Assembly: GCA_947626985.1 (NCBI GenBank) | Contig: CANQUG010000002.1 | Span: 1-64,000, forward strand | DNA length: 64,000 bases | Reading direction: 5' to 3' | From: an uncultured Lachnospiraceae bacterium | Lineage (GTDB): Bacteria; Bacillota; Clostridia; Lachnospirales; Lachnospiraceae | Part shown: positions 1 to 64,000 of the stretch, piece by piece | Layout: every line of letters starts with the position of its first letter | How positions within the stretch are numbered: position 1 is the stretch's first letter | The notes under the pieces: generated by a model | What the model saw: the letters and a program-made list of their open reading frames with translations, nothing else | Databases searched by the model: none | Told to the model about the DNA's origin: nothing | Program-made: the position numbers and the translations under genes

Positions 1-26
1 TTTCTCTACTTCTCTATCTCTTTCCC

Positions 27-2162
27 TCAACTCTCCACCGCCACAGCCACCTGCCGCATCAGCTCCTCATACCTTTCATTCCTCAGCCCCATCTCCATCG
101 TCTCCGGCCGGTAAGTAGGCACAATCCTCTTCACCAGTTCCACGATCTCCTCCGAATTCCCGTAACTGGCCTCTGCCAGCTCCTCCAGCTGTCCCAGAAA
201 CTCTTCCACATCAAAGGGAATCGGCCTCCCGATATGAATCAGATCATTCCTGGTCTTTTTCAGTCCCTCTTCCGCCATCAGCTTCTCTTCATACAGCTTT
301 TCTCCCGGCCGCAGGCCGGTATATACGATCGGAATATCCACATCCGGCTTATATCCCGACAGCTTGATGAGATTTCTTGCCAACGTGTCGATCTTCACCG
401 GCGCGCCCATATCCAGCACAAAAATCTCTCCCCCTCTGGCGTAGGTTCCCGCCTGCAGCACCAGGCTGACGGCCTCAGGAATAGTCATAAAGTATCGGAT
501 AATATCGGGATGAGTCACCGTCACCGGGCCTCCCCGAGCGATCTGCTTCTTAAACAGCGGGATTACAGAACCGTTGCTTCCCAAAACATTTCCGAATCGT
601 ACCGCCACAAACTCCGTCCTCGTATTTTGCGATCTTTTTCCCTCTGCCCCCGCGTCTTTGCACCGCTCCTTCAGCTCCGGATGATTCTTCCCGTTTTCAT
701 CATCCTCATAAAAATGTCCGCTGAGATTCGGCAGAATCTCCTCTCTGTGCTCGCTGCTGATCTTGTCCATGGACTGGATCACCATCTCGCACAGTCTCTT
801 GCTGGCGCCCATAATATTCGTGGGATTTACCGCCTTATCCGTGCTGATCAGCACGAACCTCCGGCATCCGTTCCTCAGAGCCGCCAGAGCGGTTTTGTAC
901 GTGCCCATAACGTTATTCTTTATCGCCTCGCAAGGACTGTCCTCCATCAGCGGAACATGCTTATGGGCTGCCGCATGGTACACGATCTCGGGATGATATT
1001 TCTCGAAAACACTGTTGATCCGCCGGCTGTCCCGCACGGAACCGATCAGCACAGTCAGATGAAGTTCCGGATAGCCGGAGCGCAGTTCCTGTTCAATATC
1101 ATAAGCATTGTTCTCATATACATCGAAAATAATCAGCTGTCTGGGATCATGTGCCGCAATCTGCCTGCACAGCTCGCTTCCGATAGATCCGCCCCCACCT
1201 GTCACCAGTATGGTCTTTCCGCTGATATGATCAAAAATTTCCTCCAGATTCACCCTGATGGGCTCTCTTCCAAGAAGGTCCTCCACAGCCACCTCCTTCA
1301 TCTGTCCCACGGATACCTCGCCGTTCACCAGCTGATACACGCCCGGGAGGATCTTCATTTCACATCCCGTTTCCTTACAGATGTTCAGGATATCTCTCTT
1401 TGTCTCCGCATCGGAGCGGGGTATCGCCAGAAAGATCTGGTCCACTTTGTACTTCTCTGCGTTCACCAGAATATCCTCCCGGCCTCCCACAATGGGAACT
1501 CCCTCTATGGACCTTCCCCATTTATTAGGATTGTCGTCGATAATGCAGCAGACCCTGGCTCTGGTTTCTCTGGCGCGGTTCAGCTCCCGGAGGATCATCT
1601 GGCCTGCGGCTCCCGCGCCGATCAGCATCACCCGCGGCTGCATTTTGTCCCCGCTCTTTTCTCTCCTGGACCTCTCCATAAGGATCAGTCTGTAGGAAAA
1701 CCGGATCCCCAGAACCATTAAATACTGAATCCCGGTTCCTATAAAATAATAGGATATCGGCATTCTGCGAAACATCGCTGTAATAACAGCAATATGTATC
1801 AGTGAAGTAAAACCGGAAGCAATGCTGATCCGGATCAGTTCATTGTAACTGGCAAATCTCCAGACGCTGTTGTACATATGGAAGCATTTGAAGATCACCA
1901 GGCAGATAAGCGTATAAGCCGGTATAAATCTCAGCCAGGTGGATAAATACTCTCCGGGTATTCTGGAGTACATACAGTCAAACCGAAGCCACAGCGCCAG
2001 TCCATAGGAACCGTTCACAGCGACAATATCGTAAACTGCCATAAACAGGGCAATGACCTGCCAGTGTTCCAGCCATCTTCTCTGATTTCTGTATGGAATT
2101 GTATTTTCCCGGCTCTGCTCAGTACTCTGAGACGATTCTTTGCATTTTTCGCCGTCTGACAT
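27..2162 (-). CDS. CapD/FlaA1-type nucleotide-sugar dehydratase, membrane-anchored
   Basis: Membrane-bound NDP-sugar 4,6-dehydratase/epimerase of the FlaA1/CapD/PglF type, likely making the UDP-sugar that starts a surface polysaccharide or glycan. About four hydrophobic segments fill residues ~35-160. A first Rossmann-like CoA-binding domain follows (VMLIGAGAAGQ, ~175). The catalytic SDR domain starts near 310 with TGGGGSIGSE and later shows AAHKHVPLME and a RFGNVLGSNGSVIP stretch. The length of 711 aa is slightly above the ~600-650 usual for the family, with an extra charged insert near 490-515. It starts at ATG 2162 behind AAGGAACG. It is the third gene of the minus-strand operon after the sugar transferase and loaP, which supports a polysaccharide role. 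The exact sugar substrate cannot be read from sequence. Confidence 0.9.
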   Translation of the reverse strand: MSDGEKCKESSQSTEQSRENTIPYRNQRRWLEHWQVIALFMAVYDIVAVNGSYGLALWLRFDCMYSRIPGEYLSTWLRFIPAYTLICLVIFKCFHMYNSVWRFASYNELIRISIASGFTSLIHIAVITAMFRRMPISYYFIGTGIQYLMVLGIRFSYRLILMERSRREKSGDKMQPRVMLIGAGAAGQMILRELNRARETRARVCCIIDDNPNKWGRSIEGVPIVGGREDILVNAEKYKVDQIFLAIPRSDAETKRDILNICKETGCEMKILPGVYQLVNGEVSVGQMKEVAVEDLLGREPIRVNLEEIFDHISGKTILVTGGGGSIGSELCRQIAAHDPRQLIIFDVYENNAYDIEQELRSGYPELHLTVLIGSVRDSRRINSVFEKYHPEIVYHAAAHKHVPLMEDSPCEAIKNNVMGTYKTALAALRNGCRRFVLISTDKAVNPTNIMGASKRLCEMVIQSMDKISSEHREEILPNLSGHFYEDDENGKNHPELKERCKDAGAEGKRSQNTRTEFVAVRFGNVLGSNGSVIPLFKKQIARGGPVTVTHPDIIRYFMTIPEAVSLVLQAGTYARGGEIFVLDMGAPVKIDTLARNLIKLSGYKPDVDIPIVYTGLRPGEKLYEEKLMAEEGLKKTRNDLIHIGRPIPFDVEEFLGQLEELAEASYGNSEEIVELVKRIVPTYRPETMEMGLRNERYEELMRQVAVAVES

Positions 2163-2212
2163 CTTTCATCGTTCCTTCGTTATAGTGATCTTTTATCCAG
2201 CTGGTCGTCCGT

Positions 2213-2297
2213 CCTGTGCACTCCATTCTGTTCGCTCCATTCCGTGCGCTCCGTCCTTCGTACCCCGTCCATCGTGCTCCATTTCATGCGCTCCGGA
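2213..2297. repeat. 14-bp tandem array between loaP and capD-like gene
   Basis: Six consecutive 14-base units with consensus CCRTGCGCTCCATT run from about 2213 (first copy 15 bases), ending just beyond the loaP stop codon. In the operon transcript the array reads as purine-rich GGAGCG repeats, so it could act as a series of pseudo-Shine-Dalgarno or protein-binding sites. No function is known. Confidence 0.7.
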
Positions 2298-2307
2298 TTT
2301 CCACCCT

Positions 2308-2814
2308 TCAGCTCTTTCCCACGATCTCCAGCCCCACCTGCATCTCCACAATTCTTCCAAACATTTCTACTTCCAGATATGCCTTCCTCTTATGCCTGTC
2401 GATTCTTTTTATGCACTTCTCCATCCCCGCCAATGGTCCATCCGTAATCCGGATATCCCCCGCTTCAATAACTCCTTCTGACATCTCCACCTTCTGATCC
2501 TCCCCGCCGATTTTCTGAAGCCACCTCTCCTCCTCTCGGGTAAGAGGCAGGACTTCTTCACCGGTTCCTATCAGCTTCGTCAGTCCGATGACATACCTCA
2601 GACATTCATAAAGCTGCTCTATTTTATTTGTAATCATAAAAACATACCCAGGAAAAAGAACCTTTTCCTGAGTATGCCATTTTCCTTCATATTTCTTTTT
2701 TTCTTCGTAGCGGGGAATAAAGCAGCGCTCCAGTATTTCCCCGCTGATGATGTTCCTGCACTGACAGCAGATGCTTTCCTCCGTGCCGGTGCGGACCTGC
2801 ATGACATACCACAT
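2308..2814 (-). CDS. loaP: NusG-family transcription antiterminator LoaP
   Basis: Specialised NusG paralog that binds elongating RNA polymerase and lets it read through terminators in long polysaccharide or antibiotic operons. The NGN domain spans ~1-105 (MWYVMQVRTGTEE at the start, LFPGYVFM near 75). A KOW domain spans ~115-165 (GDIRITDGPLAGMEKCIKRIDRHKRKA). The length of 168 aa is typical for LoaP/UpxY proteins and shorter than many housekeeping NusG proteins. The start is set by AGGAGGAG nine bases upstream. It sits between the initiating transferase and the CapD-like gene on the same strand, the usual LoaP context at the head of a capsule/exopolysaccharide operon. Housekeeping nusG is excluded by context (no secE or rplK nearby). 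The polysaccharide operon it serves presumably continues to the left of the window. Confidence 0.9.
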   Translation of the reverse strand: MWYVMQVRTGTEESICCQCRNIISGEILERCFIPRYEEKKKYEGKWHTQEKVLFPGYVFMITNKIEQLYECLRYVIGLTKLIGTGEEVLPLTREEERWLQKIGGEDQKVEMSEGVIEAGDIRITDGPLAGMEKCIKRIDRHKRKAYLEVEMFGRIVEMQVGLEIVGKS

Positions 2815-2988
2815 GGAAAGCTCCTCCTGCTTTTTTTATTTTTCCGGTCAAAACACCGGGATTTGGGTATGCTTCGCCATTTCGCCATGTTTCATGCGAA
2901 CTCAGGTTTCAGAATATGACCATCCATATCCTTAAACGCGGCAAAGCGACGATTTAAGTGCACAGAATTATTATATTTATTACTTATC

Positions 2989-3042
2989 ACATATTATATT
3001 TTAACACTTGGAACTCCTTCCAAATGTTAAAATATAATATGT
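2989..3042. promoter_or_regulatory. 25-bp near-perfect AT-rich hairpin upstream of loaP
   Basis: Arms 2989-3013 and 3018-3042 (ACATATTATATTTTAACA...) pair over 25 bases with one mismatch around a CTCC loop. It lies in the ~300-base spacer between the sugar transferase stop (3113) and the loaP start (2814). On the minus strand it is not followed by a clear T-run, so it is not a classic terminator. Two or three ATATGTAACT-like copies flank it at 3036-3090. It could be an operator, an RNA stability element or an antitermination signal. Confidence 0.6.
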
Positions 3043-3112
3043 AACTGAAACACGTAATCCAAATATGTAACTTCAATATATAACTGGCTAAATGCTGCCT
3101 GATAAACTGTAT

Positions 3113-4567
3113 TTATACCGCTCCGTCATTGTGAACCACAGCCATCACAGTCTTAAAAAGAATCTTGATATCCAGCCCGATATTCCAGTTCTCTATGTAC
3201 TGTGTATCCAGCCTCACCACTTCCTCAAAATCCGTGATGTCGCTTCTGCCGCTTACCTGCCACATACCGGTGATTCCCGGCTTAATGGCCATTCTGGCCC
3301 GGTGATGAAGGTCGTATTTTTCCCACTCGTCCAGAGTAGGCGGTCTGGTTCCCACCAGGCTCATATCGCCCTTCAGAACATTCCAGAACTGAGGGAACTC
3401 ATCTATGGACGTCCGGCGGATAAAATGACCGATTCCCTTGGGACGGCCCCTGCGGTCCAGCTTCCCGCTGCCGATGATTCTGGGATCGTAGTCCAGCTTG
3501 AACATAAAGCCGTCTTTGATCTTATTCTGCTCCAGCAGCTCCTTTTTCCGCTCTTCCGCATCCATATACATGCTTCGGAATTTATAGATCTTGAACTTCC
3601 TGCCGTTTTTCCCCACTCTCGTCTGGGAGAAGAAAATGGGCCCCGGGGAATTCACATAAATGACAGGTGCCACGAAAATAAACAGGATCACTGTCATCAT
3701 GCATCCCACCAGTCCCCCCACGATATCCATCAGCCGCTTATATAAAAGCTGCTTGGGGGAGGCCATGTTCATGCTGGTGGTGAGGACGCTGTAGGCTCCC
3801 AGCCGTTCCACATGCTGCTTGCCGCCGCTGATGCTCTCGATCTTGGTGAGGGTGAGGTGTACGGTGACTCCCATAACCACAAAGGCGTCAATGAGACCTT
3901 TCGGATAATCCATATAGTTGGGTATATGGAGAAAAACCTCGTCCACCCATTCGCGGCAGACATAATCCTTCACCGAATTTTCGTCAGCGACAACCGGCAC
4001 CCCATTAATATACTGCCCGGTCAGATCTTTGTCAAGAAGAACCATACCGGTAATGGCAAAATTTTCGTAGGGATTCGCCCGGATATTGGCCAGAACTTTT
4101 TCCGCCGCATCGGACGTTGTGATCACTACCAGCGACCTTTTTCCCGCATTATTCCTGCCTTTTCTCACCAGATATCCTTTCCAGATCTGGCGGGAAGCAT
4201 AGGCCAAAATGAAATAGTACAAAGCCGTCAGCAGAAAAGTCATGCGCGAATAGGTGGATGCCTGCTGGGTAATAAACAGATGAAACATAGCCAGCAGCAT
4301 TACTGCGCAGACATGCTGTATGGTCCTGGTAAACTCCAGATATGCCCCCCGCTTCAGAATATCCCGGAAGGACTGTCCGAAAAACGCTACCGCCACCTGG
4401 CAGAACACCAGGATGATCGCTTCATTCCGGTACAGTTCGTCATAATACGGATTTTTACGTCCCAGCCACATCATGCACGCCGCTGCAAAGGCAATCTGCA
4501 GGCAGATCAGATCCATAAATATAAAATCCCAGTGCTTCAACCATCCCTGCGCTGATTTCTTATACAT
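3113..4567 (-). CDS. Polyprenyl glycosylphosphotransferase (initiating sugar transferase)
   Basis: Transfers a sugar-1-phosphate from a UDP-sugar to undecaprenyl phosphate, the first step of exopolysaccharide/capsule repeat-unit assembly at the inner face of the membrane. Four hydrophobic N-terminal segments occupy ~15-125, followed by a CoA-binding-like middle domain (~140-255). The C-terminal bacterial sugar transferase domain (~275-484) contains KRLMDIVGG, a transmembrane stretch, the SPGPIFFSQTRVGKNG motif, KFRSM, RRTSIDEFPQFWNVLKGDMSLVGTRPP and KPGITGMWQVSGRS. All are hallmarks of the WbaP/WcaJ family, and 484 aa is the usual length for the five-helix form. It is the first gene of the operon with loaP and the CapD-like gene. 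A good -35/-10 pair lies about 70 bases upstream. Confidence 0.93.
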   Translation of the reverse strand: MYKKSAQGWLKHWDFIFMDLICLQIAFAAACMMWLGRKNPYYDELYRNEAIILVFCQVAVAFFGQSFRDILKRGAYLEFTRTIQHVCAVMLLAMFHLFITQQASTYSRMTFLLTALYYFILAYASRQIWKGYLVRKGRNNAGKRSLVVITTSDAAEKVLANIRANPYENFAITGMVLLDKDLTGQYINGVPVVADENSVKDYVCREWVDEVFLHIPNYMDYPKGLIDAFVVMGVTVHLTLTKIESISGGKQHVERLGAYSVLTTSMNMASPKQLLYKRLMDIVGGLVGCMMTVILFIFVAPVIYVNSPGPIFFSQTRVGKNGRKFKIYKFRSMYMDAEERKKELLEQNKIKDGFMFKLDYDPRIIGSGKLDRRGRPKGIGHFIRRTSIDEFPQFWNVLKGDMSLVGTRPPTLDEWEKYDLHHRARMAIKPGITGMWQVSGRSDITDFEEVVRLDTQYIENWNIGLDIKILFKTVMAVVHNDGAV

Positions 4568-4632
4568 ATCTATCTTCTCCAGACGTTACTGTAGTTTCTT
4601 ATCGCGATACAACTTAAAATTGTACCTTATAC

Positions 4633-4661
4633 ATGATAATATTTCTTCCTGTTTTAGTCAA
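4633..4661 (-). promoter_or_regulatory. SigA-type promoter of the polysaccharide operon
   Basis: On the minus strand TTGACT (4661-4656), a 17-base spacer and TATCAT (4638-4633) precede the sugar transferase start at 4567. This leaves a leader of roughly 60 bases. Confidence 0.65.
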
Positions 4662-4694
4662 TGGAAAGTGTTCACATTTTTGGAACGAAAAGAG

Positions 4695-4714
4695 TCTAAA
4701 ATTGACAGTTTAGA
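4695..4714 (-). terminator. Weak hairpin after the YcxB-like gene
   Basis: TCTAAA/TTTAGA stem, eight-base loop, followed on the minus strand by CTCTTTTC. It lies 37 bases past the stop codon of the YcxB-like gene. The stem is short, so it is a weak terminator at best. Confidence 0.35.
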
Positions 4715-4750
4715 TTTCCTGAGGGACTTTTCATGTCAAAAACAGACGGA

Positions 4751-5275
4751 TTATTTCCTCTTCTCCTCCAGGAATTCCCGGAAGCGCTCCGCATCTCCCA
4801 TCTCGAAATCGACCTTCTTCACCCAGTAGGAGAGGTCCTTCGCCTTGATAAAGAAGGCGTCATCCAGAACCCGGAACTCCTGAATATCCATGTAGGCGAC
4901 GGTGCTGAAGGAGTTTCCCCAGCCGTATTTAAAGGTCTGGTCGTAGAAATAGATGTTGGCCTTCAGTTCTCCTCCGGGAGCGTCCTTCAGGATCTTATGA
5001 GCCTGAAAATATGGGGCGGTGATCATGAGACAGATGGTAAATACCATGGCGGCCATCAGGATCAGGTCAAGGGCTCCGCTGGGGAGAATGGAAAGGGGAG
5101 ACACCGGCTGCCCTCCCACAACCGCGCTCAGCACTCCCAGCAGAAGATACATGACGAGCACCACAACTAGGACGATGATCGTTCTCTTCCGGTTTTTTCG
5201 GGTGGCCAGCTTCTGCATCCGGACAATATCCTTTTTGGAATAGACGGAATGTACTTTAAAATGAATGGTCTTCAT
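4751..5275 (-). CDS. YcxB-like membrane protein of unknown function
   Basis: Start ATG 5275 is chosen over the longer ORF because AAGGAGC lies five bases upstream, giving 174 aa. A basic N terminus (KLATRKNRKR) is followed by two hydrophobic segments at about 30-53 and 65-90. A soluble C-terminal domain then carries YFYDQTFKYGWGNSFSTVAYMDIQEFRVLDDAFFI. This two-helix plus PH-like C-domain arrangement (strand-rich, Y/F-rich, ending in a short charged helix) is that of the YcxB-like family, for which no function is established. It is monocistronic between the capsule promoter and the repeat region behind spoIVA. Confidence 0.7.
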   Translation of the reverse strand: MKTIHFKVHSVYSKKDIVRMQKLATRKNRKRTIIVLVVVLVMYLLLGVLSAVVGGQPVSPLSILPSGALDLILMAAMVFTICLMITAPYFQAHKILKDAPGGELKANIYFYDQTFKYGWGNSFSTVAYMDIQEFRVLDDAFFIKAKDLSYWVKKVDFEMGDAERFREFLEEKRK

Positions 5276-5339
5276 AAGTGCTCCTTCATAATTATACTCG
5301 TGTTTTACAATTATACTAAATATAGTGGACTTGTGCAAG

Positions 5340-5431
5340 TTCTAAATTCGGACGGTGTGCAATCTGTTCTGTTCGGTTCTAAATTTCAGGCGGCGTGCAG
5401 TCTGTTCTAAATTCAGACAATGTGCAGTCCG
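5340..5431. repeat. Three degenerate ~28-bp direct repeats
   Basis: TTCTAAATT(C/T)-rich units beginning at 5340, 5377 and 5405 share the pattern TTCTAAATTCNGACGGNGTGCAGTCTG. They lie 65-155 bases upstream of the YcxB-like start codon. Function unknown. Confidence 0.6.
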
Positions 5432-5478
5432 CCGGCGCAGCCCCGGGCAAACCAAAGTCCTCCTGACACAGTCGGCCC

Positions 5479-5578
5479 GCACATGAAAAAACAGCACAGC
5501 CAGCCCATACATAAAAAGCGCAGCTAACACGTGCATGAAAAACAGCGCAGCAAACACATACATGAAAAAAACGGCGCA
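5479..5578. repeat. Four degenerate ~26-bp tandem repeats downstream of spoIVA
   Basis: Units starting near 5479, 5505, 5530 and 5557 share CATGAAAAAACAGCGCAGC. The array begins 65 bases past the spoIVA stop codon. Read on the minus strand it encodes repeated hydrophobic FFMxVxAALF blocks in an 89-codon ORF (5342-5611). That ORF lacks a convincing ribosome site and is treated as a by-product of the repeat. Confidence 0.6.
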
Positions 5579-5643
5579 CCCCCGTAACATCCGGAGATTG
5601 CGCCATTTCATCCCTACCTGATACCTCTCTGGTTTCCGCCGAA

Positions 5644-7113
5644 TCAAATAATAATGCAGACCAGCCCGCCCTTGCTGTCGTTGACGATCTTCTGCATGGT
5701 GTCCTGAAGCTTTACCTGGCTTTCCTCGCTGATGGCCGTGATCTTCGTGCGGATTCCGTCCTGAACGAGCTGTTCTATGGATTTGCCGAAGATGTTGGTC
5801 TCCCACACGCTCTCTCCTCTCTGACTGCTCTCGGAGATGTACCGGATCAGGTCTCTGGCCTGCTCCTCCGTGCCCACGATAGGGGCGATCTCCGTCTCGA
5901 TATTGGCTTTGATCATGTGGATGGACGGACTCTTTGACCGGATTTTTACCCCGTACTTGCTGCCCTGTTTGATCACGGTGGGCTCCTCCATACGGATTTC
6001 GTCCAGCTCCGGAACCACCACGCCGTATCCGCTGCCCCGCACGGAGGCCAGAGCGTCCTGAACCTTCACATACTCCTGTTTGACGGCGGCAAGCTCCTTC
6101 ATGGTGTGGATCAGATCGTACTCGCTGGTCATGGAGATTCCGCTCATCTCGCTGAGCATCTGATAATAGTATTCGTCGTTGAGATGGACCCGGACGCGAA
6201 CCGTGCCGTCGGAAAGGCTCACGCCCTCCAGGAGGGTTTCCTGGACATAGGGACCCGAAAGCCGGACAGACTCCTTCGTGATATCCCGGATATGGGACAG
6301 ACGTTTCATGGAATCCCGGATCTGACCGATAATCTGTCCCTTCACCTCCCCGTCGGAGGGCAGCATCTCCACCCACTTGGGGATAAAAAACCGGATCTCG
6401 CTCACAGGAAATTCGTAGAGGATATGTTCCAGGATACGGTTCACGTCCTCCCTGCGCAGCTGTTCACAGTTGGCGGAAATGGCTGTAACGTGATATTTTT
6501 CCGCAATGGAGTTTACCAGCTTCTGGGTTTCCTCCTTATAGGGCGCCTGGGAATTCACCAAGACCAGGAAGGGTTTGCCCTGCTTCTTCAGCTCCAGTAT
6601 GGTCTTCTCCTCCGCCTCGGGGAAGCTTTCTCTGGGAATTTCCCCGAAGCTTCCGTCGCTGGTGATCACCAGACCGATGGTGGAATGCTCCTCGATGACC
6701 TTCCTGGTGCCCAGCTGGGCGGCCTCGTGGAAGGGGATAGCCCTGTCAAACCAGGGAGTCTTCACCATGCGCTCCTTTCCGTCCTCCACATGTCCCGCGG
6801 CGCCCTTCACCAGATATCCTACGCAGTCGATCAGCCGTACGTTTACCTTCTGTTCGCCGCCGAGGAGTACGGGAACGGCCTCCCTGGGGATAAATTTGGG
6901 CTCCGCCGTGGTGATGAGCCTGCCGGAGCCGCTTAAGGGAAGCTGATCCCGCACCTCCGCCTGCTTTTCCTCCGCCATTCCCGGCAGGGCCACCAGCTCC
7001 ATAAAATGACGGATAAAGGTGGATTTGCCTGTGCGCACGGGCCCTACCACCCCTATGTAGATGTCTCCTCCCGTCCGCGCCTGAATATCCCGGTATACCT
7101 GAAAATTTTCCAT
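5644..7113 (-). CDS. spoIVA: Stage IV sporulation protein A
   Basis: Morphogenetic ATPase that polymerises on the outer forespore membrane and forms the basement layer on which the spore coat assembles. It is expressed in the mother cell. The P-loop GPVRTGKST is at ~24-32 and is followed by a TRAFAC-type domain. DxxG-like and NSQAPY motifs appear by ~190. The middle and C-terminal regions match the family (EPKFIPREAVPV; DGIRTKITAISEESQVKLQDTMQKIVNDSKGGLVCIII at the end). The length of 489 aa is close to the usual ~492. It is monocistronic and preceded by a plausible SigE promoter. It proves a spore-forming lineage. Confidence 0.97.
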   Translation of the reverse strand: MENFQVYRDIQARTGGDIYIGVVGPVRTGKSTFIRHFMELVALPGMAEEKQAEVRDQLPLSGSGRLITTAEPKFIPREAVPVLLGGEQKVNVRLIDCVGYLVKGAAGHVEDGKERMVKTPWFDRAIPFHEAAQLGTRKVIEEHSTIGLVITSDGSFGEIPRESFPEAEEKTILELKKQGKPFLVLVNSQAPYKEETQKLVNSIAEKYHVTAISANCEQLRREDVNRILEHILYEFPVSEIRFFIPKWVEMLPSDGEVKGQIIGQIRDSMKRLSHIRDITKESVRLSGPYVQETLLEGVSLSDGTVRVRVHLNDEYYYQMLSEMSGISMTSEYDLIHTMKELAAVKQEYVKVQDALASVRGSGYGVVVPELDEIRMEEPTVIKQGSKYGVKIRSKSPSIHMIKANIETEIAPIVGTEEQARDLIRYISESSQRGESVWETNIFGKSIEQLVQDGIRTKITAISEESQVKLQDTMQKIVNDSKGGLVCIII

Positions 7114-7158
7114 AAAAAGCCCCCTTGCACATATTCCAACAATACCGTGTATTGTTAT

Positions 7159-7188
7159 ATGTATATGCCCGGAGGATTTTCTATATGC
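7159..7188 (-). promoter_or_regulatory. Putative SigE promoter of spoIVA
   Basis: On the minus strand GCATATA (7188-7182), 14 bases and CATATACAT (7167-7159) fit the SigE pattern (ATA-N14/15-CATACAnT), about 45 bases before the spoIVA start. SigE control of spoIVA is established in Bacillus. The rest of the 7114-7479 gap holds only this promoter and the hydrogenase terminator. Confidence 0.5.
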
Positions 7189-7337
7189 TGTCTTTTTTCA
7201 CCCGGGTCAACGGTGCCGATATGGACTGCCGCACGTGATTTTCAACATAACAACTTTTTTTACCCCGGAAACCCGAAGGTATCTGCCCGCTGCAGAGGAA
7301 TTTTCAATGCACCGTCTTTTTCACCTCCGCCGGACCG

Positions 7338-7375
7338 CAAAAAAATCCCCCTGTGTACATCTCTGCACACAGGGG
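7338..7375 (-). terminator. Rho-independent terminator of the hydrogenase operon
   Basis: Ten-base stem CCCCCTGTGT/ACACAGGGGG (7346-7355/7366-7375) with a ten-base loop, followed on the minus strand by ATTTTTTTG. It lies 105 bases downstream of the last hydrogenase gene. Confidence 0.85.
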
Positions 7376-7479
7376 GAACCTGTTATCCTGTTATCCTGTT
7401 ATTCTCTTATTCTGTCATTCTGCCGACGATGAACCTCCTAACAGAAGCATCCGCACAGACGAACCCTTCTATCCTCTCA

Positions 7480-9162
7480 TCAATAGAACTCGTTGTGAAG
7501 AAGCTCATGTACCTGCTCATGACTCAGCCGTGCATACAGCTCATCCATCAGCGGGTTGGCGTCGCTCTTCTTGATGGCGGATTTCTCATCTGCCTCGAAG
7601 ATGCCCTCGGTTCTCTTCACCTTGTCGCGGGTCTTGACGGGCTGGCCGCCGCCCATTACACAGCCGCCGGGACATGCCATAACCTCGATGAGGTGATAAT
7701 TGGCCTCTCCGTTTTTCACCCGCTCCATAACGGTTCTGGCGTTGGCCAGGCCGCTGGCTACGCAGATATTCACGTCCATGCCGTTATAGGGAACGGTAAA
7801 CTCCTTGATGCCTTCGTATCCGCGGACGCCGCTTTCCGCGATGGTCTGGATGGTCTCGGGCTTCTCATCGGGAGCGAGACGGCGAAGAACCGCCTCCGTC
7901 ACACCGCCGGTTACGCCGAAGATCACGCCGCCGCCGGAACCGATGCCGAAGGGGCTGTCCGCTTCCTCGGGCTCAAGCTCCGCCAGATTGATGCCGTACT
8001 CTTCGATCATGCGGATCAGCTCCGTGGTGGTGAGAACGTAATCGGTATCCTGCTCGCCCTTGGTCTTGCTGTTGGGTCGGAGAGCCTCCGCCTTCTTGGC
8101 GGTACAGGGCATGATGGAAACCATCACGGTCTTCTTGTCTCCTGCGTTGGCCGGATCACGGAAATACTCCTTCACTACCGCGGAGAGCATTCCCTGAGGC
8201 GAACGGCAGGTAGATACGTTGGGAACGAATTCCTGATACTGATCGGTGACAAATTTCACCCATGCCGGACAGCAGCTGGTCAGAAGGGGCAGTCTGCCGC
8301 CGTTGGCCACTCTGTCAAGGAACTCGGCGGACTCCTCCATGATGGTAAGGTCCGCGCTGTAAATGGTGTCGTATACTTCGTCAAAGCCAAGTCTGTGCAG
8401 AGCATTCACGATCTTGCCGATGGAATTTTTGCCATGGGGAAGGCCGAAGTGGTCGCCTACGGCTACACGAACGGCGGGAGCGATCTGGGCCACTACCCGC
8501 AGCTTATCGTCTCCCAGAACGTTCCATACGTCGGTTCTGTTGGAGCGGATGGTGATGGCGCCGGTGGGGCACATCACGCGGCACTGTCCGCAGTTTACAC
8601 AGTCGGTGGCGGCGATATCCTTATCAAATGCGGGAATGACGATGGCGTCGGTACCGCGGTGGGCAAATCCGAGAGCTCCCACGCTCTGGATCTCCTCGCA
8701 GACGCGCACGCAGTTTCCGCAGAGGATACATTTGTTGGGATCCCGAACGATGGACGGGGACGTCATATCGATGGGATGCTCTTCTTTATAATTCTGGAAA
8801 CGCACATCGCGGACGCCCATCTTGTGGGCCAGATCCTGAAGCTTGCACTCGCCGCTGTCGCGGCAGGTGGTACAGTCGCGGCAGTGAGCGGCCAGAAGAA
8901 GCTCCACGATCAGCTTCCGGTATTTGCGGAGCTTCGCGGTGTTGGTAAAGATTACCATCCCGTCCCTGGGTTCCTCGGAACAGGAAGCAAATAATTTGCC
9001 CTTATCATCCTGTACAGTACAAAGACGACATGCGCCGAAGGTGGATAATTCGGGCTGATAGCACAATGTCGGTATATTAATGCCTGCTTTTCGGATAATG
9101 GTCAGGACATTTTTTTCATCGGTGAACTCAACGGCTCTGCCGTCAATGGTCATAGTTCCCAT
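7480..9162 (-). CDS. hydA: [FeFe] hydrogenase catalytic subunit (bifurcating, HydA/HndD type)
   Basis: Catalytic subunit that reduces protons (or oxidises H2) at an H-cluster. Domains in order: plant-type [2Fe-2S] domain (~1-75, LCYQPELSTFGACRLC); His-ligated [4Fe-4S] segment (AAHCRDCTTCRDSGEC, ~92-108); two [4Fe-4S] motifs (CILCGNCVRVC, CVNCGQCRVMC, ~140-200). The H-cluster motifs are TSCCPAW (~295), MPCTAKKAEA (~350) and EVMACPGGCVMGGGQP (~490). A C-terminal small-subunit-like tail ends the protein. With the NuoE- and NuoF-type genes just upstream this is the trimeric group A3 electron-bifurcating architecture, which couples ferredoxin and NAD(P)H oxidation to H2 formation. Start ATG 9162 lies behind GGAGG, 19 bases after the NuoF-type gene. 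Confidence 0.95.
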   Translation of the reverse strand: MGTMTIDGRAVEFTDEKNVLTIIRKAGINIPTLCYQPELSTFGACRLCTVQDDKGKLFASCSEEPRDGMVIFTNTAKLRKYRKLIVELLLAAHCRDCTTCRDSGECKLQDLAHKMGVRDVRFQNYKEEHPIDMTSPSIVRDPNKCILCGNCVRVCEEIQSVGALGFAHRGTDAIVIPAFDKDIAATDCVNCGQCRVMCPTGAITIRSNRTDVWNVLGDDKLRVVAQIAPAVRVAVGDHFGLPHGKNSIGKIVNALHRLGFDEVYDTIYSADLTIMEESAEFLDRVANGGRLPLLTSCCPAWVKFVTDQYQEFVPNVSTCRSPQGMLSAVVKEYFRDPANAGDKKTVMVSIMPCTAKKAEALRPNSKTKGEQDTDYVLTTTELIRMIEEYGINLAELEPEEADSPFGIGSGGGVIFGVTGGVTEAVLRRLAPDEKPETIQTIAESGVRGYEGIKEFTVPYNGMDVNICVASGLANARTVMERVKNGEANYHLIEVMACPGGCVMGGGQPVKTRDKVKRTEGIFEADEKSAIKKSDANPLMDELYARLSHEQVHELLHNEFY

Positions 9163-9180
9163 ATAATTTATCCTCCCTCC

Positions 9181-11052
9181 TTAAAGTTCTACATAAACCG
9201 CATCGAAGTTGCAGTTGTCCTTGCAGGCGCCGCACTTGATGCAGAGATCGTTGTTGATGGTATATGGACTCTTAACCTTTCCGGTGATCGCGCCTGCCGG
9301 GCAGTTCTTCGCGCACTTGCCGCAGCCCTTGCAGAATTCCGGATTGATGTGGAACTTGCGGAGAGCGGTACAAACCTTGGAACGGCACTTCTTATCCCTG
9401 ATGTGCTCCTCGTACTCGTCGCGGAAGCGCTTCAGTGTGCTGATAACGGGAAGAGGCGCGCTCTTTCCAAGTCCGCACAGAGCCATGCTCCGAACCATGG
9501 TCGCCAGCTCCTGCAGCTCATCCAGATCGGACATCTCGCCCTTGCCTGCCACAATTCTCTCCAGGATCTCCAGCATACGCTTCGTGCCCTCACGGCAGGG
9601 AACGCACTTGCCGCAGCTCTCTCTCTGAGTGAAGCTCATGAAGAATCTGGCAACCTCCACCATACAGGTGTTCTCGTCCATAACTACCAGACCGCCGGAC
9701 CCCATGATGGCGTCAAACTTCTTAACGGAATCAAAGTCAAGGATCTGATCCAGGTGCTCCTCCACCAGACATCCGCCGGAGGGACCGCCGATCTGTACGC
9801 CCTTGAACGCGGCGCCGCTCTTTAAGCCGCCGCCGATATCATAGATAATGTGGCGGAGCGTGGTGCCCATGGGTACTTCGATCAGACCGGTATTCTCGAT
9901 GGATCCGGTAAGGGAGAAGGTCTTGGTTCCCGGGCTGCCCTCTGTTCCGATGGTGCGGAACCAGTCTGCGCCCTGAAGGATAATCTTGGGAACGTTGGCG
10001 TAGGTTTCTACATTATTCAGTACGGTGGGTTTCTCCCACAGACCTTTTTCTACTGTACGGGGCGGTTTTACACGGGGCATGCCGCGGTTTCCTTCGATGG
10101 AAGCCGTCAGAGCGGAGCCCTCGCCGCATACGAATGCGCCCGCGCCGCGGTTAATATGTAAATGGAAGTTTACGCCGGAACCCAGGATGTTGTCGCCCAG
10201 GAGGCCGTAGGCTTCCGCCTGCTCCATGGCCATGCGCAGTCTCTTTACGGACATGGGATACTCGGCACGCACATAGATATAACCGTTCTCGGCGCCTACC
10301 GCGTAGGCCGCCAGGGTCATGCCTTCGATCATCTTATAGGGATCGCCCTCCATTACGGAGCCGTCCATGAATGCGCCGGGGTCGCCCTCGTCGCCGTTGC
10401 ATACGACATAGCGCTCTTTTACCTTCTGGCGCGCCACCTGGCTCCATTTTCTTCCTGCGGGGAAGCCGGCGCCGCCGCGGCCGCGAAGGCCGGATTTCGT
10501 CACTTCGTCGATCACGTCCTGGGGGGTCATCTCAAAGAATGCTTTGGCCAGCGCCTGATAGCCGCCTACCGCGATATACTCGTCGATGGATTCGGCGTCG
10601 ATCTTGCCGCAGTTCTCCAGAACGATCCTGGTCTGCAGCTTCAGGAACGGGATGTCGTCCGGGTGCTGGCAGATCTCGTCATTATGTTTATAGAAGAGAC
10701 GCTCCACGGGCTCGCCCCGGAGAACGGTCTTCTCCACGATTTCCTTGCAGTCCTCGATCTGAACATGTACATACTGATAGTCATAGGGCTCGATGCGCAT
10801 CAGCGGTCCCAGCTCGCAAAGGCCCTGGCAGCCGGTCTTGATCACGCCCACGTGAGGAACGTCCTTCTGCATCTCGATCTTCACGCCCTCGATGTCCTTA
10901 CAGAGCTTCACCATCTCGTCGTAAATCTTCTGAGAACCGGAAGCGATACATCCTGTACCTGAACAGACAAGCACACGGCAGGTATAGGAATCAATGACCT
11001 TTTGCACCTCTGCCTGTTTGTTCAACAGGGCTTCTTTATTATTGATACTCAT
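9181..11052 (-). CDS. hydB: NuoF-like subunit of bifurcating hydrogenase (HydB/HndC)
   Basis: Flavoprotein subunit that binds NAD(H) and FMN and is the probable bifurcation site. An N-terminal thioredoxin-like [2Fe-2S] domain (~25-120: CSGTGCIASGS, KTGCQGLCELGP) precedes the NuoF core (~140-560) with GLRGRGGAGFPAGRKW (FMN/NAD site), CNGDEGDPGAFMD, GAGAYVCGE-like GAGAFVCGEGSAL and the [4Fe-4S] motif SCGKCVPCREG. A two-cluster ferredoxin tail (CKGCGKCAKNC, CIKCGACKDNC, ~565-620) completes it. At 623 aa it has the HydB layout rather than that of complex I NuoF (~430 aa). The start overlaps the preceding gene's stop (ATGA), indicating translational coupling. Confidence 0.95.
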   Translation of the reverse strand: MSINNKEALLNKQAEVQKVIDSYTCRVLVCSGTGCIASGSQKIYDEMVKLCKDIEGVKIEMQKDVPHVGVIKTGCQGLCELGPLMRIEPYDYQYVHVQIEDCKEIVEKTVLRGEPVERLFYKHNDEICQHPDDIPFLKLQTRIVLENCGKIDAESIDEYIAVGGYQALAKAFFEMTPQDVIDEVTKSGLRGRGGAGFPAGRKWSQVARQKVKERYVVCNGDEGDPGAFMDGSVMEGDPYKMIEGMTLAAYAVGAENGYIYVRAEYPMSVKRLRMAMEQAEAYGLLGDNILGSGVNFHLHINRGAGAFVCGEGSALTASIEGNRGMPRVKPPRTVEKGLWEKPTVLNNVETYANVPKIILQGADWFRTIGTEGSPGTKTFSLTGSIENTGLIEVPMGTTLRHIIYDIGGGLKSGAAFKGVQIGGPSGGCLVEEHLDQILDFDSVKKFDAIMGSGGLVVMDENTCMVEVARFFMSFTQRESCGKCVPCREGTKRMLEILERIVAGKGEMSDLDELQELATMVRSMALCGLGKSAPLPVISTLKRFRDEYEEHIRDKKCRSKVCTALRKFHINPEFCKGCGKCAKNCPAGAITGKVKSPYTINNDLCIKCGACKDNCNFDAVYVEL

Positions 11053-11528
11053 GCGCTCTCACCTCTCAATCCATCAAGCAGCTCTATGGCCTTTTCGGGT
11101 GTCATTTTGGGGTGTACCTCGTCGTTCACCGTACATGTGGGCGCCAGTCCGCACGCGCCCAGGCAGGAAACCGTCTCAATCGTGAAAAGCATGTCGTCGG
11201 TGGTGTGTTTCTTATGGCTCAGTCCCAGCTCCTTCAGCATGGCTTCCTTCACCGGCATGGATTTTCTTACGTGGCACGCCGTGCCGTCGCAGACTTTAAT
11301 GATATACTTGCCCTTGGGCTCAAACGAAAAGTTCTCATAGAAAGTCGCTACACTGTAGGCCTTCGCCTCTGTCACTCCGATCTGCGACGCTACGTAAGTG
11401 AGAAGCTCTCCCGGCAGATAACGGTACTCTGCCTGGATGTCCTGCATGATGGGGATCAGCGAGGCGGCTCTGCGCCCGTAATGCTCAATGACCTCATCCG
11501 CTTTTTTGTAATAAGACTGGTCTAACAT
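11049..11528 (-). CDS. hydC: NuoE-like [2Fe-2S] subunit of bifurcating hydrogenase (HydC/HndA)
   Basis: Small thioredoxin-fold subunit carrying one [2Fe-2S] cluster and passing electrons to the NuoF-like flavoprotein. A helical N-terminal half (YRYLPGELLTYVASQIGVTEAKAYSVATFYENFS) is typical of NuoE. Cluster ligands appear as CDGTACHVRKS (~87) and ETVSCLGACGLAP (~128). The length of 159 aa is normal. It is the first gene of the operon, with AAGGAGGG six bases upstream and a clear SigA promoter. Homologs of the N-terminal domain of HydB share its fold but are longer. Confidence 0.95.
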   Translation of the reverse strand: MLDQSYYKKADEVIEHYGRRAASLIPIMQDIQAEYRYLPGELLTYVASQIGVTEAKAYSVATFYENFSFEPKGKYIIKVCDGTACHVRKSMPVKEAMLKELGLSHKKHTTDDMLFTIETVSCLGACGLAPTCTVNDEVHPKMTPEKAIELLDGLRGESA

Positions 11529-11596
11529 TCATTTCCCTCCTTAATTAGTTTTCCTCAAGTCCATTTTAGTAAATATACACATACACTTGTATTTTG

Positions 11597-11625
11597 ATTA
11601 TACATGATTCTGGTAAATTTCACAA
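11597..11625 (-). promoter_or_regulatory. SigA promoter of the hydrogenase operon
   Basis: TTGTGA (11625-11620), 17 bases, TATAAT (11602-11597) on the minus strand, about 70 bases before the first subunit. The 11529-11861 gap holds this promoter and the divergent topoisomerase promoter; nothing else is apparent. Confidence 0.8.
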
Positions 11626-11785
11626 GGGATAACTTTAAAATTTTCTGAATTATCCTCGAAAAATGGCTTAAAAATGCGGTTTTTCAGAACTTTGTATGCA
11701 AAAAAGTGCAATGCAGGAACTTTGACAATGCTGTTAAAAACAAAACACAGTACAAATTCAGACAGGGCCGGATTCGTTTTTCTGC

Positions 11786-11815
11786 TTGCCAAAATGCCCC
11801 CTTCTGGGGTATGAT
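11786..11815 (+). promoter_or_regulatory. SigA-type promoter of the topoisomerase pair
   Basis: TTGCCA (11786-11791), 18 bases, TATGAT (11810-11815), about 45 bases before the parE-type start. The spacer contains a small CCCC..GGGG dyad. Confidence 0.6.
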
Positions 11816-11861
11816 ATAGAACGAATGTTTGATATATCTGCAGAAAGGAAGCATATCCGTC

Positions 11862-13787
11862 ATGGCAAAAAAGGAAACCTACGACGCCGGCAGCATCTCG
11901 GTGCTGGAGGGACTGGAAGCGGTCCGCAAGCGGCCGGGAATGTATATCGGAAGCGTGTCCAGAAAGGGGCTGAACCACCTGATCTACGAGATCGTGGACA
12001 ACGCGGTGGACGAGCACCTTGCAGGGTTCTGCGACAGGATTCACGTCATCCTCAACAGGGACGGCTCCTGTACCGTGGACGACAACGGCCGCGGGATCCC
12101 CGTGGACATGCACGAAAAGGGAATGGCCGCGGAGCGTCTGGTATTCACCACTCTTCACGCAGGAGGAAAATTTGACAATACCGTGTATAAAACCAGCGGA
12201 GGGCTCCACGGGGTGGGTTCCTCGGTGGTCAACGCCCTGTCCGTCTGGCTGGACGTGAAGATCAGCCGCGACGGCTATGTTCACCATGACTATTACGAGA
12301 GAGGCGTTCCCGCCCTGGAGCTGGAGAACGGCCTTCTGCCCAGGATCAAAAAGACGAAGGCCACAGGCTCCTGCATCACCTTCCTCCCGGACCCGGAAAT
12401 TTTCGAAAAAACCGTGTTTTCCGCCGCGGAGGTGAAGAGCCGCCTTCATGAGACCGCCTATCTGAACCCCGCTCTCACCATCCTGTTTGAGGACAGACGA
12501 GGCGAGCACACCGAGACGGTCACCTACCAGGAACCCGAGGGAATCATCGGCTATATCCGGGATCTGAACCAGAACGCCCAGCCCGTCCACGACCCGGTTT
12601 ACCTGAAAGGAGAGACGGACGGCATCCGGGTGGAGGTGGCCTTCCAGTTCATCAACGAATTCCGTGAGAACGTTCTGGGCTTCTGCAACAACATCTACAA
12701 TGCCGAGGGCGGCACCCACCTGACAGGATTCAAGACCACATTTACCACCGTGATGAACAATTACGCCAGAGAGCTGGGCATTCTCAAGGAGAAGGATCCG
12801 AATTTTACAGGCGCGGACATCCGCAACGGCATGACCGCGGTGGTTTCCATCAAGCATCCGGAGCCCCGCTTCGAGGGCCAGACCAAGACCAAGCTGGACA
12901 ACCAGGACGCGGCGAAGGCCACCGGCAAGGTGGTGGGCGAGCAGCTGGTGCTCTATTTTGACCGGAACCTGGAGGCGCTGAAATCCGTTCTCGCCTGCGC
13001 GGAAAAGGCGGCGAAGATCCGTAAATCCGAGGAGCGGGCCAAAACCAACCTTCTCACGAAGCAGAAGTATTCCTTCGATTCCAACGGCAAGCTGGCCAAC
13101 TGCGAGAAGAAGGACCCCTCCCTCTGCGAGATCTTCATCGTGGAGGGCGATTCCGCCGGGGGCTCCGCCAAGACCGCCCGGGACCGGAATTACCAGGCCA
13201 TCCTTCCCATCCGGGGCAAAATCCTTAATGTGGAGAAGGCCAGCATTGACAAAATACTGGCGAACGCGGAGATCAAAACCATGATCAACGCCTTCGGCTG
13301 CGGATTTTCCGAGGGCTACGGCAACGACTTTGACATTACGAAGCTCCGGTACGACAAGATCGTGATCATGGCGGATGCGGACGTGGACGGAGCTCATATT
13401 TCCACCCTTCTTCTCACTCTGTTTTACCGGTTTATGCCGGAGCTCATCTACGAAGGCCACGTGTACATCGCCATGCCGCCCCTGTACAAGGTCATGCCCA
13501 AAAAGGGGGCGGAGGAATACCTCTACGACGACAAGGCTCTGGAAAAGTACCGCCGGACCCATAAGGCGGGGACCTTCACCCTCCAGAGATACAAGGGTCT
13601 GGGTGAAATGGATGCGGAACAGCTGTGGGAAACCACGCTGAACCCGAAGACGAGAATCATGAAGCGGGTAGAGATCGAGGACGCCAGACTGGCCTCCAGC
13701 CTCACGGAGGTTCTTATGGGAAGCGAAGTGTCGCCCCGGAAGGCCTTTATTTATGAGCATGCCCAGGACGCGGAACTGGACGTCTGA
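11862..13787 (+). CDS. parE: Type II topoisomerase ATPase subunit (ParE/GyrB family)
   Basis: ATP-driven subunit of a type IIA topoisomerase. The GHKL ATPase motifs are EIVDNAVDEHLAG (~45), DNGRGIPVDMH (~75) and GLHGVGSSVVNALS (~110). The transducer domain has QTKTKLDN near 330. The TOPRIM domain shows EGDSAGGSA (~430) and DADVDGAHI (~505), and the tail RYKGLGEMDAEQLWETT is canonical. Start ATG 11862 was preferred to the TTG at 11829 because GAAAGGAAG precedes it, giving 641 aa. The adjacent A subunit lacks a visible gyrase box, so the pair is called topoisomerase IV-like. A second gyrase is a possible alternative. The genes are 24 bases apart. Confidence 0.88.
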   Translation: MAKKETYDAGSISVLEGLEAVRKRPGMYIGSVSRKGLNHLIYEIVDNAVDEHLAGFCDRIHVILNRDGSCTVDDNGRGIPVDMHEKGMAAERLVFTTLHAGGKFDNTVYKTSGGLHGVGSSVVNALSVWLDVKISRDGYVHHDYYERGVPALELENGLLPRIKKTKATGSCITFLPDPEIFEKTVFSAAEVKSRLHETAYLNPALTILFEDRRGEHTETVTYQEPEGIIGYIRDLNQNAQPVHDPVYLKGETDGIRVEVAFQFINEFRENVLGFCNNIYNAEGGTHLTGFKTTFTTVMNNYARELGILKEKDPNFTGADIRNGMTAVVSIKHPEPRFEGQTKTKLDNQDAAKATGKVVGEQLVLYFDRNLEALKSVLACAEKAAKIRKSEERAKTNLLTKQKYSFDSNGKLANCEKKDPSLCEIFIVEGDSAGGSAKTARDRNYQAILPIRGKILNVEKASIDKILANAEIKTMINAFGCGFSEGYGNDFDITKLRYDKIVIMADADVDGAHISTLLLTLFYRFMPELIYEGHVYIAMPPLYKVMPKKGAEEYLYDDKALEKYRRTHKAGTFTLQRYKGLGEMDAEQLWETTLNPKTRIMKRVEIEDARLASSLTEVLMGSEVSPRKAFIYEHAQDAELDV

Positions 13788-13811
13788 CGATTTCTCCTTC
13801 AGGAGGGAACC

Positions 13812-16058
13812 ATGAAAACAGAACAGGAAACGATCATTGCCGCCGATTATGCGGAAATCATGCAGAAATCCTATATCGATTACGCCATGAGCGTCATCAT
13901 TTCCCGTGCCCTCCCCGACGTGAGGGACGGACTGAAGCCGGTGCAGAGACGCACCCTCTACGACATGTACGAGCTGGGGATCCGCTACGACCGCCCCTAC
14001 AGAAAATGCGCCCGTATCGTGGGCGACACCATGGGCAAATACCATCCCCACGGGGACAGCTCCATCTACGAGGCTCTCGTGGTGATGGCCCAGGATTTTA
14101 AAAAGGGGAAAACCCTGGTGGACGGCCACGGAAATTTCGGCTCCATCGAGGGGGACGGTGCGGCTGCCATGAGATACACGGAGGCCCGCCTGGAAAAGCT
14201 AACCCAGGAAGTGTTCCTGGGGGACCTGGACAAGGACGTGGTGGACTTTACCCCCAACTTTGACGAGACGGAAAAAGAGCCGGTGGTTCTGCCGGTAAAA
14301 ATACCCAATCTCCTCATCAACGGAGCGGACGGCATCGCCGTGGGAATGGCTACCAGCATTCCTCCCCATAACCTGGGGGAGGTGGTGGACGCGGTCAAGG
14401 CCTACATGCGGGACAGCGAGATCAGCGTCAAAGGCCTGATGCGCTATATCAAGGGACCGGACTTCCCCACGGGAGGCATCGTGGTGAACAAGGACGAGCT
14501 CCGGAGCATCTACGAGACCGGTTCGGGCAAGATCCGCCTCCGGGGAAAGGTAGATGTGGAAAATCTGAAGGGCGGCAAAACCCAGCTGGTGATCACGGAG
14601 ATTCCCTACACCATGCTGGGAGCCAACATCGGGAAATTCCTCAACGACGTGGCCGCCCTGGTGGAAACGAAAAAGACCACGGACATCACGGACATTTCCA
14701 ATCAGTCCTCCAAGGAGGGCATCCGCATCGTCCTGGAGCTCCGCCGTGACACGGACGTGGAAAATCTTACCAATCTGCTGTACAAAAAGACCCGCCTGGA
14801 GGATACCTTCGGGGTGAATATGCTGGCGGTGGCGGACGGACGGCCGGAAATCCTCAGCCTGAAGCAGGTCATCGAGCACCATGTGGATTTTCTTTTTGAG
14901 ATCACTACTAGAAAATATCAGACCCTTCTGGCCAGAGAGCTGGAGAAGAAGGAGATTCAGGAGGGCCTGATCAAGGCCTGCGACGTCATCGATCTGATCA
15001 TCGAGATCCTCCGGGGGAGCAAAAGCCGGGAACAGGCGAAAAAATGCCTGGTGGAGGGCGTCACCGAGGGGATCCGGTTCCGGACGAAAACCAGCGAGCG
15101 CGCGGCGTCGAGGCTGCGGTTCACGGAACGTCAGGCCACGGCGATCCTGGAGATGCGCCTTTACAGGCTCATCGGCCTGGAAATTCAGGCGCTCCAGGAG
15201 GAATATCAGGAGACCATGGGGCATATCTCCCGCTATCAGGATATCCTGGACCATTATGAATCCATGTCTCAGGTGATCATAAAAGAACTGGACGAGATCA
15301 AAAAAGAATACGGAACGAAGCGCCGCACCGCCATCGAAAACGCGGAGGAAGCGGTTTATGAGGAAAAGAAGATGGAGGAGATGGAGGTCTGCTTCCTGAT
15401 GGACCGCTTCGGCTACATGAAGATCGTGGATATGACGGCCTACGAGAGAAACAGGGAGGCCGCTCATAATGAGAATAAATATGTCTTTACCTGTATGAAT
15501 ACGGATAAGATCTGCATCTTCACCGATATCGGAAAAATGCACACGGTCAGGGTCAGCGATATTCCGCTGGTGCGCTTCCGGGACAAAGGAACCCCCGCGG
15601 ATAATCTGAGCAATTACTCCAGCACCCAGGAGCAGATGCTGCTGGTGGCCCCCATGAGCGAAGTCAGCCGTTCCACACTTCTGTTTGTCACGGAGACCGC
15701 CATGTGCAAGCTGGTGGACGGCGGAGAATTTGACGCGTCCAAGCGCACCATCGCCTCCACCCGGATCGGCGAGGGGGATAAACTCATTTTCACCGGGATC
15801 GCCGGCGAGATGGAACAGGTAGTTCTGGAAAGCGGCGGCGGGTATTTCCTTCGGTTCCCTCTGAAGGAAATTCCTCTGAAAAAGAAAACCGCTCTGGGCG
15901 TAAGGGGCATGAAGCTGGCGGAGACGGACCGGCTGGTTCATGCGTATCTGCTGGGAGGAAACCGGGAGTACACCATTACCTGGCATGATAAGGAATTCTC
16001 CCTGAATAAAGTGAAGATGGCGGGGCGGGATACCAAGGGAACCCGGCCGAGAGGATGA
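13812..16058 (+). CDS. parC: Type II topoisomerase cleavage subunit (ParC/GyrA family)
   Basis: DNA breakage-reunion subunit. The winged-helix domain carries the quinolone-determining region ([13 protein letters not shown], ~77-89, with Ser and Glu at the usual sensitive positions) and the active-site Tyr in [11 protein letters not shown] (~120). The coiled tower follows ([26 protein letters not shown]). A C-terminal beta-pinwheel begins near 530. No QRRGGKG-type gyrase box is visible in that domain, which favours topoisomerase IV (decatenation) over gyrase (supercoiling). The length is 748 aa. AGGAGGG stands five bases before ATG 13812. It pairs with the B-type gene upstream. A 25-bp repeat array begins shortly after the stop codon. 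Confidence 0.88.
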
Positions 16059-16084
16059 GGCTGACGGCGTCAAGAATGCGTGGC

Positions 16085-16308
16085 GCTGACGGCTAAAGGC
16101 CGGTGACGCCGTCAACGTAAAGGCCTGAAAGTGCCGATGGCATAAAAACCCGGTAGCGCCGACGGCATAAAAGCCCGGTAACGCCGACGGCATAAAAGCC
16201 CGGTAGCGCCGTAAGCATAAAAGCCTGGAAGTGCCATAGCATAAAGGCCCGGTGACGCCGTCGACGTAAAGACCCGGTAATGACGCCGGCACAAAAACCG
16301 GATGAGGT
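16085..16308. repeat. 25-bp tandem array downstream of parC
   Basis: About nine head-to-tail copies of GACGGCATAAAAGCCCGGTAGCGCC (copies of 24-28 bases) fill the 16059-16398 gap. Within each unit GGCATAAAAGCC can form a small hairpin. Copies 3-5 are nearly identical and the outer ones are decayed. There are no unique spacers, so this is not CRISPR. It may modulate read-through from parC into the next gene. Confidence 0.8.
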
Positions 16309-16398
16309 TGACGTCGCAAAATTGTTGCAAAATCATTACGAATATGTTAATGTATAGGATAGGATTTTCGGTACATGTCAGATGAAAGGAGTTCTATT

Positions 16399-17169
16399 AT
16401 GTCAAAATACCGCAGCATATTCAGACGCATTCTTGTTTTTGCGCTTCTGACAGCAGTCCTCTCCGGCTGCTTCCCGATGAACGCCGCAGCCGCAGCCGCG
16501 AAAAGCAAATATGTAAGCAATAAATACGCCAGGGTATGGATGAACATCCTCGGCGCAGTGGAAACCGGCGGACAGGTCTATGGCCAGCGGAATTATTCCA
16601 GCTTTATCGGTCCCTACACCGGATCGCCCAACGAACACAGCTGCACCGCCGGCGCTTATCAGGAATACGGAGAAAATCTCCGTCAGCTTCTGCTGGCGAT
16701 CCAGAAACAGTACCCCGCCGTTTTTAAACGGCTGGATACGGCCAAAATCGCGAAGGATCTGAAACGGGTATGGTCCGAAAGCGCCCCCTATACCGCAAAG
16801 CCCGGAAGCGCCAAGGCGAAGGCCATCGTAAATATCATTTCCAGCGCCAAGGGAAAACGGGTACAGGACCAGAGAGCCGTAGAACTGCTGGATACCTATC
16901 TGGCCGGCATTAAAAAGCTGGGAGTAAAAAAACTGCGCTGCGGTCTCTTTATGGCGGAATGCTATCATCTGGGAGGCTACGCGGCAGTTCAGAGAGTGGT
17001 AAATCGGGCATCCAATAAAAACAGCCTCTCGTCTCTGCGTAAATCCCTGTACCTGGATCAGAAGGACTACAGCAACAGCTACCAGATCGGAGATACCATT
17101 TACCAGGGCAGACATGAACTCATCTATAAATGGCTGAAACAATACATACCTGCAAACGCTGTTTTTTAA
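16399..17169 (+). CDS. Secreted protein of unknown function, possible lysozyme-like fold
   Basis: Start ATG 16399 follows AAAGGAG by seven bases, giving 256 aa. The N terminus RSIFRRILVFALLTAVLSGC is a signal peptide ending in an LSGC lipobox, so a lipoprotein is likely. An Ala cleavage site a little later (NAAAAAA) is an alternative. The mature part opens with WMNILGAVETGGQVYGQRNYSSFIGPYTGSPNEH and a GAYQEYG segment. This pattern (Glu in GAVExGGQxYG, aromatic-rich, then a helical body) resembles domains attached to phage and cell-wall hydrolases, and a lysozyme-like activity with that Glu as acid is conceivable. I do not recognise a firmly named family. Two Cys (~86, ~189) may form a disulfide. 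Confidence 0.6.
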   Translation: MSKYRSIFRRILVFALLTAVLSGCFPMNAAAAAAKSKYVSNKYARVWMNILGAVETGGQVYGQRNYSSFIGPYTGSPNEHSCTAGAYQEYGENLRQLLLAIQKQYPAVFKRLDTAKIAKDLKRVWSESAPYTAKPGSAKAKAIVNIISSAKGKRVQDQRAVELLDTYLAGIKKLGVKKLRCGLFMAECYHLGGYAAVQRVVNRASNKNSLSSLRKSLYLDQKDYSNSYQIGDTIYQGRHELIYKWLKQYIPANAVF

Positions 17170-17319
17170 ATTTACTTTTTCCTGACAGGGAAGCCGCTTC
17201 GCAGAACCGGGCGCTGAGAAGGGCGCTGAGAAAAGAATTTTCTGCTGACAGTCAAAAAATGACACGTAAAACGTCGAAAAAGAAGTCCTAAAATGGGGAA
17301 GGGAAGGGGGAATGGAAAA

Positions 17320-17769
17320 ATGAGATGTCCGTTCTGTAATCAGGAAAACACAAAAGTAGTGGATTCCAGACCTGTAGAAGATACGAATTCCATACGGAGA
17401 AGACGTATGTGCGAAAAATGCGGAAAACGTTTTACCACTTATGAAACGGTGGAGACCATTCCGCTGACCGTAATAAAAAAGGATCACACCCGGGAGCAGT
17501 ATGACCGGAATAAAATCCAGGACGGCGTGCTCCGCGCCTGCTATAAGAGACCCATACCTATAGAAAAGATCGAGGAAATGATCGATTCCATCGAGGGAGA
17601 GATTTTTCAGACGGAGGAGCGGGAGGTATCCAGCTCCAGGATCGGCGAGATTGTCATGACGCATCTGAAGGATGTGGACGCCGTAGCTTATGTAAGATTC
17701 GCCTCCGTATACCGGGAATTCAAGGATATCGGCACTTTTATGGAGGAAATCAAGAAATTTATGAATTAA
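17320..17769 (+). CDS. nrdR: Transcriptional repressor NrdR
   Basis: Zinc-ribbon plus ATP-cone regulator that represses ribonucleotide reductase genes in response to ATP/dATP. The ribbon is MRCPFCNQENTKVVDSR...CEKCGKRFTTYE (residues 1-50) and the ATP-cone is VIKKDHTREQYDRNKIQDGVLRACYKRPI (~50-140). Start ATG 17320 is used because the family begins MRCPFC; the track's upstream ATG (17293) would add nine residues. The result is 149 aa, the normal length. No nrd gene or obvious NrdR box lies in the window. It is monocistronic and convergent with gdhA across a shared terminator. Confidence 0.96.
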   Translation: MRCPFCNQENTKVVDSRPVEDTNSIRRRRMCEKCGKRFTTYETVETIPLTVIKKDHTREQYDRNKIQDGVLRACYKRPIPIEKIEEMIDSIEGEIFQTEEREVSSSRIGEIVMTHLKDVDAVAYVRFASVYREFKDIGTFMEEIKKFMN

Positions 17770-17792
17770 AAATATATCGTTCAACTATCAAA

Positions 17793-17819
17793 CGGGGGTG
17801 CGGACTGACCGCACCCCCG
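17793..17819. terminator. Bidirectional hairpin between nrdR and gdhA
   Basis: Eleven-base GC stem CGGGGGTGCGG/CCGCACCCCCG with an ACTGA loop, with A/T-rich sequence on both sides, between convergent nrdR and gdhA. The T-runs are interrupted, but stem and position fit a shared terminator. Confidence 0.75.
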
Positions 17820-17849
17820 AATATTATTTATCAGGATTTTTTATCAGAA

Positions 17850-19196
<1,347 letters not shown>

Positions 19197-19229
19197 TCAT
19201 CCAAATAAGTATCTATATATACCGTTGCT

Positions 19230-19258
19230 ATTATACACTACCGATTTAAAAATGAAAA
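19230..19258 (-). promoter_or_regulatory. Probable gdhA promoter
   Basis: TATAAT (19235-19230) on the minus strand, with a poor -35 (TTTTCA) 17 bases upstream, about 45 bases before gdhA. The weak -35 suggests dependence on an activator. Confidence 0.5.
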
Positions 19259-19300
19259 GACCGGGGAACAAATTTTTCCTGTAAATTTTTTCGCATATTT

Positions 19301-19396
19301 TCCGCAGTTCTCTGCACTTCTCTGCACTTCTCCGCACTTCTCCGCAGTTCTCTGTAGTTCTCTGTAGTTCTCTGTAGTTCTCCGCAGTTCTCCGCA
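19301..19396. repeat. 10-bp tandem array upstream of the gdhA promoter
   Basis: About 9.6 unbroken copies of TCYGYASTTC with an exact 10-base period lie 65-160 bases upstream of the gdhA -10 box. The copies differ only at C/T and C/G positions. One unit per helical turn would place identical faces on one side of the helix. Confidence 0.85.
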
Positions 19397-19441
19397 AAAA
19401 AGCCCCGCGTGAGCCTGCCGGCATCATGCGGGGACTTTTTT
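19395..19441 (-). terminator. Terminator of the cohesin-like/M60 operon
   Basis: Stem CCCCGC/GCGGGG (19403-19408/19428-19433), extended inward by TGA/TCA and GCC/GGC, with a T6 run on each strand side (AAAAAA left, TTTTTT right). It follows the stop codon of the minus-strand FN3 gene by 7 bases. Confidence 0.85.
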
Positions 19442-19447
19442 ATTTTA

Positions 19448-21475
19448 TTATTTTACCTTGACTGCCTTCGCGGCACTGAGGGCGCCGTATACTTTAGTTC
19501 CATCCGGATTCTCGGAATATGCACGTACCTTGTAATAGTATGTCTTTCCGCTCTTCAGATTCTTAGTGTCAGTAAACTTCAGCGTCTTCGCATTGGTGAT
19601 GGTTCCAGCCGCGGTATACTTGCCGTTCTTGGATGTACTTCTGTATACGCGGTAGCCCTTCGCCTTGTCAACCTTCGGCCAGGATATCTGAACCTGAGCT
19701 TTCGCACTGGAAACTGTCGTCGGCTTTTTAGCCTTTGCAGGAGCTGTGGTAGCCTTGATGGTGGCACTGATCTTGCCGTTCACCGGGGTCTTGCCATCCT
19801 CCTTCAGAGCAAACGCACGAACTCTGAAAGCGTAGGTAACGCCGTTCTCCAGGCCGCTGGAAACGTCGTAGGAGGTAACATTTTCTCCTGCAATTCGGTT
19901 CAGAAGTTCATATTTCTTCGTGGACGAATTAAACTTGTAGATCATATAGCCATCTGCTCCGTCCACTTTGCTCCATCCGATATGCACAACCTTAGAGCTG
20001 TTCGTGGAGGAAGCCGTCACGGAAGGTTTCTCGGACTTATTATAGTCATAGAGCATAACGGTGATCTCATCGCCCAGATCTCTATATTCGCTCTTTGCTC
20101 CTTCCACCTTCGTAAATGTCCGAATCTTGAATGTATGTACGCCGCCGAAGCCCGTCATGGCCTTGGTAAAGGACGTCTTATCAGCTCCCTGAATGGTCTT
20201 GATTCTCTTGAACTCTCCGGTAGCTTCATTCTTTACATAGATCACATAACCATCCACATCCGGAACAGATTCCCAGGAAAGGGATACCTTCTTCGTTCCC
20301 AGAACCGGTTCTGCAGATATACCATCTTCAGAAGTTACAGGACCGGGTGTAATGGTGGGCGCCGTCGTCGGTTCCGGCGTCACCGTAGTAGTAGGCTCAG
20401 GAGTCTCCGTCGCTTCCGGTGTCACCGTAGCGGTAGGCTCAGGAGTCGTCGTCGGTTCCGGTGTCGCTGTCAGTTCCGGTGTGGCAGTCGGCGCTGCGGT
20501 GATCGTAGGTTCCGGCCATACCGGAATATCAGTCGGAGTCGGTTCCGGCGTTTCGCCCGGTGTCTCACTCGGTGTCGGTTCCGGTGTCTCGCTCGGCATC
20601 GGTTCTGCTGTCGGTGTAGGCGTCGCTGTTGCTGTCGGAGCCGGTGTAGGCGTTGCTGTCGGTTTTGCTGTCGGTCTCGGTGTTGCTGTTGCTGTCGGCG
20701 TCGCCGAACCCGGTGTAGGCGTCACAACAGGAGGCTCCGGATACTCACTGGGAGTGGGATTCGGATCAATCGACGGACTGGGAGCAGCGCTTGGCGTTGC
20801 TTCCGGAGTCACAGAAGGATCCGGAGTTTTTTCATCCTCAGGCTTCGTATCATCCTGTTCACCAGTATCTCCTCCCGGAATTACCGTTACGCCGGGCGTC
20901 GGCTGTTCTTCTACTTTTTCCTCTTTTCCCACATATACCGGCTGACAGGTAACGTGGGTATGCATCCGCTGCACGCCGACCGATTCCACATAATATACGA
21001 TCGGAAAATCAGAGAATTCGTCCTCCACCGCGTCTTCCGTCACCGCCATTCCTATCTCGGCATAGCAGTCCGCATCCGCACCGGGGTTCACGGTGATCGT
21101 TCCGATCACCGCACTGCCCTCGTCATCCATGAATTCCTGATTTTCTTTTCCGGAAAGAATAATGTCGATCAGGTAGCTGTTCTCCCCCTCTGCCTGGGTG
21201 ACAGCCGCATCCTGCACTACACTGGGGATACCGGTGCTAAATTTGAAGTCCGGCTTCTCCATCGTTCCGCTTATCCGTTCCACATACATCTGGAACCTCA
21301 TAGAGGTAATGTTTCCCGTCTTTCCTTCCGGAAGGGTCATCTTTACTGTCGCATCATAACTTCCTGTCGGTGCTGTAATCTCCACTACGCCGGTTTCCTT
21401 GGCCGATACGGTAAGCGGTGGAAGAACCGTGAGAAGAAGAGATGACGCCACTAAATAATTCATCCATTTTTTCAT
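19448..21475 (-). CDS. Secreted FN3 protein with cohesin-like N terminus and Pro/Thr linker
   Basis: Signal peptide MKKWMNYLVASSLLLTVLPPLTVSA is followed by a strand-rich domain (~26-175: VEITAPTGSYDATVKMTLPEG...YLIDIILSGKENQEF...AVIGTITVNPG...CYAEIGMAV) that resembles cohesin modules in layout. A Pro/Thr linker with ATPTPTP, TPEPT and TVTPEPT repeats covers ~185-370. Three fibronectin type III domains follow (~375-470, 480-575, 580-675), each with a W(E/S/P)xVxxxxGYxxY core. No LPxTG, S-layer or wall-binding motif is seen at the C terminus. It lies 16 bases downstream of the M60 peptidase, which has a dockerin-like module, so it may be its scaffold partner. The cohesin call is an inference; the FN3 domains are clear. 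Confidence 0.8.
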   Translation of the reverse strand: MKKWMNYLVASSLLLTVLPPLTVSAKETGVVEITAPTGSYDATVKMTLPEGKTGNITSMRFQMYVERISGTMEKPDFKFSTGIPSVVQDAAVTQAEGENSYLIDIILSGKENQEFMDDEGSAVIGTITVNPGADADCYAEIGMAVTEDAVEDEFSDFPIVYYVESVGVQRMHTHVTCQPVYVGKEEKVEEQPTPGVTVIPGGDTGEQDDTKPEDEKTPDPSVTPEATPSAAPSPSIDPNPTPSEYPEPPVVTPTPGSATPTATATPRPTAKPTATPTPAPTATATPTPTAEPMPSETPEPTPSETPGETPEPTPTDIPVWPEPTITAAPTATPELTATPEPTTTPEPTATVTPEATETPEPTTTVTPEPTTAPTITPGPVTSEDGISAEPVLGTKKVSLSWESVPDVDGYVIYVKNEATGEFKRIKTIQGADKTSFTKAMTGFGGVHTFKIRTFTKVEGAKSEYRDLGDEITVMLYDYNKSEKPSVTASSTNSSKVVHIGWSKVDGADGYMIYKFNSSTKKYELLNRIAGENVTSYDVSSGLENGVTYAFRVRAFALKEDGKTPVNGKISATIKATTAPAKAKKPTTVSSAKAQVQISWPKVDKAKGYRVYRSTSKNGKYTAAGTITNAKTLKFTDTKNLKSGKTYYYKVRAYSENPDGTKVYGALSAAKAVKVK

Positions 21476-21491
21476 TTCTGCTTTCCCCCTT

Positions 21492-24400
21492 TCAGTCCGC
21501 CGCGCCTGGAATACTGCCGCCCGTCAGAGTAATGCTCGGCAGCACATCCGGCATGTCAAGGAATACCGTATCGCTTACCACACGTTCTCCCTTCATGGTA
21601 TGAGCATCGTCCACACGGTAGAGTTCTCCGCGAACCTTTCCGATCTGTCTGATCACACCCATATCCAGATTCTCAGGCGTCACATAGTAAACCCAACGGC
21701 CGTCCGCGGTTTCACCCAGATCGCCCTGAGCGGGAACTTCCGCCAGAATCACCTGTTCCGCATTCACATTGCCGTCCTTCTGTCCGATCACATCACCGTT
21801 TTCATCGAAAAGAACCACCACATTATAGGCAGGATTTCCTTTGTACTTGCCTACGAATACCAGAGAGTTCGCAGGAATCACGTGGCCATCGCCTTCCGCA
21901 TATTTGTAGTCATCTGTCAGAATTCCTACGGCAGGAATGGAAGACTCCTCAGCAGTAAAGAACTCCATATTATCTCCGGAGGGACCGCACACTTCGATTT
22001 CCTTAATAGAAATTTCTCCCTCGGGAACAGCGATTCCAATCAGCTGAGCGTCATAGGTGCCGATCCACTTGCCCTGATTCTCCGGATCTACCGGGTCGAA
22101 CCAGAGAGTCTCGTCACTGCCGCAGCTGCCGGATTTCACAACCTTCCAGTCATAGGATACCGTGCCGTCCTCAGCGGTAACCACATTTCCTACGGAAACG
22201 ATCACGGAGGAAAGAGGACTTCCCTTATACTTAATGGACGTCACTTCCTTTACGGTCTTCATATCGATCACGATGGAAGCCTCAGCGGAAGCTGTTCCTG
22301 TATATACCATGTCCGGATTACCGTCAATGATCCGGTCAATGGTATGCGGATATTTCTGAACCACGCCGCCGGCCTGCTGGAGATTGTATCCCATATCCGG
22401 ATCATCTTTATCCGGCTGGATGGGCACCAGATCTTCCTGGGATACCATATTCGAAGTCTCCACTGTCCAGTTTTCCTTATTCAGTGCGCCGCCGGTCTCA
22501 ATCTTCACAGATCCCGCGGATGCGCTGTTGGAATAATTCAGAGACTTGTCTACAGCCTTCACTTCGTAATACATCACTCTGTTATTCATAGTGGAAACTT
22601 TATCCACATAGGTCGTCGTCTCGCCGGTGCACTCTGTAAAGCCTACCACTTCCTTAGACAGAACACCGTCTGTATAAGTTCCGCGGATAATCTCATAACC
22701 CAGAATGTTGTCCACAGAAGCCGTTGTCTGAAGAGTCAGAGTCGCATACTGATTCTCTGCCGTCACGCTGGCCTTCACCACATCCTGACCCTTGATTCCC
22801 GTTCCGCCGTGCATTCCTCCGCGGGCATTTTCATTCACATAGTACAGAGCCTTCTCCGTGGGTTCTCCATACAGATTCGCATAAGCCCTCGTGTCTTCGT
22901 CGGGAACCATGCCCCAGCGCTCGAAGAACGGAAGAATATTGGCATTAGCCGCTGCACAGGACAGACGCATCAGATTCTGATCCACACCGTCGTTCTGAGA
23001 AAGAAGATTTACATCTTTTCCGTTTCTTACCACCGTAAGGGATTTCGGCGCTTTGTCCGGATTCCTGCTGTAGGTATCCACACGGGCAAAGAACAGGTTA
23101 TTGAACATGTCATCATACGTGGTAAAGATATTTCTGTCCGCATTACTGTCGAATGCCAAATGGAGCTGCCAGTAGAGAGCCAGCTGTACTGCACCGTTGG
23201 AGGAACGGCCGATCTCTCCCGAAGTTACTTTTTCATATACATCCGGCCACTTGAACCGGAGTCCGTTAGAAGCGCGGGTCAGCAGCTGTGCAAAGTAATT
23301 ATTGGTAATTTCCGCAATCGCATACTTGCCGTCGTTGATGTCATGTCCGATCTCATGAGCAATACCCCATCCGAAGCTGTCCCAGCTGCCGGCGCCGGAG
23401 GCAATGACAGTCTCAGGGAACTCGATTCCGATGTGGTTGCCGGAGGCATACATAAAGGCTCCCGCGAACATTCTCATGTAACGGATATTCAGATGACGGG
23501 CCGACAGCCTGTTGTTACTGCCGTACTTCGTATTGCCGTCCATGTTGGTCAGACCCTTATGCTGATAGAACAGAACCATCGTCTGCTCCATGGCGTCCAG
23601 AGCGGTTTCCAGAGCCGCAGCTTTATCCGCGTCGTCCTTCAGTCCTTCCAGAACCTGAGTCGCCGGAACGGAATACATCATGTGTTCCATCATCAGATCG
23701 GTGGCATTCAGGATACAGAGTCTTTCATTATAATCGTAATTCACACTGCTCTTATTCCTGTGGATCTCATCATGATTCTTCTGAATGGTTCCCACATAGG
23801 CTTCCAGCTCTGTAATATACTTGCTGATCGCATCCTTCTTCTCCTGTCCGGTCTTCTTATAGATATTCAGGACAGGAATCTTCACGCCGCCGCTGATGCG
23901 GACGCCATACTGATCCTCAGAGTTATTTCCGGTATATTCCACATAGACCTGTCCGCCCTTCTCATAAGTAGCGCTCACCCAGGAGGGTACGGTGATAACA
24001 TTCCTGCCTACTTTCAGAGATCTGGTAGAGCTAAGGGCATTGGATTCCGCATGATACTGAGTAAATACGATGTTCAGATCCGCATTGTCTCCTATTTTCT
24101 TGAAGTTATGACCAACGAATACGATAAGCTCCTCACCTGCATAAACAGATCTTCCCAGCGGCTGCCATGCGTTCAGACCGCCGTAGTTCAGCGTTCCGTC
24201 CTTGCGTGCGGTAATGCCAGTCTCCACCTTATAGGTTTCCGTAGTTCCCATGGCAAGAATATCTTCGGCGTTGGTCAGCTCAAGATCCAGATAATCATGC
24301 AGGGGATGCAGTTCTCCGCTCTCCTGGTCCGGTACGTTCAGCTCTGCTCTCAGCTGTTCGATCTGCTCCCTCGTCACTCCTTTCACAAGCTGGCTGTGCA

Positions 24401-27400
24401 TCTCATCCGCATAAAGTGCATAAATCTTACCCTCAATATCCGAATATTTATGGAAATGCATCTCGCCCACCTTCATCTCGATCCTGCTGTATCCAGTACC
24501 CAGGCACATCAGGATTCTCTGGGCTTTCACAGGCTGATGGAACTTGGCGATAAAGTAGGGATGATTGTTGTCATCGGTCCTGCGGATCAGGTCCGCCTTC
24601 ACTTCCTGTCTCTCATCGCCGTGCTCCTTATTCCAGTAATGAATTCTCACAAGCGAGGGCTCACCCTGAAGATTGGCATCCGTAAAGGTAAGATAGCTCA
24701 TCTCATATTCCTTATCCAAGGTCACAGTGATGCCTCTGGCGAAGTTATTGTCGAAATAGGAAATACCATCGTCCCACTCATCATGCTTCAGCCAGTAGGA
24801 GTCATAGTTATTGTCAACCACACCGTAAGCCCAGTGAGTATGCTGAACCTGGGTAGAAGTACCTTCATTGGCTTCATCGATCGGGCTGTTCTGCATGGAT
24901 GCTCCGCCGTGATTTCCATGAAGCGCCTGCAGAATATGCTCGGATACTTCTCCCTTCGCTGTACTCTTATTGATCAGCTGATACTCCGGAAGTCTGGGAA
25001 TCTCGCCGCTGGTGGTTGTCGCCTCCTGCGTTCCGGAAGGTACGCCCCATCCGAGAGAGTTCCATCCTATTACATAAATATAATAGGAGACTCCGTCTTT
25101 CAGTTTGGAAATTGTATAGCTGTTAGAGGTAAGCATGCCTCTGCTGACAAGCTGTTCGTTGACAGTTTCGCCCTTGTCGGTGCGCGTATCGGTATCCAGC
25201 ATCTGGAAACCTTCCACAACAGGCATAAAGCTGTCGTCTGCCGGCGGAGCCGTGCCCTCATCCTCGGGTGTCGCCTCTCTGTAGTACAGCATATACCCTT
25301 CCGCGTCATCCATCATCTTCCAGGTTACATTCACTGCCCGGTATGCGCCCTTGGCCGCCACATTATCCGGAGCCGCCGGCTTGCTCGTAGGCGCAGGAGT
25401 TACCGTGATCGCTTCCGACCATGGGCTGGTCCAGTCGCCGTTCACGGAACGAATCTTCACCGTGTACCCCTTGAAGTTCACAATAGGCTTGTCATTGATC
25501 ATGGTCACCAGATGAGGTGACTCCTGCACACGCACGATCTGAGTCTGTACACCATTCTCCTTCTTAACGGGACCGGAAATGAACAGATCGTAGCCTGTTA
25601 CATTACTCTCAGCTTTCCAGTGAATGGTAAACTCTTCATTATTGATACTTTTGCTGATGGCATCCATGTCGAACTTCGGTATGTTAAGCTCCGGCGCAGG
25701 AATTCTCTTATCCATGTCATTGACGAATTCCACCTTGGCAATGTCCGCCAGCTTTTGATTCTTCTTGGTTCCTGTGATGGTGATGCTTACTTTCTTTACA
25801 GCCACCTGCGTACCGAAATCCACTACCAGGGAACCGTCCGCATCCACTTTTACAGAGGGCTTCTGGTCCGCATAAACAGTGGTCTGAGGCAGGAGAACCG
25901 ACGCCATGAACGCAAATACCGGAGCACTGATCATGTCTTCCTCTGCTTCGGGCGCATCGAAAAGCTCTGCGGCATCATCCGGATTTTCGGTTTCTTCTCC
26001 CGTTTCTCCTGTGACGGGCTCCTCCCCGATTACCTCATTCTGAACGACTGAATCTGCAGGAACCGTTTCTTCCGAAAGATCTGCCTCTCCGGCAGACTCC
26101 TCCGCTGCTGAGTCTTCTGCGGGCGAACCGGTGAACAGATCCACAGAAGCAGGCCCTGTCAGCTGTTCTGCGGACCCCCCGGAACCTTCTGATTGGGTAT
26201 CGCCTATACTGATGCGCCCCACCGCGTCTTCTCCGGCGGAATTCACATATGTATACTCTATGTATCCGCTGGAAATATCGCTGGTGAGATTTCCAACCTC
26301 ATCAACAGCGACAGGCGTCTCAATAGTAATTCCTTCGATCTTCGGCACATCCTCAGGAGCCGCATTTTCCGCAGCAAGAGCAAAGCCGATCTCTACCGGA
26401 TTCGACTCGGAAATGACTTCGTCTTTCGCCGGCTGCAGCGTAAGGCTTTCCTCGCCTTTCAGGACGCCTTCCACAGTTCCGCCTGCAATATGGGTGGTTT
26501 CCGGAACGGTAACCATCTCCTTCGACGGTACGAAGGATTCCGCAATAGTGGAAATCTGGTTCTCATTAATGCTCTGCACCAGATACTGCAGATCGGAAAG
26601 GTCCACCTCCTCCGTGAAGTCCATACCATCCGGAGTGTTTACACCCATGGTAAGGTTTGCGGAAGCATCAAACTCGCCGGAACGAATCACATCCAGCATT
26701 TTAGTGATATCGTTGTTATTGATGGCCTTGTCCCCGTTCACATCTCCCAGACGGATCCATCCGGGATTCGCATTCGTTCCGGTGTTCATCCTGGCGGAAG
26801 CCACTTCGATCTTGTGAGTGGTATTTTGGGCTACCGTAATCTCCTGAGTATAATCGGCAAACTTTGCAGCAGAAATTGTAACCGTATAGTTTCCTGCCGG
26901 CAGATCGTCAAAATCCGCCACAGCGGTCGCCGTCTTGCCGGAAACCCGGAGTATCTTCGGTGTATGTCCGCTTCCAATAGACACAGTTACGTTAATCGCG
27001 TCACCATCCTGATCCACATACTCAAAGGGCAGCATGGAGATCACTTTTACCTCGATGGAACCCGTTCCCGTACTCTCGGAGAATAGTTCTCCCTCACCGG
27101 AAATCTCTGCTTCCTCGTCTCCGAACAGTTCTTCGTTCCCGGGCGCAGGCGTCTCCTCCGGCGGGATTTCCTCAGGAACGACTGCTTCCCCAGGCGTCTC
27201 CGTCGGTGGAATCTCCTCAGGTACAACCACTTCCTCCGGATTCTCCTGCGGTGTCACCTCAGGCGGGACCTCCCCGGGAACTTCCGGCGACGGGATTGTC
27301 TCTGCCGCGCCTGCGTCAGGCGCAGACACATCGCCGAAATCCGCTGCCTGATCCATCGGCCCGGCAGCTTCCCCATTCTCCTCCGGCACAGGCGCGTCGC

Positions 27401-27506
27401 TCTCTATTCCGGAAGAAAAGTCGGCTCCCCACACTGCTGCTCCGGCCCCGGTTACCGGCTGGAGAATCAAGCATCCTGTGAGCAAAATAGCCATTAGTCT
27501 TTTCAT
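21492..27506 (-). CDS. Giant secreted M60-family (enhancin-like) metallopeptidase with dockerin-like module
   Basis: Zinc peptidase of the M60 family, whose members cleave mucin-type glycoproteins. Order: signal peptide (1-25), Pro/Glu-rich stretch (30-135), a PEGA-like beta domain (~150-235), a dockerin-like pair of Ca-binding repeats (GDVNGDKAINNNDITKMLDVI ~252, EEVDLSDLQYLVQSI ~300), a low-complexity acidic region (to ~540), FN3 domains (~615-830) and a discoidin-like domain (~885-985). The M60 catalytic domain has HEIGH at 1384-1388 and a Glu ten residues later (gluzincin pattern), followed by FN3 and a second galactose-binding-like domain (~1720-1830). At 2004 aa it is the largest protein here. 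It has no wall anchor. It is first in a two-gene operon with the FN3/cohesin-like protein. Confidence 0.92.
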   Translation of the reverse strand: MKRLMAILLTGCLILQPVTGAGAAVWGADFSSGIESDAPVPEENGEAAGPMDQAADFGDVSAPDAGAAETIPSPEVPGEVPPEVTPQENPEEVVVPEEIPPTETPGEAVVPEEIPPEETPAPGNEELFGDEEAEISGEGELFSESTGTGSIEVKVISMLPFEYVDQDGDAINVTVSIGSGHTPKILRVSGKTATAVADFDDLPAGNYTVTISAAKFADYTQEITVAQNTTHKIEVASARMNTGTNANPGWIRLGDVNGDKAINNNDITKMLDVIRSGEFDASANLTMGVNTPDGMDFTEEVDLSDLQYLVQSINENQISTIAESFVPSKEMVTVPETTHIAGGTVEGVLKGEESLTLQPAKDEVISESNPVEIGFALAAENAAPEDVPKIEGITIETPVAVDEVGNLTSDISSGYIEYTYVNSAGEDAVGRISIGDTQSEGSGGSAEQLTGPASVDLFTGSPAEDSAAEESAGEADLSEETVPADSVVQNEVIGEEPVTGETGEETENPDDAAELFDAPEAEEDMISAPVFAFMASVLLPQTTVYADQKPSVKVDADGSLVVDFGTQVAVKKVSITITGTKKNQKLADIAKVEFVNDMDKRIPAPELNIPKFDMDAISKSINNEEFTIHWKAESNVTGYDLFISGPVKKENGVQTQIVRVQESPHLVTMINDKPIVNFKGYTVKIRSVNGDWTSPWSEAITVTPAPTSKPAAPDNVAAKGAYRAVNVTWKMMDDAEGYMLYYREATPEDEGTAPPADDSFMPVVEGFQMLDTDTRTDKGETVNEQLVSRGMLTSNSYTISKLKDGVSYYIYVIGWNSLGWGVPSGTQEATTTSGEIPRLPEYQLINKSTAKGEVSEHILQALHGNHGGASMQNSPIDEANEGTSTQVQHTHWAYGVVDNNYDSYWLKHDEWDDGISYFDNNFARGITVTLDKEYEMSYLTFTDANLQGEPSLVRIHYWNKEHGDERQEVKADLIRRTDDNNHPYFIAKFHQPVKAQRILMCLGTGYSRIEMKVGEMHFHKYSDIEGKIYALYADEMHSQLVKGVTREQIEQLRAELNVPDQESGELHPLHDYLDLELTNAEDILAMGTTETYKVETGITARKDGTLNYGGLNAWQPLGRSVYAGEELIVFVGHNFKKIGDNADLNIVFTQYHAESNALSSTRSLKVGRNVITVPSWVSATYEKGGQVYVEYTGNNSEDQYGVRISGGVKIPVLNIYKKTGQEKKDAISKYITELEAYVGTIQKNHDEIHRNKSSVNYDYNERLCILNATDLMMEHMMYSVPATQVLEGLKDDADKAAALETALDAMEQTMVLFYQHKGLTNMDGNTKYGSNNRLSARHLNIRYMRMFAGAFMYASGNHIGIEFPETVIASGAGSWDSFGWGIAHEIGHDINDGKYAIAEITNNYFAQLLTRASNGLRFKWPDVYEKVTSGEIGRSSNGAVQLALYWQLHLAFDSNADRNIFTTYDDMFNNLFFARVDTYSRNPDKAPKSLTVVRNGKDVNLLSQNDGVDQNLMRLSCAAANANILPFFERWGMVPDEDTRAYANLYGEPTEKALYYVNENARGGMHGGTGIKGQDVVKASVTAENQYATLTLQTTASVDNILGYEIIRGTYTDGVLSKEVVGFTECTGETTTYVDKVSTMNNRVMYYEVKAVDKSLNYSNSASAGSVKIETGGALNKENWTVETSNMVSQEDLVPIQPDKDDPDMGYNLQQAGGVVQKYPHTIDRIIDGNPDMVYTGTASAEASIVIDMKTVKEVTSIKYKGSPLSSVIVSVGNVVTAEDGTVSYDWKVVKSGSCGSDETLWFDPVDPENQGKWIGTYDAQLIGIAVPEGEISIKEIEVCGPSGDNMEFFTAEESSIPAVGILTDDYKYAEGDGHVIPANSLVFVGKYKGNPAYNVVVLFDENGDVIGQKDGNVNAEQVILAEVPAQGDLGETADGRWVYYVTPENLDMGVIRQIGKVRGELYRVDDAHTMKGERVVSDTVFLDMPDVLPSITLTGGSIPGAAD

Positions 27507-27694
27507 GCTTTTTTTCCTTTCTCCTTTATTTTTAATACCTGGTTAGTTCTTACAGCAGAAATCAAACAGTCCGCTTCTTCCGGAAAATTTGTGATATTTT
27601 CCGAAAACTCATGTCTGCTGCAAGAAACGGCAAGGCATTAAATGAATTGTCTGAAACAGCGGAATATGGCAAAAATACCGCTATTTTCTTGTTC

Positions 27695-27723
27695 AGTCTA
27701 TCATATGACGAGGATTTAGTCAA
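27695..27723 (-). promoter_or_regulatory. SigA-type promoter of the M60 operon
   Basis: TTGACT (27723-27718), 17 bases, TAGACT (27700-27695) on the minus strand. The ~185-base leader to the start codon at 27506 contains a CGGAAAAT/ATTTTCCG hairpin and an AGCGG/CCGCT dyad but no riboswitch I recognise. The rest of the 27507-27942 gap is AT-rich with no gene seen. Confidence 0.6.
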
Positions 27724-27863
27724 CAACGCCCAAACCCTTCTCAGACATTTAAATTTTTATTAATTTTTTGTAACATTTCTGGTGGGAATCCATATAATGC
27801 AACAGGTCTTCTCTGTCTATTCTACAATTATGAACTCCCATGCCGGGACCCACAAACGCAGAA

Positions 27864-27891
27864 GGAGCCCTGAAACCATGGTCAGGGCTCC
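27864..27891 (-). terminator. Hairpin downstream of cardiolipin synthase gene
   Basis: Perfect ten-base stem GGAGCCCTGA/TCAGGGCTCC with an eight-base loop, 51 bases past the stop codon. The following T-tract on the minus strand is poor (TTCTGCGTTTG). Confidence 0.6.
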
Positions 27892-27942
27892 GATCACTCT
27901 TTCCTGCTGAACTCACTCTGAAAAACACAACCCCTCCTGAAG

Positions 27943-29520
27943 CTACAGCATAGGCGCGAGCAGCCGCATCACGCTCTGCACTCCCCGGACCACAATGTTC
28001 CTGTCCTGACAGAACCGCAGGTCCACGCACCGGCAGTATTCCAGTGTCTCCGCGAAATCCTGACGGATATCCCGGATCACCTCATTTTTGTACATCCACA
28101 CCCCGTCCTCGAAATGCAGATAAAGGCTCCGGTAGTCCAGGTTAATGGTTCCCACCACCGCAATTTCGTCGTCGCACACGAAGGATTTCGCATGGAGAAA
28201 GCCGGGCTGGTACTCGTAGATTTTCACGCCGGCCTCCAGCAGCTGCTCATAGTAGGACTGGGTGAGCAGGAACACCATTTTTTTATCCGGCATGCCGGGA
28301 GTCATGATCTTCACGTCCACCCCGCTTTTGGCCGCCAGACAGAGGGCCGTCATCATTTCATTATCAATGATCAGGTAGGGAGTACAGATATACAGATAAT
28401 GGCGGGCATGATGAATAATATTCAGATACACATTTTCTCCCAGAACTTCATGGTCCAGAGGAGAGTCCGAAAAGGGCTGAACGAACCCGCTTCCCGAAAA
28501 GGGCTCCGGGTGATATCTGTGGGGCAGATAATCCGAGAAGGGAATGGGATCTTTCTGATTGGTGATCACCGTCCACATGTGGAGAAACATGGCGGTCATG
28601 TTCCATACCGCTTCTCCCTTCAGCATAACCGCCGTATCCTTCCAGTGCCCGAAACGTTCCTTCTGATTAATATACTCATCCGCCAGATTGACGCCTCCGG
28701 TAAAGCCCGTGTGTCCGTCGATCACGCAGATTTTTCTGTGGTCCCGGTTATTCTGAACAATATTCAGGATGGGCCGGAAGGGATTGAACACCGCGCACTT
28801 GATGCCCTTGGAGCGAAGGGTTTCGTAATATTTGCCGGGCAGCGTGGTGAGACAGCCAAAGTCATCATAGATCAGCCGCACGTCCACGCCCTGGGCTGCC
28901 TTCCGCTCCAGAATATCCAGAATGGTCTGCCACATGACCCCGTCATTGATAATAAAATATTCTATATAAATATAGTGGGAAGCCTGCTCCATCTCCTTCA
29001 CCAGGACCGGAAACATATCGTCTCCCACCTGAAAGTATTCCGCGGAGGTATGTTCGAAAACCGGGAACCCGGAATAGCGGTAAATATAATTGGACTGATT
29101 AGCTGCGGAGAAATCGCTGTCCGCCAGCCGCTGACGCACATGGGGATCCTGAGTAAGATAGGCCGCGCTGTCTTTCTGGACAGCATCGTAGGCCTGCTGA
29201 ATCATTCCTGCGATACGGGAAGTGCCGAACAGAAGATACAGAGTAAGGCCAAAAATGGGGATGGCCATGATCAGCAGCGTCCAGCCCAGCTTGTAGGAAG
29301 GGTTGATCTTCCTGTTCACCAGGCGGAGAACCACTATGATGCTGAGTATATTGATCGCCAGGGAGATATACCAGGAATAGCCGGCCAGTCTCCAGACCAT
29401 GACAAACAGCCATACCAGCTGTATGATCAGGGCCATGGCCACGTAAAATATTCTGTTAAATAAAAGCTTCGCTGCTTTTTTAAAAAACAAAACGACTAAA
29501 TCTATCATAAAATCCGCCAT
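27943..29520 (-). CDS. cls: Cardiolipin synthase (phospholipase D family)
   Basis: Membrane enzyme condensing two phosphatidylglycerols to cardiolipin and glycerol. Two or three N-terminal helices (~10-115) anchor it. Two PLD catalytic motifs follow: HRKICVIDGHTGFTGGVN (~245) and HAKSFVCDDEIAVVGTINLDYRS (~445), both complete. The length of 525 aa fits Firmicutes Cls (~480-515). It ends a minus-strand series behind rpsU; a strong terminator after rpsU separates their transcripts. Start ATG 29520 gives MADFMID; an internal Met five residues in is possible. Confidence 0.94.
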   Translation of the reverse strand: MADFMIDLVVLFFKKAAKLLFNRIFYVAMALIIQLVWLFVMVWRLAGYSWYISLAINILSIIVVLRLVNRKINPSYKLGWTLLIMAIPIFGLTLYLLFGTSRIAGMIQQAYDAVQKDSAAYLTQDPHVRQRLADSDFSAANQSNYIYRYSGFPVFEHTSAEYFQVGDDMFPVLVKEMEQASHYIYIEYFIINDGVMWQTILDILERKAAQGVDVRLIYDDFGCLTTLPGKYYETLRSKGIKCAVFNPFRPILNIVQNNRDHRKICVIDGHTGFTGGVNLADEYINQKERFGHWKDTAVMLKGEAVWNMTAMFLHMWTVITNQKDPIPFSDYLPHRYHPEPFSGSGFVQPFSDSPLDHEVLGENVYLNIIHHARHYLYICTPYLIIDNEMMTALCLAAKSGVDVKIMTPGMPDKKMVFLLTQSYYEQLLEAGVKIYEYQPGFLHAKSFVCDDEIAVVGTINLDYRSLYLHFEDGVWMYKNEVIRDIRQDFAETLEYCRCVDLRFCQDRNIVVRGVQSVMRLLAPML

Positions 29521-29530
29521 CTCATGCCGC

Positions 29531-29563
29531 TAAAAAACCCTGATCGTTTCAATCAGGGTTTTT
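29531..29563 (-). terminator. rpsU terminator
   Basis: AAAACCCTGAT/ATCAGGGTTTT stem with a short loop and a T6 run on the minus strand, ten bases downstream of rpsU. Confidence 0.85.
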
Positions 29564-29572
29564 CGCGCACAA

Positions 29573-29749
29573 TTAATTATATTTACGTTTTCTTGCGGCT
29601 TCGGATTTCTTCTTACGACGAACGCTCGGCTTTTCGTAATGCTCTCTCTTACGAATCTCCTGCTGAATACCCGCCTTCGCGCAGCTTCTCTTGAATCTGC
29701 GGAGCGCGCTATCCAAAGTCTCGTTCTCTTTTACGATTACATTTGACAT
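29573..29749 (-). CDS. rpsU: 30S ribosomal protein S21
   Basis: Small basic ribosomal protein. Start ATG 29749 ([12 protein letters not shown]) gives 58 aa, the normal length; the ORF track's longer start adds 16 unrelated residues. The sequence [42 protein letters not shown] is typical of S21. It is monocistronic with its own promoter and terminator, located after alaS. Confidence 0.97.
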
Positions 29750-29826
29750 AGACTCACACCCAACCTCCCTCCAGTTGTAGATTGTGCTAAAATACAACTG
29801 TACGGGTATTTTTCTTGCACGTGACT

Positions 29827-29854
29827 ATTATATCATATTATGGAAATTCGTCAA
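29827..29854 (-). promoter_or_regulatory. SigA promoter of rpsU
   Basis: TTGACG (29854-29849), 16 bases, TATAAT (29832-29827) on the minus strand, about 75 bases before the rpsU start. Confidence 0.75.
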
Positions 29855-29928
29855 CAGCTTTTGGTTATTTTTACAAAAAAATTGACGCAATTTCTAATCC
29901 GCCGGTCCCGGCCTCCGGGTATTGCCGG

Positions 29929-32568
29929 TTATTTCAGCTGGCTCTCCAGAATGCCTGCGGCAGCGGCAATGGCTTCCGCGGCCTTCTCCGGCTTTTTGCC
30001 TCCCGCCTGGGCAATGTTGGGACGGCCGCCTCCGCCGCCTCCGGCGATGGCCGCCACAGCCTTGATCAGCTTGTCCGCATTGGCTCCCGCCTTCTGGGCG
30101 CCCTCTGTCGCCATGACCAGAAGATTTACCTTGCCTCCGTTCACTGCAGCCAGAACCACCACGCCTTCGCCCAGCCGGTCCTTCAGCTGATCGCCCAGAT
30201 CCAGCAGGCCGTTCATGTCCACGCCCTCTACTTTGGCGGCAAGGAGCTTCACGCCCTTCACCTCCACGACCTGATTCATCATGTCTCCCAGAGCGCCCTG
30301 GGCCAGCTTGCTCTTCAGGGAATCTCTCTCGCTCTGCACCGCTTTCAGCTCCGCCTGAAGATGGGCGATCCTGCTCACCAGCTCTCCGGGAGTGGTCTTC
30401 AGCGCTCTGCTGGCCTCCTGAAGGATCTCCTCCTGCTTCTTATAATATTCCAGAACGCCGCTGCCCGTAAGGGCCTCAATACGGCGGACGCCTGCCGCTA
30501 TGCCGGATTCCGACAAAATCTTAAAGGGTCCGATCACATCCGTGCTGGATACGTGAGTACCGCCGCAGAGCTCTTTGGAATAGTCTCCCATGGAAACCAC
30601 GCGGACCTTCTGATCGTACTTTTCTCCGAAAAGAGCCATGGCTCCCGTCTTTTTCGCTTCCTCCAGATCCATCACATCCGTGCGGACCTGCAGGCCGGCC
30701 TCGATCTGCTCCGTCACCTGCTTCTCCACCTGAGCGATCTCCTCCGGGGTCATGGCCTGGAAATGGGCAAAGTCAAAACGCAGACGATCCGGCGTCACCA
30801 GAGAGCCTTTCTGCTCCACGTGGGAGCCCAGAACGTTTTTCAGCGCTTTCTGAAGAAGATGGGTCGCGCTGTGGTTTTTCGCAGTGTTTTTCCGTCCCTC
30901 ACTGTCCACCGTAAGAGTGACCGTATCTCCCTGAGAGATCAGGCCGGATTCCATAACGCCCACGTGGCCGAATTTTCCGCCCCGGAGCTTGATGGTATCC
31001 TCCACCAGGAACCTTCCGTTGGCCGTTTCAATAACGCCTTTGTCACCTTCCTGGCCGCCCATGGTGGCGTAGAAGGGAGTCTTTTCCACAAAGATGGTGC
31101 CTCTCTGTCCTTCCATAAGAGAAGGTACAAGCTCCGTCTCCGAGGCAAGAACCGTCACAGGGGACTCGAAGGTCAAATGATCATATCCCACGAACTCTGT
31201 AGTAACCGCGGCGTCGATCTGGTCGTAAACCGTAGCGTCGGCGCCCATGTAGTTGGTGACCTCACGGGCCTCGCGGGCCTTGGTCCTCTGCTCCTCCATA
31301 GCTGCGGCAAAGCCTTCCTCATCGATTCCGTAGCCCTTCTCCTGCAGGATCTCTCTGGTAAGATCCAGGGGGAATCCATAGGTATCGTAAAGCTTGAAGG
31401 CGCTGGCGCCGGAGAGAACCTTCTCCCCTGCCGCTTTCATATCCTCCTCCATATCGGAGAGGATGCGCAGGCCCTGATCGATGGTTTTATTAAACTGGTT
31501 CTCCTCGTTGGTGAGAACCTTGAAGATAAATTCCTTCTTTTCCTCCAGCTCGGGATAGCCGTCTCTGGAGCCCTGGATCACCATGGCGCTCAGCTTCGCC
31601 AGGAAGGTGCCCTGAATGCCCAGAAGTCTTCCGTGGCGGGCGGCCCGGCGGATGAGGCGGCGGAGCACATAGCCCCTGCCCTCGTTGGTGGGCATGATGC
31701 CGTCGGAAATCATAAATGTTGCGGAACGGATATGGTCGGTAATCAGGCGGATGGATACATCGTCCTGATAAACCTTTCCGTATTCCTTGCCGGCCACCTC
31801 GCAGACCAGATTCCGGAGGGAGCAGATGGTATCCACGTCGAAGATGGAATCCACCTCCTGCACCACCACGGCCAGACGCTCCAGGCCCATGCCGGTATCG
31901 ATGTTCTTCTGGCTCAGCTCGGTGTAGTTGCCGTTTCCGTCGTTTTCAAACTGGGTAAATACGTCGTTCCACACCTCGATGTAGCGGTCGCAGTCGCAGC
32001 CCACCGTACATCCCGGTTTGCCGCAGCCGTACTTCTCGCCCCGGTCATAGTACACCTCCGAGCAGGGGCCGCAGGGGCCTGCGCCGTGCTCCCAGAAGTT
32101 GTCCTCTTTTCCGAAACGGAAAATCCGCTCCGCGGGAATGCCGATCTCCTTGTTCCAGATGTCGAAGGCCTCGTCGTCGTCAAGATAAACGGAGGGATAC
32201 AGCCGCTGGGGATCCAGTCCCACCACCTCGGTGAGGAACTCCCAGGTCCAGGTCAGCGCTTCCCTTTTAAAGTAATCTCCGAAGGAGAAATTTCCCAGCA
32301 TCTCAAAGAAGGTGCCGTGACGGGCGGTTTTGCCCACGTTTTCAATATCGCCGGTACGGATGCATTTCTGACAGGTGGCCACCCGTTTTCTGGGCGGGAT
32401 CTCCGCGCCTGTAAAGTATGGCTTGAGGGGCGCCATTCCCGCATTGATCAGAAGAAGACTTTTATCTCCCTGAGGTACCAGGGAAAAGCTTTTCATGATG
32501 AGATGTCCCTTGCTCTCCATAAAGTCCAGGAACATCTGGCGAAGTTCATTCACTCCATATTTTTTCAT
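29929..32568 (-). CDS. alaS: Alanyl-tRNA synthetase
   Basis: Charges tRNA-Ala. Start ATG 32568 (MKKYGVNELRQMFLDFMESKGH) has GGAGGAAAGG upstream and gives 879 aa, the normal size; the longer ORF adds 41 spurious residues. The class II core shows FTGAEIPPRKRVATCQKCIRTGDIENVG and ARHGTFFEMLGNFSFGDYFKREA. The editing domain carries the zinc ligands HSATHLLQ (~565) and CGGTH (~665), followed by the DHHA1 domain with a glycine-rich GGGGGGRPNIAQAGG stretch. A tRNA-Ala gene lies 24 kb away. It is 131 bases downstream of tyrS on the same strand, so it may be partly co-transcribed from the T-box promoter. Confidence 0.97.
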   Translation of the reverse strand: MKKYGVNELRQMFLDFMESKGHLIMKSFSLVPQGDKSLLLINAGMAPLKPYFTGAEIPPRKRVATCQKCIRTGDIENVGKTARHGTFFEMLGNFSFGDYFKREALTWTWEFLTEVVGLDPQRLYPSVYLDDDEAFDIWNKEIGIPAERIFRFGKEDNFWEHGAGPCGPCSEVYYDRGEKYGCGKPGCTVGCDCDRYIEVWNDVFTQFENDGNGNYTELSQKNIDTGMGLERLAVVVQEVDSIFDVDTICSLRNLVCEVAGKEYGKVYQDDVSIRLITDHIRSATFMISDGIMPTNEGRGYVLRRLIRRAARHGRLLGIQGTFLAKLSAMVIQGSRDGYPELEEKKEFIFKVLTNEENQFNKTIDQGLRILSDMEEDMKAAGEKVLSGASAFKLYDTYGFPLDLTREILQEKGYGIDEEGFAAAMEEQRTKAREAREVTNYMGADATVYDQIDAAVTTEFVGYDHLTFESPVTVLASETELVPSLMEGQRGTIFVEKTPFYATMGGQEGDKGVIETANGRFLVEDTIKLRGGKFGHVGVMESGLISQGDTVTLTVDSEGRKNTAKNHSATHLLQKALKNVLGSHVEQKGSLVTPDRLRFDFAHFQAMTPEEIAQVEKQVTEQIEAGLQVRTDVMDLEEAKKTGAMALFGEKYDQKVRVVSMGDYSKELCGGTHVSSTDVIGPFKILSESGIAAGVRRIEALTGSGVLEYYKKQEEILQEASRALKTTPGELVSRIAHLQAELKAVQSERDSLKSKLAQGALGDMMNQVVEVKGVKLLAAKVEGVDMNGLLDLGDQLKDRLGEGVVVLAAVNGGKVNLLVMATEGAQKAGANADKLIKAVAAIAGGGGGGRPNIAQAGGKKPEKAAEAIAAAAGILESQLK

Positions 32569-32603
32569 TACCCTTTCCTCCAATGCTTGTGCTGTAGATG
32601 GAC

Positions 32604-32672
32604 TGCCGCCCGGTCCCTGCGGGGCGCAGCCTGAGGATCCGCCGCGCATATCATTCGTGACTGCGGGCGGCA
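32604..32672 (-). promoter_or_regulatory. Structured leader between tyrS and alaS
   Basis: TGCCGCCCG (32604-32612) and CGGGCGGCA (32664-32672) can pair around a GC-rich interior (GCGCGGCGGATCC...). It starts 36 bases before alaS. No T-box signature is present. It may be a leader or attenuator; role unknown. Confidence 0.4.
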
Positions 32673-32699
32673 CTAATGATGATAATACCACGTTCCCGG

Positions 32700-33926
32700 T
32701 TATTTTGCACTGATTTTATGATATTTTTTCTTTCCGCGGCGAACCACCCGGCTGTTTGCCAGAAGATCCTCCCTGGAAAGGGTGTATGCGAAATCCGTAA
32801 TTTTCTCTCCGTCCAGAGTCACGCCGCCCTGGGTGATGGCCCTGCGGCCTTCGGAGCGGGTGGGTACCAGGCCCGTCTTCACCAGCACGGTGATGAGGTC
32901 GATGGCGCCATCCGTAAACTCGTCCTCGCCAAACTCTGTGGAGGGCATGTTTTCGGTGTCCGCGCCTCCCGCAAAAAGCGCCCGCGCTCCTTCCTGAGCC
33001 TTCTTCGCCTCTTCCTCGCCGTGCACCAGCTTCGTCAGTTCATAAGCCAGGATTTCCTTGGCCTTATTCAGATCGCTGCCTTCCCATTTCGCCATCTCCT
33101 CAATCTCCTCCAGGGGAAGGAAAGTGAGAAGACGCATGCACTTGATCACGTCGGCGTCGTCCACGTTTCTCCAGTACTGGTAGAAATCGAAGGGGGAAGT
33201 CTTATCGGGATCCAGCCATACGGCTCCGGCCTGGGTCTTGCCCATCTTCTTTCCCTCGGAATTCAGAAGAAGGGTAATGGTCATGGCGTATGCGTCCTTG
33301 CCCAGCTTGCGGCGGATGAGCTCCGTTCCGCCCAGCATGTTGCTCCACTGGTCGTCGCCGCCGAACTGCATGTTGCAGCCGTATTTCTGGAACAGCATGT
33401 AGAAGTCGTAGCTCTGCATGATCATGTAGTTAAACTCCAGGAAGCTCAAGCCACGCTCCATCCTCTGCTTGTAGCACTCTGCCGTAAGCATACGGTTTAC
33501 GGAGAAATGGGGGCCGACCTCCCGAAGAAGCTCCACGTAGTTCAGGTTCATAAGCCAGTCCGCGTTGTTCACCATAAGGGCCTTTCCGTCGGAAAAATCG
33601 ATAAAACGCTCCATCTGCTTCTTGAAGCACTCGATATTGTGCTGGATTGTCTCCACGGTCATCATCTGACGCATATCCGTTCTGCCGGAGGGATCGCCGA
33701 TCATGCCGGTACCGCCGCCCAGCAGGGCGATAGGCCGGTTGCCCGCCATCTGGAGACGCTTCATCAGGCACAGGGCCATGAAATGTCCCACATGAAGGCT
33801 GTCCGCCGTGGGGTCAAAGCCGATATAGAAGGTGGCTTTTCCCTGATTGACAATCTCGCTGATCTCCTTCTCGTCTGTTACCTGGGCAATCAGACCTCTT
33901 GCCTTCAGTTCTTCCCAAAGTGTCAT
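32700..33926 (-). CDS. tyrS: Tyrosyl-tRNA synthetase
   Basis: Charges tRNA-Tyr. Start ATG 33926 ([18 protein letters not shown]) follows GGAGGAAAAAAAC and yields 408 aa, as expected; the track's N-terminal extension is leader RNA. Motifs: the HIGH-type site in [13 protein letters not shown] (~45), [14 protein letters not shown] (~190) and the KMSKS-type loop in the form KKMGKT (~230). A C-terminal S4 RNA-binding domain spans ~345-405 ([19 protein letters not shown]). Expression is controlled by the T-box leader just upstream, whose specifier codon is UAC. Confidence 0.97.
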
Positions 33927-34048
33927 GTTTTTTTCCTCCATCCATATAATATACTTCCGGCTGCGCTTTTCCATAACCCTGTCGTTCACCCCCTGCCGCC
34001 AGACTTCAGATATCCCCGGCAGGTATGCTTCTTTACAGACGCTCAGCC

Positions 34049-34442
34049 TAAAAAAATGCCCGGTTCCTGTCCTTTTAGGACGAGAACCGGGTCCCGTGAT
34101 ACCACCTAAATTCACAGAAGACTCGCGCCTTCTGTCTCAGCAAGTGACGATATTCTCCCCAATCTTCCTTATGAAATATCGGACAGCACAGCATCACTCC
34201 GGCAGGATAACGGTCGCCGTTCCGTCGCAGCCTACTGTTCTTTCGGTGCGCAGCTCCGGGATGTATTCACTCAGGTTCCACAGGCGCCTCTCACCGGCCG
34301 GCAGCTCTCTGTCCGCTTTCCCTGAACTACTTCTTCCCTTCCAGGCCTTTTTCTTATAGATGATCCAGTGGCCGGAAGCCGCCTCTCCTCCCCGTGTCCG
34401 GACAGAAACGGCAGACTTCTCCATGAAGATCATAAAACATAT
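34049..34442 (-). promoter_or_regulatory. Tyrosine T-box riboswitch leader of tyrS
   Basis: Senses uncharged tRNA-Tyr. In transcript order: stem I with GGTGAGAGG and the loop GAGTGAATACATC carrying specifier UAC (34265-34263); the T-box AATTTAGGTGGTATCACGGG (about 34114-34095); and the terminator CCCGGTTCTCGTCC...GGAACCGGG with a T7 tract (34091-34050). Uncharged tRNA-Tyr should stabilise the antiterminator and switch on tyrS. The 33927-34552 gap is otherwise only its promoter and an AT-rich spacer. Confidence 0.95.
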
Positions 34443-34446
34443 CGAC

Positions 34447-34475
34447 AGTATACAAATCGATTTTTTATTTGTCAA
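34447..34475 (-). promoter_or_regulatory. SigA promoter of the tyrS T-box operon
   Basis: Consensus TTGACA (34475-34470), 17 bases, TATACT (34452-34447) on the minus strand, immediately before the T-box leader. Confidence 0.88.
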
Positions 34476-34552
34476 GGAATTTTCATGTTATTTTAACAAC
34501 TCACCGCGACAAAGCGCCGGTTTTCCTTCAAACTCAGTTATAATTTTCTCTC

Positions 34553-35206
34553 TTAAATGATTGTATTTCTTACTTTCTGCTTTACTTCACTGATTAATCC
34601 ATGCAATGTAGTGCAGGGACACATATCAGACGGCCTCACCCTGCCATCTTTCAAATACATTTGGAGCCGATTCTCGGCGAGCTGAACAGCCTTTGATTCA
34701 TTTCCAAAGCGATTAAGCACAGCATAAATCTGCGGATGATCCTTATGATATTCCTGACCGGTTCGCTGTTCAAAAGTCTCTGCAAATTTCCTGCAGCATA
34801 CCACTGAGTCACTATAAGAATGCATTTTGCCAAAGTACGCGTCAAACCATATTTCGATACAAGGATTGGACCAACCGACGCTGACGCCCTCTTTCTGTGC
34901 CTTTGCAATGATTTCATCAAAGTTCGTAACTCTGTCCCGGTCAAATACAATCCAGGGCTGACCATATTGCGGTTCAAGAGACGCCTGTTCTTTGCAGGCC
35001 TTAACCAGTTCCTGCGTTTTCGCCCTGGAAACTCTGATGACAATACGTCCCTGCAGCTCTTCAGGAAGGGAATCCCGGAGACCGTACAGATAGTTTTCTT
35101 CGGTTTCCCTGGCGTCGGTCACGATAAAGTAACAGCCGAGATCCGGGACTCTCGTTCTAAAGACTTCTCTGGATTTTCGTTTTCCGGTTCTGTCTGATCT
35201 TGCCAT
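34553..35206 (-). CDS. rloB: RloB-family protein (defence nuclease candidate)
   Basis: RloB-like protein of 217 aa. Visible family features are the acidic motif TDARETEENYLYGL (~30-43), VFDRDRVTNFDE (~87) and the signature SNPCIEIWFDAYFG (~112). The Glu plus DxD spacing recalls a TOPRIM-type metal site. RloB proteins are known next to AAA ATPases in abortive-infection systems of the AbiL/RloAB type, so a nuclease acting on nucleic acid during phage infection is likely but not proven here. The gene begins two bases after the ATPase gene's stop codon, so the two are coupled. Base composition is much more AT-rich than neighbours, suggesting acquisition by transfer. A basic N terminus (RSDRTGKRKSREVFR) may bind nucleic acid. 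Confidence 0.82.
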   Translation of the reverse strand: MARSDRTGKRKSREVFRTRVPDLGCYFIVTDARETEENYLYGLRDSLPEELQGRIVIRVSRAKTQELVKACKEQASLEPQYGQPWIVFDRDRVTNFDEIIAKAQKEGVSVGWSNPCIEIWFDAYFGKMHSYSDSVVCCRKFAETFEQRTGQEYHKDHPQIYAVLNRFGNESKAVQLAENRLQMYLKDGRVRPSDMCPCTTLHGLISEVKQKVRNTII

Positions 35207-35208
35207 AT

Positions 35209-36474
35209 TTACTCCTCCTTAAACATATCGAAATATTTAAGAGTAGGAATTGCCCCATATTTCCCCAGAAGATAGTTTTTCTCGTAACTTTCGTCCTTTC
35301 GTATTTTAGCGCCGTCGTCGTCAATAAAGTCCGCAAGGGAATAAAGTGCTGACACTCCGGATGAATCTTTCTCCGTGAACCATATCTCATCTCTGCGCAG
35401 AAGATTGTTGGATAACTGCCAGGAATCGTGCGTTGTAAAGACTAACTGCGCATGATTCGGGTTGGTCTCCGGATTCAGAAACATAATCAAAAATCCCCGA
35501 ACAAGCAGTGGATGCAGCCGTGCGCTTAACTCATCAACAAAGAGAACACTTCCCGTATTTAACGTATCCTGCAAAACCGGATAAAGCGCAAACATTTTCA
35601 ATGTACCGTCAGACTCATCCTGCAGAGGAATAGATACTGTTTCATCTGAACCTGCCACATGATGGACTGCATCTATTCTTACGCGCTCCGCATCTTCATC
35701 ATCACCTTTAATGACTTCAACATTAAAACCGATAATGGATGGATCAAAAGCGGCAAAATACTCTATCACTTTCTTTTGAACAGCTTTGTCGTCTGCAAAT
35801 CCTTCCGGAATCAATGATGAAAGGAATGCATTTTCAAATGGATTTCCGAAATTGGCAAAGTTAACATTATAAAACCAGTCTCTAATCATTTTGAGTCTGG
35901 AAATCCGCTGTTTGGCGCCGAGTGAAACAATGAGTGTCTCATCATAAAGAGATACTTTTATAATGTCCTGCATCTTTCCCGGCAAACCGGATAAATCAAG
36001 TTCATTTCCATTTCGGTAAAATATGGATTTGTATTCTCTTGCCGTTTTCGCTTTGGAATTAAGCCATTCTTCTGCCACTCCGTTTTGATTCAGCGTAAAG
36101 CCATAATTATATGACTTATAATTATTTTCCTCAGAAATTATAAAATAGACTTCAAAAGAAGACTCAGCATCTTTGCCTGCGGTATCAAATAGAAACGGAG
36201 TAAGTCTGGGTTTTCTCGTTTTTGATTTTTTATCGTCGATTTCTCCGCCATAGGCAAAAGACTCTATTACATAAGTGGTCATATAGCGAAACGCTTCGAT
36301 TACATTGGACTTCCCGCTTGCATTTGCGCCAAATATGGCAGCTGTTGGCAAAATCTTTTCTGCGCCTGCCTGAATGACCCGGCTGGAGTATTCCGTAATT
36401 TTGGTCGCAGAGAGATCAAGAATCGTATCATCCTTAAATGATTTGAAATTTTTAAATCTGAATTGAATGAGCAT
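35209..36474 (-). CDS. rloA: AAA/ABC-type ATPase partner of RloB
   Basis: ATPase of the AAA_15/AAA_21 (OLD/ABC-like) group, 421 aa. Walker A is GANASGKSN (~49), after the typical N terminus MLIQFRFKNFKSFKDDTILDLSA. The signature region is SIPLQDESDGTLKMFALYPVLQ (~275-295). Walker B is VLFVDELSARLHP (~307), and the H-loop is TTHDSWQL (~348). Such ATPases sense infection and control a linked effector, here the RloB protein. GGAGGG lies ten bases before ATG 36474. A 60-base sample within the gene (36001-36060) has 20 G/C, against 37 in a sample of the neighbouring rnhA, marking an AT-rich island. No integrase or flanking repeat is visible. Confidence 0.85.
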   Translation of the reverse strand: MLIQFRFKNFKSFKDDTILDLSATKITEYSSRVIQAGAEKILPTAAIFGANASGKSNVIEAFRYMTTYVIESFAYGGEIDDKKSKTRKPRLTPFLFDTAGKDAESSFEVYFIISEENNYKSYNYGFTLNQNGVAEEWLNSKAKTAREYKSIFYRNGNELDLSGLPGKMQDIIKVSLYDETLIVSLGAKQRISRLKMIRDWFYNVNFANFGNPFENAFLSSLIPEGFADDKAVQKKVIEYFAAFDPSIIGFNVEVIKGDDEDAERVRIDAVHHVAGSDETVSIPLQDESDGTLKMFALYPVLQDTLNTGSVLFVDELSARLHPLLVRGFLIMFLNPETNPNHAQLVFTTHDSWQLSNNLLRRDEIWFTEKDSSGVSALYSLADFIDDDGAKIRKDESYEKNYLLGKYGAIPTLKYFDMFKEE

Positions 36475-36494
36475 AGTCTATCCCTCCTGCTCTT

Positions 36495-36522
36495 ATTATA
36501 TGCATTTTTTTCAAAAAATCAA
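36495..36522 (-). promoter_or_regulatory. Promoter of the rloA-rloB pair
   Basis: TTGATT (36522-36517), 16 bases, TATAAT (36500-36495) on the minus strand. The -35 overlaps the tail of the rnhA terminator, giving the pair its own transcription start about 20 bases before the ATPase gene. Confidence 0.65.
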
Positions 36523-36556
36523 CATCTATTTGAGAGAAAGTCTCAAATAGATGTTG
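36512..36556 (-). terminator. rnhA terminator
   Basis: Perfect 16-base stem CAACATCTATTTGAGA/TCTCAAATAGATGTTG with a five-base loop, followed by ATTTTTTG on the minus strand, 14 bases past the rnhA stop codon. The AT-rich stem resembles the island rather than rnhA. Confidence 0.85.
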
Positions 36557-36569
36557 TTCACATATATAT

Positions 36570-37043
36570 TCAGATTCCCGGATCCTCTATCAGATCCTCC
36601 CCGTCCGCCGCGGAGGTCGCCAGATGATCGCATCTCTCATTCTCCTCATGCCCGTCGTGGCCCTTCACCCAGTGAAAGGTCACGCGATGGGGCTGCTTCG
36701 CCTTCAGGAGCCGTTTCCAGAGATCCACATTTTTCACGGGCTTATCCTTCCCTCGCATCCAGTTCTTTTTCAGCCAGGAATCGATCCAGTGGCTGTTAAA
36801 GGCATCCACCAGGTATTTGGAATCTGAATAGAGCTCCACCTCGCAGGGCCGGATCAGCGCTTCCAGTCCCACGATGGCCGCCATCAGCTCCATGCGGTTA
36901 TTGGTGGTTTTCACATACCCCTGGCTGTATTCCCGCACATGAAGCTTTCCCCGGCTGTCCGTGTAGTGAAGCACGGTCCCGTAACCGCCCGGACCGTTGG
37001 GATTCCCTCTGGCGGAACCGTCCGTATAAATCTTTACCAGCAT
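36570..37043 (-). CDS. rnhA: Ribonuclease HI
   Basis: Cleaves RNA in RNA-DNA hybrids. Catalytic acidic residues are visible in YTDGSARGNPN (D8), NNRMELMAAI (Glu), LYSDSKYLV (Asp) and the late ENERCDHLA (Asp), with the substrate-handling HWVKGHDGHEENE loop. The length of 157 aa is standard. The start lies within the last codons of the MutS-like gene (ten-base overlap), so translation is probably coupled. Three acidic residues close the protein. Confidence 0.96.
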   Translation of the reverse strand: MLVKIYTDGSARGNPNGPGGYGTVLHYTDSRGKLHVREYSQGYVKTTNNRMELMAAIVGLEALIRPCEVELYSDSKYLVDAFNSHWIDSWLKKNWMRGKDKPVKNVDLWKRLLKAKQPHRVTFHWVKGHDGHEENERCDHLATSAADGEDLIEDPGI

Positions 37044-38788
37044 CCTTCTTTTCCTTCCTGCGCAGTATCGCGCTCATTACCAAAACTGCTTTGCAGCTTC
37101 TCCCACACTCCCGTACTTTCAAACTCCGCCGCCGCCCGGGACGCTTCCTTCACCAGCTCCGGATCATACCCCAGAATACCCAGAAGCCGGATAGCGTTTC
37201 TGGAGGATGCCCTCCCCTTCTTCAGCAGGTAGGGAAACACCACCGTGTCATCCGTCACTTCCTCCTGAAAATGATAATTTTCATAAATATCCTCCAGAAT
37301 ATAGGACAATTCAATATCATGAGTAGCCGCCAGAGGCAGCACCCAGCTTCTGGAAAGCTCCTTCAGAATCCTGGAGGAGGCAGCGATCCGCTCGATGGTA
37401 TTGGTGCCCCTGAGCACTTCGTCGATCACGCACAGCAGGGGCTCCTCCTTCTCACATTCCTTCAGGATCCGTTTCAGAGAATTAATCTCCACGATAAAAT
37501 AACTCTCTCCCGACGCCAGATCGTCCCGGAGAGCCATGGAAGTCATCACCTTCAAAAAAGGCGCCCGGTACCGGGAACAGGTGCAGATTCCCAGCGTCTG
37601 GGCCAGAATACTGTTCAGCGCCATGTTTTTCAGAAAGGTGGATTTTCCCGAAGCATTGGATCCGGTAATCAGGATCCCTCCCGACGCCTCCACGGAATTG
37701 GCCACCGGCTCTCTGATCAGAGGATGATAAAGATCCTCCGCCAGCACGGCCGCCCGTCCCCCGTACCAGGGCAGAAATTCCGGCCTGCATTTCAGAGGAA
37801 GAAGTTCCCGGAAAGAGGCGATGGAAATAGCCGCGTCCAGCTCTCCCATATTATCCAGAAGGAGCATCATCTGCTCCGTCCTTTCCTTCACCGCCCGCAG
37901 ACTGGAGTTATAGGCGAGAATATCCACATGGAACAGCATCCTCACGTAATCCAGCAGCGCCTGGGCGGGATCTCCCATCCCGTCGTTTTTGCTGGTCAGG
38001 AGGAACATCCTCCTCCGGACTCCGGCAAAGGCCGCCTTGCCCTCCCGGATTCCCTCCATCTGCCTGCGCACCTGGGGCCAGTCCACCGTTTCCATCCGAT
38101 CCGCCGCTGAGAGAATCCGCATCAGGCTGGAAAAACAGCTCAGATACATCTCGATCGTCGTCCGCTCTTTCCCGTTCATATACTGAACACAGCTCACAAC
38201 GCAGCAGACCATGAAAAGCAGGCCTCCCTGAAGGGGATAAAACAGCATGGACACCAGTGCCAGGAGCAGTGCGCCGTCCATCACCAGATGTGGAACAACG
38301 GATACCGCCGGCGCATCCTCCAGGGCAAAGAGAACATCCGACAGAGAGCCGAATCTGTTCTTGCCCACCTGAGCCAGATACCACTGCATCTTCTCCCGCT
38401 CCTCCTCATGGGAGGCGAAAAAATCCACCAGTTCCTCCCGCTCCCGGAACTCCTCCCCGGAAAACACAGGAATGCGCATCATGGCGTACAGCACATCCTC
38501 CCCAGGAGAGGAAAGAGTCTGATTCACCATCATATATACCCTGTCCATGTCCAGATCGTTCCAGGTGATATCGTCTATGACGAAACGCCCTCCCTGCTTT
38601 CTCCGGAAATAATGGGAAATTTTTTCCATCTCCCCCGTCTCGTATTCCTTCTCCGGGACATTTCCGTAGGCCCGCCGGACCCTGCGCAGAAACATTTTTT
38701 TATTTTTACTCCGTTCCCGCAGAATTCCCAGGGCAAAACATCCCGCCACAAAAACTGCAGTCAGTACCACTGCAAGATAAGGATCCAT
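37034..38788 (-). CDS. Membrane-associated MutS-family ATPase
   Basis: MutS-like ATPase lacking the mismatch-recognition domain. Start ATG 38788 (MDPYLAVVLTAVFVAG) follows AGGAGG and gives 584 aa. An N-terminal helix (4-20) and a central hydrophobic pair (~170-205: GALLLALVSMLFYPLQGGLLFMVCCVVS) suggest membrane attachment. The C-terminal MutS domain V has Walker A TGSNASGKSTFLK (~392), Walker B LLCVIDEVLRGTNTIER (~465) and the ATHDIEL switch (~500). Proteins of this layout are widespread in Clostridia and functionally undefined; a role in classical mismatch repair is doubtful because domain I is absent. It has its own promoter and is coupled to rnhA. Confidence 0.88.
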   Translation of the reverse strand: MDPYLAVVLTAVFVAGCFALGILRERSKNKKMFLRRVRRAYGNVPEKEYETGEMEKISHYFRRKQGGRFVIDDITWNDLDMDRVYMMVNQTLSSPGEDVLYAMMRIPVFSGEEFREREELVDFFASHEEEREKMQWYLAQVGKNRFGSLSDVLFALEDAPAVSVVPHLVMDGALLLALVSMLFYPLQGGLLFMVCCVVSCVQYMNGKERTTIEMYLSCFSSLMRILSAADRMETVDWPQVRRQMEGIREGKAAFAGVRRRMFLLTSKNDGMGDPAQALLDYVRMLFHVDILAYNSSLRAVKERTEQMMLLLDNMGELDAAISIASFRELLPLKCRPEFLPWYGGRAAVLAEDLYHPLIREPVANSVEASGGILITGSNASGKSTFLKNMALNSILAQTLGICTCSRYRAPFLKVMTSMALRDDLASGESYFIVEINSLKRILKECEKEEPLLCVIDEVLRGTNTIERIAASSRILKELSRSWVLPLAATHDIELSYILEDIYENYHFQEEVTDDTVVFPYLLKKGRASSRNAIRLLGILGYDPELVKEASRAAAEFESTGVWEKLQSSFGNERDTAQEGKEGCW

Positions 38789-38904
38789 CCGATCTTCTCC
38801 TCCTTCAGATATTCTCCGCTGATCCCGTCCGGGAAACATCCCTGTTTCTCGCCGGCGCGCCCTCCGGGATTTCCTGTCTGCCACCCTGTCCGTTGTTTTC
38901 CACC

Positions 38905-38933
38905 ATCATACTGCCTGCGCTCTTTCTTTACAA
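38905..38933 (-). promoter_or_regulatory. Promoter of the mutS-like/rnhA operon
   Basis: TTGTAA (38933-38928), 17 bases, TATGAT (38910-38905) on the minus strand. The surrounding 38789-39097 gap also has two copies of TTTTTCTTTCCAT...CGAAAAAAGA (near 38937 and 39004) and the upstream gene's terminator. Confidence 0.6.
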
Positions 38934-39021
38934 TAGTTTTTCTTTCCATGCTGCGAAAAAAGATGGTCCGGAAAGCGGAGCTGGCCAGACCAACGATGAC
39001 AGGTTTTTCTTTCCATTCGCG

Positions 39022-39051
39022 AAAAAAGAGGACCCCCTTCCGGAAGTCCTC
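39022..39051 (-). terminator. Terminator of the wall-binding hydrolase gene
   Basis: GAGGAC/GTCCTC stem (39028-39033/39046-39051) followed by T6 on the minus strand, 47 bases past the stop codon. Confidence 0.7.
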
Positions 39052-39097
39052 CGATTTTCTTCAGTACACCAACGCAGCCAGACAGTACAGACAGTGC

Positions 39098-40492
39098 CTA
39101 TACGATCCAGTTGACAAAAAACATATGGTCCTTGTACAGAAAATGATCGACCCTGTCAAAATCCAGATTCATGGAATAGTATGCGCTCTCCATCATGAAA
39201 TACATAAAATTGAAATCTTTCCTGTCAAATCCCTTCAGCGTTCTGGGGGTTCCCTCCTTCACATATTTGTCAAAGATCTCAAGAGCCGCATCCGCCGCCT
39301 TATAGGCCAGCGCCCGGTTCTCATACTGTCCGTTCAGCCGCTTCAGCAAAGTACCGATGGTAACCACCGAATACTGGGCAAAGCTTCTCCCCTGATAGAT
39401 CACCATCCGCAGGGAGGATGGGAAATCTTTGCTGGGATCGATGGTTCTGTTCAGAACACAGAGGGCTACCGCCTCCATACCGATCAGCCCCTGGTCCCCT
39501 GCTTCGGCTTCGCAGAGAGCAGCCAGAAGGTCCCTGTCTGTGGTTTCCCCCGAAAGAATCCCCGGATGTTCCGCAAATTCCTTCATCATATAATAGTACT
39601 TTTTATTGACGCTGTCGTATACCTTTACGTTATCGCCGTCCATGGAATAGGTAAGAACGCTCTCCGAAGCCGCCCCGTTCCCGTCAAAGATATAGGTCAC
39701 GCCGCTGATATTGGCGGACTTATTCACATACATGACGCCGGCTCCGCCGAAATAATACTTCCTGTCGTCCAGGGTGAGCCAGCCCGTATGGGCCTTTCCG
39801 TCTTCCGGGCTGAAATAGTAGGTCTTTTTCCCGATGGTGAGAAAACCGTCCTGAAAACGGATGCCGGTGCTTTTATCAAAATAATACCGGTATCCGCCGA
39901 TCTTCCGGAGTCCGGTAAGCATCACCCCCGTACCCGTATGGAAATACCGGTACTTTTTCCCGGAGGATACCTGCCAGCCGGTGAGCATCCGTCCGCTGAC
40001 CTTGCTGAAGTACCGCTTCCGGCCCTTGCTGTCCGAAAGCCAGCCTTTGGCCATCACGCCGCTGCCTTTGGTAAAGTAATATTTATAACCGGAGGCATCC
40101 TTCATCCAGCCCCGGACCAGAAGACCGTCCGAAGGGCTGAAGTATCTGGTGTTCCCGGCTCCGTCCGTGAGGTATCCGGTCACCATGTAGCCCTGCCCGC
40201 TGGTAAAATACCGGATCTTCTGTCCGGACGCATCATACTGCCAGCCCTTCAGCTGTACGCCTGTCTTCATATCGAAATAGTACTTCTTTCCCTCCAGAGT
40301 CAGCCAGCCCTTCGCTTTCGTGCCGTCGCTCTGTATGTAATAGGTTTTCCCTTCGATGGTCCGGAAGCCCTCAGCAGCGGCCTCCGCCTTCCCGGCCATA
40401 AAAAACACCGCCGGACACAGGAGCAGGATCAGCAGCGCTGCGAACCGGATATTCTTCCCTTTTCTTCCTCTGTAATTCCTGTCTTCTCTCAT
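39098..40492 (-). CDS. Cell wall hydrolase (SleB-like) with wall-binding repeats
   Basis: Secreted protein. Start ATG 40492 (MREDRNYRGRKGKNIRF) follows GGAGAG, giving 464 aa. The signal peptide ends near GKAEA (~35). Residues ~45-290 are about eleven aromatic/Gly repeats of the cell-wall (choline/glucan) binding type (GWLTLEGKKYYFDMKTG, GWMKDASGYKYYFTKGSG and similar). The C-terminal domain (~325-464) resembles the SleB/CwlJ hydrolase family (AALCEAEAGDQGLIGMEAVALCVLNRTID, with the likely catalytic Glu in CEAEAG, and GRSFAQYS). It probably trims peptidoglycan, perhaps during sporulation or germination. It stands alone with its own terminator. Substrate of the repeats is unknown. Confidence 0.85.
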   Translation of the reverse strand: MREDRNYRGRKGKNIRFAALLILLLCPAVFFMAGKAEAAAEGFRTIEGKTYYIQSDGTKAKGWLTLEGKKYYFDMKTGVQLKGWQYDASGQKIRYFTSGQGYMVTGYLTDGAGNTRYFSPSDGLLVRGWMKDASGYKYYFTKGSGVMAKGWLSDSKGRKRYFSKVSGRMLTGWQVSSGKKYRYFHTGTGVMLTGLRKIGGYRYYFDKSTGIRFQDGFLTIGKKTYYFSPEDGKAHTGWLTLDDRKYYFGGAGVMYVNKSANISGVTYIFDGNGAASESVLTYSMDGDNVKVYDSVNKKYYYMMKEFAEHPGILSGETTDRDLLAALCEAEAGDQGLIGMEAVALCVLNRTIDPSKDFPSSLRMVIYQGRSFAQYSVVTIGTLLKRLNGQYENRALAYKAADAALEIFDKYVKEGTPRTLKGFDRKDFNFMYFMMESAYYSMNLDFDRVDHFLYKDHMFFVNWIV

Positions 40493-40765
40493 ATCGATCT
40501 CTCCATCATGGAATGACGCCTGCGCCAAAAGGCTGCTTTTCCCGGCTGCGGAATTCTGCAGGCTCTGCAGAATTATGTCAAAAAATTTGCAGATATGTTT
40601 GTATTATTGCGTTTCGGAAAACACATTTTACAAATTTGTTACGTATTTGTTTTATTATATATGATTCCGTAACAGCTGTCAATAAAATCTTTGCTCCGCA
40701 CCTGTAACACCCCTTCCCCCCGGTGCATACTATGAACTGTAAACAAAATTTGGAGGATTTAAAGA

Positions 40766-41017
40766 ATGAGTGATTTAGCTGCTACAAACTGTGGATGTGG
40801 AAACGATGGATGCGGATGCGACAACAGCCCTGCCGCCGCCGGAGCGTTTGGAAACAGCTCCTGCAGCTGCATCCTCTGGATCATCATCCTTCTCAGCCTC
40901 TGCGGCAACAACAACGGCTGCGGCCTGGGCAGCAGCGGCGGATGCGGAGACAGCTGCTGGATTATCCTGATCCTTCTTCTTCTGTGCGGCGGCAGCGGCT
41001 GCGGATGCGGATACTGA
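40766..41017 (+). CDS. Small Cys/Gly-rich hydrophobic protein (chorion-like high-cysteine type)
   Basis: An 83-aa protein with 14 Cys and many Gly in two blocks, each coupled to a hydrophobic run (CSCILWIIILLSLCG and SCWIILILLLLCGG), and Gly/Asn-rich turns between them (GNNNGCGLGSSGGCG). GGAGG lies ten bases before ATG 40766. Similar short proteins are annotated in Clostridia as chorion-class high-cysteine proteins. No function is established; a spore-surface or membrane structural role is a guess. A sequence resembling a late sporulation -10 (GCATACTAT) lies about 40 bases upstream. A strong terminator follows. The two halves look like an internal duplication. Confidence 0.8.
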   Translation: MSDLAATNCGCGNDGCGCDNSPAAAGAFGNSSCSCILWIIILLSLCGNNNGCGLGSSGGCGDSCWIILILLLLCGGSGCGCGY

Positions 41018-41070
41018 TGCACGGGGATACCGACGAAAAGAAGGGAGTCCTTTCCGGGGCTCCCCGGCCG

Positions 41071-41111
41071 AAAAAAGCGGCAGAGGTTATCTCCTCTGCC
41101 GCCTTTTTTTT
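41071..41111 (+). terminator. Strong terminator after the Cys-rich gene
   Basis: Ten-base stem GCGGCAGAGG/CCTCTGCCGC, loop TTATCT, T8 on the plus side and A6 on the left, so it may work in both directions. Its right half encodes the last residues of the opposite small ORF. Confidence 0.9.
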
Positions 41112-41242
41112 CGCGCTCTCCATCCTTCCGGCTCCGCCGTCTCCCGGGGCGGCGCCGCCTGCCTTTTCTTTTCCAGGCAGTCCATATCCAGCTCATAAAA
41201 CGCGTTCCCATCTATGATCAGTTTCCGTCTGCTCTCGTCCAT
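41087..41242 (-). CDS. Small conserved hypothetical protein
   Basis: A 51-aa ORF starting MDESRRKLIIDGNAFYELDMDCLEKKRQ, with AAAGGA 11-12 bases before ATG 41242; the track's longer start is unlikely. The opening RKLIIDGNAFYELDxxC looks like a conserved small Clostridial protein, but no function is known to me. The very basic tail (RARKKRRQRR) is encoded by the terminator stem and T-run of the convergent gene, so the two overlap physically. The protein may be real with a drifting C terminus. Confidence 0.5.
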   Translation of the reverse strand: MDESRRKLIIDGNAFYELDMDCLEKKRQAAPPRETAEPEGWRARKKRRQRR

Positions 41243-41408
41243 ACCGATGTTTCCTTTCCGAAATTCCGCTGCTTTCTCCCTTTTACCGAAATAAAAGAGA
41301 TATATTATTATATGAACCGTCCGTCGAAAGGTCTCTCCTTCCCCCGGAAGGAGCCGCTGTGTCGGAACCGGATCCTGCGGCATATTTTAAGATCAGAAAA
41401 CATAGTAT

Positions 41409-41783
41409 GTGAAAAAAAGGATGGATCCTATGGACCAGGAAAAGATTACCCAGACAGCCCTCGACCAGATGGTGAGCAGCGACAGGAACCAGCTTCTGAA
41501 GGCGGCGGTTCCCTACCTTCCTCCCCGCGGCCGCCGGCTGCTGTCTCTCTACGCAAAACTCACGGAGCTTCTCAGCACCGTCTCCATGTTTTCACCGGAA
41601 ACGCAGGCCATGAGCACCTGCGAGGTCATCGTGGCCAGCCCGGCGGAAATGCTCCGGGACCTCAGGCAGTACTGCGGCGGAGAAAGCCGCAGACAGGTGG
41701 ATCAGCTGCTGAATATGATGGCTGCGGCGGAAATGATGAACCTCATGGGGGAGCCGCCGGAAAAGGAAGGTGAAAAAGAATGA
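41409..41783 (+). CDS. Conserved hypothetical protein, first of a coupled pair
   Basis: A 124-aa mostly helical protein; I do not recognise a family. A Met/Leu-rich sequence (QLLKAAVPYLPPRGRRLLSLYAKLTELL, then MLRDLRQYCGGESRRQVDQLLNMMAAAEMMNLMGE) with no signal peptide or membrane segment suggests a cytoplasmic helical bundle. An internal Met at residue 5 or 8 (MDPMDQEKITQ) could be the true start. The stop overlaps the next gene's start (ATGA), so the two are expected to be made together and may interact. Both share helix-rich MLxxL patterns and a Pro/Ala-Glu-Met-Leu (PAEML) motif. Confidence 0.7.
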   Translation: MKKRMDPMDQEKITQTALDQMVSSDRNQLLKAAVPYLPPRGRRLLSLYAKLTELLSTVSMFSPETQAMSTCEVIVASPAEMLRDLRQYCGGESRRQVDQLLNMMAAAEMMNLMGEPPEKEGEKE

Positions 41784-42052
41784 ACGAAGACTGGAAAGAC
41801 AACCCCGCCCTTCGGGGGATGGACCAGAACAAGCTGGAGATGCTTCAGGCCCTGGCGCAGCAGGGCCAGGGCAAAAGCCCGGCGGAAATGCTGCCCTTCC
41901 TCATGAACGCGGCGGCTCAGGGCCGCAGCAGCGGCCTGCACTTCTCCCAGCCCGAGATCTCCGCGGTGCTGGAGGCGCTGAAAGCGGGGAAATCCCCCGA
42001 GGAAGCCGCGAAGCTGGACCGCATCGTCAGCCTGATGAAGATGATACGATAA
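41780..42052 (+). CDS. Conserved hypothetical protein, second of a coupled pair
   Basis: A 90-aa helical protein with GKSPAEMLPFLMNAAAQGRSSGLHFSQPEISAVLEALKAGKSPEEAAKLDRIVSLMKMIR. Two similar GKSP(A/E)E motifs open its two halves, and PAEML is shared with the upstream partner. No signal or membrane segment. The start is fused to the preceding stop by ATGA, with AAGGTGAAAAAGA as ribosome site inside the upstream gene. Function unknown. Confidence 0.75.
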   Translation: MNEDWKDNPALRGMDQNKLEMLQALAQQGQGKSPAEMLPFLMNAAAQGRSSGLHFSQPEISAVLEALKAGKSPEEAAKLDRIVSLMKMIR

Positions 42053-42053
42053 T

Positions 42054-42102
42054 GATTCACCCGCCAAAAGTCCGCTTCTGCCGACCTTTTGACGGGTGAA
42101 TC
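42054..42102. terminator. Bidirectional terminator-like hairpin between convergent genes
   Basis: GATTCACCCGCCAAAAG/CTTTTGACGGGTGAATC pairs over 17 positions with one mismatch; a second short hairpin CTGCCG/CGGCAG follows at 42109-42125. It lies between the small gene pair and cinA. Confidence 0.65.
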
Positions 42103-42126
42103 GTCCTGCTGCCGTGAAACGGCAGA

Positions 42127-43398
42127 CTATTTATCCTTTTTTGTGATGCCCTCCATCATACAGTCCCTGAGGAGAGCCAGCGCATGGGCCGCCGCCTGCT
42201 CCCGGATCCGGGCGCGGCTGCCTGAAAAATGAAATTCCTGGGCCACGATTTTGTCATTGTAGCTGCAGCCCATGAATACAGTGCCTACGGGACATTCCTT
42301 CGTCCCCCCGTCCGGGCCGGCCAGACCGGTGACGGAAAGGCTGATGTCCGACTTGGACACGAAGCGGCAACCTCTCGCCATCTCCCTGGCGCACTTCTCC
42401 GACACCGCTCCGCAAGTTTTCAGAGTGGACTTCTTCACACCCAGGAATTTCCTCTTCGCCCTGTTGCTGTAGGTGACGAAGCCGTGGGTGAACACCTCCG
42501 AAGCCCCGGGAACGTTCACGATCCTGGCGGCGACGGCGCCGCCGGTACAGGATTCCGCCAGGGACAGGGTAAGCTTCTGATCCCGCAGCATATCCACGAC
42601 GGCCTCCTCCAGGGTCTTTTTTTCATCCGTGGCAAAAATATTCTTGCCGAACCGCTCCTTCAGCTCCCGGACCACAGGCTTGATGAGCTTGCGGCATTCC
42701 TTTTCGCTTCCTCCTCTGGCGGTGATCCGCAGATGAACCTCTCCGGTTTTCGCGTAGGGAGCGATGGTGGGATTGGACTGGGCCCGGATGAGATCCCCGA
42801 TCTCCTCCGCCACCTGACTCTCTCCGATCCCGCAGATCTTCACCATCTGAGAGAGAATGATCTCCGGCTGCTTTTTGCGGAGCCAGGGAAAAACCTCGTC
42901 CTTAAACAGGGGGATCATCTCGCCGGGAGGCCCGGGGAGAAGCACTGCCGTCTTCCCCTTCTTCTCCAGGATCAGGCCGGGAGCCGTCCCATTGGGATTA
43001 TCCAAAACGAGAGCGCCTTTGGGAACCAGCGCCTGTTTGTAATTATTTTTAGTGATCCTCCGCTGGGCATTGTTGCCCTTGTACTGCTTCATGCGCTTCT
43101 CCAGAAGTTCCCTGGTATGGGGATCCTCCTCCAGGGGAAGCCCCAGAAGCTTCGCGGCCACCTCCTTGGTGATATCGTCCTCGGTGGGCCCGAGACCGCC
43201 TGTGAGGATCACCACATCCGAGCGCTCCAGGGCAGTCTCCAGAACGGCGGCAAGGCGTTCCTCGTTATCCCCCACCACTGTCTGATAATACAGGGACAGC
43301 CCCAGCAGGGCGCACTGCTCCGCCAGATACGCGCTGTTTGTGTTTACAATGTTTCCCAGTAAAATCTCCGTTCCCACGGAGATCAGTTCTGCAACCAT
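42127..43398 (-). CDS. cinA: CinA family nicotinamide-nucleotide amidase
   Basis: Two-domain CinA. The N-terminal molybdopterin-binding-like (COG1058) domain starts AELISVGTEILLGNIVNTNSAYLAEQ and has LTGGLGPTEDDITKEVAA (~65-82), with ADP-ribose pyrophosphatase activity in homologs. The C-terminal amidase domain (~255-415) has SLAESCTGGAVAARI with the catalytic Ser and SVTGLAGPDGGTKECPVGTVF. It deamidates NMN in pyridine nucleotide salvage. The length of 423 aa is standard. AAGGAG lies upstream of ATG 43398. It is last in a seven-gene minus-strand series. In other Firmicutes cinA follows pgsA and precedes recA; recA is not here. Confidence 0.95.
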   Translation of the reverse strand: MVAELISVGTEILLGNIVNTNSAYLAEQCALLGLSLYYQTVVGDNEERLAAVLETALERSDVVILTGGLGPTEDDITKEVAAKLLGLPLEEDPHTRELLEKRMKQYKGNNAQRRITKNNYKQALVPKGALVLDNPNGTAPGLILEKKGKTAVLLPGPPGEMIPLFKDEVFPWLRKKQPEIILSQMVKICGIGESQVAEEIGDLIRAQSNPTIAPYAKTGEVHLRITARGGSEKECRKLIKPVVRELKERFGKNIFATDEKKTLEEAVVDMLRDQKLTLSLAESCTGGAVAARIVNVPGASEVFTHGFVTYSNRAKRKFLGVKKSTLKTCGAVSEKCAREMARGCRFVSKSDISLSVTGLAGPDGGTKECPVGTVFMGCSYNDKIVAQEFHFSGSRARIREQAAAHALALLRDCMMEGITKKDK

Positions 43399-43430
43399 CT
43401 GTTCTCCTTTCCGGCATCCGTATGCGCGGT

Positions 43431-43970
43431 TTACTCCTGCATGGACAGTACCTTTTTATTCTGCATGATATAGGTCAAAAGGGAGACCACCGTCAGGGCC
43501 ACGGAAAGCCATACGAAAATCTGTTCCAGAATATCAAAAACGCCTCCGAAATCCAGGATCAGCAGAAGGATCATGATCATCTGGGACACCGTTTTGAATT
43601 TTCCCCAGTAATTGGCGGCGATCACCACCCCGTTCTCCGCCGCGATCAGGCGGAAGCCGCTGATAATGAATTCTCTGGCAATGATCACGATCACCACCCA
43701 GGCGGGAAGCCTGCCCAGTTCGATCATGCAGATCAGAGCGGTGCAGACCAGCAGCTTGTCCGCCAGAGGATCCATGAATTTTCCAAAATTGGTCACCAGG
43801 TGATGCTTCCTCGCCAGATACCCGTCCAGCCAGTCCGTAGCGCTGGCCCCGGCAAAAATGAGAAAGCAGATATAACGGTTGGCTCCGGCTCCCCAGCCGG
43901 TCAGCATGAAAACCGCCATAAAAGGCACCAGGATCATTCTTCCTACCGTAAGTTTATTCGGTGTATTCAT
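43431..43970 (-). CDS. pgsA: CDP-diacylglycerol-glycerol-3-phosphate phosphatidyltransferase
   Basis: Makes phosphatidylglycerol phosphate, the precursor of phosphatidylglycerol and cardiolipin. The CDP-alcohol phosphotransferase signature DWLDGYLARKHHLVTNFGKFMDPLADKLL (~42-70) has all metal-binding Asp residues. Several hydrophobic helices follow. The length of 179 aa is typical. Its start lies inside the 3' end of rimO (17-base overlap), indicating coupling. Confidence 0.96.
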   Translation of the reverse strand: MNTPNKLTVGRMILVPFMAVFMLTGWGAGANRYICFLIFAGASATDWLDGYLARKHHLVTNFGKFMDPLADKLLVCTALICMIELGRLPAWVVIVIIAREFIISGFRLIAAENGVVIAANYWGKFKTVSQMIMILLLILDFGGVFDILEQIFVWLSVALTVVSLLTYIMQNKKVLSMQE

Positions 43971-45291
43971 CGCACAATTCCCCTATCAGATCATACTCCA
44001 GAGCGCCGGTCACCCGCACTCTGACAAAATCTCCCGTCATCAGCAGCTCGCCGGTCTGGACGAACAGATATCCGTCCACCCCGGGCGCGTCCCCGTAGGT
44101 CCGCCCCACATAGGCGTTTTCCCCGGACACCTTTCCCTCGATCAGCACCAGAAGCTCCTGTCCGGCGCGCTCCTCTCCCTTTTCCAGGGAGATCTCCTGC
44201 TGAAGCGTCATCAGCTCGTCCCTGCGCTCCTCCTTGATCTCCTGAGGGATCTGATCCTCCATGGCCTCCGCCGGCGTGCCCTCCTCCGGTGAATAAGTGA
44301 AGACCCCCAGACGGTCAAATTCCATTTCGTCCACAAACTCCAGGAGTTCCTGATGGTCCTCCTGGGTTTCCCCGGGAAATCCGGTGATCAGGGTCGTCCG
44401 GAGCACAATATCCGGAATCTCCCTGCGCAGCCGTTTCACTATCTCTTCCAGTTCCTTCTTCGTGGTTCTCCGTCCCATCCTTTTCAGGATCCGGTCGCTG
44501 GCATGCTGGATAGGCAGATCCAGATAATGGCAGATTTTCTTTTCCCGCTTCATCACCTGGATCAGATCGTCGTAGATTTCCTCCGGGTAGCAGTACAGCA
44601 GGCGGATCCACCGGATCCCCCGAATTCCGCACAGCTTCTCCAGAAGAACATGAAGCATCTTTTTTCCGTAAAGGTCCGTTCCGTAGACAGTGGTCTCCTG
44701 GGCCACCAGGATCAGCTCCTTCACGCCCTGCTCCGCCATATTCGCAGCCTGGGCGATGAGCCTGTCCATGTCCACGCTGCGGTAGCGTCCCCGGAGGCTG
44801 GGAATGATGCAGTAGGTGCAGTGCTTGTCGCAGCCCTCCGCGATTTTCAGATAACCGTAATGCCCTCCCGTGGTGAGCACTCTTCCGGCGCTTCCCCCCG
44901 GCAGATAGGAAAGGTCCTTATACTCCTGGAACCGTCTTCCGGCGTCCGCCTCCTGCACCGCCTTCGCGATCTCCTCGTAGGACATGGTCCCCAGAACGGC
45001 GTCCACCTCGGGAATCTCCTCCATGATCTCCTGCTGATACCTCTGGGCCATACAGCCGGTGACGATCAGGATCCGGATATCCCCCGCCTTCTTCATCTCC
45101 GCGAACTCCAGGATCGTATTCACGCTCTCCTCTTTGGCGTCATTGATAAAGCAGCAGGTATTGATCACCACCGCGTCCGCCTGCTTTTCATCCTCCGCGA
45201 TCTCATACCCCTGCGCCGTGAGCAGTCCCAGCATTTCCTCGGAATCCGCCAGATTTTTGTCACAGCCCAGAGAAACAAAAAATATGTTCAT
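43954..45291 (-). CDS. rimO: Ribosomal protein S12 methylthiotransferase
   Basis: Radical-SAM enzyme that adds a methylthio group to an Asp of ribosomal protein S12. The UPF0004 domain begins MNIFFVSLGCDKNLADSEEMLGLL and has further cluster Cys (TCCFINDAKEES, VTGCMAQRY). The radical-SAM motif is CDKHCTYCIIP (~150) after EGCDKHC. The SLRGRYRSV stretch and the C-terminal TRAM domain (~375-440: ELLVLIEGKVSGENAYVGRTYGDAPGVDGYLFV) separate RimO from MiaB. The length is 445 aa. GGAGAG precedes the start. Confidence 0.95.
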   Translation of the reverse strand: MNIFFVSLGCDKNLADSEEMLGLLTAQGYEIAEDEKQADAVVINTCCFINDAKEESVNTILEFAEMKKAGDIRILIVTGCMAQRYQQEIMEEIPEVDAVLGTMSYEEIAKAVQEADAGRRFQEYKDLSYLPGGSAGRVLTTGGHYGYLKIAEGCDKHCTYCIIPSLRGRYRSVDMDRLIAQAANMAEQGVKELILVAQETTVYGTDLYGKKMLHVLLEKLCGIRGIRWIRLLYCYPEEIYDDLIQVMKREKKICHYLDLPIQHASDRILKRMGRRTTKKELEEIVKRLRREIPDIVLRTTLITGFPGETQEDHQELLEFVDEMEFDRLGVFTYSPEEGTPAEAMEDQIPQEIKEERRDELMTLQQEISLEKGEERAGQELLVLIEGKVSGENAYVGRTYGDAPGVDGYLFVQTGELLMTGDFVRVRVTGALEYDLIGELCDEYTE

Positions 45292-45320
45292 AATGTCAGA
45301 CTCTCCGCATTCTGTTTATG

Positions 45321-45349
45321 GGAAAAGGCTGCCGCCGCAGCCTTTTTCC
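45321..45349 (-). terminator. Hairpin between rpoZ and rimO
   Basis: GGAAAAGGCTGC/GCAGCCTTTTTCC stem with a CGCC loop, directly after the rpoZ stop codon; its own 3' arm supplies the T-run. It probably reduces, rather than ends, transcription into rimO. Confidence 0.7.
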
Positions 45350-45654
45350 TATACTTCCTCGCTTATGGTAATCTCGGCGTTCTCCTCCCGAGAAGACTCC
45401 TGTTCTTTTTCCTCCTCATGAGTATCCGCCACGATCTTTACCTGACCCTTATAAAATTCCTCGATGGCCACGGAAAGGGGCTTTTTGCCGGCGGCTCCGG
45501 GCACCAGGGGCTCGCTTCCCGCGATGATCTGGCGGGCCCGCTTGCTGGTGGCCAGCACCAGGGAATAGCGGCTGTTGAGCATGATGGTGTTGTCGTCCTC
45601 CTCGCTGTTGGCGTTGATGGCCTGAATCAGTTCCGAATAAGATGGATGGATCAT
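45349..45654 (-). CDS. rpoZ: RNA polymerase omega subunit
   Basis: Small subunit that helps assemble RNA polymerase. The N-terminal part MIHPSYSELIQAINANSEEDDNTIMLNSRYSLVLATSKRARQIIAG is typical, including the helix with SRYSLVxAxSKRARQI. KPLSVAIEEFYKGQVKI follows. The Glu-rich tail (EEEKEQESSREENAEITISEEV) extends it to 101 aa, as in other Clostridia. It follows gmk in the usual order. Confidence 0.93.
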   Translation of the reverse strand: MIHPSYSELIQAINANSEEDDNTIMLNSRYSLVLATSKRARQIIAGSEPLVPGAAGKKPLSVAIEEFYKGQVKIVADTHEEEKEQESSREENAEITISEEV

Positions 45655-45686
45655 ATGAATTTCTTCCTTTCTATCATTGTATCATT

Positions 45687-46328
45687 CTATAATGAATTTA
45701 CACGCCGGCTCAGAGCTCCGGCGTCCTCCATGAGGGCCTTCACCTGAGCGGTGTTCCTTACTGTTCTCGCGTGCTCGCTGCAGATAATGTGGTGAAGCTC
45801 CTCCACGCATTCCTCCAGATCGTCGTTGATCAGAAGGTAATCGTAGGCGTCCATGCCCTCCGCCTCCTCGCCGGCCCTGCGCAGTCTGGAAAGAATCTGC
45901 TCCGGCGTCTCGGTGCCTCTGCCCCGGATGCGCCTTTCCAGCTCCTCCATGGAGGGGGGCGCCACGAAGATGAGGAGCGTCTCCGGAATCCGTTTTTTGA
46001 TCTTCATGGCTCCCTGGATCTCGATCTCCAGAATCACATCCCTTCCCCGGGAAAGCATGCTTTCCACGTAGGCTCCGGGCGTTCCGTAATAATTGTCCAC
46101 GTACCGGGCATATTCCAGGAGGGCGTCCTCCGCGATGAGGCGTTCAAACTCCTCCCTGGTGCGGAAGAAATACTCCCTTCCCTCCTTCTCCCCTTCTCTG
46201 GGCGAACGGGTTGTAACAGAAACAGAAAGCGCGTACTGCTGATATTTCTCCAGAAGTCTTTTCATGACGGTTCCCTTGCCGGCTCCGGAAAATCCGGATA
46301 CCACTGTCAGAATCCCCTGCTTATTCAT
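45687..46328 (-). CDS. gmk: Guanylate kinase
   Basis: Phosphorylates GMP to GDP. Start ATG 46328 (MNKQGILTVVSGFSGAGKGTVMKRLL) with AAAGGTG upstream gives 213 aa. P-loop GFSGAGKGT (~12-20), GMP-binding region SVTTRSPREGEKEGREYFFRTREEFERLI (~40-68) and the lid region are normal. The start codon overlaps the end of remA by eight bases. Confidence 0.96.
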   Translation of the reverse strand: MNKQGILTVVSGFSGAGKGTVMKRLLEKYQQYALSVSVTTRSPREGEKEGREYFFRTREEFERLIAEDALLEYARYVDNYYGTPGAYVESMLSRGRDVILEIEIQGAMKIKKRIPETLLIFVAPPSMEELERRIRGRGTETPEQILSRLRRAGEEAEGMDAYDYLLINDDLEECVEELHHIICSEHARTVRNTAQVKALMEDAGALSRRVNSL

Positions 46329-46599
46329 GCCCTTCACCTTTGTCCTCCGATTCGATGATTTCTCCAAACCGCCTGGCGATCGTGTCCGGCTGCAGTGCGG
46401 ACAGAATGAGATAATCGTCCGAGGTCACGATCACCGCCTTGGTCTTTCTTCCCTGGGTGGCGTCCACAAGGGCGCGGGTTCCCTTGACCCCCTGCACCAT
46501 TCTCTTGATGGGCGCCCCGTCCGGACTTACCACTGCTACAATCTTCTGGGAATTTACCATATTCCCGAATCCAATATTGATCAGTCTGGCCACAAACAT
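46321..46599 (-). CDS. remA: RemA-family DNA-binding regulator (DUF370)
   Basis: A 92-aa protein of the RemA family. In Bacillus RemA forms ring-like oligomers that bind DNA and switch on biofilm matrix genes. The diagnostic stretch FVARLINIGFGNMVNSQKIVAVVSPDGAPIKRMVQ and DATQGRKTKAVIVTSDDYLILSALQPDTIARRF are present. It is conserved between yicC and gmk in Firmicutes, as here. A link to the LoaP-controlled polysaccharide operon in this window is possible but only an inference. Confidence 0.94.
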   Translation of the reverse strand: MFVARLINIGFGNMVNSQKIVAVVSPDGAPIKRMVQGVKGTRALVDATQGRKTKAVIVTSDDYLILSALQPDTIARRFGEIIESEDKGEGHE

Positions 46600-46643
46600 T
46601 CCCCTTTTTCAGTTTTTCAGTATTTCAGAATTACAGAATTTCT

Positions 46644-47522
46644 TTATTCGATGTTCTGGATCTGTTCCCGGATCTTCTCGATCTCCGTTTTCAGGTCGAT
46701 GGCGATGTTGGAAACCTCCAGATCATTGGATTTGGAAAGGATGGTGTTGGCCTCCCGGTTCATCTCCTGGGCCATAAAGTCCATCTTCCTTCCCACTCCC
46801 TGGCTTTCCTCCAGGATTTTTTTCATTCCCTGAATATGGCTGCGCAGGCGCACAGTTTCTTCGTCGTTGCAGATTTTGTCGGAAAAGAGGACCACCTCCG
46901 CGGCGATCCGCCCTTCGTCGATCTGGGAATCCTCCAGGAGTTCCTTTACCTTCTGTTCCAGTTTTTCCCTGTAGGCGGCTATCACCTCGGGGGAGCGCTT
47001 CTCCACCCGGGCCACCTTCTCATCCAGGCCCTTCAGCTTTTCCAGAAGGTCCTCCTTCAGGTGTTCTCCCTCCCGGATCCGGGTCTCCACGAATTTTCCG
47101 CAGGCCTCCCGGAGGGGTTCCTCCAGGTATCCCCACAGTTTTTCTTCGTCCATGGACTGCTCTTCCATGGTGAGCACCTCGGGATATCGGGACAGGGTGG
47201 ATGCGCGCACGTCGAATTCCAGGCCGAATTCGTCGCTGATCTGTTTCAGGTAGGCGAGATATTCTCCGGCAAGCTCCCGGTTGTACTTTAATGCTCCCGT
47301 GTTCAGGGTGTAGTCCTCCCAGGTGATATAGACGTCCACCTTGCCCCGCTGCATGTAAGTCTTCAGGAGATTGCGTACGGCTCCCTCCAGGAAGCTTAAT
47401 TTCTTCGGCATCTTGATGCTCAGATCCAGATACCGGTGGTTGACGGATTTCAGTTCCACAGTGATTCTCCGCTCGCTGGTCACCATCTCGGCACGGCCGA
47501 AGCCTGTCATACTTTTTATCAT
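46644..47522 (-). CDS. yicC: YicC family endoribonuclease
   Basis: First gene of the yicC-remA-gmk-rpoZ series. The N-terminal domain starts MIKSMTGFGRAE and has ELKSVNHRYLDLSIKMPKKLSFLE; the C-terminal DUF1732 region includes GRKMDFMAQEMNREANTILSKSNDLEVSNIAIDLKTEIEKIREQIQNIE, which is highly characteristic. In E. coli YicC is an RNase involved in small-RNA turnover. The length of 292 aa is standard. Start ATG 47522 is the family's MIKSMTGFGR, and a consensus promoter lies about 50 bases upstream. Confidence 0.95.
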   Translation of the reverse strand: MIKSMTGFGRAEMVTSERRITVELKSVNHRYLDLSIKMPKKLSFLEGAVRNLLKTYMQRGKVDVYITWEDYTLNTGALKYNRELAGEYLAYLKQISDEFGLEFDVRASTLSRYPEVLTMEEQSMDEEKLWGYLEEPLREACGKFVETRIREGEHLKEDLLEKLKGLDEKVARVEKRSPEVIAAYREKLEQKVKELLEDSQIDEGRIAAEVVLFSDKICNDEETVRLRSHIQGMKKILEESQGVGRKMDFMAQEMNREANTILSKSNDLEVSNIAIDLKTEIEKIREQIQNIE

Positions 47523-47569
47523 AATCGTCTCTTTCTGTGATTTGATTTGTTTTCATGGTACACAGACTC

Positions 47570-47598
47570 ATTATAGTCAATTCTAAAACCCTAGTCAA
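47570..47598 (-). promoter_or_regulatory. SigA promoter of the yicC operon
   Basis: TTGACT (47598-47593), 17 bases, TATAAT (47575-47570) on the minus strand, about 45 bases before yicC. Confidence 0.85.
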
Positions 47599-47714
47599 AC
47601 TCTTTTTTTGCTGTTATAATTGGGGGGATTGGATGGGGGAGTTTCCGTGCAGGGAGGGAAATTTGGGCAGACGGAAAATTTTGGCGGACGGGAAATTTGG
47701 GCAAACGTACGCCA

Positions 47715-47886
47715 GGGAGGCGGCCCTGTCTGTCATGCAGACGCCGCAACGCTCCGCCGAACTAACCGCTAACTCCGACTAAGACGCTCAGGAAGAGCCT
47801 TCGCGCCTAAGTCTCCATAAGCGGTGGATTTCGTCTCCGCTAAAACCGCGCCTGAACTGTCTGCCTGACAGACAGGGCCGCCTCCC
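47715..47886. repeat. 172-bp element bounded by 28-bp inverted repeats
   Basis: Arms 47715-47742 and 47859-47886 (GGGAGGCGGCCCTGTCTGTC...) match in 27 of 28 positions. The 116-base interior (GCCGCAACGCTCCGCCG...) can fold further (partial pairing of CTAAGACGC with GCGCCTAAG). No ORF inside. It resembles a MITE-like or structured RNA element. It fills much of the 47523-48129 gap. Confidence 0.75.
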
Positions 47887-47905
47887 CGGCTGTTTACTGC
47901 CCCCG

Positions 47906-48029
47906 GCAGAATGATACCTCAGGCTTTTCTGCGGCTCTCTGCCACTGAACGGCCGGATGTCCACCGATTTTCCCGCAGAATGCTGCCTCAGGCTTTTCTG
48001 CAGCTCTCCGCCACTGAACAGCCGGATAT
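47906..48029. repeat. Two 55-bp direct repeats, period 69
   Basis: Copies 47906-47960 and 47975-48029 share GCAGAATG..CCTCAGGCTTTTCTGC.GCTCTC.GCCACTGAAC.GCCGGAT with about seven differences. They lie between the 172-bp palindromic element and rqcH. No coding potential seen. Confidence 0.75.
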
Positions 48030-48129
48030 TACTGCCCGGGAATCTTCAAAAATTTTATACTATGTTATTACAGATTGTGAATAAAGTTGGAAATAGAAAA
48101 AGCTGAAATATAAAATAAGGAGAATTGAT

Positions 48130-49881
48130 ATGGCATTTGACGGAATTACCATAAAAGCTGTCGTCGCGGAATGTAATGAGCGGCTCAATGGGGGGCGTTT
48201 TCATAAGATCGCTCAGCCGGAAAGTGATGAACTGCTTATTACCGCGAAGAGTCCTCAGGGTCAGTACCGCCTGCTGCTTTCAGCCAGCGCTTCCCTGCCC
48301 CTGATCTATTTTACGGATAAAAACAAGCCCAGTCCTCTTACTGCGCCCAATTTCTGCATGCTGCTGCGCAAGCATGTGGGCACGGCCCGCATTGCTTCTA
48401 TCCGCCAGCCGGGGCTGGAACGCGCGGTGGAGTTTGAGCTGGAGCATTTGAACGAGATGGGCGATCCCTGTAAAAAAATCCTCATTATTGAGCTCATGGG
48501 CAAACACAGCAATCTGATCTTCTGTGACGAAAATCGTATGATTCTGGACAGTATCAAGCATGTGTCCTCTCATATGAGCTCTGTGAGGGAGGTGCTGCCC
48601 GGGCGGCAGTATTTTCTTCCTCAGACTCAGGAGAAGCTGGATCCTCTCACGGTTACGGAGGAGGAGTTCCGGGAGGCGGTGTGCCGGAAGCCCTGCAATA
48701 TTTCCAAAGCGCTTTATTCTGCTCTCACCGGCCTGAGTCCGGTGATGGCGGAGGAAATCTGTTTCCGCGCCTCCATAGACGGGGGCGACGCGGCTCAGTC
48801 TCTGGACGCTCCTTCGGCCACTCATCTGTATCATACCTTCCGCAGGATCATGGATCAGGTAGAGGAGGGGGATTTTACGCCCAATATTATTTATCGGGAG
48901 GGGGTTCCCGTGGAGTACGGGGTTCTTCCCCTCACGCAGTATGGAAGCGAATATACGGCGGAACGGTTTGACAGCGTTTCCGCTATGCTGGAGGCTTACT
49001 ACGCCTCGAAAAATACCGTCACACGCATCCGTCAGAAATCCTCCGACCTGCGGAGGGTGGTTCAGACCGCTCTGGACCGAAACCGGAAGAAATTCCTGCT
49101 TCAGGAAAAGCAGATGAAGGATACCGAAAAGAAGGATAAATACCGGGTATACGGAGAGCTTATCAATACCTACGGCTATGGTCTGGAGGAGGGGTGCCGC
49201 TCCTTCCGGGCGCTTAACTATTATACCGGGGAGGAGATCGAGATTCCTCTGGATCCCGTTCTTACGCCGGGGGAAAACGCGAAAAAATATTTTGACCGCT
49301 ATGGAAAGCTGAAGCGGACGGAGGAGGCTCTCACCCAGCAGCTTGCGGAGACGGAAAGCGAGATCGCCCACCTGGAATCCATCTCCAACGCTCTGGATAT
49401 CGCTCTCTCGGAGAGCGATCTGTCCCAGATCCGGGACGAGCTGGTGCAGTACGGCTATATCAAAAAGCATGCCGGGGATAAAAAGGGACGGAAAATGCAG
49501 GCCAAATCCAGGCCCTTCCATTACATATCCAGCGACGGCTACGACATCTATGTGGGAAAAAATAATTATCAGAACGATGAGCTCACCTTCAAACTGGCCA
49601 CTGGCAATGACTGGTGGTTCCACGCCAAGAAAATGGCGGGCTCCCACGTGGTGGTGAAGACGAAGGACGGGGAAATTCCGGACCGGACCTTCGAGGAGGC
49701 CGGCAGACTGGCCGCCTACTATTCCAAAGGGCGCTCCGCTCCCAAGGTGGAGATCGACTATATCCAGAAAAAGCACGTAAAAAAACCCGGCGGAGCAAAA
49801 CCGGGCTTCGTGGTATACTATACCAATTTTTCTCTTATGGCTTCCCCGGAAATCGGAGATATCCGGGAAACGGAATCCTGA
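48130..49881 (+). CDS. rqcH: Ribosome quality control protein RqcH (NFACT family)
   Basis: NFACT-family homolog of eukaryotic Rqc2. It binds stalled 50S-peptidyl-tRNA complexes and recruits tRNA-Ala to add C-terminal Ala tails. The NFACT-N domain begins MAFDGITIKAVVAECNERLNGGRFHKIAQP. Central helix-hairpin and coiled-coil regions run through ~300-450 (RKKFLLQEKQMKDTEKKDKYRVYGELI...). The C-terminal NFACT-R domain has DGYDIYVGKNNYQNDELTFKLATGNDWWFHAKKMAGSHVVVK and KVEIDYIQKKHVKKPGGAKPGFVVYYTN. The length of 583 aa is normal. Older annotations call such proteins fibronectin-binding. AAGGAG lies eight bases before ATG 48130. Confidence 0.94.
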   Translation: MAFDGITIKAVVAECNERLNGGRFHKIAQPESDELLITAKSPQGQYRLLLSASASLPLIYFTDKNKPSPLTAPNFCMLLRKHVGTARIASIRQPGLERAVEFELEHLNEMGDPCKKILIIELMGKHSNLIFCDENRMILDSIKHVSSHMSSVREVLPGRQYFLPQTQEKLDPLTVTEEEFREAVCRKPCNISKALYSALTGLSPVMAEEICFRASIDGGDAAQSLDAPSATHLYHTFRRIMDQVEEGDFTPNIIYREGVPVEYGVLPLTQYGSEYTAERFDSVSAMLEAYYASKNTVTRIRQKSSDLRRVVQTALDRNRKKFLLQEKQMKDTEKKDKYRVYGELINTYGYGLEEGCRSFRALNYYTGEEIEIPLDPVLTPGENAKKYFDRYGKLKRTEEALTQQLAETESEIAHLESISNALDIALSESDLSQIRDELVQYGYIKKHAGDKKGRKMQAKSRPFHYISSDGYDIYVGKNNYQNDELTFKLATGNDWWFHAKKMAGSHVVVKTKDGEIPDRTFEEAGRLAAYYSKGRSAPKVEIDYIQKKHVKKPGGAKPGFVVYYTNFSLMASPEIGDIRETES

Positions 49882-49973
49882 TAATTGGAAAATGGGAACG
49901 CTTTCACGGCAGCAGCCTGAACATTCTCCAGTAATCGGCGGTTCACCGCAGCATTTCCCGTAGAACAAGAAAC

Positions 49974-50078
49974 GTCCGCAGATCCTTGTTTGTATACAGT
50001 GTCAAAAAAACCGATGCCCCTGGGTCTTAGGGTGCTTCCGCCCCTCTCCCACAGTATACAAAAAAACGCTCTGCGGAC
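49974..50078. repeat. 105-bp palindromic intergenic element
   Basis: Ends GTCCGCAGA/TCTGCGGAC, then TTTGTATAC/GTATACAAA and GTG/CAC, enclose CCGATGCCCCTGGGTCTTAGGGTGCTTCCGCCCC between A-rich tracts. No ORF. It may be a MITE-like element or a small structured RNA. Elsewhere in the 49882-50404 gap are a CCGGGAAATC foldback (50108-50140) and a CCTCTGCC/GGCAGAGG hairpin with ATTTTC (50178-50202). Confidence 0.65.
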
Positions 50079-50260
50079 CATTCCATGCTGTCCGTCATTC
50101 CATATACCCGGGAAATCCTCTTCCTGAGAAGATTTCCCGGATGGTCTGTTCCGTTACAGTTCTGATATCTGAACTGCCCTCTGCCTCAATGGCAGAGGAT
50201 TTTCAGTTCTGCATTTCCGTAAGAAATCTCTTAACTCTTAAAGCTCGTCCCTTATGGCTC

Positions 50261-50420
50261 GTCCGAAAACCTGAACAGTCGTCGACGCCCGCAGGAGGCA
50301 AACGTCCTTGTGGCGTTTGAATTCTGTCCGAAAACCTGAACAGTCGTCAGCCCCCGCAGAAGGCAAACGTCCTTGTGGCGTCTGAGTGCTGTCCGAAAAC
50401 CTGATCAGTCGTCAGCGCCC
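50261..50420. repeat. 65-bp tandem repeat running into the EF-G paralog 3' end
   Basis: Copies start GTCCGAAAACCTGA at 50261, 50326 and 50391. The first two are complete (65 bases each, ending ...CGTCCTTGTGGCGTYTGA). The third includes the stop codon and last codons (GADD) of the EF-G-like gene before diverging. Thus the end of the gene appears to have been duplicated outward. Confidence 0.85.
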
Positions 50421-52495
50421 TCCAGGTTCGCGGCTCTGGCCTCGATCTCCTTGGCCTGAATGTCGCTGGGAGCCTGCTCATAGCGGGCAAACTCATAGGA
50501 GAAATCGCCGCTGCCGCCGGTCATGGAGCGCAGATCGGTGGAGTATCCGTAGATCTCCAGCATGGGAACGTCTGCCTCGATGATGGTATTGCCCTGATGA
50601 TCGGGATTCATGCCCAGCACGCGTCCGCGGCGCTTGTTCAGGTCGCCCATGGCGTCGCCGGTATATTTATCCGGAACGGTAACCTTCATGGAAACGATGG
50701 GCTCCAGAAGTACGGGGGACGCATCCATAAAGCCTTTCTTGAAGGCAAGGATGGTGGCCATCTTGAAGGCCATTTCCGAAGAGTCTACCGGGTGGAAGGA
50801 TCCGTCATAGAGGGTGGCCTTCACGCCTACTACGGGGTAAGCGGCCAGCGGGCCCTTCTGTACGCATTCCTGAAGACCTTTTTCCACTGCCGGGAAATAG
50901 TTCTTGGGAACGGCGCCGCCCACGACTACCTGCTCGAATACGTAGCTCTCGTCCAGATTTCCGGAGGGCTCGAAGCGCATCTTCACGTGACCGTACTGGC
51001 CGTGTCCGCCGGACTGCTTCTTATGCTTGCCTTCCACGTCGGAGTTCTTCCGGATGGTCTCACGGAAGGGTACTCTGGGTTTGGAAAGCTCTACGTCTAC
51101 TTTATAACGCTCTTTCAGTTTATTGATCACAATGTCCAGATGCTGGTCGCCCATGCCGTAGAGCAGGGTCTGACGGTTCGCGGAATCGTTCACCGTGCGG
51201 AGCGTCTGATCCTCGCTCATCATTCTTGCCAGAGCCTGGGAGATCTTATCCTCATCGCCCTTCTTCACTGCCTTATATCTCTTATAGGTATAAGGAACGG
51301 AGATACTGGCCTTCGGATACTGAATGGGCATGGCCTTGGTAGCAAGACTGTCGCCGGTCTGTACGCTGTTCAGCTTGGCAATGGCGCCGATGTCGCCTGC
51401 ATGAAGCTCGGCAACCTCGGAGGGTCTGGAGCCTTCCAGCACATACAGCTTGTTCAGACGTTCCTCTTCGCCCTTCTCCACATTGTACAGGGTGTCGTCG
51501 GACTTGATCACGCCGGAGCACACCTTGATGAGCGAATATTTTCCAAGGAAGGGATCCACGATGGTCTTCCACACATATGCGGATTTCGCCTTGGAAAAAT
51601 CATAATTCGCCTGGAAGATCTCGCTGGTCTTCTGCGCGATTCCGTTGCAGGGACGTTTGTCCGGGCTGGGGAAGTACTCGCAGATATCATCCAGGAGATT
51701 GGATACGCCCCGGAGATTTACCGGAGATCCCATACAAACGGGAACCACGCTGGCATCCTGTACGTTCACGGCCAGAGCTGCGGAAACCTCCTCCACGGAG
51801 AACTCGTCTCCCTCGAAGTAGCGGTCCATAAACTCCTCGCTGGTCTCTGCCACGGATTCCATCAGGATGTCATGATATTTCTCAAGATATTCATCCAGAT
51901 AAGCCGGGATATCGCAGGGCTCCTTCTTGCCCTTGTCGACGTACTTCCTGCCTGCCTGCTTCACCACGTTTACATAGCCCACGAATTTTCCGTCCTCACG
52001 GATGGGGAAATGGATGGGAGCGATCTTCTTGCCGTAGAGCTCTGTCAGCTCCTCCACTACCTTGCGGTAGCTGACATCGTCCAGATCCATATCCGTCACG
52101 AAGATCATGCGCGGAAGTTTATATTTCTCACACATATTCCATGCCTTCTGTGTGCCTACCTGAACACCAGCTTTACCGGAAACAACGATAATCGCCGCAT
52201 CAGCTGCACTAACAGCCTCTTCTACTTCACCTACGAAATCGAAATATCCGGGAGTGTCAAGGACATTCACTTTTACTTTATTCCACTGTACCGGAATTAA
52301 AGTAGTGGAAATGGAAAAGTGTCTCTTGATTTCTTCTTTGTCATAATCGCTGACCGTGTTTCCGTCTTCCACTCTGCCCAGACGGCTGGTCATGCCCGAC
52401 AGATATGCCATCGCCTCTGCCAGTGTCGTCTTGCCGGCGCCGCCGTGACCCAAAAGGACTACGTTTCTGATTCGGTCAGTTCTAAAAACGTCCAT
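50405..52495 (-). CDS. Elongation factor G-like GTPase (EF-G paralog)
   Basis: A 696-aa translational GTPase with all five EF-G domains: G domain (1-~270), beta barrel, and domains III-V ending in the GGSGDFSYEFARYEQAPSDIQ region. The P-loop is GHGGAGKTTL. G3 reads DTPGYFDF with Tyr where canonical EF-G has the catalytic His of DTPGHVDF. G4 reads TDMD instead of NKxD. Both point to the EF-G-like paralog group rather than housekeeping fusA, which normally sits with rpsL/rpsG/tuf and is not here. GTP hydrolysis or role may differ. GGGAGG precedes ATG 52495, and a SigA-type promoter is present. Confidence 0.9.
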   Translation of the reverse strand: MDVFRTDRIRNVVLLGHGGAGKTTLAEAMAYLSGMTSRLGRVEDGNTVSDYDKEEIKRHFSISTTLIPVQWNKVKVNVLDTPGYFDFVGEVEEAVSAADAAIIVVSGKAGVQVGTQKAWNMCEKYKLPRMIFVTDMDLDDVSYRKVVEELTELYGKKIAPIHFPIREDGKFVGYVNVVKQAGRKYVDKGKKEPCDIPAYLDEYLEKYHDILMESVAETSEEFMDRYFEGDEFSVEEVSAALAVNVQDASVVPVCMGSPVNLRGVSNLLDDICEYFPSPDKRPCNGIAQKTSEIFQANYDFSKAKSAYVWKTIVDPFLGKYSLIKVCSGVIKSDDTLYNVEKGEEERLNKLYVLEGSRPSEVAELHAGDIGAIAKLNSVQTGDSLATKAMPIQYPKASISVPYTYKRYKAVKKGDEDKISQALARMMSEDQTLRTVNDSANRQTLLYGMGDQHLDIVINKLKERYKVDVELSKPRVPFRETIRKNSDVEGKHKKQSGGHGQYGHVKMRFEPSGNLDESYVFEQVVVGGAVPKNYFPAVEKGLQECVQKGPLAAYPVVGVKATLYDGSFHPVDSSEMAFKMATILAFKKGFMDASPVLLEPIVSMKVTVPDKYTGDAMGDLNKRRGRVLGMNPDHQGNTIIEADVPMLEIYGYSTDLRSMTGGSGDFSYEFARYEQAPSDIQAKEIEARAANLEGADD

Positions 52496-52529
52496 ATGTA
52501 ATACCTCCCTGTTTGTCTTGTATGTTGAT

Positions 52530-52558
52530 ATTTTACTAAAATTTCAAAGGGGTTTCAA
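52530..52558 (-). promoter_or_regulatory. Promoter of the EF-G paralog
   Basis: TTGAAA (52558-52553), 17 bases, TAAAAT (52535-52530) on the minus strand, about 35 bases before the start codon. Confidence 0.7.
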
Positions 52559-52636
52559 GTATTTTATATAAACTTGCCAGTCTTTTTTCAAAAAAAAATT
52601 TTCCGGAACAGAATTATCATGGTTTTGCGGGAGAAA

Positions 52637-52665
52637 TTGACATTTTTCAAAGTATCTCTTACAAT
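52637..52665 (+). promoter_or_regulatory. SigA promoter of tyrA-aroA
   Basis: Consensus TTGACA (52637-52642), 17 bases, TACAAT (52660-52665), about 75 bases before tyrA. A GGGCGCCCGAAGCGCC dyad lies in the leader. Confidence 0.8.
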
Positions 52666-52742
52666 ATAGAAGGATTTTCGTCCCGGGCGCCCGAAGCGCC
52701 GGGATGTTTTACCCTATCATAAGCCGAAAGGACAGACTTTCC

Positions 52743-53834
52743 ATGAAAACTATCGCATTTATCGGACTCGGCCTCATCGGCGGTTCCATCGCCAGGGCCG
52801 TGCGCAAATATCATCCGGATTATCATATTCTGGCCTACGCCGCCCACAGGGAAACCCTGGCGGAGGCTCTGAGCGCCAACGTGATCGACGCCGTCTGCGA
52901 AGCCAGGGACGAACGCTACGGAAGCTGCGACTACATTTTTCTCTGCGCCCCCGTGGAATATAACCTCCGGTATCTGGAATATCTGAAGGACGTGATCAGC
53001 CCTCACTGCATCATCACCGACGTGGGCAGCGTGAAGAGCGTCATTCAGAAAAAGGTGGAGGAGCTTCACCTGGAATCCCGCTTCATCGGCGGACACCCCA
53101 TGGCCGGCTCGGAGAAATCCGGTTTTTCCAATTCCAGCGACCGGCTTATCGAGAACGCCTACTACCTCATCACTCCGGGAGGGGAGAATCCCATGGAGGA
53201 GCTGGCGGAATTTTCGGAGTTCATTTCCTCCCTGGGAGCCCTTCCCATGATCATGTCCCCACAGGAGCACGATTTTGCCGCCGCGGGAGTGAGCCATCTG
53301 CCTCACATCATCGCCTCCGCCCTGGTAAATCTGGTGAGGGAGCTGGACAACGAGGAGGAATTTATGAAGACCATCGCCGCGGGAGGCTTCCGGGACATCA
53401 CCAGGATCGCTTCCTCCTCACCGGTGATGTGGCAGCAGATCTGTCTGGAGAACGGCGGAAACATCTCCGCTGTTCTGGACGAATACATCCGGATGCTGGT
53501 TCAGATCCGGTGCTCTGTGGATAACCGGGAGGCGGATCAGCTTTATCAGATGTTCGCCGATTCCAGGGACTACCGCGACTCCATCGACGCCACCGTCAGC
53601 GGATCCATCCGCAAAGCCTACGTGATCTACATCGACATCGCGGACGAGGCGGGAGGCATCGCCACCATCGCCACCATCCTGGCCATGGACAACATCAATA
53701 TCAAGAACATCGGCATCATCCACAACCGTGAGTTTGAACAGGGCGTTCTGAAAATCGAATTCTACGAGGAGGACGCCCGGGCCCGCGGCATCGCTCTGTT
53801 AAGGAAGCGGAACTATACGGTCTATGAGCGCTGA
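52743..53834 (+). CDS. tyrA: Prephenate dehydrogenase with C-terminal ACT domain
   Basis: Oxidises prephenate to 4-hydroxyphenylpyruvate in tyrosine synthesis. Start ATG 52743 (MKTIAFIGLGLIGGSIARAV) follows AAAGGA and gives 363 aa. The NAD-binding GLGLIGGS is at the N terminus; CxxPVEYNL, DVGSVKS, FIGGHPMAGSEKSG (~115) and VSHLPHIIASALV (~180) are family motifs. The ACT domain (~295-363: YVIYIDIADEAGGIATIATILAMDNINIKNIGIIH) suggests tyrosine feedback. It is 56 bases upstream of aroA, so the two form a short aromatic operon. Confidence 0.95.
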   Translation: MKTIAFIGLGLIGGSIARAVRKYHPDYHILAYAAHRETLAEALSANVIDAVCEARDERYGSCDYIFLCAPVEYNLRYLEYLKDVISPHCIITDVGSVKSVIQKKVEELHLESRFIGGHPMAGSEKSGFSNSSDRLIENAYYLITPGGENPMEELAEFSEFISSLGALPMIMSPQEHDFAAAGVSHLPHIIASALVNLVRELDNEEEFMKTIAAGGFRDITRIASSSPVMWQQICLENGGNISAVLDEYIRMLVQIRCSVDNREADQLYQMFADSRDYRDSIDATVSGSIRKAYVIYIDIADEAGGIATIATILAMDNINIKNIGIIHNREFEQGVLKIEFYEEDARARGIALLRKRNYTVYER

Positions 53835-53890
53835 TCGGCTCCGGGACCTTTCACTGTTACAAAAATAAAGCTGAAAAGCAGGTATTTGCC

Positions 53891-55168
53891 ATGATCATAA
53901 AAAAACAGACAGCGCTTCGGGGAGAGCTTTCCATCCCCGGGGACAAATCCATCTCCCACAGGGCGGTCATGTTCGGCTCCCTGGCCCGGGGAACCACCCG
54001 CATCTCCCGCTTTCTGGAGGGCGCGGACTGCCTTTCCACCATCTCCTGTTTTCAGAAGATGGGAATCTCCATCGAAAGAAGCGACCGGGAAATCCTGGTT
54101 CACGGAAAAGGCCTCCATGGCCTTGCCGCCCCGGCGGACTGCCTGGACGTGGGAAACAGCGGAACCACCACCCGGCTGATCTCCGGCATTCTGGCAGGAC
54201 AGAACTTTGTATCGGAATTAAACGGGGACGCCTCCATCCAGTCCAGACCCATGAAACGGATCATCACGCCCCTCACCGCCATGGGAGCGGATATCGTAAG
54301 CCTGAAGGGCAACGGCTGCGCCCCTCTGCGCATTGCCGGCAGACCTCTTCACGCCATTCATTATAATTCCCCGGTGGCCTCTGCCCAGGTGAAATCCTGC
54401 GTGCTCCTGGCAGGACTTTACGCGGACGGAATCACCAGCGTCACCGAGCCTGTTCTCTCCAGGAACCATACGGAGCTGATGCTGAATTATTTCGGCGCTC
54501 AGGTGGAATCTTCGGGCACTACCGCCTCCATCCATCCCGAACCTCTTCTGGAAGGGCGGGACATTCAGGTTCCGGGGGACATCTCCTCCGCAGCCTATTT
54601 CCTGGGAGCGGGCATCCTCACCCCCGGCAGTGAAATTCTGCTGAAAAACGTGGGGATCAATCCCACCAGGGACGGCATCCTCCGGGTTCTGAAGGACATG
54701 GGCGCGGATATCACTCTCATGAACGAAAAGCATGACGGAGAGCCGGTGGCAGATCTGCTGGTCCGCTCCGGAGCCCTTCACGGCACGGAGATCGGAGGGG
54801 AAATCATTCCCGCGCTGATCGATGAGCTCCCCATGCTGGCAGTGATCGCCGCTTTCGCGGAAGGAACCACCGTGATCCGGGACGCGGCGGAGCTTCGGGT
54901 AAAGGAATCCGACCGGATCGAAGTGATGGTGGAGAATTTAAAGAAAATGGGCGCGGATATCGAGGGTACCCCCGACGGCATGGTGATCCGGGGCGGCAGG
55001 CCCCTTCACGGAGCGGTGATCGATCCCCGTCTGGACCACAGAGCAGCCATGTCCTTCGCGGTGGCCGGAACCGTCTGCGACGGAGACCTGGATATCCGGG
55101 ACGCAGAATGCGTAACCATCTCCTATCCGGACTTCTATAAGGATCTGTATCGGCTGGGAAGCCGCTGA
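53891..55168 (+). CDS. aroA: 3-phosphoshikimate 1-carboxyvinyltransferase (EPSP synthase)
   Basis: Joins shikimate-3-phosphate and PEP in the shikimate pathway. Motifs: LSIPGDKSISHRAVMFGSLARG (~13-35), LDVGNSGTTTRLISGIL (~83), NGDASIQSRPMKRIITPLTAMGA (~108), DELPMLAVIAAFAEGTT (~310) and LRVKESDRIEVM (~338). The length of 425 aa is standard. The ribosome site is weak (AGCAGG), consistent with coupling to tyrA upstream. It ends in a terminator shared with the convergent barstar gene. Confidence 0.96.
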   Translation: MIIKKQTALRGELSIPGDKSISHRAVMFGSLARGTTRISRFLEGADCLSTISCFQKMGISIERSDREILVHGKGLHGLAAPADCLDVGNSGTTTRLISGILAGQNFVSELNGDASIQSRPMKRIITPLTAMGADIVSLKGNGCAPLRIAGRPLHAIHYNSPVASAQVKSCVLLAGLYADGITSVTEPVLSRNHTELMLNYFGAQVESSGTTASIHPEPLLEGRDIQVPGDISSAAYFLGAGILTPGSEILLKNVGINPTRDGILRVLKDMGADITLMNEKHDGEPVADLLVRSGALHGTEIGGEIIPALIDELPMLAVIAAFAEGTTVIRDAAELRVKESDRIEVMVENLKKMGADIEGTPDGMVIRGGRPLHGAVIDPRLDHRAAMSFAVAGTVCDGDLDIRDAECVTISYPDFYKDLYRLGSR

Positions 55169-55178
55169 GAATTTAAGG

Positions 55179-55225
55179 AATCCCGTCATAGTACATTAAA
55201 CCGTACCCTGACGGGATTTTATTTC
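55179..55225. terminator. Shared terminator of aroA and barstar gene
   Basis: AATCCCGTCA/TGACGGGATT stem (with inner GTAC/GTAC) followed by TTATTT on the plus strand. The barstar gene's last codons lie inside the loop and right arm. Confidence 0.8.
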
Positions 55226-55483
55226 CACCTTCAGATATTCGTCCGCCTCCGCAGCGTCCTTCAGCACCTTTTCCATCCGTCTGAAATAATTCAGCATTCT
55301 CCCGTCCTCCACCCCGGAGAAATCCAGGATGATCTTCGTATCCTCGCAGAGCTCTGTCAGCACATCATAAAGAGCGTCCAGATTTTTGCCGTAATAAGAG
55401 GGCAGGTTCAGTTCCTTTGCCAGGAATTCATGAATCTCCCTCACATTCTCAAATTCGGAACCGGTCATAAAAACTTCCGTCAT
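55196..55483 (-). CDS. Barstar family ribonuclease inhibitor
   Basis: Small cytoplasmic protein that binds and blocks barnase-type RNases. Start ATG 55483 (MTEVFMTGSEFENVREIHEFLAKELN) follows AAGGGGTG by seven bases, giving 95 aa; the longer ORF adds seven residues. The sequence LPSYYGKNLDALYDVLTEL matches barstar's LPEYYGENLDALWDCLT, including the Tyr pair and the two Asp that plug the RNase active site. The matching barnase gene lies 1.6 kb away on the same strand (57068-57805), separated by opposite-strand ldh and a tRNA gene. It therefore has independent transcription and is probably the immunity protein of that RNase. Confidence 0.93.
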   Translation of the reverse strand: MTEVFMTGSEFENVREIHEFLAKELNLPSYYGKNLDALYDVLTELCEDTKIILDFSGVEDGRMLNYFRRMEKVLKDAAEADEYLKVEIKSRQGTV

Positions 55484-55648
55484 ATATTTCACCCCTTCTG
55501 TCAAAAACTGCTGCTTTTATTTGAATAAATTTCTATTTGCCGGAAAAACTACTGTACAATTCCAGTCCATTTTATGTATAATAGATACGGAACTTTATAC
55601 AAGTATATCATTGCCGCAGAAATTTGACCAGAGAGGAGAAAACTGATT

Positions 55649-56638
55649 ATGAAAATTCTGTTTTACGGCACCAAAAACTATGACGAGCGTTTCTTTTCCA
55701 GAATCCTTCCGGATTTTCCGGGAATCGAAATGAAATTTATCGAGGCTAATATTTATGAGGAAACGGCTTCCCTTGCCAGAGGCTATGAAGCGATCTGCGC
55801 TTTCGTAAACGCGGATTTGAGCGCCCCGGTGGTCAGAGCCCTCGGTCGCGAAGGGGTGAAGCTGATCCTCCTGCGCTGCGCCGGATACAATAATGTGGAC
55901 CTTGCCGCCGCCAGAGACTGCGGAATTTCCGTTCTCCGCGTGCCGGGCTATTCCCCGGAAGCCGTTGCGGAGCACGCCATGGCTCTGGTACTCACCGCCA
56001 ACCGCCATACCCACAAGGCTTATATCAAATGCCGGGAAAACAACTTTGCCCTCAACGGTCTCATGGGCATCAATCTCTACCGAAAGACGGCGGGGATCGT
56101 GGGCACCGGAAAAATCGGCCAGGCCATGGCCAGAATCTGCCGGGGATTCGGCATGAAGGTGATCGCCTACGACCTTTATCCCTGCAAAGACCTGGATTTC
56201 GTCACCTACGTATCCCTGGACGAGCTGCTCCGGGAGAGCGATCTGATCAGCCTGCACTGCCCCCTCACCGAGGAGACCCGGCACATGATCAATGAGGAAT
56301 CCATCGGAAAAATGAAGGACGGCGTGATTCTGGTCAACACCTCCAGAGGCGGCCTCATTAAGACGGAAGACCTTATCGCCGGTATCCGGGATCATAAATT
56401 CTTCGCCGTGGGACTGGACGTGTACGAGGAGGAGACGGATTTTGTATATGAAGATATGTCGGAACGTATCCTCCAAAGCTCCACCATCCAGAGACTGCTC
56501 TCCTTCCCCAACGTGACCATGACCTCCCATCAGGGCTTTTTCACGGAGGAAGCACTGTCCAATATCGCGGAAACCACTCTGGAAAACGCAGCGGATTTTA
56601 TGAACGGAAAACCGCTGAAAAATCAGGTGACCGCCTGA
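55649..56638 (+). CDS. ldhA: D-lactate dehydrogenase / D-2-hydroxyacid dehydrogenase
   Basis: NAD-dependent enzyme reducing pyruvate (or a related 2-oxoacid) to the D-hydroxyacid in fermentation. The catalytic domain begins MKILFYGTKNYDERFF; the Rossmann motif is GIVGTGKIGQAMARI (~150). The catalytic triad is visible as NTSRGGLIKTE (Arg, ~235), DVYEEE (Glu, ~264) and TSHQGFFTEEAL (His, ~295). RCAGYNNVDL and VPGYSPEAVAEHA are typical of D-LDH. The length of 329 aa is standard. GGAG lies before ATG 55649. It is monocistronic. Confidence 0.92.
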   Translation: MKILFYGTKNYDERFFSRILPDFPGIEMKFIEANIYEETASLARGYEAICAFVNADLSAPVVRALGREGVKLILLRCAGYNNVDLAAARDCGISVLRVPGYSPEAVAEHAMALVLTANRHTHKAYIKCRENNFALNGLMGINLYRKTAGIVGTGKIGQAMARICRGFGMKVIAYDLYPCKDLDFVTYVSLDELLRESDLISLHCPLTEETRHMINEESIGKMKDGVILVNTSRGGLIKTEDLIAGIRDHKFFAVGLDVYEEETDFVYEDMSERILQSSTIQRLLSFPNVTMTSHQGFFTEEALSNIAETTLENAADFMNGKPLKNQVTA

Positions 56639-56699
56639 AATCATCCCCGTGATAAAATACACGGGATTAAGGTTTTTCGAAAATCCGAAAATTTAAGAC

Positions 56700-56727
56700 T
56701 TGCATTTTGGAGGAAGTGTGTTATACT
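56700..56727 (+). promoter_or_regulatory. Promoter of tRNA-Ala
   Basis: TTGCAT (56700-56705), 16 bases, TATACT (56722-56727), eight bases before the tRNA. Confidence 0.65.
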
Positions 56728-56735
56728 AGAGTCAT

Positions 56736-56808
56736 GGGGCATTAGCGCAGCTGGGAGCGCGCCACACTGGCAGTGTGGAGGCCGTGGGTTCGAGTCCCAT
56801 ATGCTCCA
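56736..56808 (+). tRNA. tRNA-Ala (anticodon GGC)
   Basis: Cloverleaf folds completely: acceptor GGGGCAT/ATGCTCC, D-arm GCGC...GCGC, anticodon arm CCACA-CTGGCAG-TGTGG with anticodon GGC (reads GCC/GCU), T-arm GTGGG-TTCGAGT-CCCAT and discriminator A. CCA is not encoded. A terminator follows 12 bases later. Confidence 0.95.
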
Positions 56809-56820
56809 TGACTCTGGAAG

Positions 56821-56857
56821 ATCCGAACACAGGCGGTTGTCAGTGTTCGGATTTTTT
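56821..56857 (+). terminator. Terminator of tRNA-Ala
   Basis: ATCCGAACAC/GTGTTCGGAT stem with a 12-base loop and a T6 run on the plus strand. Confidence 0.9.
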
Positions 56858-56876
56858 ATGTTCTGCTCTTCATAAA

Positions 56877-56977
56877 GAGGGGCTGTTGGAAAATGCTGAC
56901 GGGACACACGATATGGAGAATTTCAAGGAGAATTCATCCATATCATATGCCGTCACGCAACTGTCCGACAGCCCCTC
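56877..56977. repeat. 101-bp foldback element between tRNA-Ala and barnase gene
   Basis: GAGGGGCTGT/ACAGCCCCTC ends, then TGACGG/CCGTCA and ATATGGA/TCCATAT pair inward, so the whole stretch can form one long interrupted hairpin. No ORF. MITE-like. The rest of the 56639-57067 gap is the tRNA, its signals and the barnase terminator. Confidence 0.7.
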
Positions 56978-56992
56978 CTGTTCTACAATACA

Positions 56993-57040
56993 GAAAAAAG
57001 CCGCCGGGAAGGGAAGCCTTTTCCTTCCCTTCCCGGCGGC
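56993..57040 (-). terminator. Terminator of the barnase gene
   Basis: Perfect 17-base stem GCCGCCGGGAAGGGAAG/CTTCCCTTCCCGGCGGC with a seven-base loop and T6 on the minus strand, 28 bases past the stop codon. Confidence 0.92.
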
Positions 57041-57067
57041 GTCCTGAAAACGTCCGCCGCAGCTGTC

Positions 57068-57805
57068 TTAATACAGCTGCTCAAAGGTCTCATAGTGGTC
57101 TCCCGTATAAAAGATCAGCCCGTCATTGGAATAAATGATGCGCTTGTCATTCCGGTAACCGCCTTCGTAATCAATATCGCATTCTTTATAGGTACGCCCC
57201 TCTTCCTCCGGAAGCATTCCCTCATAATTTCCGAACCTGTCTCCCCCGATGCTCATGCCCGGGGCCACCTCATCCAGATTTCCCTCACTGCTCTTCCAGC
57301 CCAGCTTCTGCGCCTCGCTCTTGGTAATGTAATTGGAAGGAAGATCCCCGTAAGTGTGAATATACACCGCTACTTCCTCTTTGCTGGTATAGGAGCCGTC
57401 CGCCTCCACCCGGATGCCTCCTGAGGAGGTTCCTTCCTGGCCGGATTCCCCGTCCCCGTCCTCCAGTCCGGAATTTCCCGCTTCATCCAGCTCCTCCTCG
57501 TCCAGAGGAACCATCTCGTCGTCCTCCAGCGACGCATCCCCTGTGGGATTTTCCAGCAGTTCCAGCTCATCCTCATCCAGGGGAAACAGCTCATCCTCAA
57601 AGGCGGCCGCAATCTGTTCCTCAGTGAGGACTTCCTCCTCCATGTCCTCCAGAATCGCCGCCTCCGTGTCCGGCTCCGCCTCCTGCTTCTGCCCGGACGT
57701 TCCGCAGGCGGCAAAGGTTCCCGCGAACAGCAGAAGAACCGCCAGCAGGAATATTTTCACATAACCTTTCGATCCTCCCGGATTTTTTTTCTTATGGCTC
57801 ATCAT
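57068..57805 (-). CDS. Barnase-type extracellular ribonuclease with lipoprotein anchor
   Basis: Secreted guanyl-type endoribonuclease. The N terminus has a signal ending AGTFAAC (lipobox-like, Cys34), so it is probably lipid-anchored. Residues ~40-135 are a highly acidic, repetitive linker (LDEDELELLE, LDEEELDE). The barnase domain (~135-245) aligns closely with Bacillus barnase: LPSNYITKSEAQKLGW, NLDEVAPGMSIGGDRF, and the catalytic Glu in YKECDIDY, Arg in YRNDKRIIYS and His in GDHYETF. All catalytic residues are kept. AAGGAG precedes the start. The gene follows nfo by 24 bases on the same strand, so nfo and the RNase may be co-transcribed. Its inhibitor, barstar, is encoded 1.6 kb downstream. 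Classic barnase is fully secreted and lacks the acidic tether. Confidence 0.93.
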   Translation of the reverse strand: MMSHKKKNPGGSKGYVKIFLLAVLLLFAGTFAACGTSGQKQEAEPDTEAAILEDMEEEVLTEEQIAAAFEDELFPLDEDELELLENPTGDASLEDDEMVPLDEEELDEAGNSGLEDGDGESGQEGTSSGGIRVEADGSYTSKEEVAVYIHTYGDLPSNYITKSEAQKLGWKSSEGNLDEVAPGMSIGGDRFGNYEGMLPEEEGRTYKECDIDYEGGYRNDKRIIYSNDGLIFYTGDHYETFEQLY

Positions 57806-57829
57806 ATCTCATCAGCTCCTTTTCTGTTT

Positions 57830-58699
57830 TCAGTGTCCGCCGCAAAAGGCTCCATAACGCTCCCGGAGGAGGGAAATCTCCCTCGTCCATCCCGCGTCAT
57901 CGTTGGGAGTTTCCAGAATAAAGGGCAGCCCCTGAAGAAGCGGATGACAGATCACCCCGGTCAAAGCCTCCAGGCCGATCCTCCCCTCTCCGATCTTCGC
58001 GTGGCGGTCCTTATGACTGCCCAATCCGTTCATGCTGTCATTCAGATGAACGGCTTTCAGCTTCTCCAGGCCGATCACCCGGCCGAACTCCTCCAGCACG
58101 CCGTCCAGATTCTCCGCGATATCATATCCTCCGTCCCACACATGGCAGGTATCCAGACATATTCCCACCTTATCTTGTCTCTTCACAAGATCCAGAATCC
58201 CTCTCAGCTCCTGAAAGGTTCCTCCCACCTCGGAGCCCTTGCCGGACATGGTCTCCAGAAGGACGGTGGTCGTCTGCTCCTCAGTGAGAACCTCGTTGAG
58301 GATTTCCCCGATTTTCATGATTCCCGCAGCACTGCCCTGCCCCACATGACTCCCCGGATGAAAATTATAATAGTTTCCCGGAATCAGTTCCATCCTCCGC
58401 AGATCATCCTCCATGATCTCCCTGGCAAACTCCCTGAGGGATTCTTTGGCCGCGCAGGCATTCAGCGTATAGGGCGCATGGGCCACGATTCTGCCGAAAT
58501 GGTGCTCATCGGCCAGCTTCCGGTATTCTTCCACATCCCGGGGATCGATTTCCTTGGCGCGTCCTCCTCTGGGATTTCTGGTGAAAAAAGCAAAGGTACT
58601 GCCCCCGTTGGCGATCATCTGTTTCGCCATGGCGGCGTACCCCTTCGAGGAGGTGGTGTGATTTCCTATGTACAGCGTCTGATCCTTATTATACAGCAT
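57830..58699 (-). CDS. nfo: Deoxyribonuclease IV (AP endonuclease)
   Basis: Zinc-dependent endonuclease IV acting at abasic sites in base excision repair. Start ATG 58699 (MLYNKDQTLYIGNHTTSSKGY) follows AAAGGCGG and gives 289 aa; the ORF track's 843-aa version reads through antisense of capA. Metal-binding motifs: HAPYTLN (~75), NFHPGSHVGQG (~117), LETMSGKGSEVGGTFQEL (~152), CLDTCHVWDGGYD (~185), HLNDSMNGLGSHKDRHAKIGEG (~222) and LETPND (~267). All are intact. Confidence 0.95.
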   Translation of the reverse strand: MLYNKDQTLYIGNHTTSSKGYAAMAKQMIANGGSTFAFFTRNPRGGRAKEIDPRDVEEYRKLADEHHFGRIVAHAPYTLNACAAKESLREFAREIMEDDLRRMELIPGNYYNFHPGSHVGQGSAAGIMKIGEILNEVLTEEQTTTVLLETMSGKGSEVGGTFQELRGILDLVKRQDKVGICLDTCHVWDGGYDIAENLDGVLEEFGRVIGLEKLKAVHLNDSMNGLGSHKDRHAKIGEGRIGLEALTGVICHPLLQGLPFILETPNDDAGWTREISLLRERYGAFCGGH

Positions 58700-58823
58700 A
58701 ATTCCGCCTTTCTTCTGTAATCGTCGTTTTCCGGATAAAAACATGCCGGACAGGATTTTTCCGTTCTTCTCCTGCCGCATACCCATTATAGCAAAAACGC
58801 CCCGGGCTGAAAAGAAATACCTG

Positions 58824-58852
58824 TTGACGGGAAAACGAAATTTTTTTATACT
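58824..58852 (+). promoter_or_regulatory. SigA promoter of the capA-like gene
   Basis: TTGACG (58824-58829), 17 bases, TATACT (58847-58852), about 50 bases before the start codon. Confidence 0.78.
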
Positions 58853-58903
58853 GACCTTACAACTCGAAATTCGTGAGAAACATAAGATAAGGAGCATTTT
58901 ATC

Positions 58904-60175
58904 ATGCCAGCTTCCTCCAACAGACCTTCTTCCCGCCGGAAACCAGGCGAATCCTCCCGCCGGAGGGCCTCCCGGGCATCCGCTCCCAGGCGCGCCCCGG
59001 AAGGGCGCTCCGCCGGTAAAAAACGAAACATCTATAAAAAATCCCGCTATTACCGTCAGAGACGTCAGCGAATCCTCATCGCCGCAGGCGCGGCGTTCCT
59101 GCTGCTCCTGCTCCTTCTGATCCTCTGCATCCGTTCCGGCATAGGCAGCCGGATTTCCGTGCAGGAGAACGCATCCTCCGGAAACGACAGCACCCGGAAC
59201 ACATCCGCAGACACCTCCGTCCCGCCGGAATCGGAACCGGTCACTCCCGTCCCGGCAGAGCCGGTCACCGTCACCGTAAGCGTGGTGGGAGACTGCACGC
59301 TGGGCACGGATGAAAACTTTGACTATGACTCCAGCCTGAACGCTTATTTCTATTCCTACGGAAAAGATTATTTTCTGGAAAATGTGAGGGAAATCTTCGC
59401 CACCGACGACCTGACCATCGCCAACATGGAGGGAACGCTCACGGAATCCTACGACCGCCAGGACAAGCAGTTCGCCTTTAAGGCGCCTCCGGAATTTGCG
59501 GGAATCCTTTCCGGAAGCTCCGTGGAGGCGGTTAATATGGCCAATAATCACAGCCACGATTACGGCGACCAGGGCTTTGCGGATACCCTGGCCGCCCTGG
59601 ATGAGGCGGGGGTCGTCCACTTCGGCTACGATGAGACCGCCGTCATGGATGTAAAAGGCATTCAGATCGGCCTGGTGGGCATTTATGAGCTGAACGATCA
59701 CCTGGAGCGGGAGGCCCAGCTGAAGGCCAACATCAAAAAAGTGAAGGAAGAGGGAGCGGATCTCGTCATCGTAATCTTCCACTGGGGAAATGAAAAGGAG
59801 GAGATCCCGGACTCCAACCAGACCACGCTGGGCCGGATGGCTATAGACGAGGGGGCAGACCTGGTGTGCGGCCATCACCCTCATGTTCTCCAGGGAATCG
59901 AAGAATATAAGGGCAGGACCATCGTCTACAGCCTGGGCAATTTCTGTTTCGGAGGAAATTCCGCGCCCAGCGACACGGACACCATGATCTTCCGGCAGAC
60001 CTTCACCGTCGGCCCGGAGGGAGTGGAGGAGGAGCCCCTCACCAGCATCATCCCCTGCTCCATCACCTCCGCTTCCGGCTATAACAACTACCAGCCCACT
60101 CCTGCGGAGGGAACGGAAAAAAGACGCATCCTCCAGAAAATCCAGGAGCGCAGTTCCTGGATCAGCGCCCCGTAA
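58904..60175 (+). CDS. CapA family metallophosphatase-like protein
   Basis: CapA/PgsA-type protein with a calcineurin-like fold, 423 aa. A very basic Ser/Arg/Pro N terminus (~1-55) precedes one transmembrane helix (RILIAAGAAFLLLLLLLILCI, ~56-76), so the catalytic part is outside. Motifs: VVGDCTLGTDENFD (~127), NMEGTLTE (~168), AVNMANNHSHDYGDQGFADT (~205), IFHWGNEKEEIPDSNQ (~290), GHHPHVLQGIEEYKGRTIVYSLGNFCFGG (~325). In Bacillus, CapA/PgsA acts in poly-gamma-glutamate export, but no capB/capC is here, so the substrate is unknown. AAGGAG lies before ATG 58904. Confidence 0.9.
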   Translation: MPASSNRPSSRRKPGESSRRRASRASAPRRAPEGRSAGKKRNIYKKSRYYRQRRQRILIAAGAAFLLLLLLLILCIRSGIGSRISVQENASSGNDSTRNTSADTSVPPESEPVTPVPAEPVTVTVSVVGDCTLGTDENFDYDSSLNAYFYSYGKDYFLENVREIFATDDLTIANMEGTLTESYDRQDKQFAFKAPPEFAGILSGSSVEAVNMANNHSHDYGDQGFADTLAALDEAGVVHFGYDETAVMDVKGIQIGLVGIYELNDHLEREAQLKANIKKVKEEGADLVIVIFHWGNEKEEIPDSNQTTLGRMAIDEGADLVCGHHPHVLQGIEEYKGRTIVYSLGNFCFGGNSAPSDTDTMIFRQTFTVGPEGVEEEPLTSIIPCSITSASGYNNYQPTPAEGTEKRRILQKIQERSSWISAP

Positions 60176-60274
60176 AGGACGGGACCGGCCGCCATTTTCC
60201 GGTTGTTTTTTTTCAGCGATTATTGTATGATAAAGACGATAACTGTCAAAAAAGTACATAAAGGTGGAACAATC

Positions 60275-61621
60275 ATGCCAGGACGCAAAAAACATACCAA
60301 TCCCGGACTGATTTTTCTCTGTGCGGTGCTCTGCCTGGTTTCCGGACTCCTGTTCACACAATCCTCAGCCAATCCTCTTCCGGAGGAGATCCAGAGGATG
60401 CCTGACAGCATCGTGGCCAGAGAACCCGGAGATTCCGTTTTTACTTCCGACGGCAGTCTTACTCAGCCGCCGGAGGAGGACGTCTTCACGGAGCCCGAAA
60501 CAGAGACCGCGCCGTCTGAATCTGCGGAACCCACGGAAACTCCCGTTCCCGACGAGGCGGAGGAGGAAGAGGCCGCGCCGGAATTTGAAGTTTCCCCGGA
60601 GGCCTGGACAGGCGTGTGGACAGCCAGCGGAAGCAGCTGGATGTTCCTGGTGGACGGGACGCCCTTCACCGGATGGTTCACAGACACGGACGGGAAACGG
60701 TATTTCTTTAATAAAAAAGGAATTATGAAAACCGGATGGCTGGAGAGAGGCGGGAAGAAATATTACTTTGACCTGGACGGAATCATGCAGACAGGAAAAA
60801 CCGTCATCGACGGCCAGACCTGGGAATTTCTGAAGGACGGCTCCCTCAAGGGATACTCCGCCTCCCCAAAGAAGGCACAGAACGATACGTCTGCAGAGTC
60901 TGACAAAGACTCCGAAGACAGCTCCCCGGAGAAGTCCGCCGGCATCTCCGCTGCTCCGGAACAGGAAAACGCAGATGATTCTTCAGCTTCTTCAAAATCA
61001 GAAAAGAAAAAAAGCAAAGGCTATGTGGCCCTTACCTTCGACGACGGCCCCAGCTCCTTTACCGACCGGCTTCTGGACTGCCTGGAGGACAATAAAGCGA
61101 AGGCGACCTTTTTTATGGTGGGAAAGGAAATCGAAAGCTTTCCGGAAGCGCTGCAGCGCATGGAATCCCTGGGATGCGAGCTGGGCAACCACAGCTACTC
61201 CCATCAGGACCTGACCACTCTGGACAGCAGCGGGATCGGGGATGAACTGGGACGCACGGAAACTCTCATCACAGAACAGGCCGGTCACGGAGCCACGGTA
61301 ATCCGGCCCCCCTACGGCGCCATCAGCGACGCCGTAACCGCCAGCGTCTCCGTTCCCATGATCCTGTGGTCCATCGATACCAGGGACTGGGAATCCCAGG
61401 ACCCGGACCAGATCGTGGATATCGTAATGAATGAGGTGAAAGACGGTTCCGTAATCCTGATGCACGATATCTTCAGCACCAGCGTGGACGCCGCAGAAAT
61501 TCTCATTCCCAGACTGATCAGCGAAGGCTATGAGCTGGTAACCGTCCACGAACTGGCTCAGGCTCACGGCGTAGAACTGACGCCCGGCACAGCCTACGGC
61601 GATATCGACGGCCAGCCTTAA
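60275..61621 (+). CDS. Polysaccharide deacetylase with wall-binding repeats
   Basis: Secreted or membrane-anchored NodB-family deacetylase. Start ATG 60275 (MPGRKKHTNPG) follows AAGGTGG; 448 aa. N-terminal hydrophobic helix (~13-32), Pro/Glu-rich linker (~35-110), then three aromatic wall-binding repeats (GWFTDTDGKRYFFNKKG, GWLERGGKKYYFDLDG, ~125-195) and a Ser/Glu/Lys linker. The NodB domain (~245-430) has TFDDGPSSFT, NHSYSHQDLTTL, RPPYGAISD, WSIDTRDW and ILMHDIF, so the metal site and catalytic Asp/His are intact. It probably deacetylates peptidoglycan or another wall glycan. It lies 99 bases after capA on the same strand. Confidence 0.93.
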   Translation: MPGRKKHTNPGLIFLCAVLCLVSGLLFTQSSANPLPEEIQRMPDSIVAREPGDSVFTSDGSLTQPPEEDVFTEPETETAPSESAEPTETPVPDEAEEEEAAPEFEVSPEAWTGVWTASGSSWMFLVDGTPFTGWFTDTDGKRYFFNKKGIMKTGWLERGGKKYYFDLDGIMQTGKTVIDGQTWEFLKDGSLKGYSASPKKAQNDTSAESDKDSEDSSPEKSAGISAAPEQENADDSSASSKSEKKKSKGYVALTFDDGPSSFTDRLLDCLEDNKAKATFFMVGKEIESFPEALQRMESLGCELGNHSYSHQDLTTLDSSGIGDELGRTETLITEQAGHGATVIRPPYGAISDAVTASVSVPMILWSIDTRDWESQDPDQIVDIVMNEVKDGSVILMHDIFSTSVDAAEILIPRLISEGYELVTVHELAQAHGVELTPGTAYGDIDGQP

Positions 61622-61636
61622 TCACAGTCAAAAATA

Positions 61637-61684
61637 CCCCTGAAAGAGCGGCGCTGTTTCAAAATCACGCTGCTCCTTGAGGGG
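61637..61684. terminator. Bidirectional hairpin between convergent genes
   Basis: CCCCTGAAAGAGCGGC pairs imperfectly with GCTGCTCCTTGAGGGG; CATTTT follows on the plus side and TATTTTTG on the minus side. It separates the deacetylase gene from the SH3 gene. Confidence 0.65.
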
Positions 61685-61773
61685 CATTTTAATCTTTCAG
61701 TGAGTCAAAGATGACGCTTAAGGACGTCCGAATCCATAAAATATTTTATTTTTCAGCAAGTCCTGTGTGCCTG

Positions 61774-62703
61774 TCACTCCTCTTCCAGAAGGTCTCCGCG
61801 GATGTACGCGGTTTTTCCCTCATAATCCACCTTCATCCACTCGCCCTCGGTTCCCACGACCTGAACCTCGGTCCCTTCCTCCAGGATCGCCAGAGACTCC
61901 GCGTCCGTGCTGGGCTGCGCGCGCACGTTGCATATCACTGCCACCTTCATGGCGGTGGCGGTTTCCGTCTCGCCGGTCCCCAGAGAAACGATCACTTCCT
62001 GTCCAAGTCCGTCCAGAAACTCCGCAAGCTCGGGATCGGAAGCCCGGGCTTCGTCATTGCGGTCCTGCACCTCCTTTACAAGGCCGGCCACTTCCTGATT
62101 CTTCTCCAGTTCCTTCGTATAATCGGAAATCCCGGTATCCTTCCAGGCCGATCCGTCCACCTTCCATTCTCCGCTGCTGTCCTTCACCACATAAAGCTGG
62201 GCCAGCGCCGGGGCCGGAGTCTCGATCCCGCTGCAGGTAAACTCATAGCAGGCAAACACCACCCGGGAGTCCTGGGTGAGGCCTTCCAGGGAGTAAACAT
62301 CCCCCAGTTCATACTTTTCAATAAAATCATTGGAATTCGTGATTCTGTTTTCATCCTCCGGAAGGAGATTCTCCACCAGGGATTTCAGCTGCGCCACATC
62401 ATTGGCGCCCAGGGCTTCATAATATTTCGTCAAAAGAGCTTTGATCTCCGGATCATTTTTTTCCAGAGACTGAGAGGCCTCCTCATTTTCTCCTTCATTG
62501 GAGCCGGATTCCGTCTCCGGTGCGGAAGTGACAGTTCCCTGGGAATCATTTTCAATCTTCTGGGAGCCGTCTTCCGAATCTCCCTTTCTCAGTTTCGTAC
62601 ATGCCCTTATGCCGAAGAACAGCACCAGAACAACGAGCAGGATCCCGCCGCCAAGCATGAAATAGCGGAGGTTATCTGATAACCATTCTCTAAAATCATC
62701 CAA
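61774..62703 (-). CDS. Membrane-anchored SH3-domain protein
   Basis: A 309-aa protein with one N-terminal helix (YFMLGGGILLVVLVLFFGIRAC, ~14-35), an acidic Ser/Glu linker (~40-80), a helical/NTF2-like middle domain (~85-180: EIKALLTKYYEALGANDVAQLKSL...DVYSLEGLTQDSRVVFACYEF) and a C-terminal bacterial SH3 domain (~248-305: MKVAVICNVRAQPSTDAESLAILEEGTEVQVVGTEGEWMKVDYEGKTAYIRGDLL). SH3 domains of this type bind peptidoglycan stems. No enzymatic motif. Probable role in wall attachment or sensing; not assigned further. Confidence 0.8.
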   Translation of the reverse strand: MDDFREWLSDNLRYFMLGGGILLVVLVLFFGIRACTKLRKGDSEDGSQKIENDSQGTVTSAPETESGSNEGENEEASQSLEKNDPEIKALLTKYYEALGANDVAQLKSLVENLLPEDENRITNSNDFIEKYELGDVYSLEGLTQDSRVVFACYEFTCSGIETPAPALAQLYVVKDSSGEWKVDGSAWKDTGISDYTKELEKNQEVAGLVKEVQDRNDEARASDPELAEFLDGLGQEVIVSLGTGETETATAMKVAVICNVRAQPSTDAESLAILEEGTEVQVVGTEGEWMKVDYEGKTAYIRGDLLEEE

Positions 62704-62805
62704 GTTCTTGCCCTCCTTACCATATAGATTTTTTCTGCCTCCACGCCGGGAAGCCGCTTATCAGAATATACAAATAACCGGAACGGATATACCCGTCCCG
62801 GTCAA

Positions 62806-62877
62806 CACACCTGAAGGGAATCGAACCCCCGCACATGGTACCGGAAACCACTGCTCTATCCACTGAGCTACAGGTGC
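62806..62877 (-). tRNA. tRNA-Arg (anticodon CCG)
   Basis: Minus strand: acceptor GCACCTG/CAGGTGT (G-U closing pair), D-arm GCTC/GAGC, anticodon arm GTGGT-TTCCGGT-ACCAT giving CCG (reads CGG), T-arm GGGGG-TTCGATT-CCCTT, discriminator G. CCA not encoded. An imperfect ACCGGGACGG/CCGTTCCGGT hairpin after it may terminate. Confidence 0.92.
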
Positions 62878-62903
62878 GCGCCTATGTTTCTCAAGCCTTT
62901 TCT

Positions 62904-62932
62904 ACTATAGCACATTTTTTCAGTTTTGTAAA
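62904..62932 (-). promoter_or_regulatory. Promoter of tRNA-Arg
   Basis: TTTACA (62932-62927), 17 bases, TATAGT (62909-62904) on the minus strand, 27 bases before the tRNA. Confidence 0.7.
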
Positions 62933-62954
62933 CATTTTTCGGCACAGAAACAAT

Positions 62955-63482
62955 TCAGAATTTTTCATCCGTTTTTTCATCCGGGCAGCTCTCCCGGAGC
63001 ACTTCCCCGGCCAGTCCTCCCCAGCAGGGCAGGCATAAGGTTTCCGCCAGAGCGCATATTTTGTCCGCGACGCAGATGATCACGCTCTCCCTGTATCTGG
63101 GCGGGGAAAAATTCAGAGGAAACATATGGGTGAGGATCATATTGCGCTCAATCTCTCCCAGCAGAAAGTCCCTCTCGGCGTTCTCCAGAGCCCGCCTGGC
63201 ATGGATCAGGCCGTGAAAGCGGTGGCTCCTGTCCCGCTCATGCCAGTCATACAGAAAATAGTCGTGGAGCAGCGCACCCCGCACCAGCGCTCTCTCATTC
63301 ACGGAAATACCCAGCCGGTACGCCAGAACCAGACAGGCGCAGGCCACCGTCACGGAGTGCTCCAGCACGCTCACCCCGCCGTGCTGCATAAACTCCTGCT
63401 CCAGCTGCATATTGGGCGAGCGGAGGATATCTTCTCCGTGAAGCAGTATTTTCTTTTTGTAACATCTTCTCTTCTCACCCAT
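62955..63482 (-). CDS. HD-domain phosphohydrolase, uncharacterised
   Basis: A 175-aa protein with the HD-superfamily metal pattern: His in LEHSVTVACACL (~41), the HD pair in RGALLHDYFLYDW (~73) and a late Asp in VIICVADKICALAE (~140). Family members hydrolyse nucleotides or phosphoesters; the substrate here is not deducible. The FLYDWHERDRSHRFHGLIHARRALENAE stretch is typical of a Clostridial HD subgroup. It follows the peptide-transporter permease by 50 bases on the same strand. Start ATG 63482. Confidence 0.85.
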   Translation of the reverse strand: MGEKRRCYKKKILLHGEDILRSPNMQLEQEFMQHGGVSVLEHSVTVACACLVLAYRLGISVNERALVRGALLHDYFLYDWHERDRSHRFHGLIHARRALENAERDFLLGEIERNMILTHMFPLNFSPPRYRESVIICVADKICALAETLCLPCWGGLAGEVLRESCPDEKTDEKF

Positions 63483-63532
63483 GATACGCCTCCCCCTGTC
63501 CTTGTCTGTAACTTTCGCTTTTCATCCCTGTT

Positions 63533-64000
63533 CTACAGATTGCTCTGGCTGCGGTTGGCGCTCCGGCGGAAATAGTTTCCCAGACTGGTGACACAGATAA
63601 GCGTCACCACCAGAAATACGCCGGGAATCAGAATCAGCCACCAGGACCCGCTGAGCAGCGCCTTCTCCGACAGAGCCAGCATGCTTCCCCAGGAGATCAC
63701 TTCCAGAGGCAGTCCGATTCCCATAAAGCTTAAGGTAGACTCCGCCACGATGGCGCTCCGCACATTCATCACCACCATGAACATGATGGAGGAAATAAAA
63801 TTGGGAGTGAGATGCCGCCACAGAATATGGAAAAAACCTCCTCCCATGCACTTCGCCGCCACCACATACTCGCTGCCGCGGATCTGCCGCACCTCCGTCC
63901 TCACCACTTTCGCAATGCTGGTCCAGCCGGTCACGCCGATGACAAAGGAAATGCTCAGGACGCTGGCTTCGCCCAGAACGGCCTGGATCAGGATGACAAA
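63533..64000 (-). CDS. ABC transporter permease, DppC/OppC type (3' part, truncated by window)
   Basis: C-terminal 155 residues of a peptide/nickel-type ABC permease; the reading frame is open to the right edge (FVILIQAVLGEASVLSISFVIGVTGWTSIAKVVR...). The EAA-like loop RGSEYVVAAKCMGGGFFHILWRHLTPNFIS, then hydrophobic helices and the conserved ESTLSFMGIGLPLEVISWGSML, identify the DppC/OppC family, which imports oligopeptides or metals. The track's start at 63934 is an internal GTG, not the real start. The rest of the transporter lies beyond the window. Confidence 0.92.
   Translation of the reverse strand, partial: FVILIQAVLGEASVLSISFVIGVTGWTSIAKVVRTEVRQIRGSEYVVAAKCMGGGFFHILWRHLTPNFISSIMFMVVMNVRSAIVAESTLSFMGIGLPLEVISWGSMLALSEKALLSGSWWLILIPGVFLVVTLICVTSLGNYFRRSANRSQSNL

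Follow-up and report, generated by a model that had tools for sequence, protein, structure and literature searches.

The window (the whole stretch of 64,000 nucleotides that was analysed) contains two adjacent genes on the reverse strand, one for an M60 peptidase and one for a secreted partner protein with FN3 repeats.

21492 to 27506, reverse strand: M60 peptidase gene, 2004 amino acids, first gene of the pair
19448 to 21475, reverse strand: partner (FN3) gene, 675 amino acids, secreted product, second gene of the pair
19396 to 19441, reverse strand: strong intrinsic terminator, GC-rich stem with an A-run before and a T-run after it, just past the partner stop codon

Only 16 nt (21476-21491) separate the stop codon of the M60 gene from the start of the partner gene, and a purine-rich ribosome-binding site lies ahead of the latter. 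The short gap, this ribosome-binding site and the terminator after the partner stop codon indicate that the genes form a two-gene unit. The preliminary description of this DNA had given the same open reading frame coordinates and the same 16-base spacing, and both genes are on the reverse strand. The upstream neighbour is a cardiolipin-synthase-like gene more than 400 nt from the pair, and the downstream neighbour is a glutamate-dehydrogenase-like gene at a distance of more than 260 nt. A promoter search for the pair found nothing above chance.

The M60 protein has an N-terminal signal peptide followed by an acidic Pro/Glu linker, an X-dockerin, FN3-like domains, the catalytic domain and an F5/8C domain.

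22911 to 23696, reverse strand: Peptidase_M60 domain, residues 1271-1532 (Pfam PF13402, E 3e-10, above the cut-off)
23343 to 23357, reverse strand: zinc motif HEIGH, residues 1384-1388
22131 to 22343, reverse strand: F5/8 type C (CBM32-like) domain, residues 1722-1792 (Pfam)
26757 to 27071, reverse strand: X-like (Ig/PEGA-like) module, residues ~146-250, aligned as one segment with the dockerin to full-length X-dockerin chains
26553 to 26750, reverse strand: dockerin, residues ~253-318, with a canonical loop 1 (DVNGDKAINNND) and a non-canonical loop 2

The PF13402 domain carries HExxH and the downstream Glu of the M60 family (HEIGHDINDGKYAIAE), in agreement with the first reading of the protein as an M60 peptidase with HEIGH and Glu. 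Pfam also found fn3 and a PEGA-like domain at residues 200-235. No transmembrane segment, LPXTG or SLH was seen at the C-terminus. Relatives of the M60 domain in the PDB include M60 proteins with F5/8C domains and the glycopeptidases ZmpC and BcM60K. Because these solved relatives are glycopeptidases, O-glycoproteins or mucin are a likely substrate of the enzyme. A lipobox reading of the signal peptide (LLTGC) was set aside; the Cys is absent in several relatives.

A dockerin-like double repeat had been noted at about residues 252-315 of the M60 protein. The dockerin and its first loop stand, with GDVNGDKAINNNDI beginning at residue 254, but the second repeat (NLTMGVNTPDGMDFTEEVDLSDL) has about 10 extra residues, lacks the first ligands and is not a canonical calcium loop. 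The helix of loop 2 is still predicted by AlphaFold. In four relatives (L077, L085, L090 and L091) loop 2 is non-canonical as well, so a trait of the lineage is a better explanation for this oddity in the window than a fault in the assembly. The single-sequence Pfam dockerin score of the window was E 0.03, which is below the cut-off and covers the first loop only. Dockerin_1 (PF00404) was matched by 30 of 32 homologous regions (best 5.5e-10), and the X-dockerin family profile matched solved dockerins with E 1e-7. On the strength of these profile matches, the window dockerin is judged to be a genuine dockerin. The profile matched the scaffoldin X-dockerins 4wi0 and 4u3s across both modules, and two loop motifs were detected in 72 of the 93 family members.

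The AlphaFold model of M60 residues 146-333 (pLDDT 88.5) has an Ig-like domain and then the dockerin. Its ten best PDB fold matches were all chains that include a type II X-dockerin (E 2e-6 to 3e-4), with most of the model aligned. This fold match, and conservation of the dockerin region in 32 of 397 Lachnospiraceae genomes, ruled out a chance resemblance of the motif. The region was scored as having the two calcium-loop/F-helix repeats of a dockerin, about 60 residues long, and, right before them, the Ig-like X module that makes an X-dockerin one packed unit. The dockerin first described on the M60 protein is therefore present, but not alone; it is predicted to belong to a type II dyad of X module and dockerin, of the cell-surface-attachment kind.

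The partner protein can be divided into three parts.

20930 to 21400, reverse strand: cohesin-fold domain, residues 26-182, by fold prediction and as a conserved family
20321 to 20929, reverse strand: acidic Pro/Thr-rich linker, residues 183-385, 52% P+T
19451 to 20320, reverse strand: three FN3-type repeats, residues 386-675, net charge +23, the last repeat with +18 and pI 10.2

The long Pro/Thr linker to three FN3 domains was already recognised in the preliminary description, together with a cohesin-like beta domain at the start of the protein. That description made its proposal depend on residues 26-175 folding as a cohesin, and the structure predicted here for residues 26-182 (pLDDT 90.9, pTM 0.85) has the nine-stranded beta jelly-roll of the cohesin fold. 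In a PDB fold search with this domain, cohesins were 22 of the top 23 matches (probability 1.00), with TM-scores of only ~0.4-0.6. The cohesin-like module of C. perfringens (2jh2) was among the best matches, and some adhesins appeared lower down. Neither phmmer nor a profile search of PDB sequences with the domain found a relative. Pfam cohesin (PF00963) had no match on 30 members of the partner-domain family, and hhalign of the family against 19 genuine cohesins gave a probability of ~1%, with no similarity. We call the domain cohesin-fold, by prediction, and not a member of the Pfam Cohesin family. Because the TM-scores are ~0.4-0.6 and profile similarity to known cohesins is absent, a convergent beta-sandwich instead of a true cohesin is possible. 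No transmembrane segment, LPXTG or SLH was found in the partner, and neither protein of the window has a recognised anchor. FN3 repeats like those of the partner also occur in other proteins of the window genome. From its charge and this recurrence, the basic FN3 tail may be a wall-association module.

The conservation of the pair was surveyed in 397 sampled Lachnospiraceae genomes. The partner domain is too divergent for use as a query, and homologous loci were gathered with the M60 catalytic domain. The partner domain was found in 34 genomes and M60 in 41, with 33 genomes shared (Fisher 1.9e-39). Thirty-two of the 35 partner-domain matches share a strand with an M60 domain and sit 1.4-1.7 kb beyond it. 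Of the remaining three, one is at a contig break (G042), one goes with an M60 whose zinc motif is degenerate (G281) and one, in the 34th genome (G270), is a false positive inside a 786-aa HypF-like protein. The domain was exclusive to M60 loci. All 97 unfused M60/partner pairs, which come partly from overlapping collections, are on the same strand, and most gaps are tens of bases. The conserved two-gene layout, M60 with a secreted partner-domain protein, occurs in numerous genera of Lachnospiraceae and also in some Oscillospiraceae.

The presence of the partner follows the X-dockerin. M60 peptidases with an X-dockerin had a partner by profile in 36 of 38 cases (p = 1.3e-4), and the remaining two have a secreted neighbour at the same place. 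The partner was absent from all four loci (G054, G100, G110 and G140) whose M60 has no X-dockerin. At three loci (L069, L138 and L173) the secreted neighbour has diverged beyond the reach of the profile. Five loci first scored as partner-less (L122, L124, L142, L151 and L177) proved to be artefacts of the open reading frame filter, and the partner is present. In 31 relatives, full-length X-dockerins were confined to M60 loci, and the other matches are partial generic dockerins. Distances between cohesin-fold domains were correlated with those between X-dockerins (0.79 over 93 pairs, the number of distinct M60 catalytic domains in this analysis). With the catalytic-domain distance taken out, the partial r was 0.58 (permutation p 0.002), a correction that does not fully remove shared ancestry. 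This correlated divergence supports, but falls short of proving, binding between the X-dockerin and the cohesin-fold domain.

The modules behind the cohesin-fold domain are variable. The partner C-termini comprise 45 with FN3 repeats, 39 with a transmembrane tail (2 of them with LPXTG), at least 5 with wall-binding repeats and 4 fused to M60. As transmembrane tails, wall-binding repeats and FN3 repeats replace one another in this position, the segment after the cohesin-fold domain is probably, for the most part, an attachment device. In the four fused cases (L046, L062, L144 and L178) the cohesin-fold domain is on the M60 protein itself and is followed by a second, classical dockerin. Three of these (L046, L062 and L144) have the X-dockerin at the N-terminus and the cohesin-fold domain near the C-terminus of one protein, and in L178 the N-terminus is missing at a contig end.

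Our data indicate that the M60 peptidase and its partner probably form a dedicated enzyme-anchor docking pair held at the envelope, with a probability of about 0.75. Support for the idea of a matched pair is good and comes from the predicted folds, the linkage and co-occurrence of the genes, the natural fusions and the correlated divergence. The non-canonical second calcium loop of the window dockerin and the absence of a recognised anchor from both window proteins count against the docking reading. The M60 peptidase would be secreted, and the one cohesin-fold domain of the partner would receive the enzyme's N-terminal X-dockerin by physical and presumably calcium-dependent binding. The C-terminal module of the partner, which by species is a transmembrane tail, wall-binding repeats or basic FN3, would then retain the enzyme at the envelope, in this species through the FN3 tail. 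The mucin-type peptidase might thus act on O-glycoproteins or mucin at the bacterial surface and free its products beside the cell. Such a pair would be the equivalent of the type II cohesin/X-dockerin tether of cellulosomes, cut down to one enzyme and one anchor.

The preliminary description had proposed a free-secreted complex. Its matched pair of dockerin and cohesin fold holds, but free secretion is less likely; many homologous partners carry a transmembrane segment, wall-binding repeats or LPXTG. A complex bound by X-dockerin and cohesin yet diffusible, with the FN3 repeats as spacers or as binders of mucin or glycan, would fit the absence of transmembrane, LPXTG and SLH features from both window proteins, and the FN3 repeats are only putative wall binders. 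However, about half of the homologous operons have a partner with a recognisable envelope anchor, and the FN3 tail is strongly basic and takes the same position as those anchors. We consider a diffusible complex unlikely.

The partner domain could also be a beta-sandwich adhesin or a carbohydrate-binding module. The X-dockerin would then bind elsewhere or be a calcium-stabilised structural element, and the genes would be linked by a common action on mucin. The lack of cohesin sequence similarity would agree with this, as would the adhesins lower in the fold list and the jelly-roll, a fold common to many binding modules, and separate classical cohesins in some relatives might take the dockerin. 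In the fold list, however, cohesins rank above other jelly rolls almost without exception, and Pfam detects no cohesin in the window genome. The partner is always missing where the M60 has no X-dockerin, and the X-dockerin of the M60 differs from generic dockerins and is unique to M60 loci. The natural fusions and the correlated divergence also argue against an adhesin or carbohydrate-binding module, which we regard as distinctly improbable. It is very improbable that the M60 is one of many dockerin enzymes on a larger multi-enzyme scaffold, as in the mucinolysomes of Limousia (PMC12997984); some relatives have classical cohesins and numerous proteins with generic dockerins, and a second classical dockerin ends the four fused M60s, but the partner offers a single socket and the window genome, with exactly one X-dockerin, one cohesin-fold domain and only sub-threshold matches to other dockerins, has neither a multi-cohesin scaffoldin nor several dockerin enzymes.

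The docking pair favoured here can be compared with known systems. The type II cohesin/X-dockerin interaction serves the cell-surface attachment of cellulosomes in the scaffoldins of C. thermocellum and Acetivibrio cellulolyticus (PMC5141474). As in that system, the X module directly precedes the dockerin, the cohesin is on a separate protein bearing an anchor, and the (predicted) fold pair is the same. In contrast to it, the X-dockerin here is N-terminal and on an enzyme rather than a scaffoldin, one socket serves one client, the cohesin fold is unrecognisable by sequence, and the client is an M60 peptidase and not a cellulase scaffold. In C. perfringens, X82 cohesin/dockerin complexes of secreted glycoside hydrolases are known (2jh2; summarised in PMC12997984). 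These also have single cohesin-like modules outside cellulosomes and enzymes acting on host glycoproteins, but their cohesin is on a glycoside hydrolase and links enzymes, whereas here it is on a protein that is not catalytic and has a tail for attachment. The mucinolysome of Limousia (Acutalibacteraceae) was reported in 2026 and was found with Pfam cohesin and dockerin models (PMC12997984). It is likewise a cohesin-dockerin assembly for gut mucin breakdown with an anchoring scaffoldin and dockerin-bearing peptidases. Limousia has multi-cohesin scaffoldins and many glycosidases, whereas the present system is a two-protein pair whose cohesin is missed by Pfam models, and the models of the 2026 study would miss the partner domain. 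Neither M60 nor Lachnospiraceae appears in the main text of that paper (PMC12997984). The enzyme resembles the M60 mucinases and O-glycopeptidases (BT4244, AM0627, ZmpA-C of C. perfringens and BcM60K of B. caccae) in its HExxH M60 domain and its F5/8C (CBM32-like) and FN3-like accessory domains. No report of a dockerin on an M60 mucinase or glycopeptidase, or of such a pair, was found in the open-licence full-text literature.

With the docking pair, cohesin-dockerin docking would also include dedicated two-protein systems built around a peptidase, in one of the dominant families of the gut (Lachnospiraceae), and the pair suggests that surveys with standard sequence models can overlook cohesin sockets entirely. 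It offers a testable answer to how a very large mucin-type peptidase might be kept at the surface with neither a sortase nor a lipid anchor on the enzyme. It may also be a candidate for a new orthogonal plug-socket pair in protein engineering. More speculatively, the partner domains could be a separate, sequence-invisible cohesin family that works as a plug-in kit for the surface display of one enzyme class, with whichever attachment module a lineage has. The fused chains of L046, L062 and L144 could self-close or join head-to-tail as mucinase polymers, with the second classical dockerin hooking them to a larger scaffold. This proposal is tentative. Among the M60 peptidases that have no X-dockerin, one (L172) has a basic FN3 tail of its own and another (L170) has its own transmembrane tail.

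In the M60 homologues L046, L062, L144 and L178, the C-terminus of the peptidase is joined to the cohesin-fold domain, which is followed by a second dockerin of the classical type. L046, L062 and L144 additionally carry the N-terminal X-dockerin, and because X-dockerin and cohesin-fold domain then lie in one chain, it is possible that these proteins form rings or polymers. The second M60 gene of genome G281 (L058, G281:C35) has a degenerate zinc motif, AHVIGH where HEIGH is expected, but retains the X-dockerin and a cohesin-fold partner with a transmembrane anchor. Its product is therefore likely to be inactive, yet docked at the surface.

Generic dockerin proteins are numerous in the Lachnospiraceae genomes G157, G255, G220 and G098, whereas Pfam cohesins are few or absent, hinting at further, so far unrecognised cohesin families. 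In the window genome, an 1848-aa protein (L181, G000:C6:74435-75277) ends in FN3 repeats. Its final repeat is 88% identical to that of the partner, which suggests that the module was exchanged or duplicated recently.

Two further elements were found in the window:
19290-19395, (-), tandem repeat, about ten copies of a 10-nt unit (GAGAACTGCG / GAGAACTACA)
34073-34352, (-), T-box leader (Rfam RF00230)

The tandem repeat is flanked by the terminator of the partner gene on one side and by the next gene on the other. The T-box leader overlaps the first-ATG/GTG start of ORF 32700-34115, so the true start is probably farther downstream.

Follow-up and report, generated by a model that had tools for sequence, protein, structure and literature searches.

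The palindrome between yicC and rqcH analyzed in this study is probably one copy of a non-coding, non-autonomous and dispersed hairpin DNA repeat of the Lachnospiraceae, whose arms would be homogenized by template switching during replication. The copy lies in a window of 64,000 nucleotides (the whole stretch of DNA that was analyzed) from a gut bacterium that is a relative of Blautia schinkii. The repeat family is real and is undescribed in the literature that we searched, which covered a minority of the subscription papers. We regard it as a variant of the small palindromic repeats, unusual in the concerted evolution of its arms, in its flanking minisatellites and in the fixed polarity of its paired copies.

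Extent and folding of the element

A preliminary description of this locus had noted a 172-bp stretch with 28-bp inverted ends matching at 27 positions, an interior able to fold and no open reading frame, upstream of rqcH and between the divergent yicC and rqcH genes. All of these features were borne out. The inverted ends (47715–47742 and 47859–47886) match at 27 of 28 positions, and the palindrome extends further, to arms of 32 nt that are 94% (30/32) complementary. The predicted fold of the stretch has an energy of −87.2 kcal/mol, compared to −53.1 ± 4.3 kcal/mol for shuffled sequences (z = −7.9), a value that no shuffle out of 200 reached. The stretch is free of plausible ORFs. Alignment with other copies from the same genome showed that the complete unit, conserved tails included, spans 192 nt, extending a little beyond the 172 bp that were first noted (Table 1). 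The identities of both neighboring genes were supported by Pfam, and no Rfam family reached its gathering score at the element site. The units of the array that abuts the left tail (17 bp × 2.9) bear variants of the tail itself.

Table 1. Features of the yicC–rqcH locus, in window coordinates. For parts of the element, the plus strand is the orientation of the covariance model and is nominal with respect to function.
Feature	Coordinates	Strand	Evidence or remark
yicC	46644..47522	-	Pfam PF03755, PF08340
Probable yicC promoter, TTGACT-17-TATAAT	47570..47598	-	Conserved in congeners
Probable rqcH promoter, TAGTCA-17-TATAAT, TG before -10	47592..47620	+	Conserved in congeners
Copy-specific minisatellite at left tail, 17-bp unit, ~3 copies	47656..47707	+	Tandem-repeat finding; TRF 47659–47707
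Whole element copy: left tail CGTACGC, arm, core, arm, right tail GGCTGTTTAC	47706..47897	+	Own-genome copies aligned
Left palindrome arm	47711..47742	+	32 nt, 94% complementary to right arm
Conserved core, R1-modelled, 34 pairs and internal loops	47740..47861	+	R1 match 140.2 bits; covariation
Innermost 72-nt core, model positions 21–92	47760..47831	+	Sole sequence-conserved part in B. schinkii
Right palindrome arm	47859..47890	+	94% complementary to left arm
Copy-specific 69-bp-period duplication, right side	47903..48029	+	47903–47960 vs 47972–48029, 51/58 identical
rqcH (NFACT), leader lengthened by element	48130..49881	+	Pfam PF05833, PF05670

Copy number and distribution

A nucleotide search of the genome from which the window derives identified ~34 copies of the element, 30 of which cover most of its length and four of which are shorter. 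All of the copies examined are intergenic, with convergent, divergent and co-directional neighbors alike, and the interiors of most full-length copies are 86–94% alike. Copies in congeners are divergent, sharing the interior and having stems that are unrelated in sequence yet still paired. A covariance model of the core (R1, see below) matched 19 of 64 genomes of the same genus, the other 45 being without a match, and 20 of 250 Lachnospiraceae genomes when one genome per genus was searched. The preliminary description would have been refuted by a single copy lacking transcript and conservation; the element proved to be neither single nor unconserved, and its conservation extends across the family.

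The largest number of copies was found in B. schinkii (G066, judged to be strain DSM 10518), in which 140 of 150 scored candidates matched, a lower bound that gives this genome at least 140 elements; two other genomes have 27 (G076) and 39 (G189). Beyond the family the element was not detected: only two genomes of the order sample matched R1, both of them Lachnospiraceae, and the source genome was the sole match in the phylum sample. A scan of named genomes gave at least 118 matching stretches, and the titles among the matches listed were all Lachnospiraceae, including Blautia schinkii, Dorea, Eubacterium and Acetatifactor, or less resolved Clostridia and Eubacteriales. A phage or plasmid origin was rejected, there being no match among phages, plasmids or IMG/VR.

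A conserved core within copy-specific arms

Each copy has a conserved core of 72–120 nt inside near-perfect arms that are specific to that copy. The core alignment (A1) from which R1 was built comprises 23 sequences and 122 columns, and in its structure four helices and their fixed internal loops make up a rod. Changes on both sides of the pair, the compensatory changes looked for in the helices of a structured non-coding RNA, were found at 22 of the 34 core pairs; for instance, columns 51–61 are A-U, C-G or G-C, columns 28–84 are C-G, U-A or G-C, and columns 5–112 are G-C, C-G or U-A. Overall, 86.2% of core cells are paired, compared to 77.7% when shuffled and 26–42% when slid. The conservation of the core at each copy exceeds what would be due for a dead insertion, which suggests either function or homogenization.

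The concerted evolution of the arms is clearest in B. schinkii, where arms of 46–52 bp surround the innermost 72 nt. Arm identity is 96.3% within a copy against 63.1% between copies, and core identity is 87.7%. If selection acted on RNA pairing, G-U should be tolerated on the transcribed strand, but it makes up only ~1% of core and stem pairs in this family, and the stems do not clearly favor either strand. Mismatches in the B. schinkii arms comprise 18 A-C, 11 G-U and 13 others among 1254 aligned positions, and in the stems of 140 elements from many genomes there are 5352 Watson-Crick pairs and isolated deviations of 69 A-C, 52 G-U and 73 others. By comparison, tRNA stems of the source genome gave 20 G-U to 3 A-C, in a control that is small and whose stems are partly misregistered (35 “other” pairs). 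Since G-U is near-absent and strand-symmetric in the arms, we infer that DNA, and not RNA, is the level at which their complementarity is maintained, with the arms upheld as a palindrome.

Within the core, 123 distinct sequences have 45 G-U and 98 A-C among 3853 cells, with 42 of the A-C at one pair. The non-Watson-Crick cells of the 23-sequence seed favor one strand (36 A-C to 7 G-U), mostly at pairs 45–67 and 12–101. The minus strand was considered as an RNA strand on the basis of this asymmetry, a case weakened by the larger set, in which the excess is mostly at one pair and the stems are nearly symmetric.

Flanking arrays and paired copies

Tandem arrays lie at the borders of many copies, with a repeat unit that is specific to the locus and includes the tail of the element, such as 24 bp × 7.2 (L008), 41 bp × 5.3 (L010), 64 bp × 5.3 (L017) and 17 bp × 6.6 (L025). 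At the stricter array score, 10 of 30 own-genome copies have an array no more than 20 nt from their left end (Fisher p ~1e-4) and 7 of 32 have one equally near their right end (p ~0.01), the figure for random non-coding points being 29 of 400. Over all loci, the enrichment of arrays in non-coding DNA is moderate, at 7–14% of positions within 800 bp of an element and 4–5% beyond. Outside the tails, the flanks are also often complementary to each other, with a score of at least 20 in 25% of 67 copies and in 1.6% when flanks were shuffled. Upstream of one element of the source genome (L033, G000:C183) are tandem arm-only pieces of ~39 bp (~4.6 copies by TRF) that consist of the 5′ arm and tail with the core deleted, possibly as products of hairpin deletion. 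The window has two further minisatellites, a nested 25/50/99-bp array at 16084–16299 and a 65-bp × 2.5 array at 50261–50420, whose unit starts with GTCCG and resembles the tail units of the element, with no hairpin match close by.

Copies that lie close together have a fixed polarity: among 25 neighboring pairs less than 1.3 kb apart, the (+,−) arrangement occurs 24 times, (+,+) once and (−,+) never. Template switching does not explain this polarity. The left end of an element is closer to a gene than the right (medians of 81–207 and 262–381 nt, respectively), and a replication-strand bias of the copies was rejected, as local GC skew revealed none that was consistent. Apart from the element ends, the linkers within pairs are mostly unrelated, and it was on this basis that we rejected the pair as one composite transposon, although two inner regions in G002 are similar. 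In two places of that genome (L080/L066 and L049/L088), the non-coding DNA beside the elements is similar, which may mark a larger composite unit. In B. schinkii, several pairs (L072, L075, L093, L141) resemble heterodimers of two arm subtypes, whose inner ends are GGCTGAT/GGCAGAT and GGCAT.

The element in the probable rqcH leader

The adjacency of yicC and rqcH is kept across the genus, with a conserved pair of divergent promoters between them in the congeners that we read. The element is placed between the conserved rqcH promoter and the rqcH start codon and probably sits within the rqcH leader. From the -10 hexamer (47615–47620) to the start codon there are ~510 nt in the window, compared to roughly 40–120 nt in several congeners. 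Of ten congeners whose locus was fetched, B. schinkii alone has an element, which follows closely on the rqcH -10 and has the orientation of the window copy; the other nine are without one there. Either common descent or independent insertion fits the two elements. Since the congeners are only ~70–76% identical at this locus, neither a target duplication nor an exact empty site could be resolved.

Other, unrelated hairpin sequences occupy the same place in three of the congeners without the element at this locus (L300 in G081, L305 in G076 and L308 in G016), bounded by GATACC...GGTATC in two of the three, a pattern that would fit a hot spot for hairpin repeats in the rqcH leader. A general role of the element as a leader or riboswitch was rejected, as its orientation and its distance to genes are inconsistent among copies. 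Its interpretation as a terminator was likewise dismissed, as there is no terminator-like site in 47500–48150 and gene orientation is random. Elsewhere, the window has a T-box leader on the minus strand (34073–34352; RF00230, 106 bits).

Alternative explanations

The preliminary description had proposed that the element could be a MITE or a structured RNA, and each of these proposals stands in part. The main rival to a DNA repeat is a structured RNA repeat, in which the product of every copy would be a rod-like hairpin RNA, or a leader element, under selection for RNA pairing. Its support comes from the strong covariation and conserved internal loops of the core, the stable fold, the one-strand preference in the 23-sequence seed and the location of the window copy in the probable rqcH leader. 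The covariation is firm, but we consider this explanation unlikely, as G-U does not exceed A-C on either reading beyond one pair, in core or stems, in contrast to the tRNAs, and its scarcity and strand symmetry argue for a DNA structure. In addition, orientation to genes is random and Rfam has no match. Less probable still is a hairpin or cruciform that serves the host as a protein-binding site (of nucleoid, gyrase or boundary type) and marks intergenic boundaries. Such a site would account for the conservation of the core, which is kept at dozens of positions, and for the fixed polarity of the inverted pairs, and the proximity of the left end to genes would also suit it. Against it are the patchy distribution, with most genomes of the genus having no element by the model, the lack of a consistent replication-strand bias and an orthologous site that is not conserved.

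The ends of a classical MITE are a shared sequence that is read by a transposase. Like MITEs and other small mobile sequences, the copies here are short, non-coding, dispersed and intergenic with inverted ends (PMC10969869, PMC2229807), and the absence of the element from the orthologous site in nine congeners is also MITE-like. However, there is no common terminal inverted repeat, as arms are 63% identical between copies and 96% within them, so that only short tails and self-complementarity are kept, and neither a parent transposase nor a target duplication was found near the elements. We therefore find it very improbable that the element is a standard MITE, derived from a DDE insertion sequence with terminal inverted repeats, despite the agreement in size, dispersion, inverted ends and intergenic insertion. 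We give least credence to a REP/RAYT-type element, a single-stranded DNA hairpin that is moved in trans by a Y1 (HUH) transposase. REPs are palindromes of 20–40 bp tagged with GTAG or CGTC, and REP, BIME and REPIN elements resemble this family in being many dispersed intergenic palindromes with unpaired tails and frequent inverted dimers (PMC3733652, PMC3116915). The minus-strand tail GCGTCCG contains CGTC and recalls the CGTC-tagged REPs (PMC3733652), but it merely resembles the tag, and the element differs from REPs in its length of ~190 nt, mismatch-bearing conserved core, copy-specific stems and flanking minisatellites. Furthermore, the Y1_Tnp domain (PF01797) is absent in seven genomes that carry elements, including the source genome (G000, G076, G077, G006, G028, G018 and G034), and B. 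schinkii has only short fragments of it. A Y1 enzyme is thus not required, and a RAYT is largely refuted as the current mobilizer.

Comparisons to other systems revealed partial likenesses. MRSC-65-2, one of the “mobile/repeat sequence candidates” (PMC11109978), is similarly multi-copy, with strong covariation, inconsistent gene orientation and possibly an action as DNA, but it consists of one long stem, has a UYCCGG repeat and occurs in diverse phyla, whereas the element family was seen only in Lachnospiraceae and has another sequence and architecture. Integron attC sites are folded DNA hairpins of variable stem sequence with conserved unpaired bases (PMC3053210, PMC6393395), whereas the copies of this element are single or paired, dispersed rather than arrayed with ORFs, show no cassette array and have a long conserved core. 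A parallel for the arms is in inverted repeats homogenized by template switching in replication, a mechanism described for quasi-palindromes, in which the arms of one palindrome are kept alike and palindromes differ (PMC8604942, PMC7202029). The perfect palindromes in mitochondrial genes of Nematomorpha are a further parallel for concerted palindromes (PMC6649704). Unlike these cases, the element is a dispersed repeat with a conserved core and dozens to >100 copies per genome.

A proposed model for spread and arm homogenization

In the DNA repeat that we favor, the form recognized would be a long hairpin, whose top is the conserved core with its fixed internal mismatches and whose base is the copy-specific stem, in which pairing is nearly perfect. 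The copy number, the patchy distribution and the differences between sites suggest mobility, and new copies would spread to intergenic sites through a trans-acting enzyme, whose substrate may be single-stranded DNA or a cruciform hairpin. After insertion, each arm of a copy would serve as template for the other through strand or template switching in DNA replication, and the two would therefore stay complementary within the copy while copies drift apart. Stalling and slippage of the polymerase at the hairpin base would yield the locus-specific tandem arrays and the flanking inverted repeats, so that template switching may underlie both the concerted arms and the arrays.

An autonomous partner beside the copies was rejected, as no recurrent transposase cluster was present among 1817 clustered ORFs near elements. 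No target duplication of constant length was seen by eye in the own-genome flanks. A more far-reaching proposal is a mobile system of Firmicutes based on single-stranded DNA hairpins, in which a recombinase or nuclease would recognize the folded core, spread would be polar, the stem would be regrown at each insertion and minisatellites would be seeded from the flanks; we view this proposal as rather doubtful.

If the DNA repeat is as we propose, a common family of gut bacteria bears an unrecognized repeat that shapes its intergenic regions, lengthens leaders such as that of rqcH and creates minisatellites. Its many copies would represent a natural, replicated test of the concerted evolution of palindrome arms. 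They would also indicate that a multi-copy “RNA motif” can owe its strong covariation to processes at the DNA level, for which the symmetry of G-U and A-C would be a simple check.
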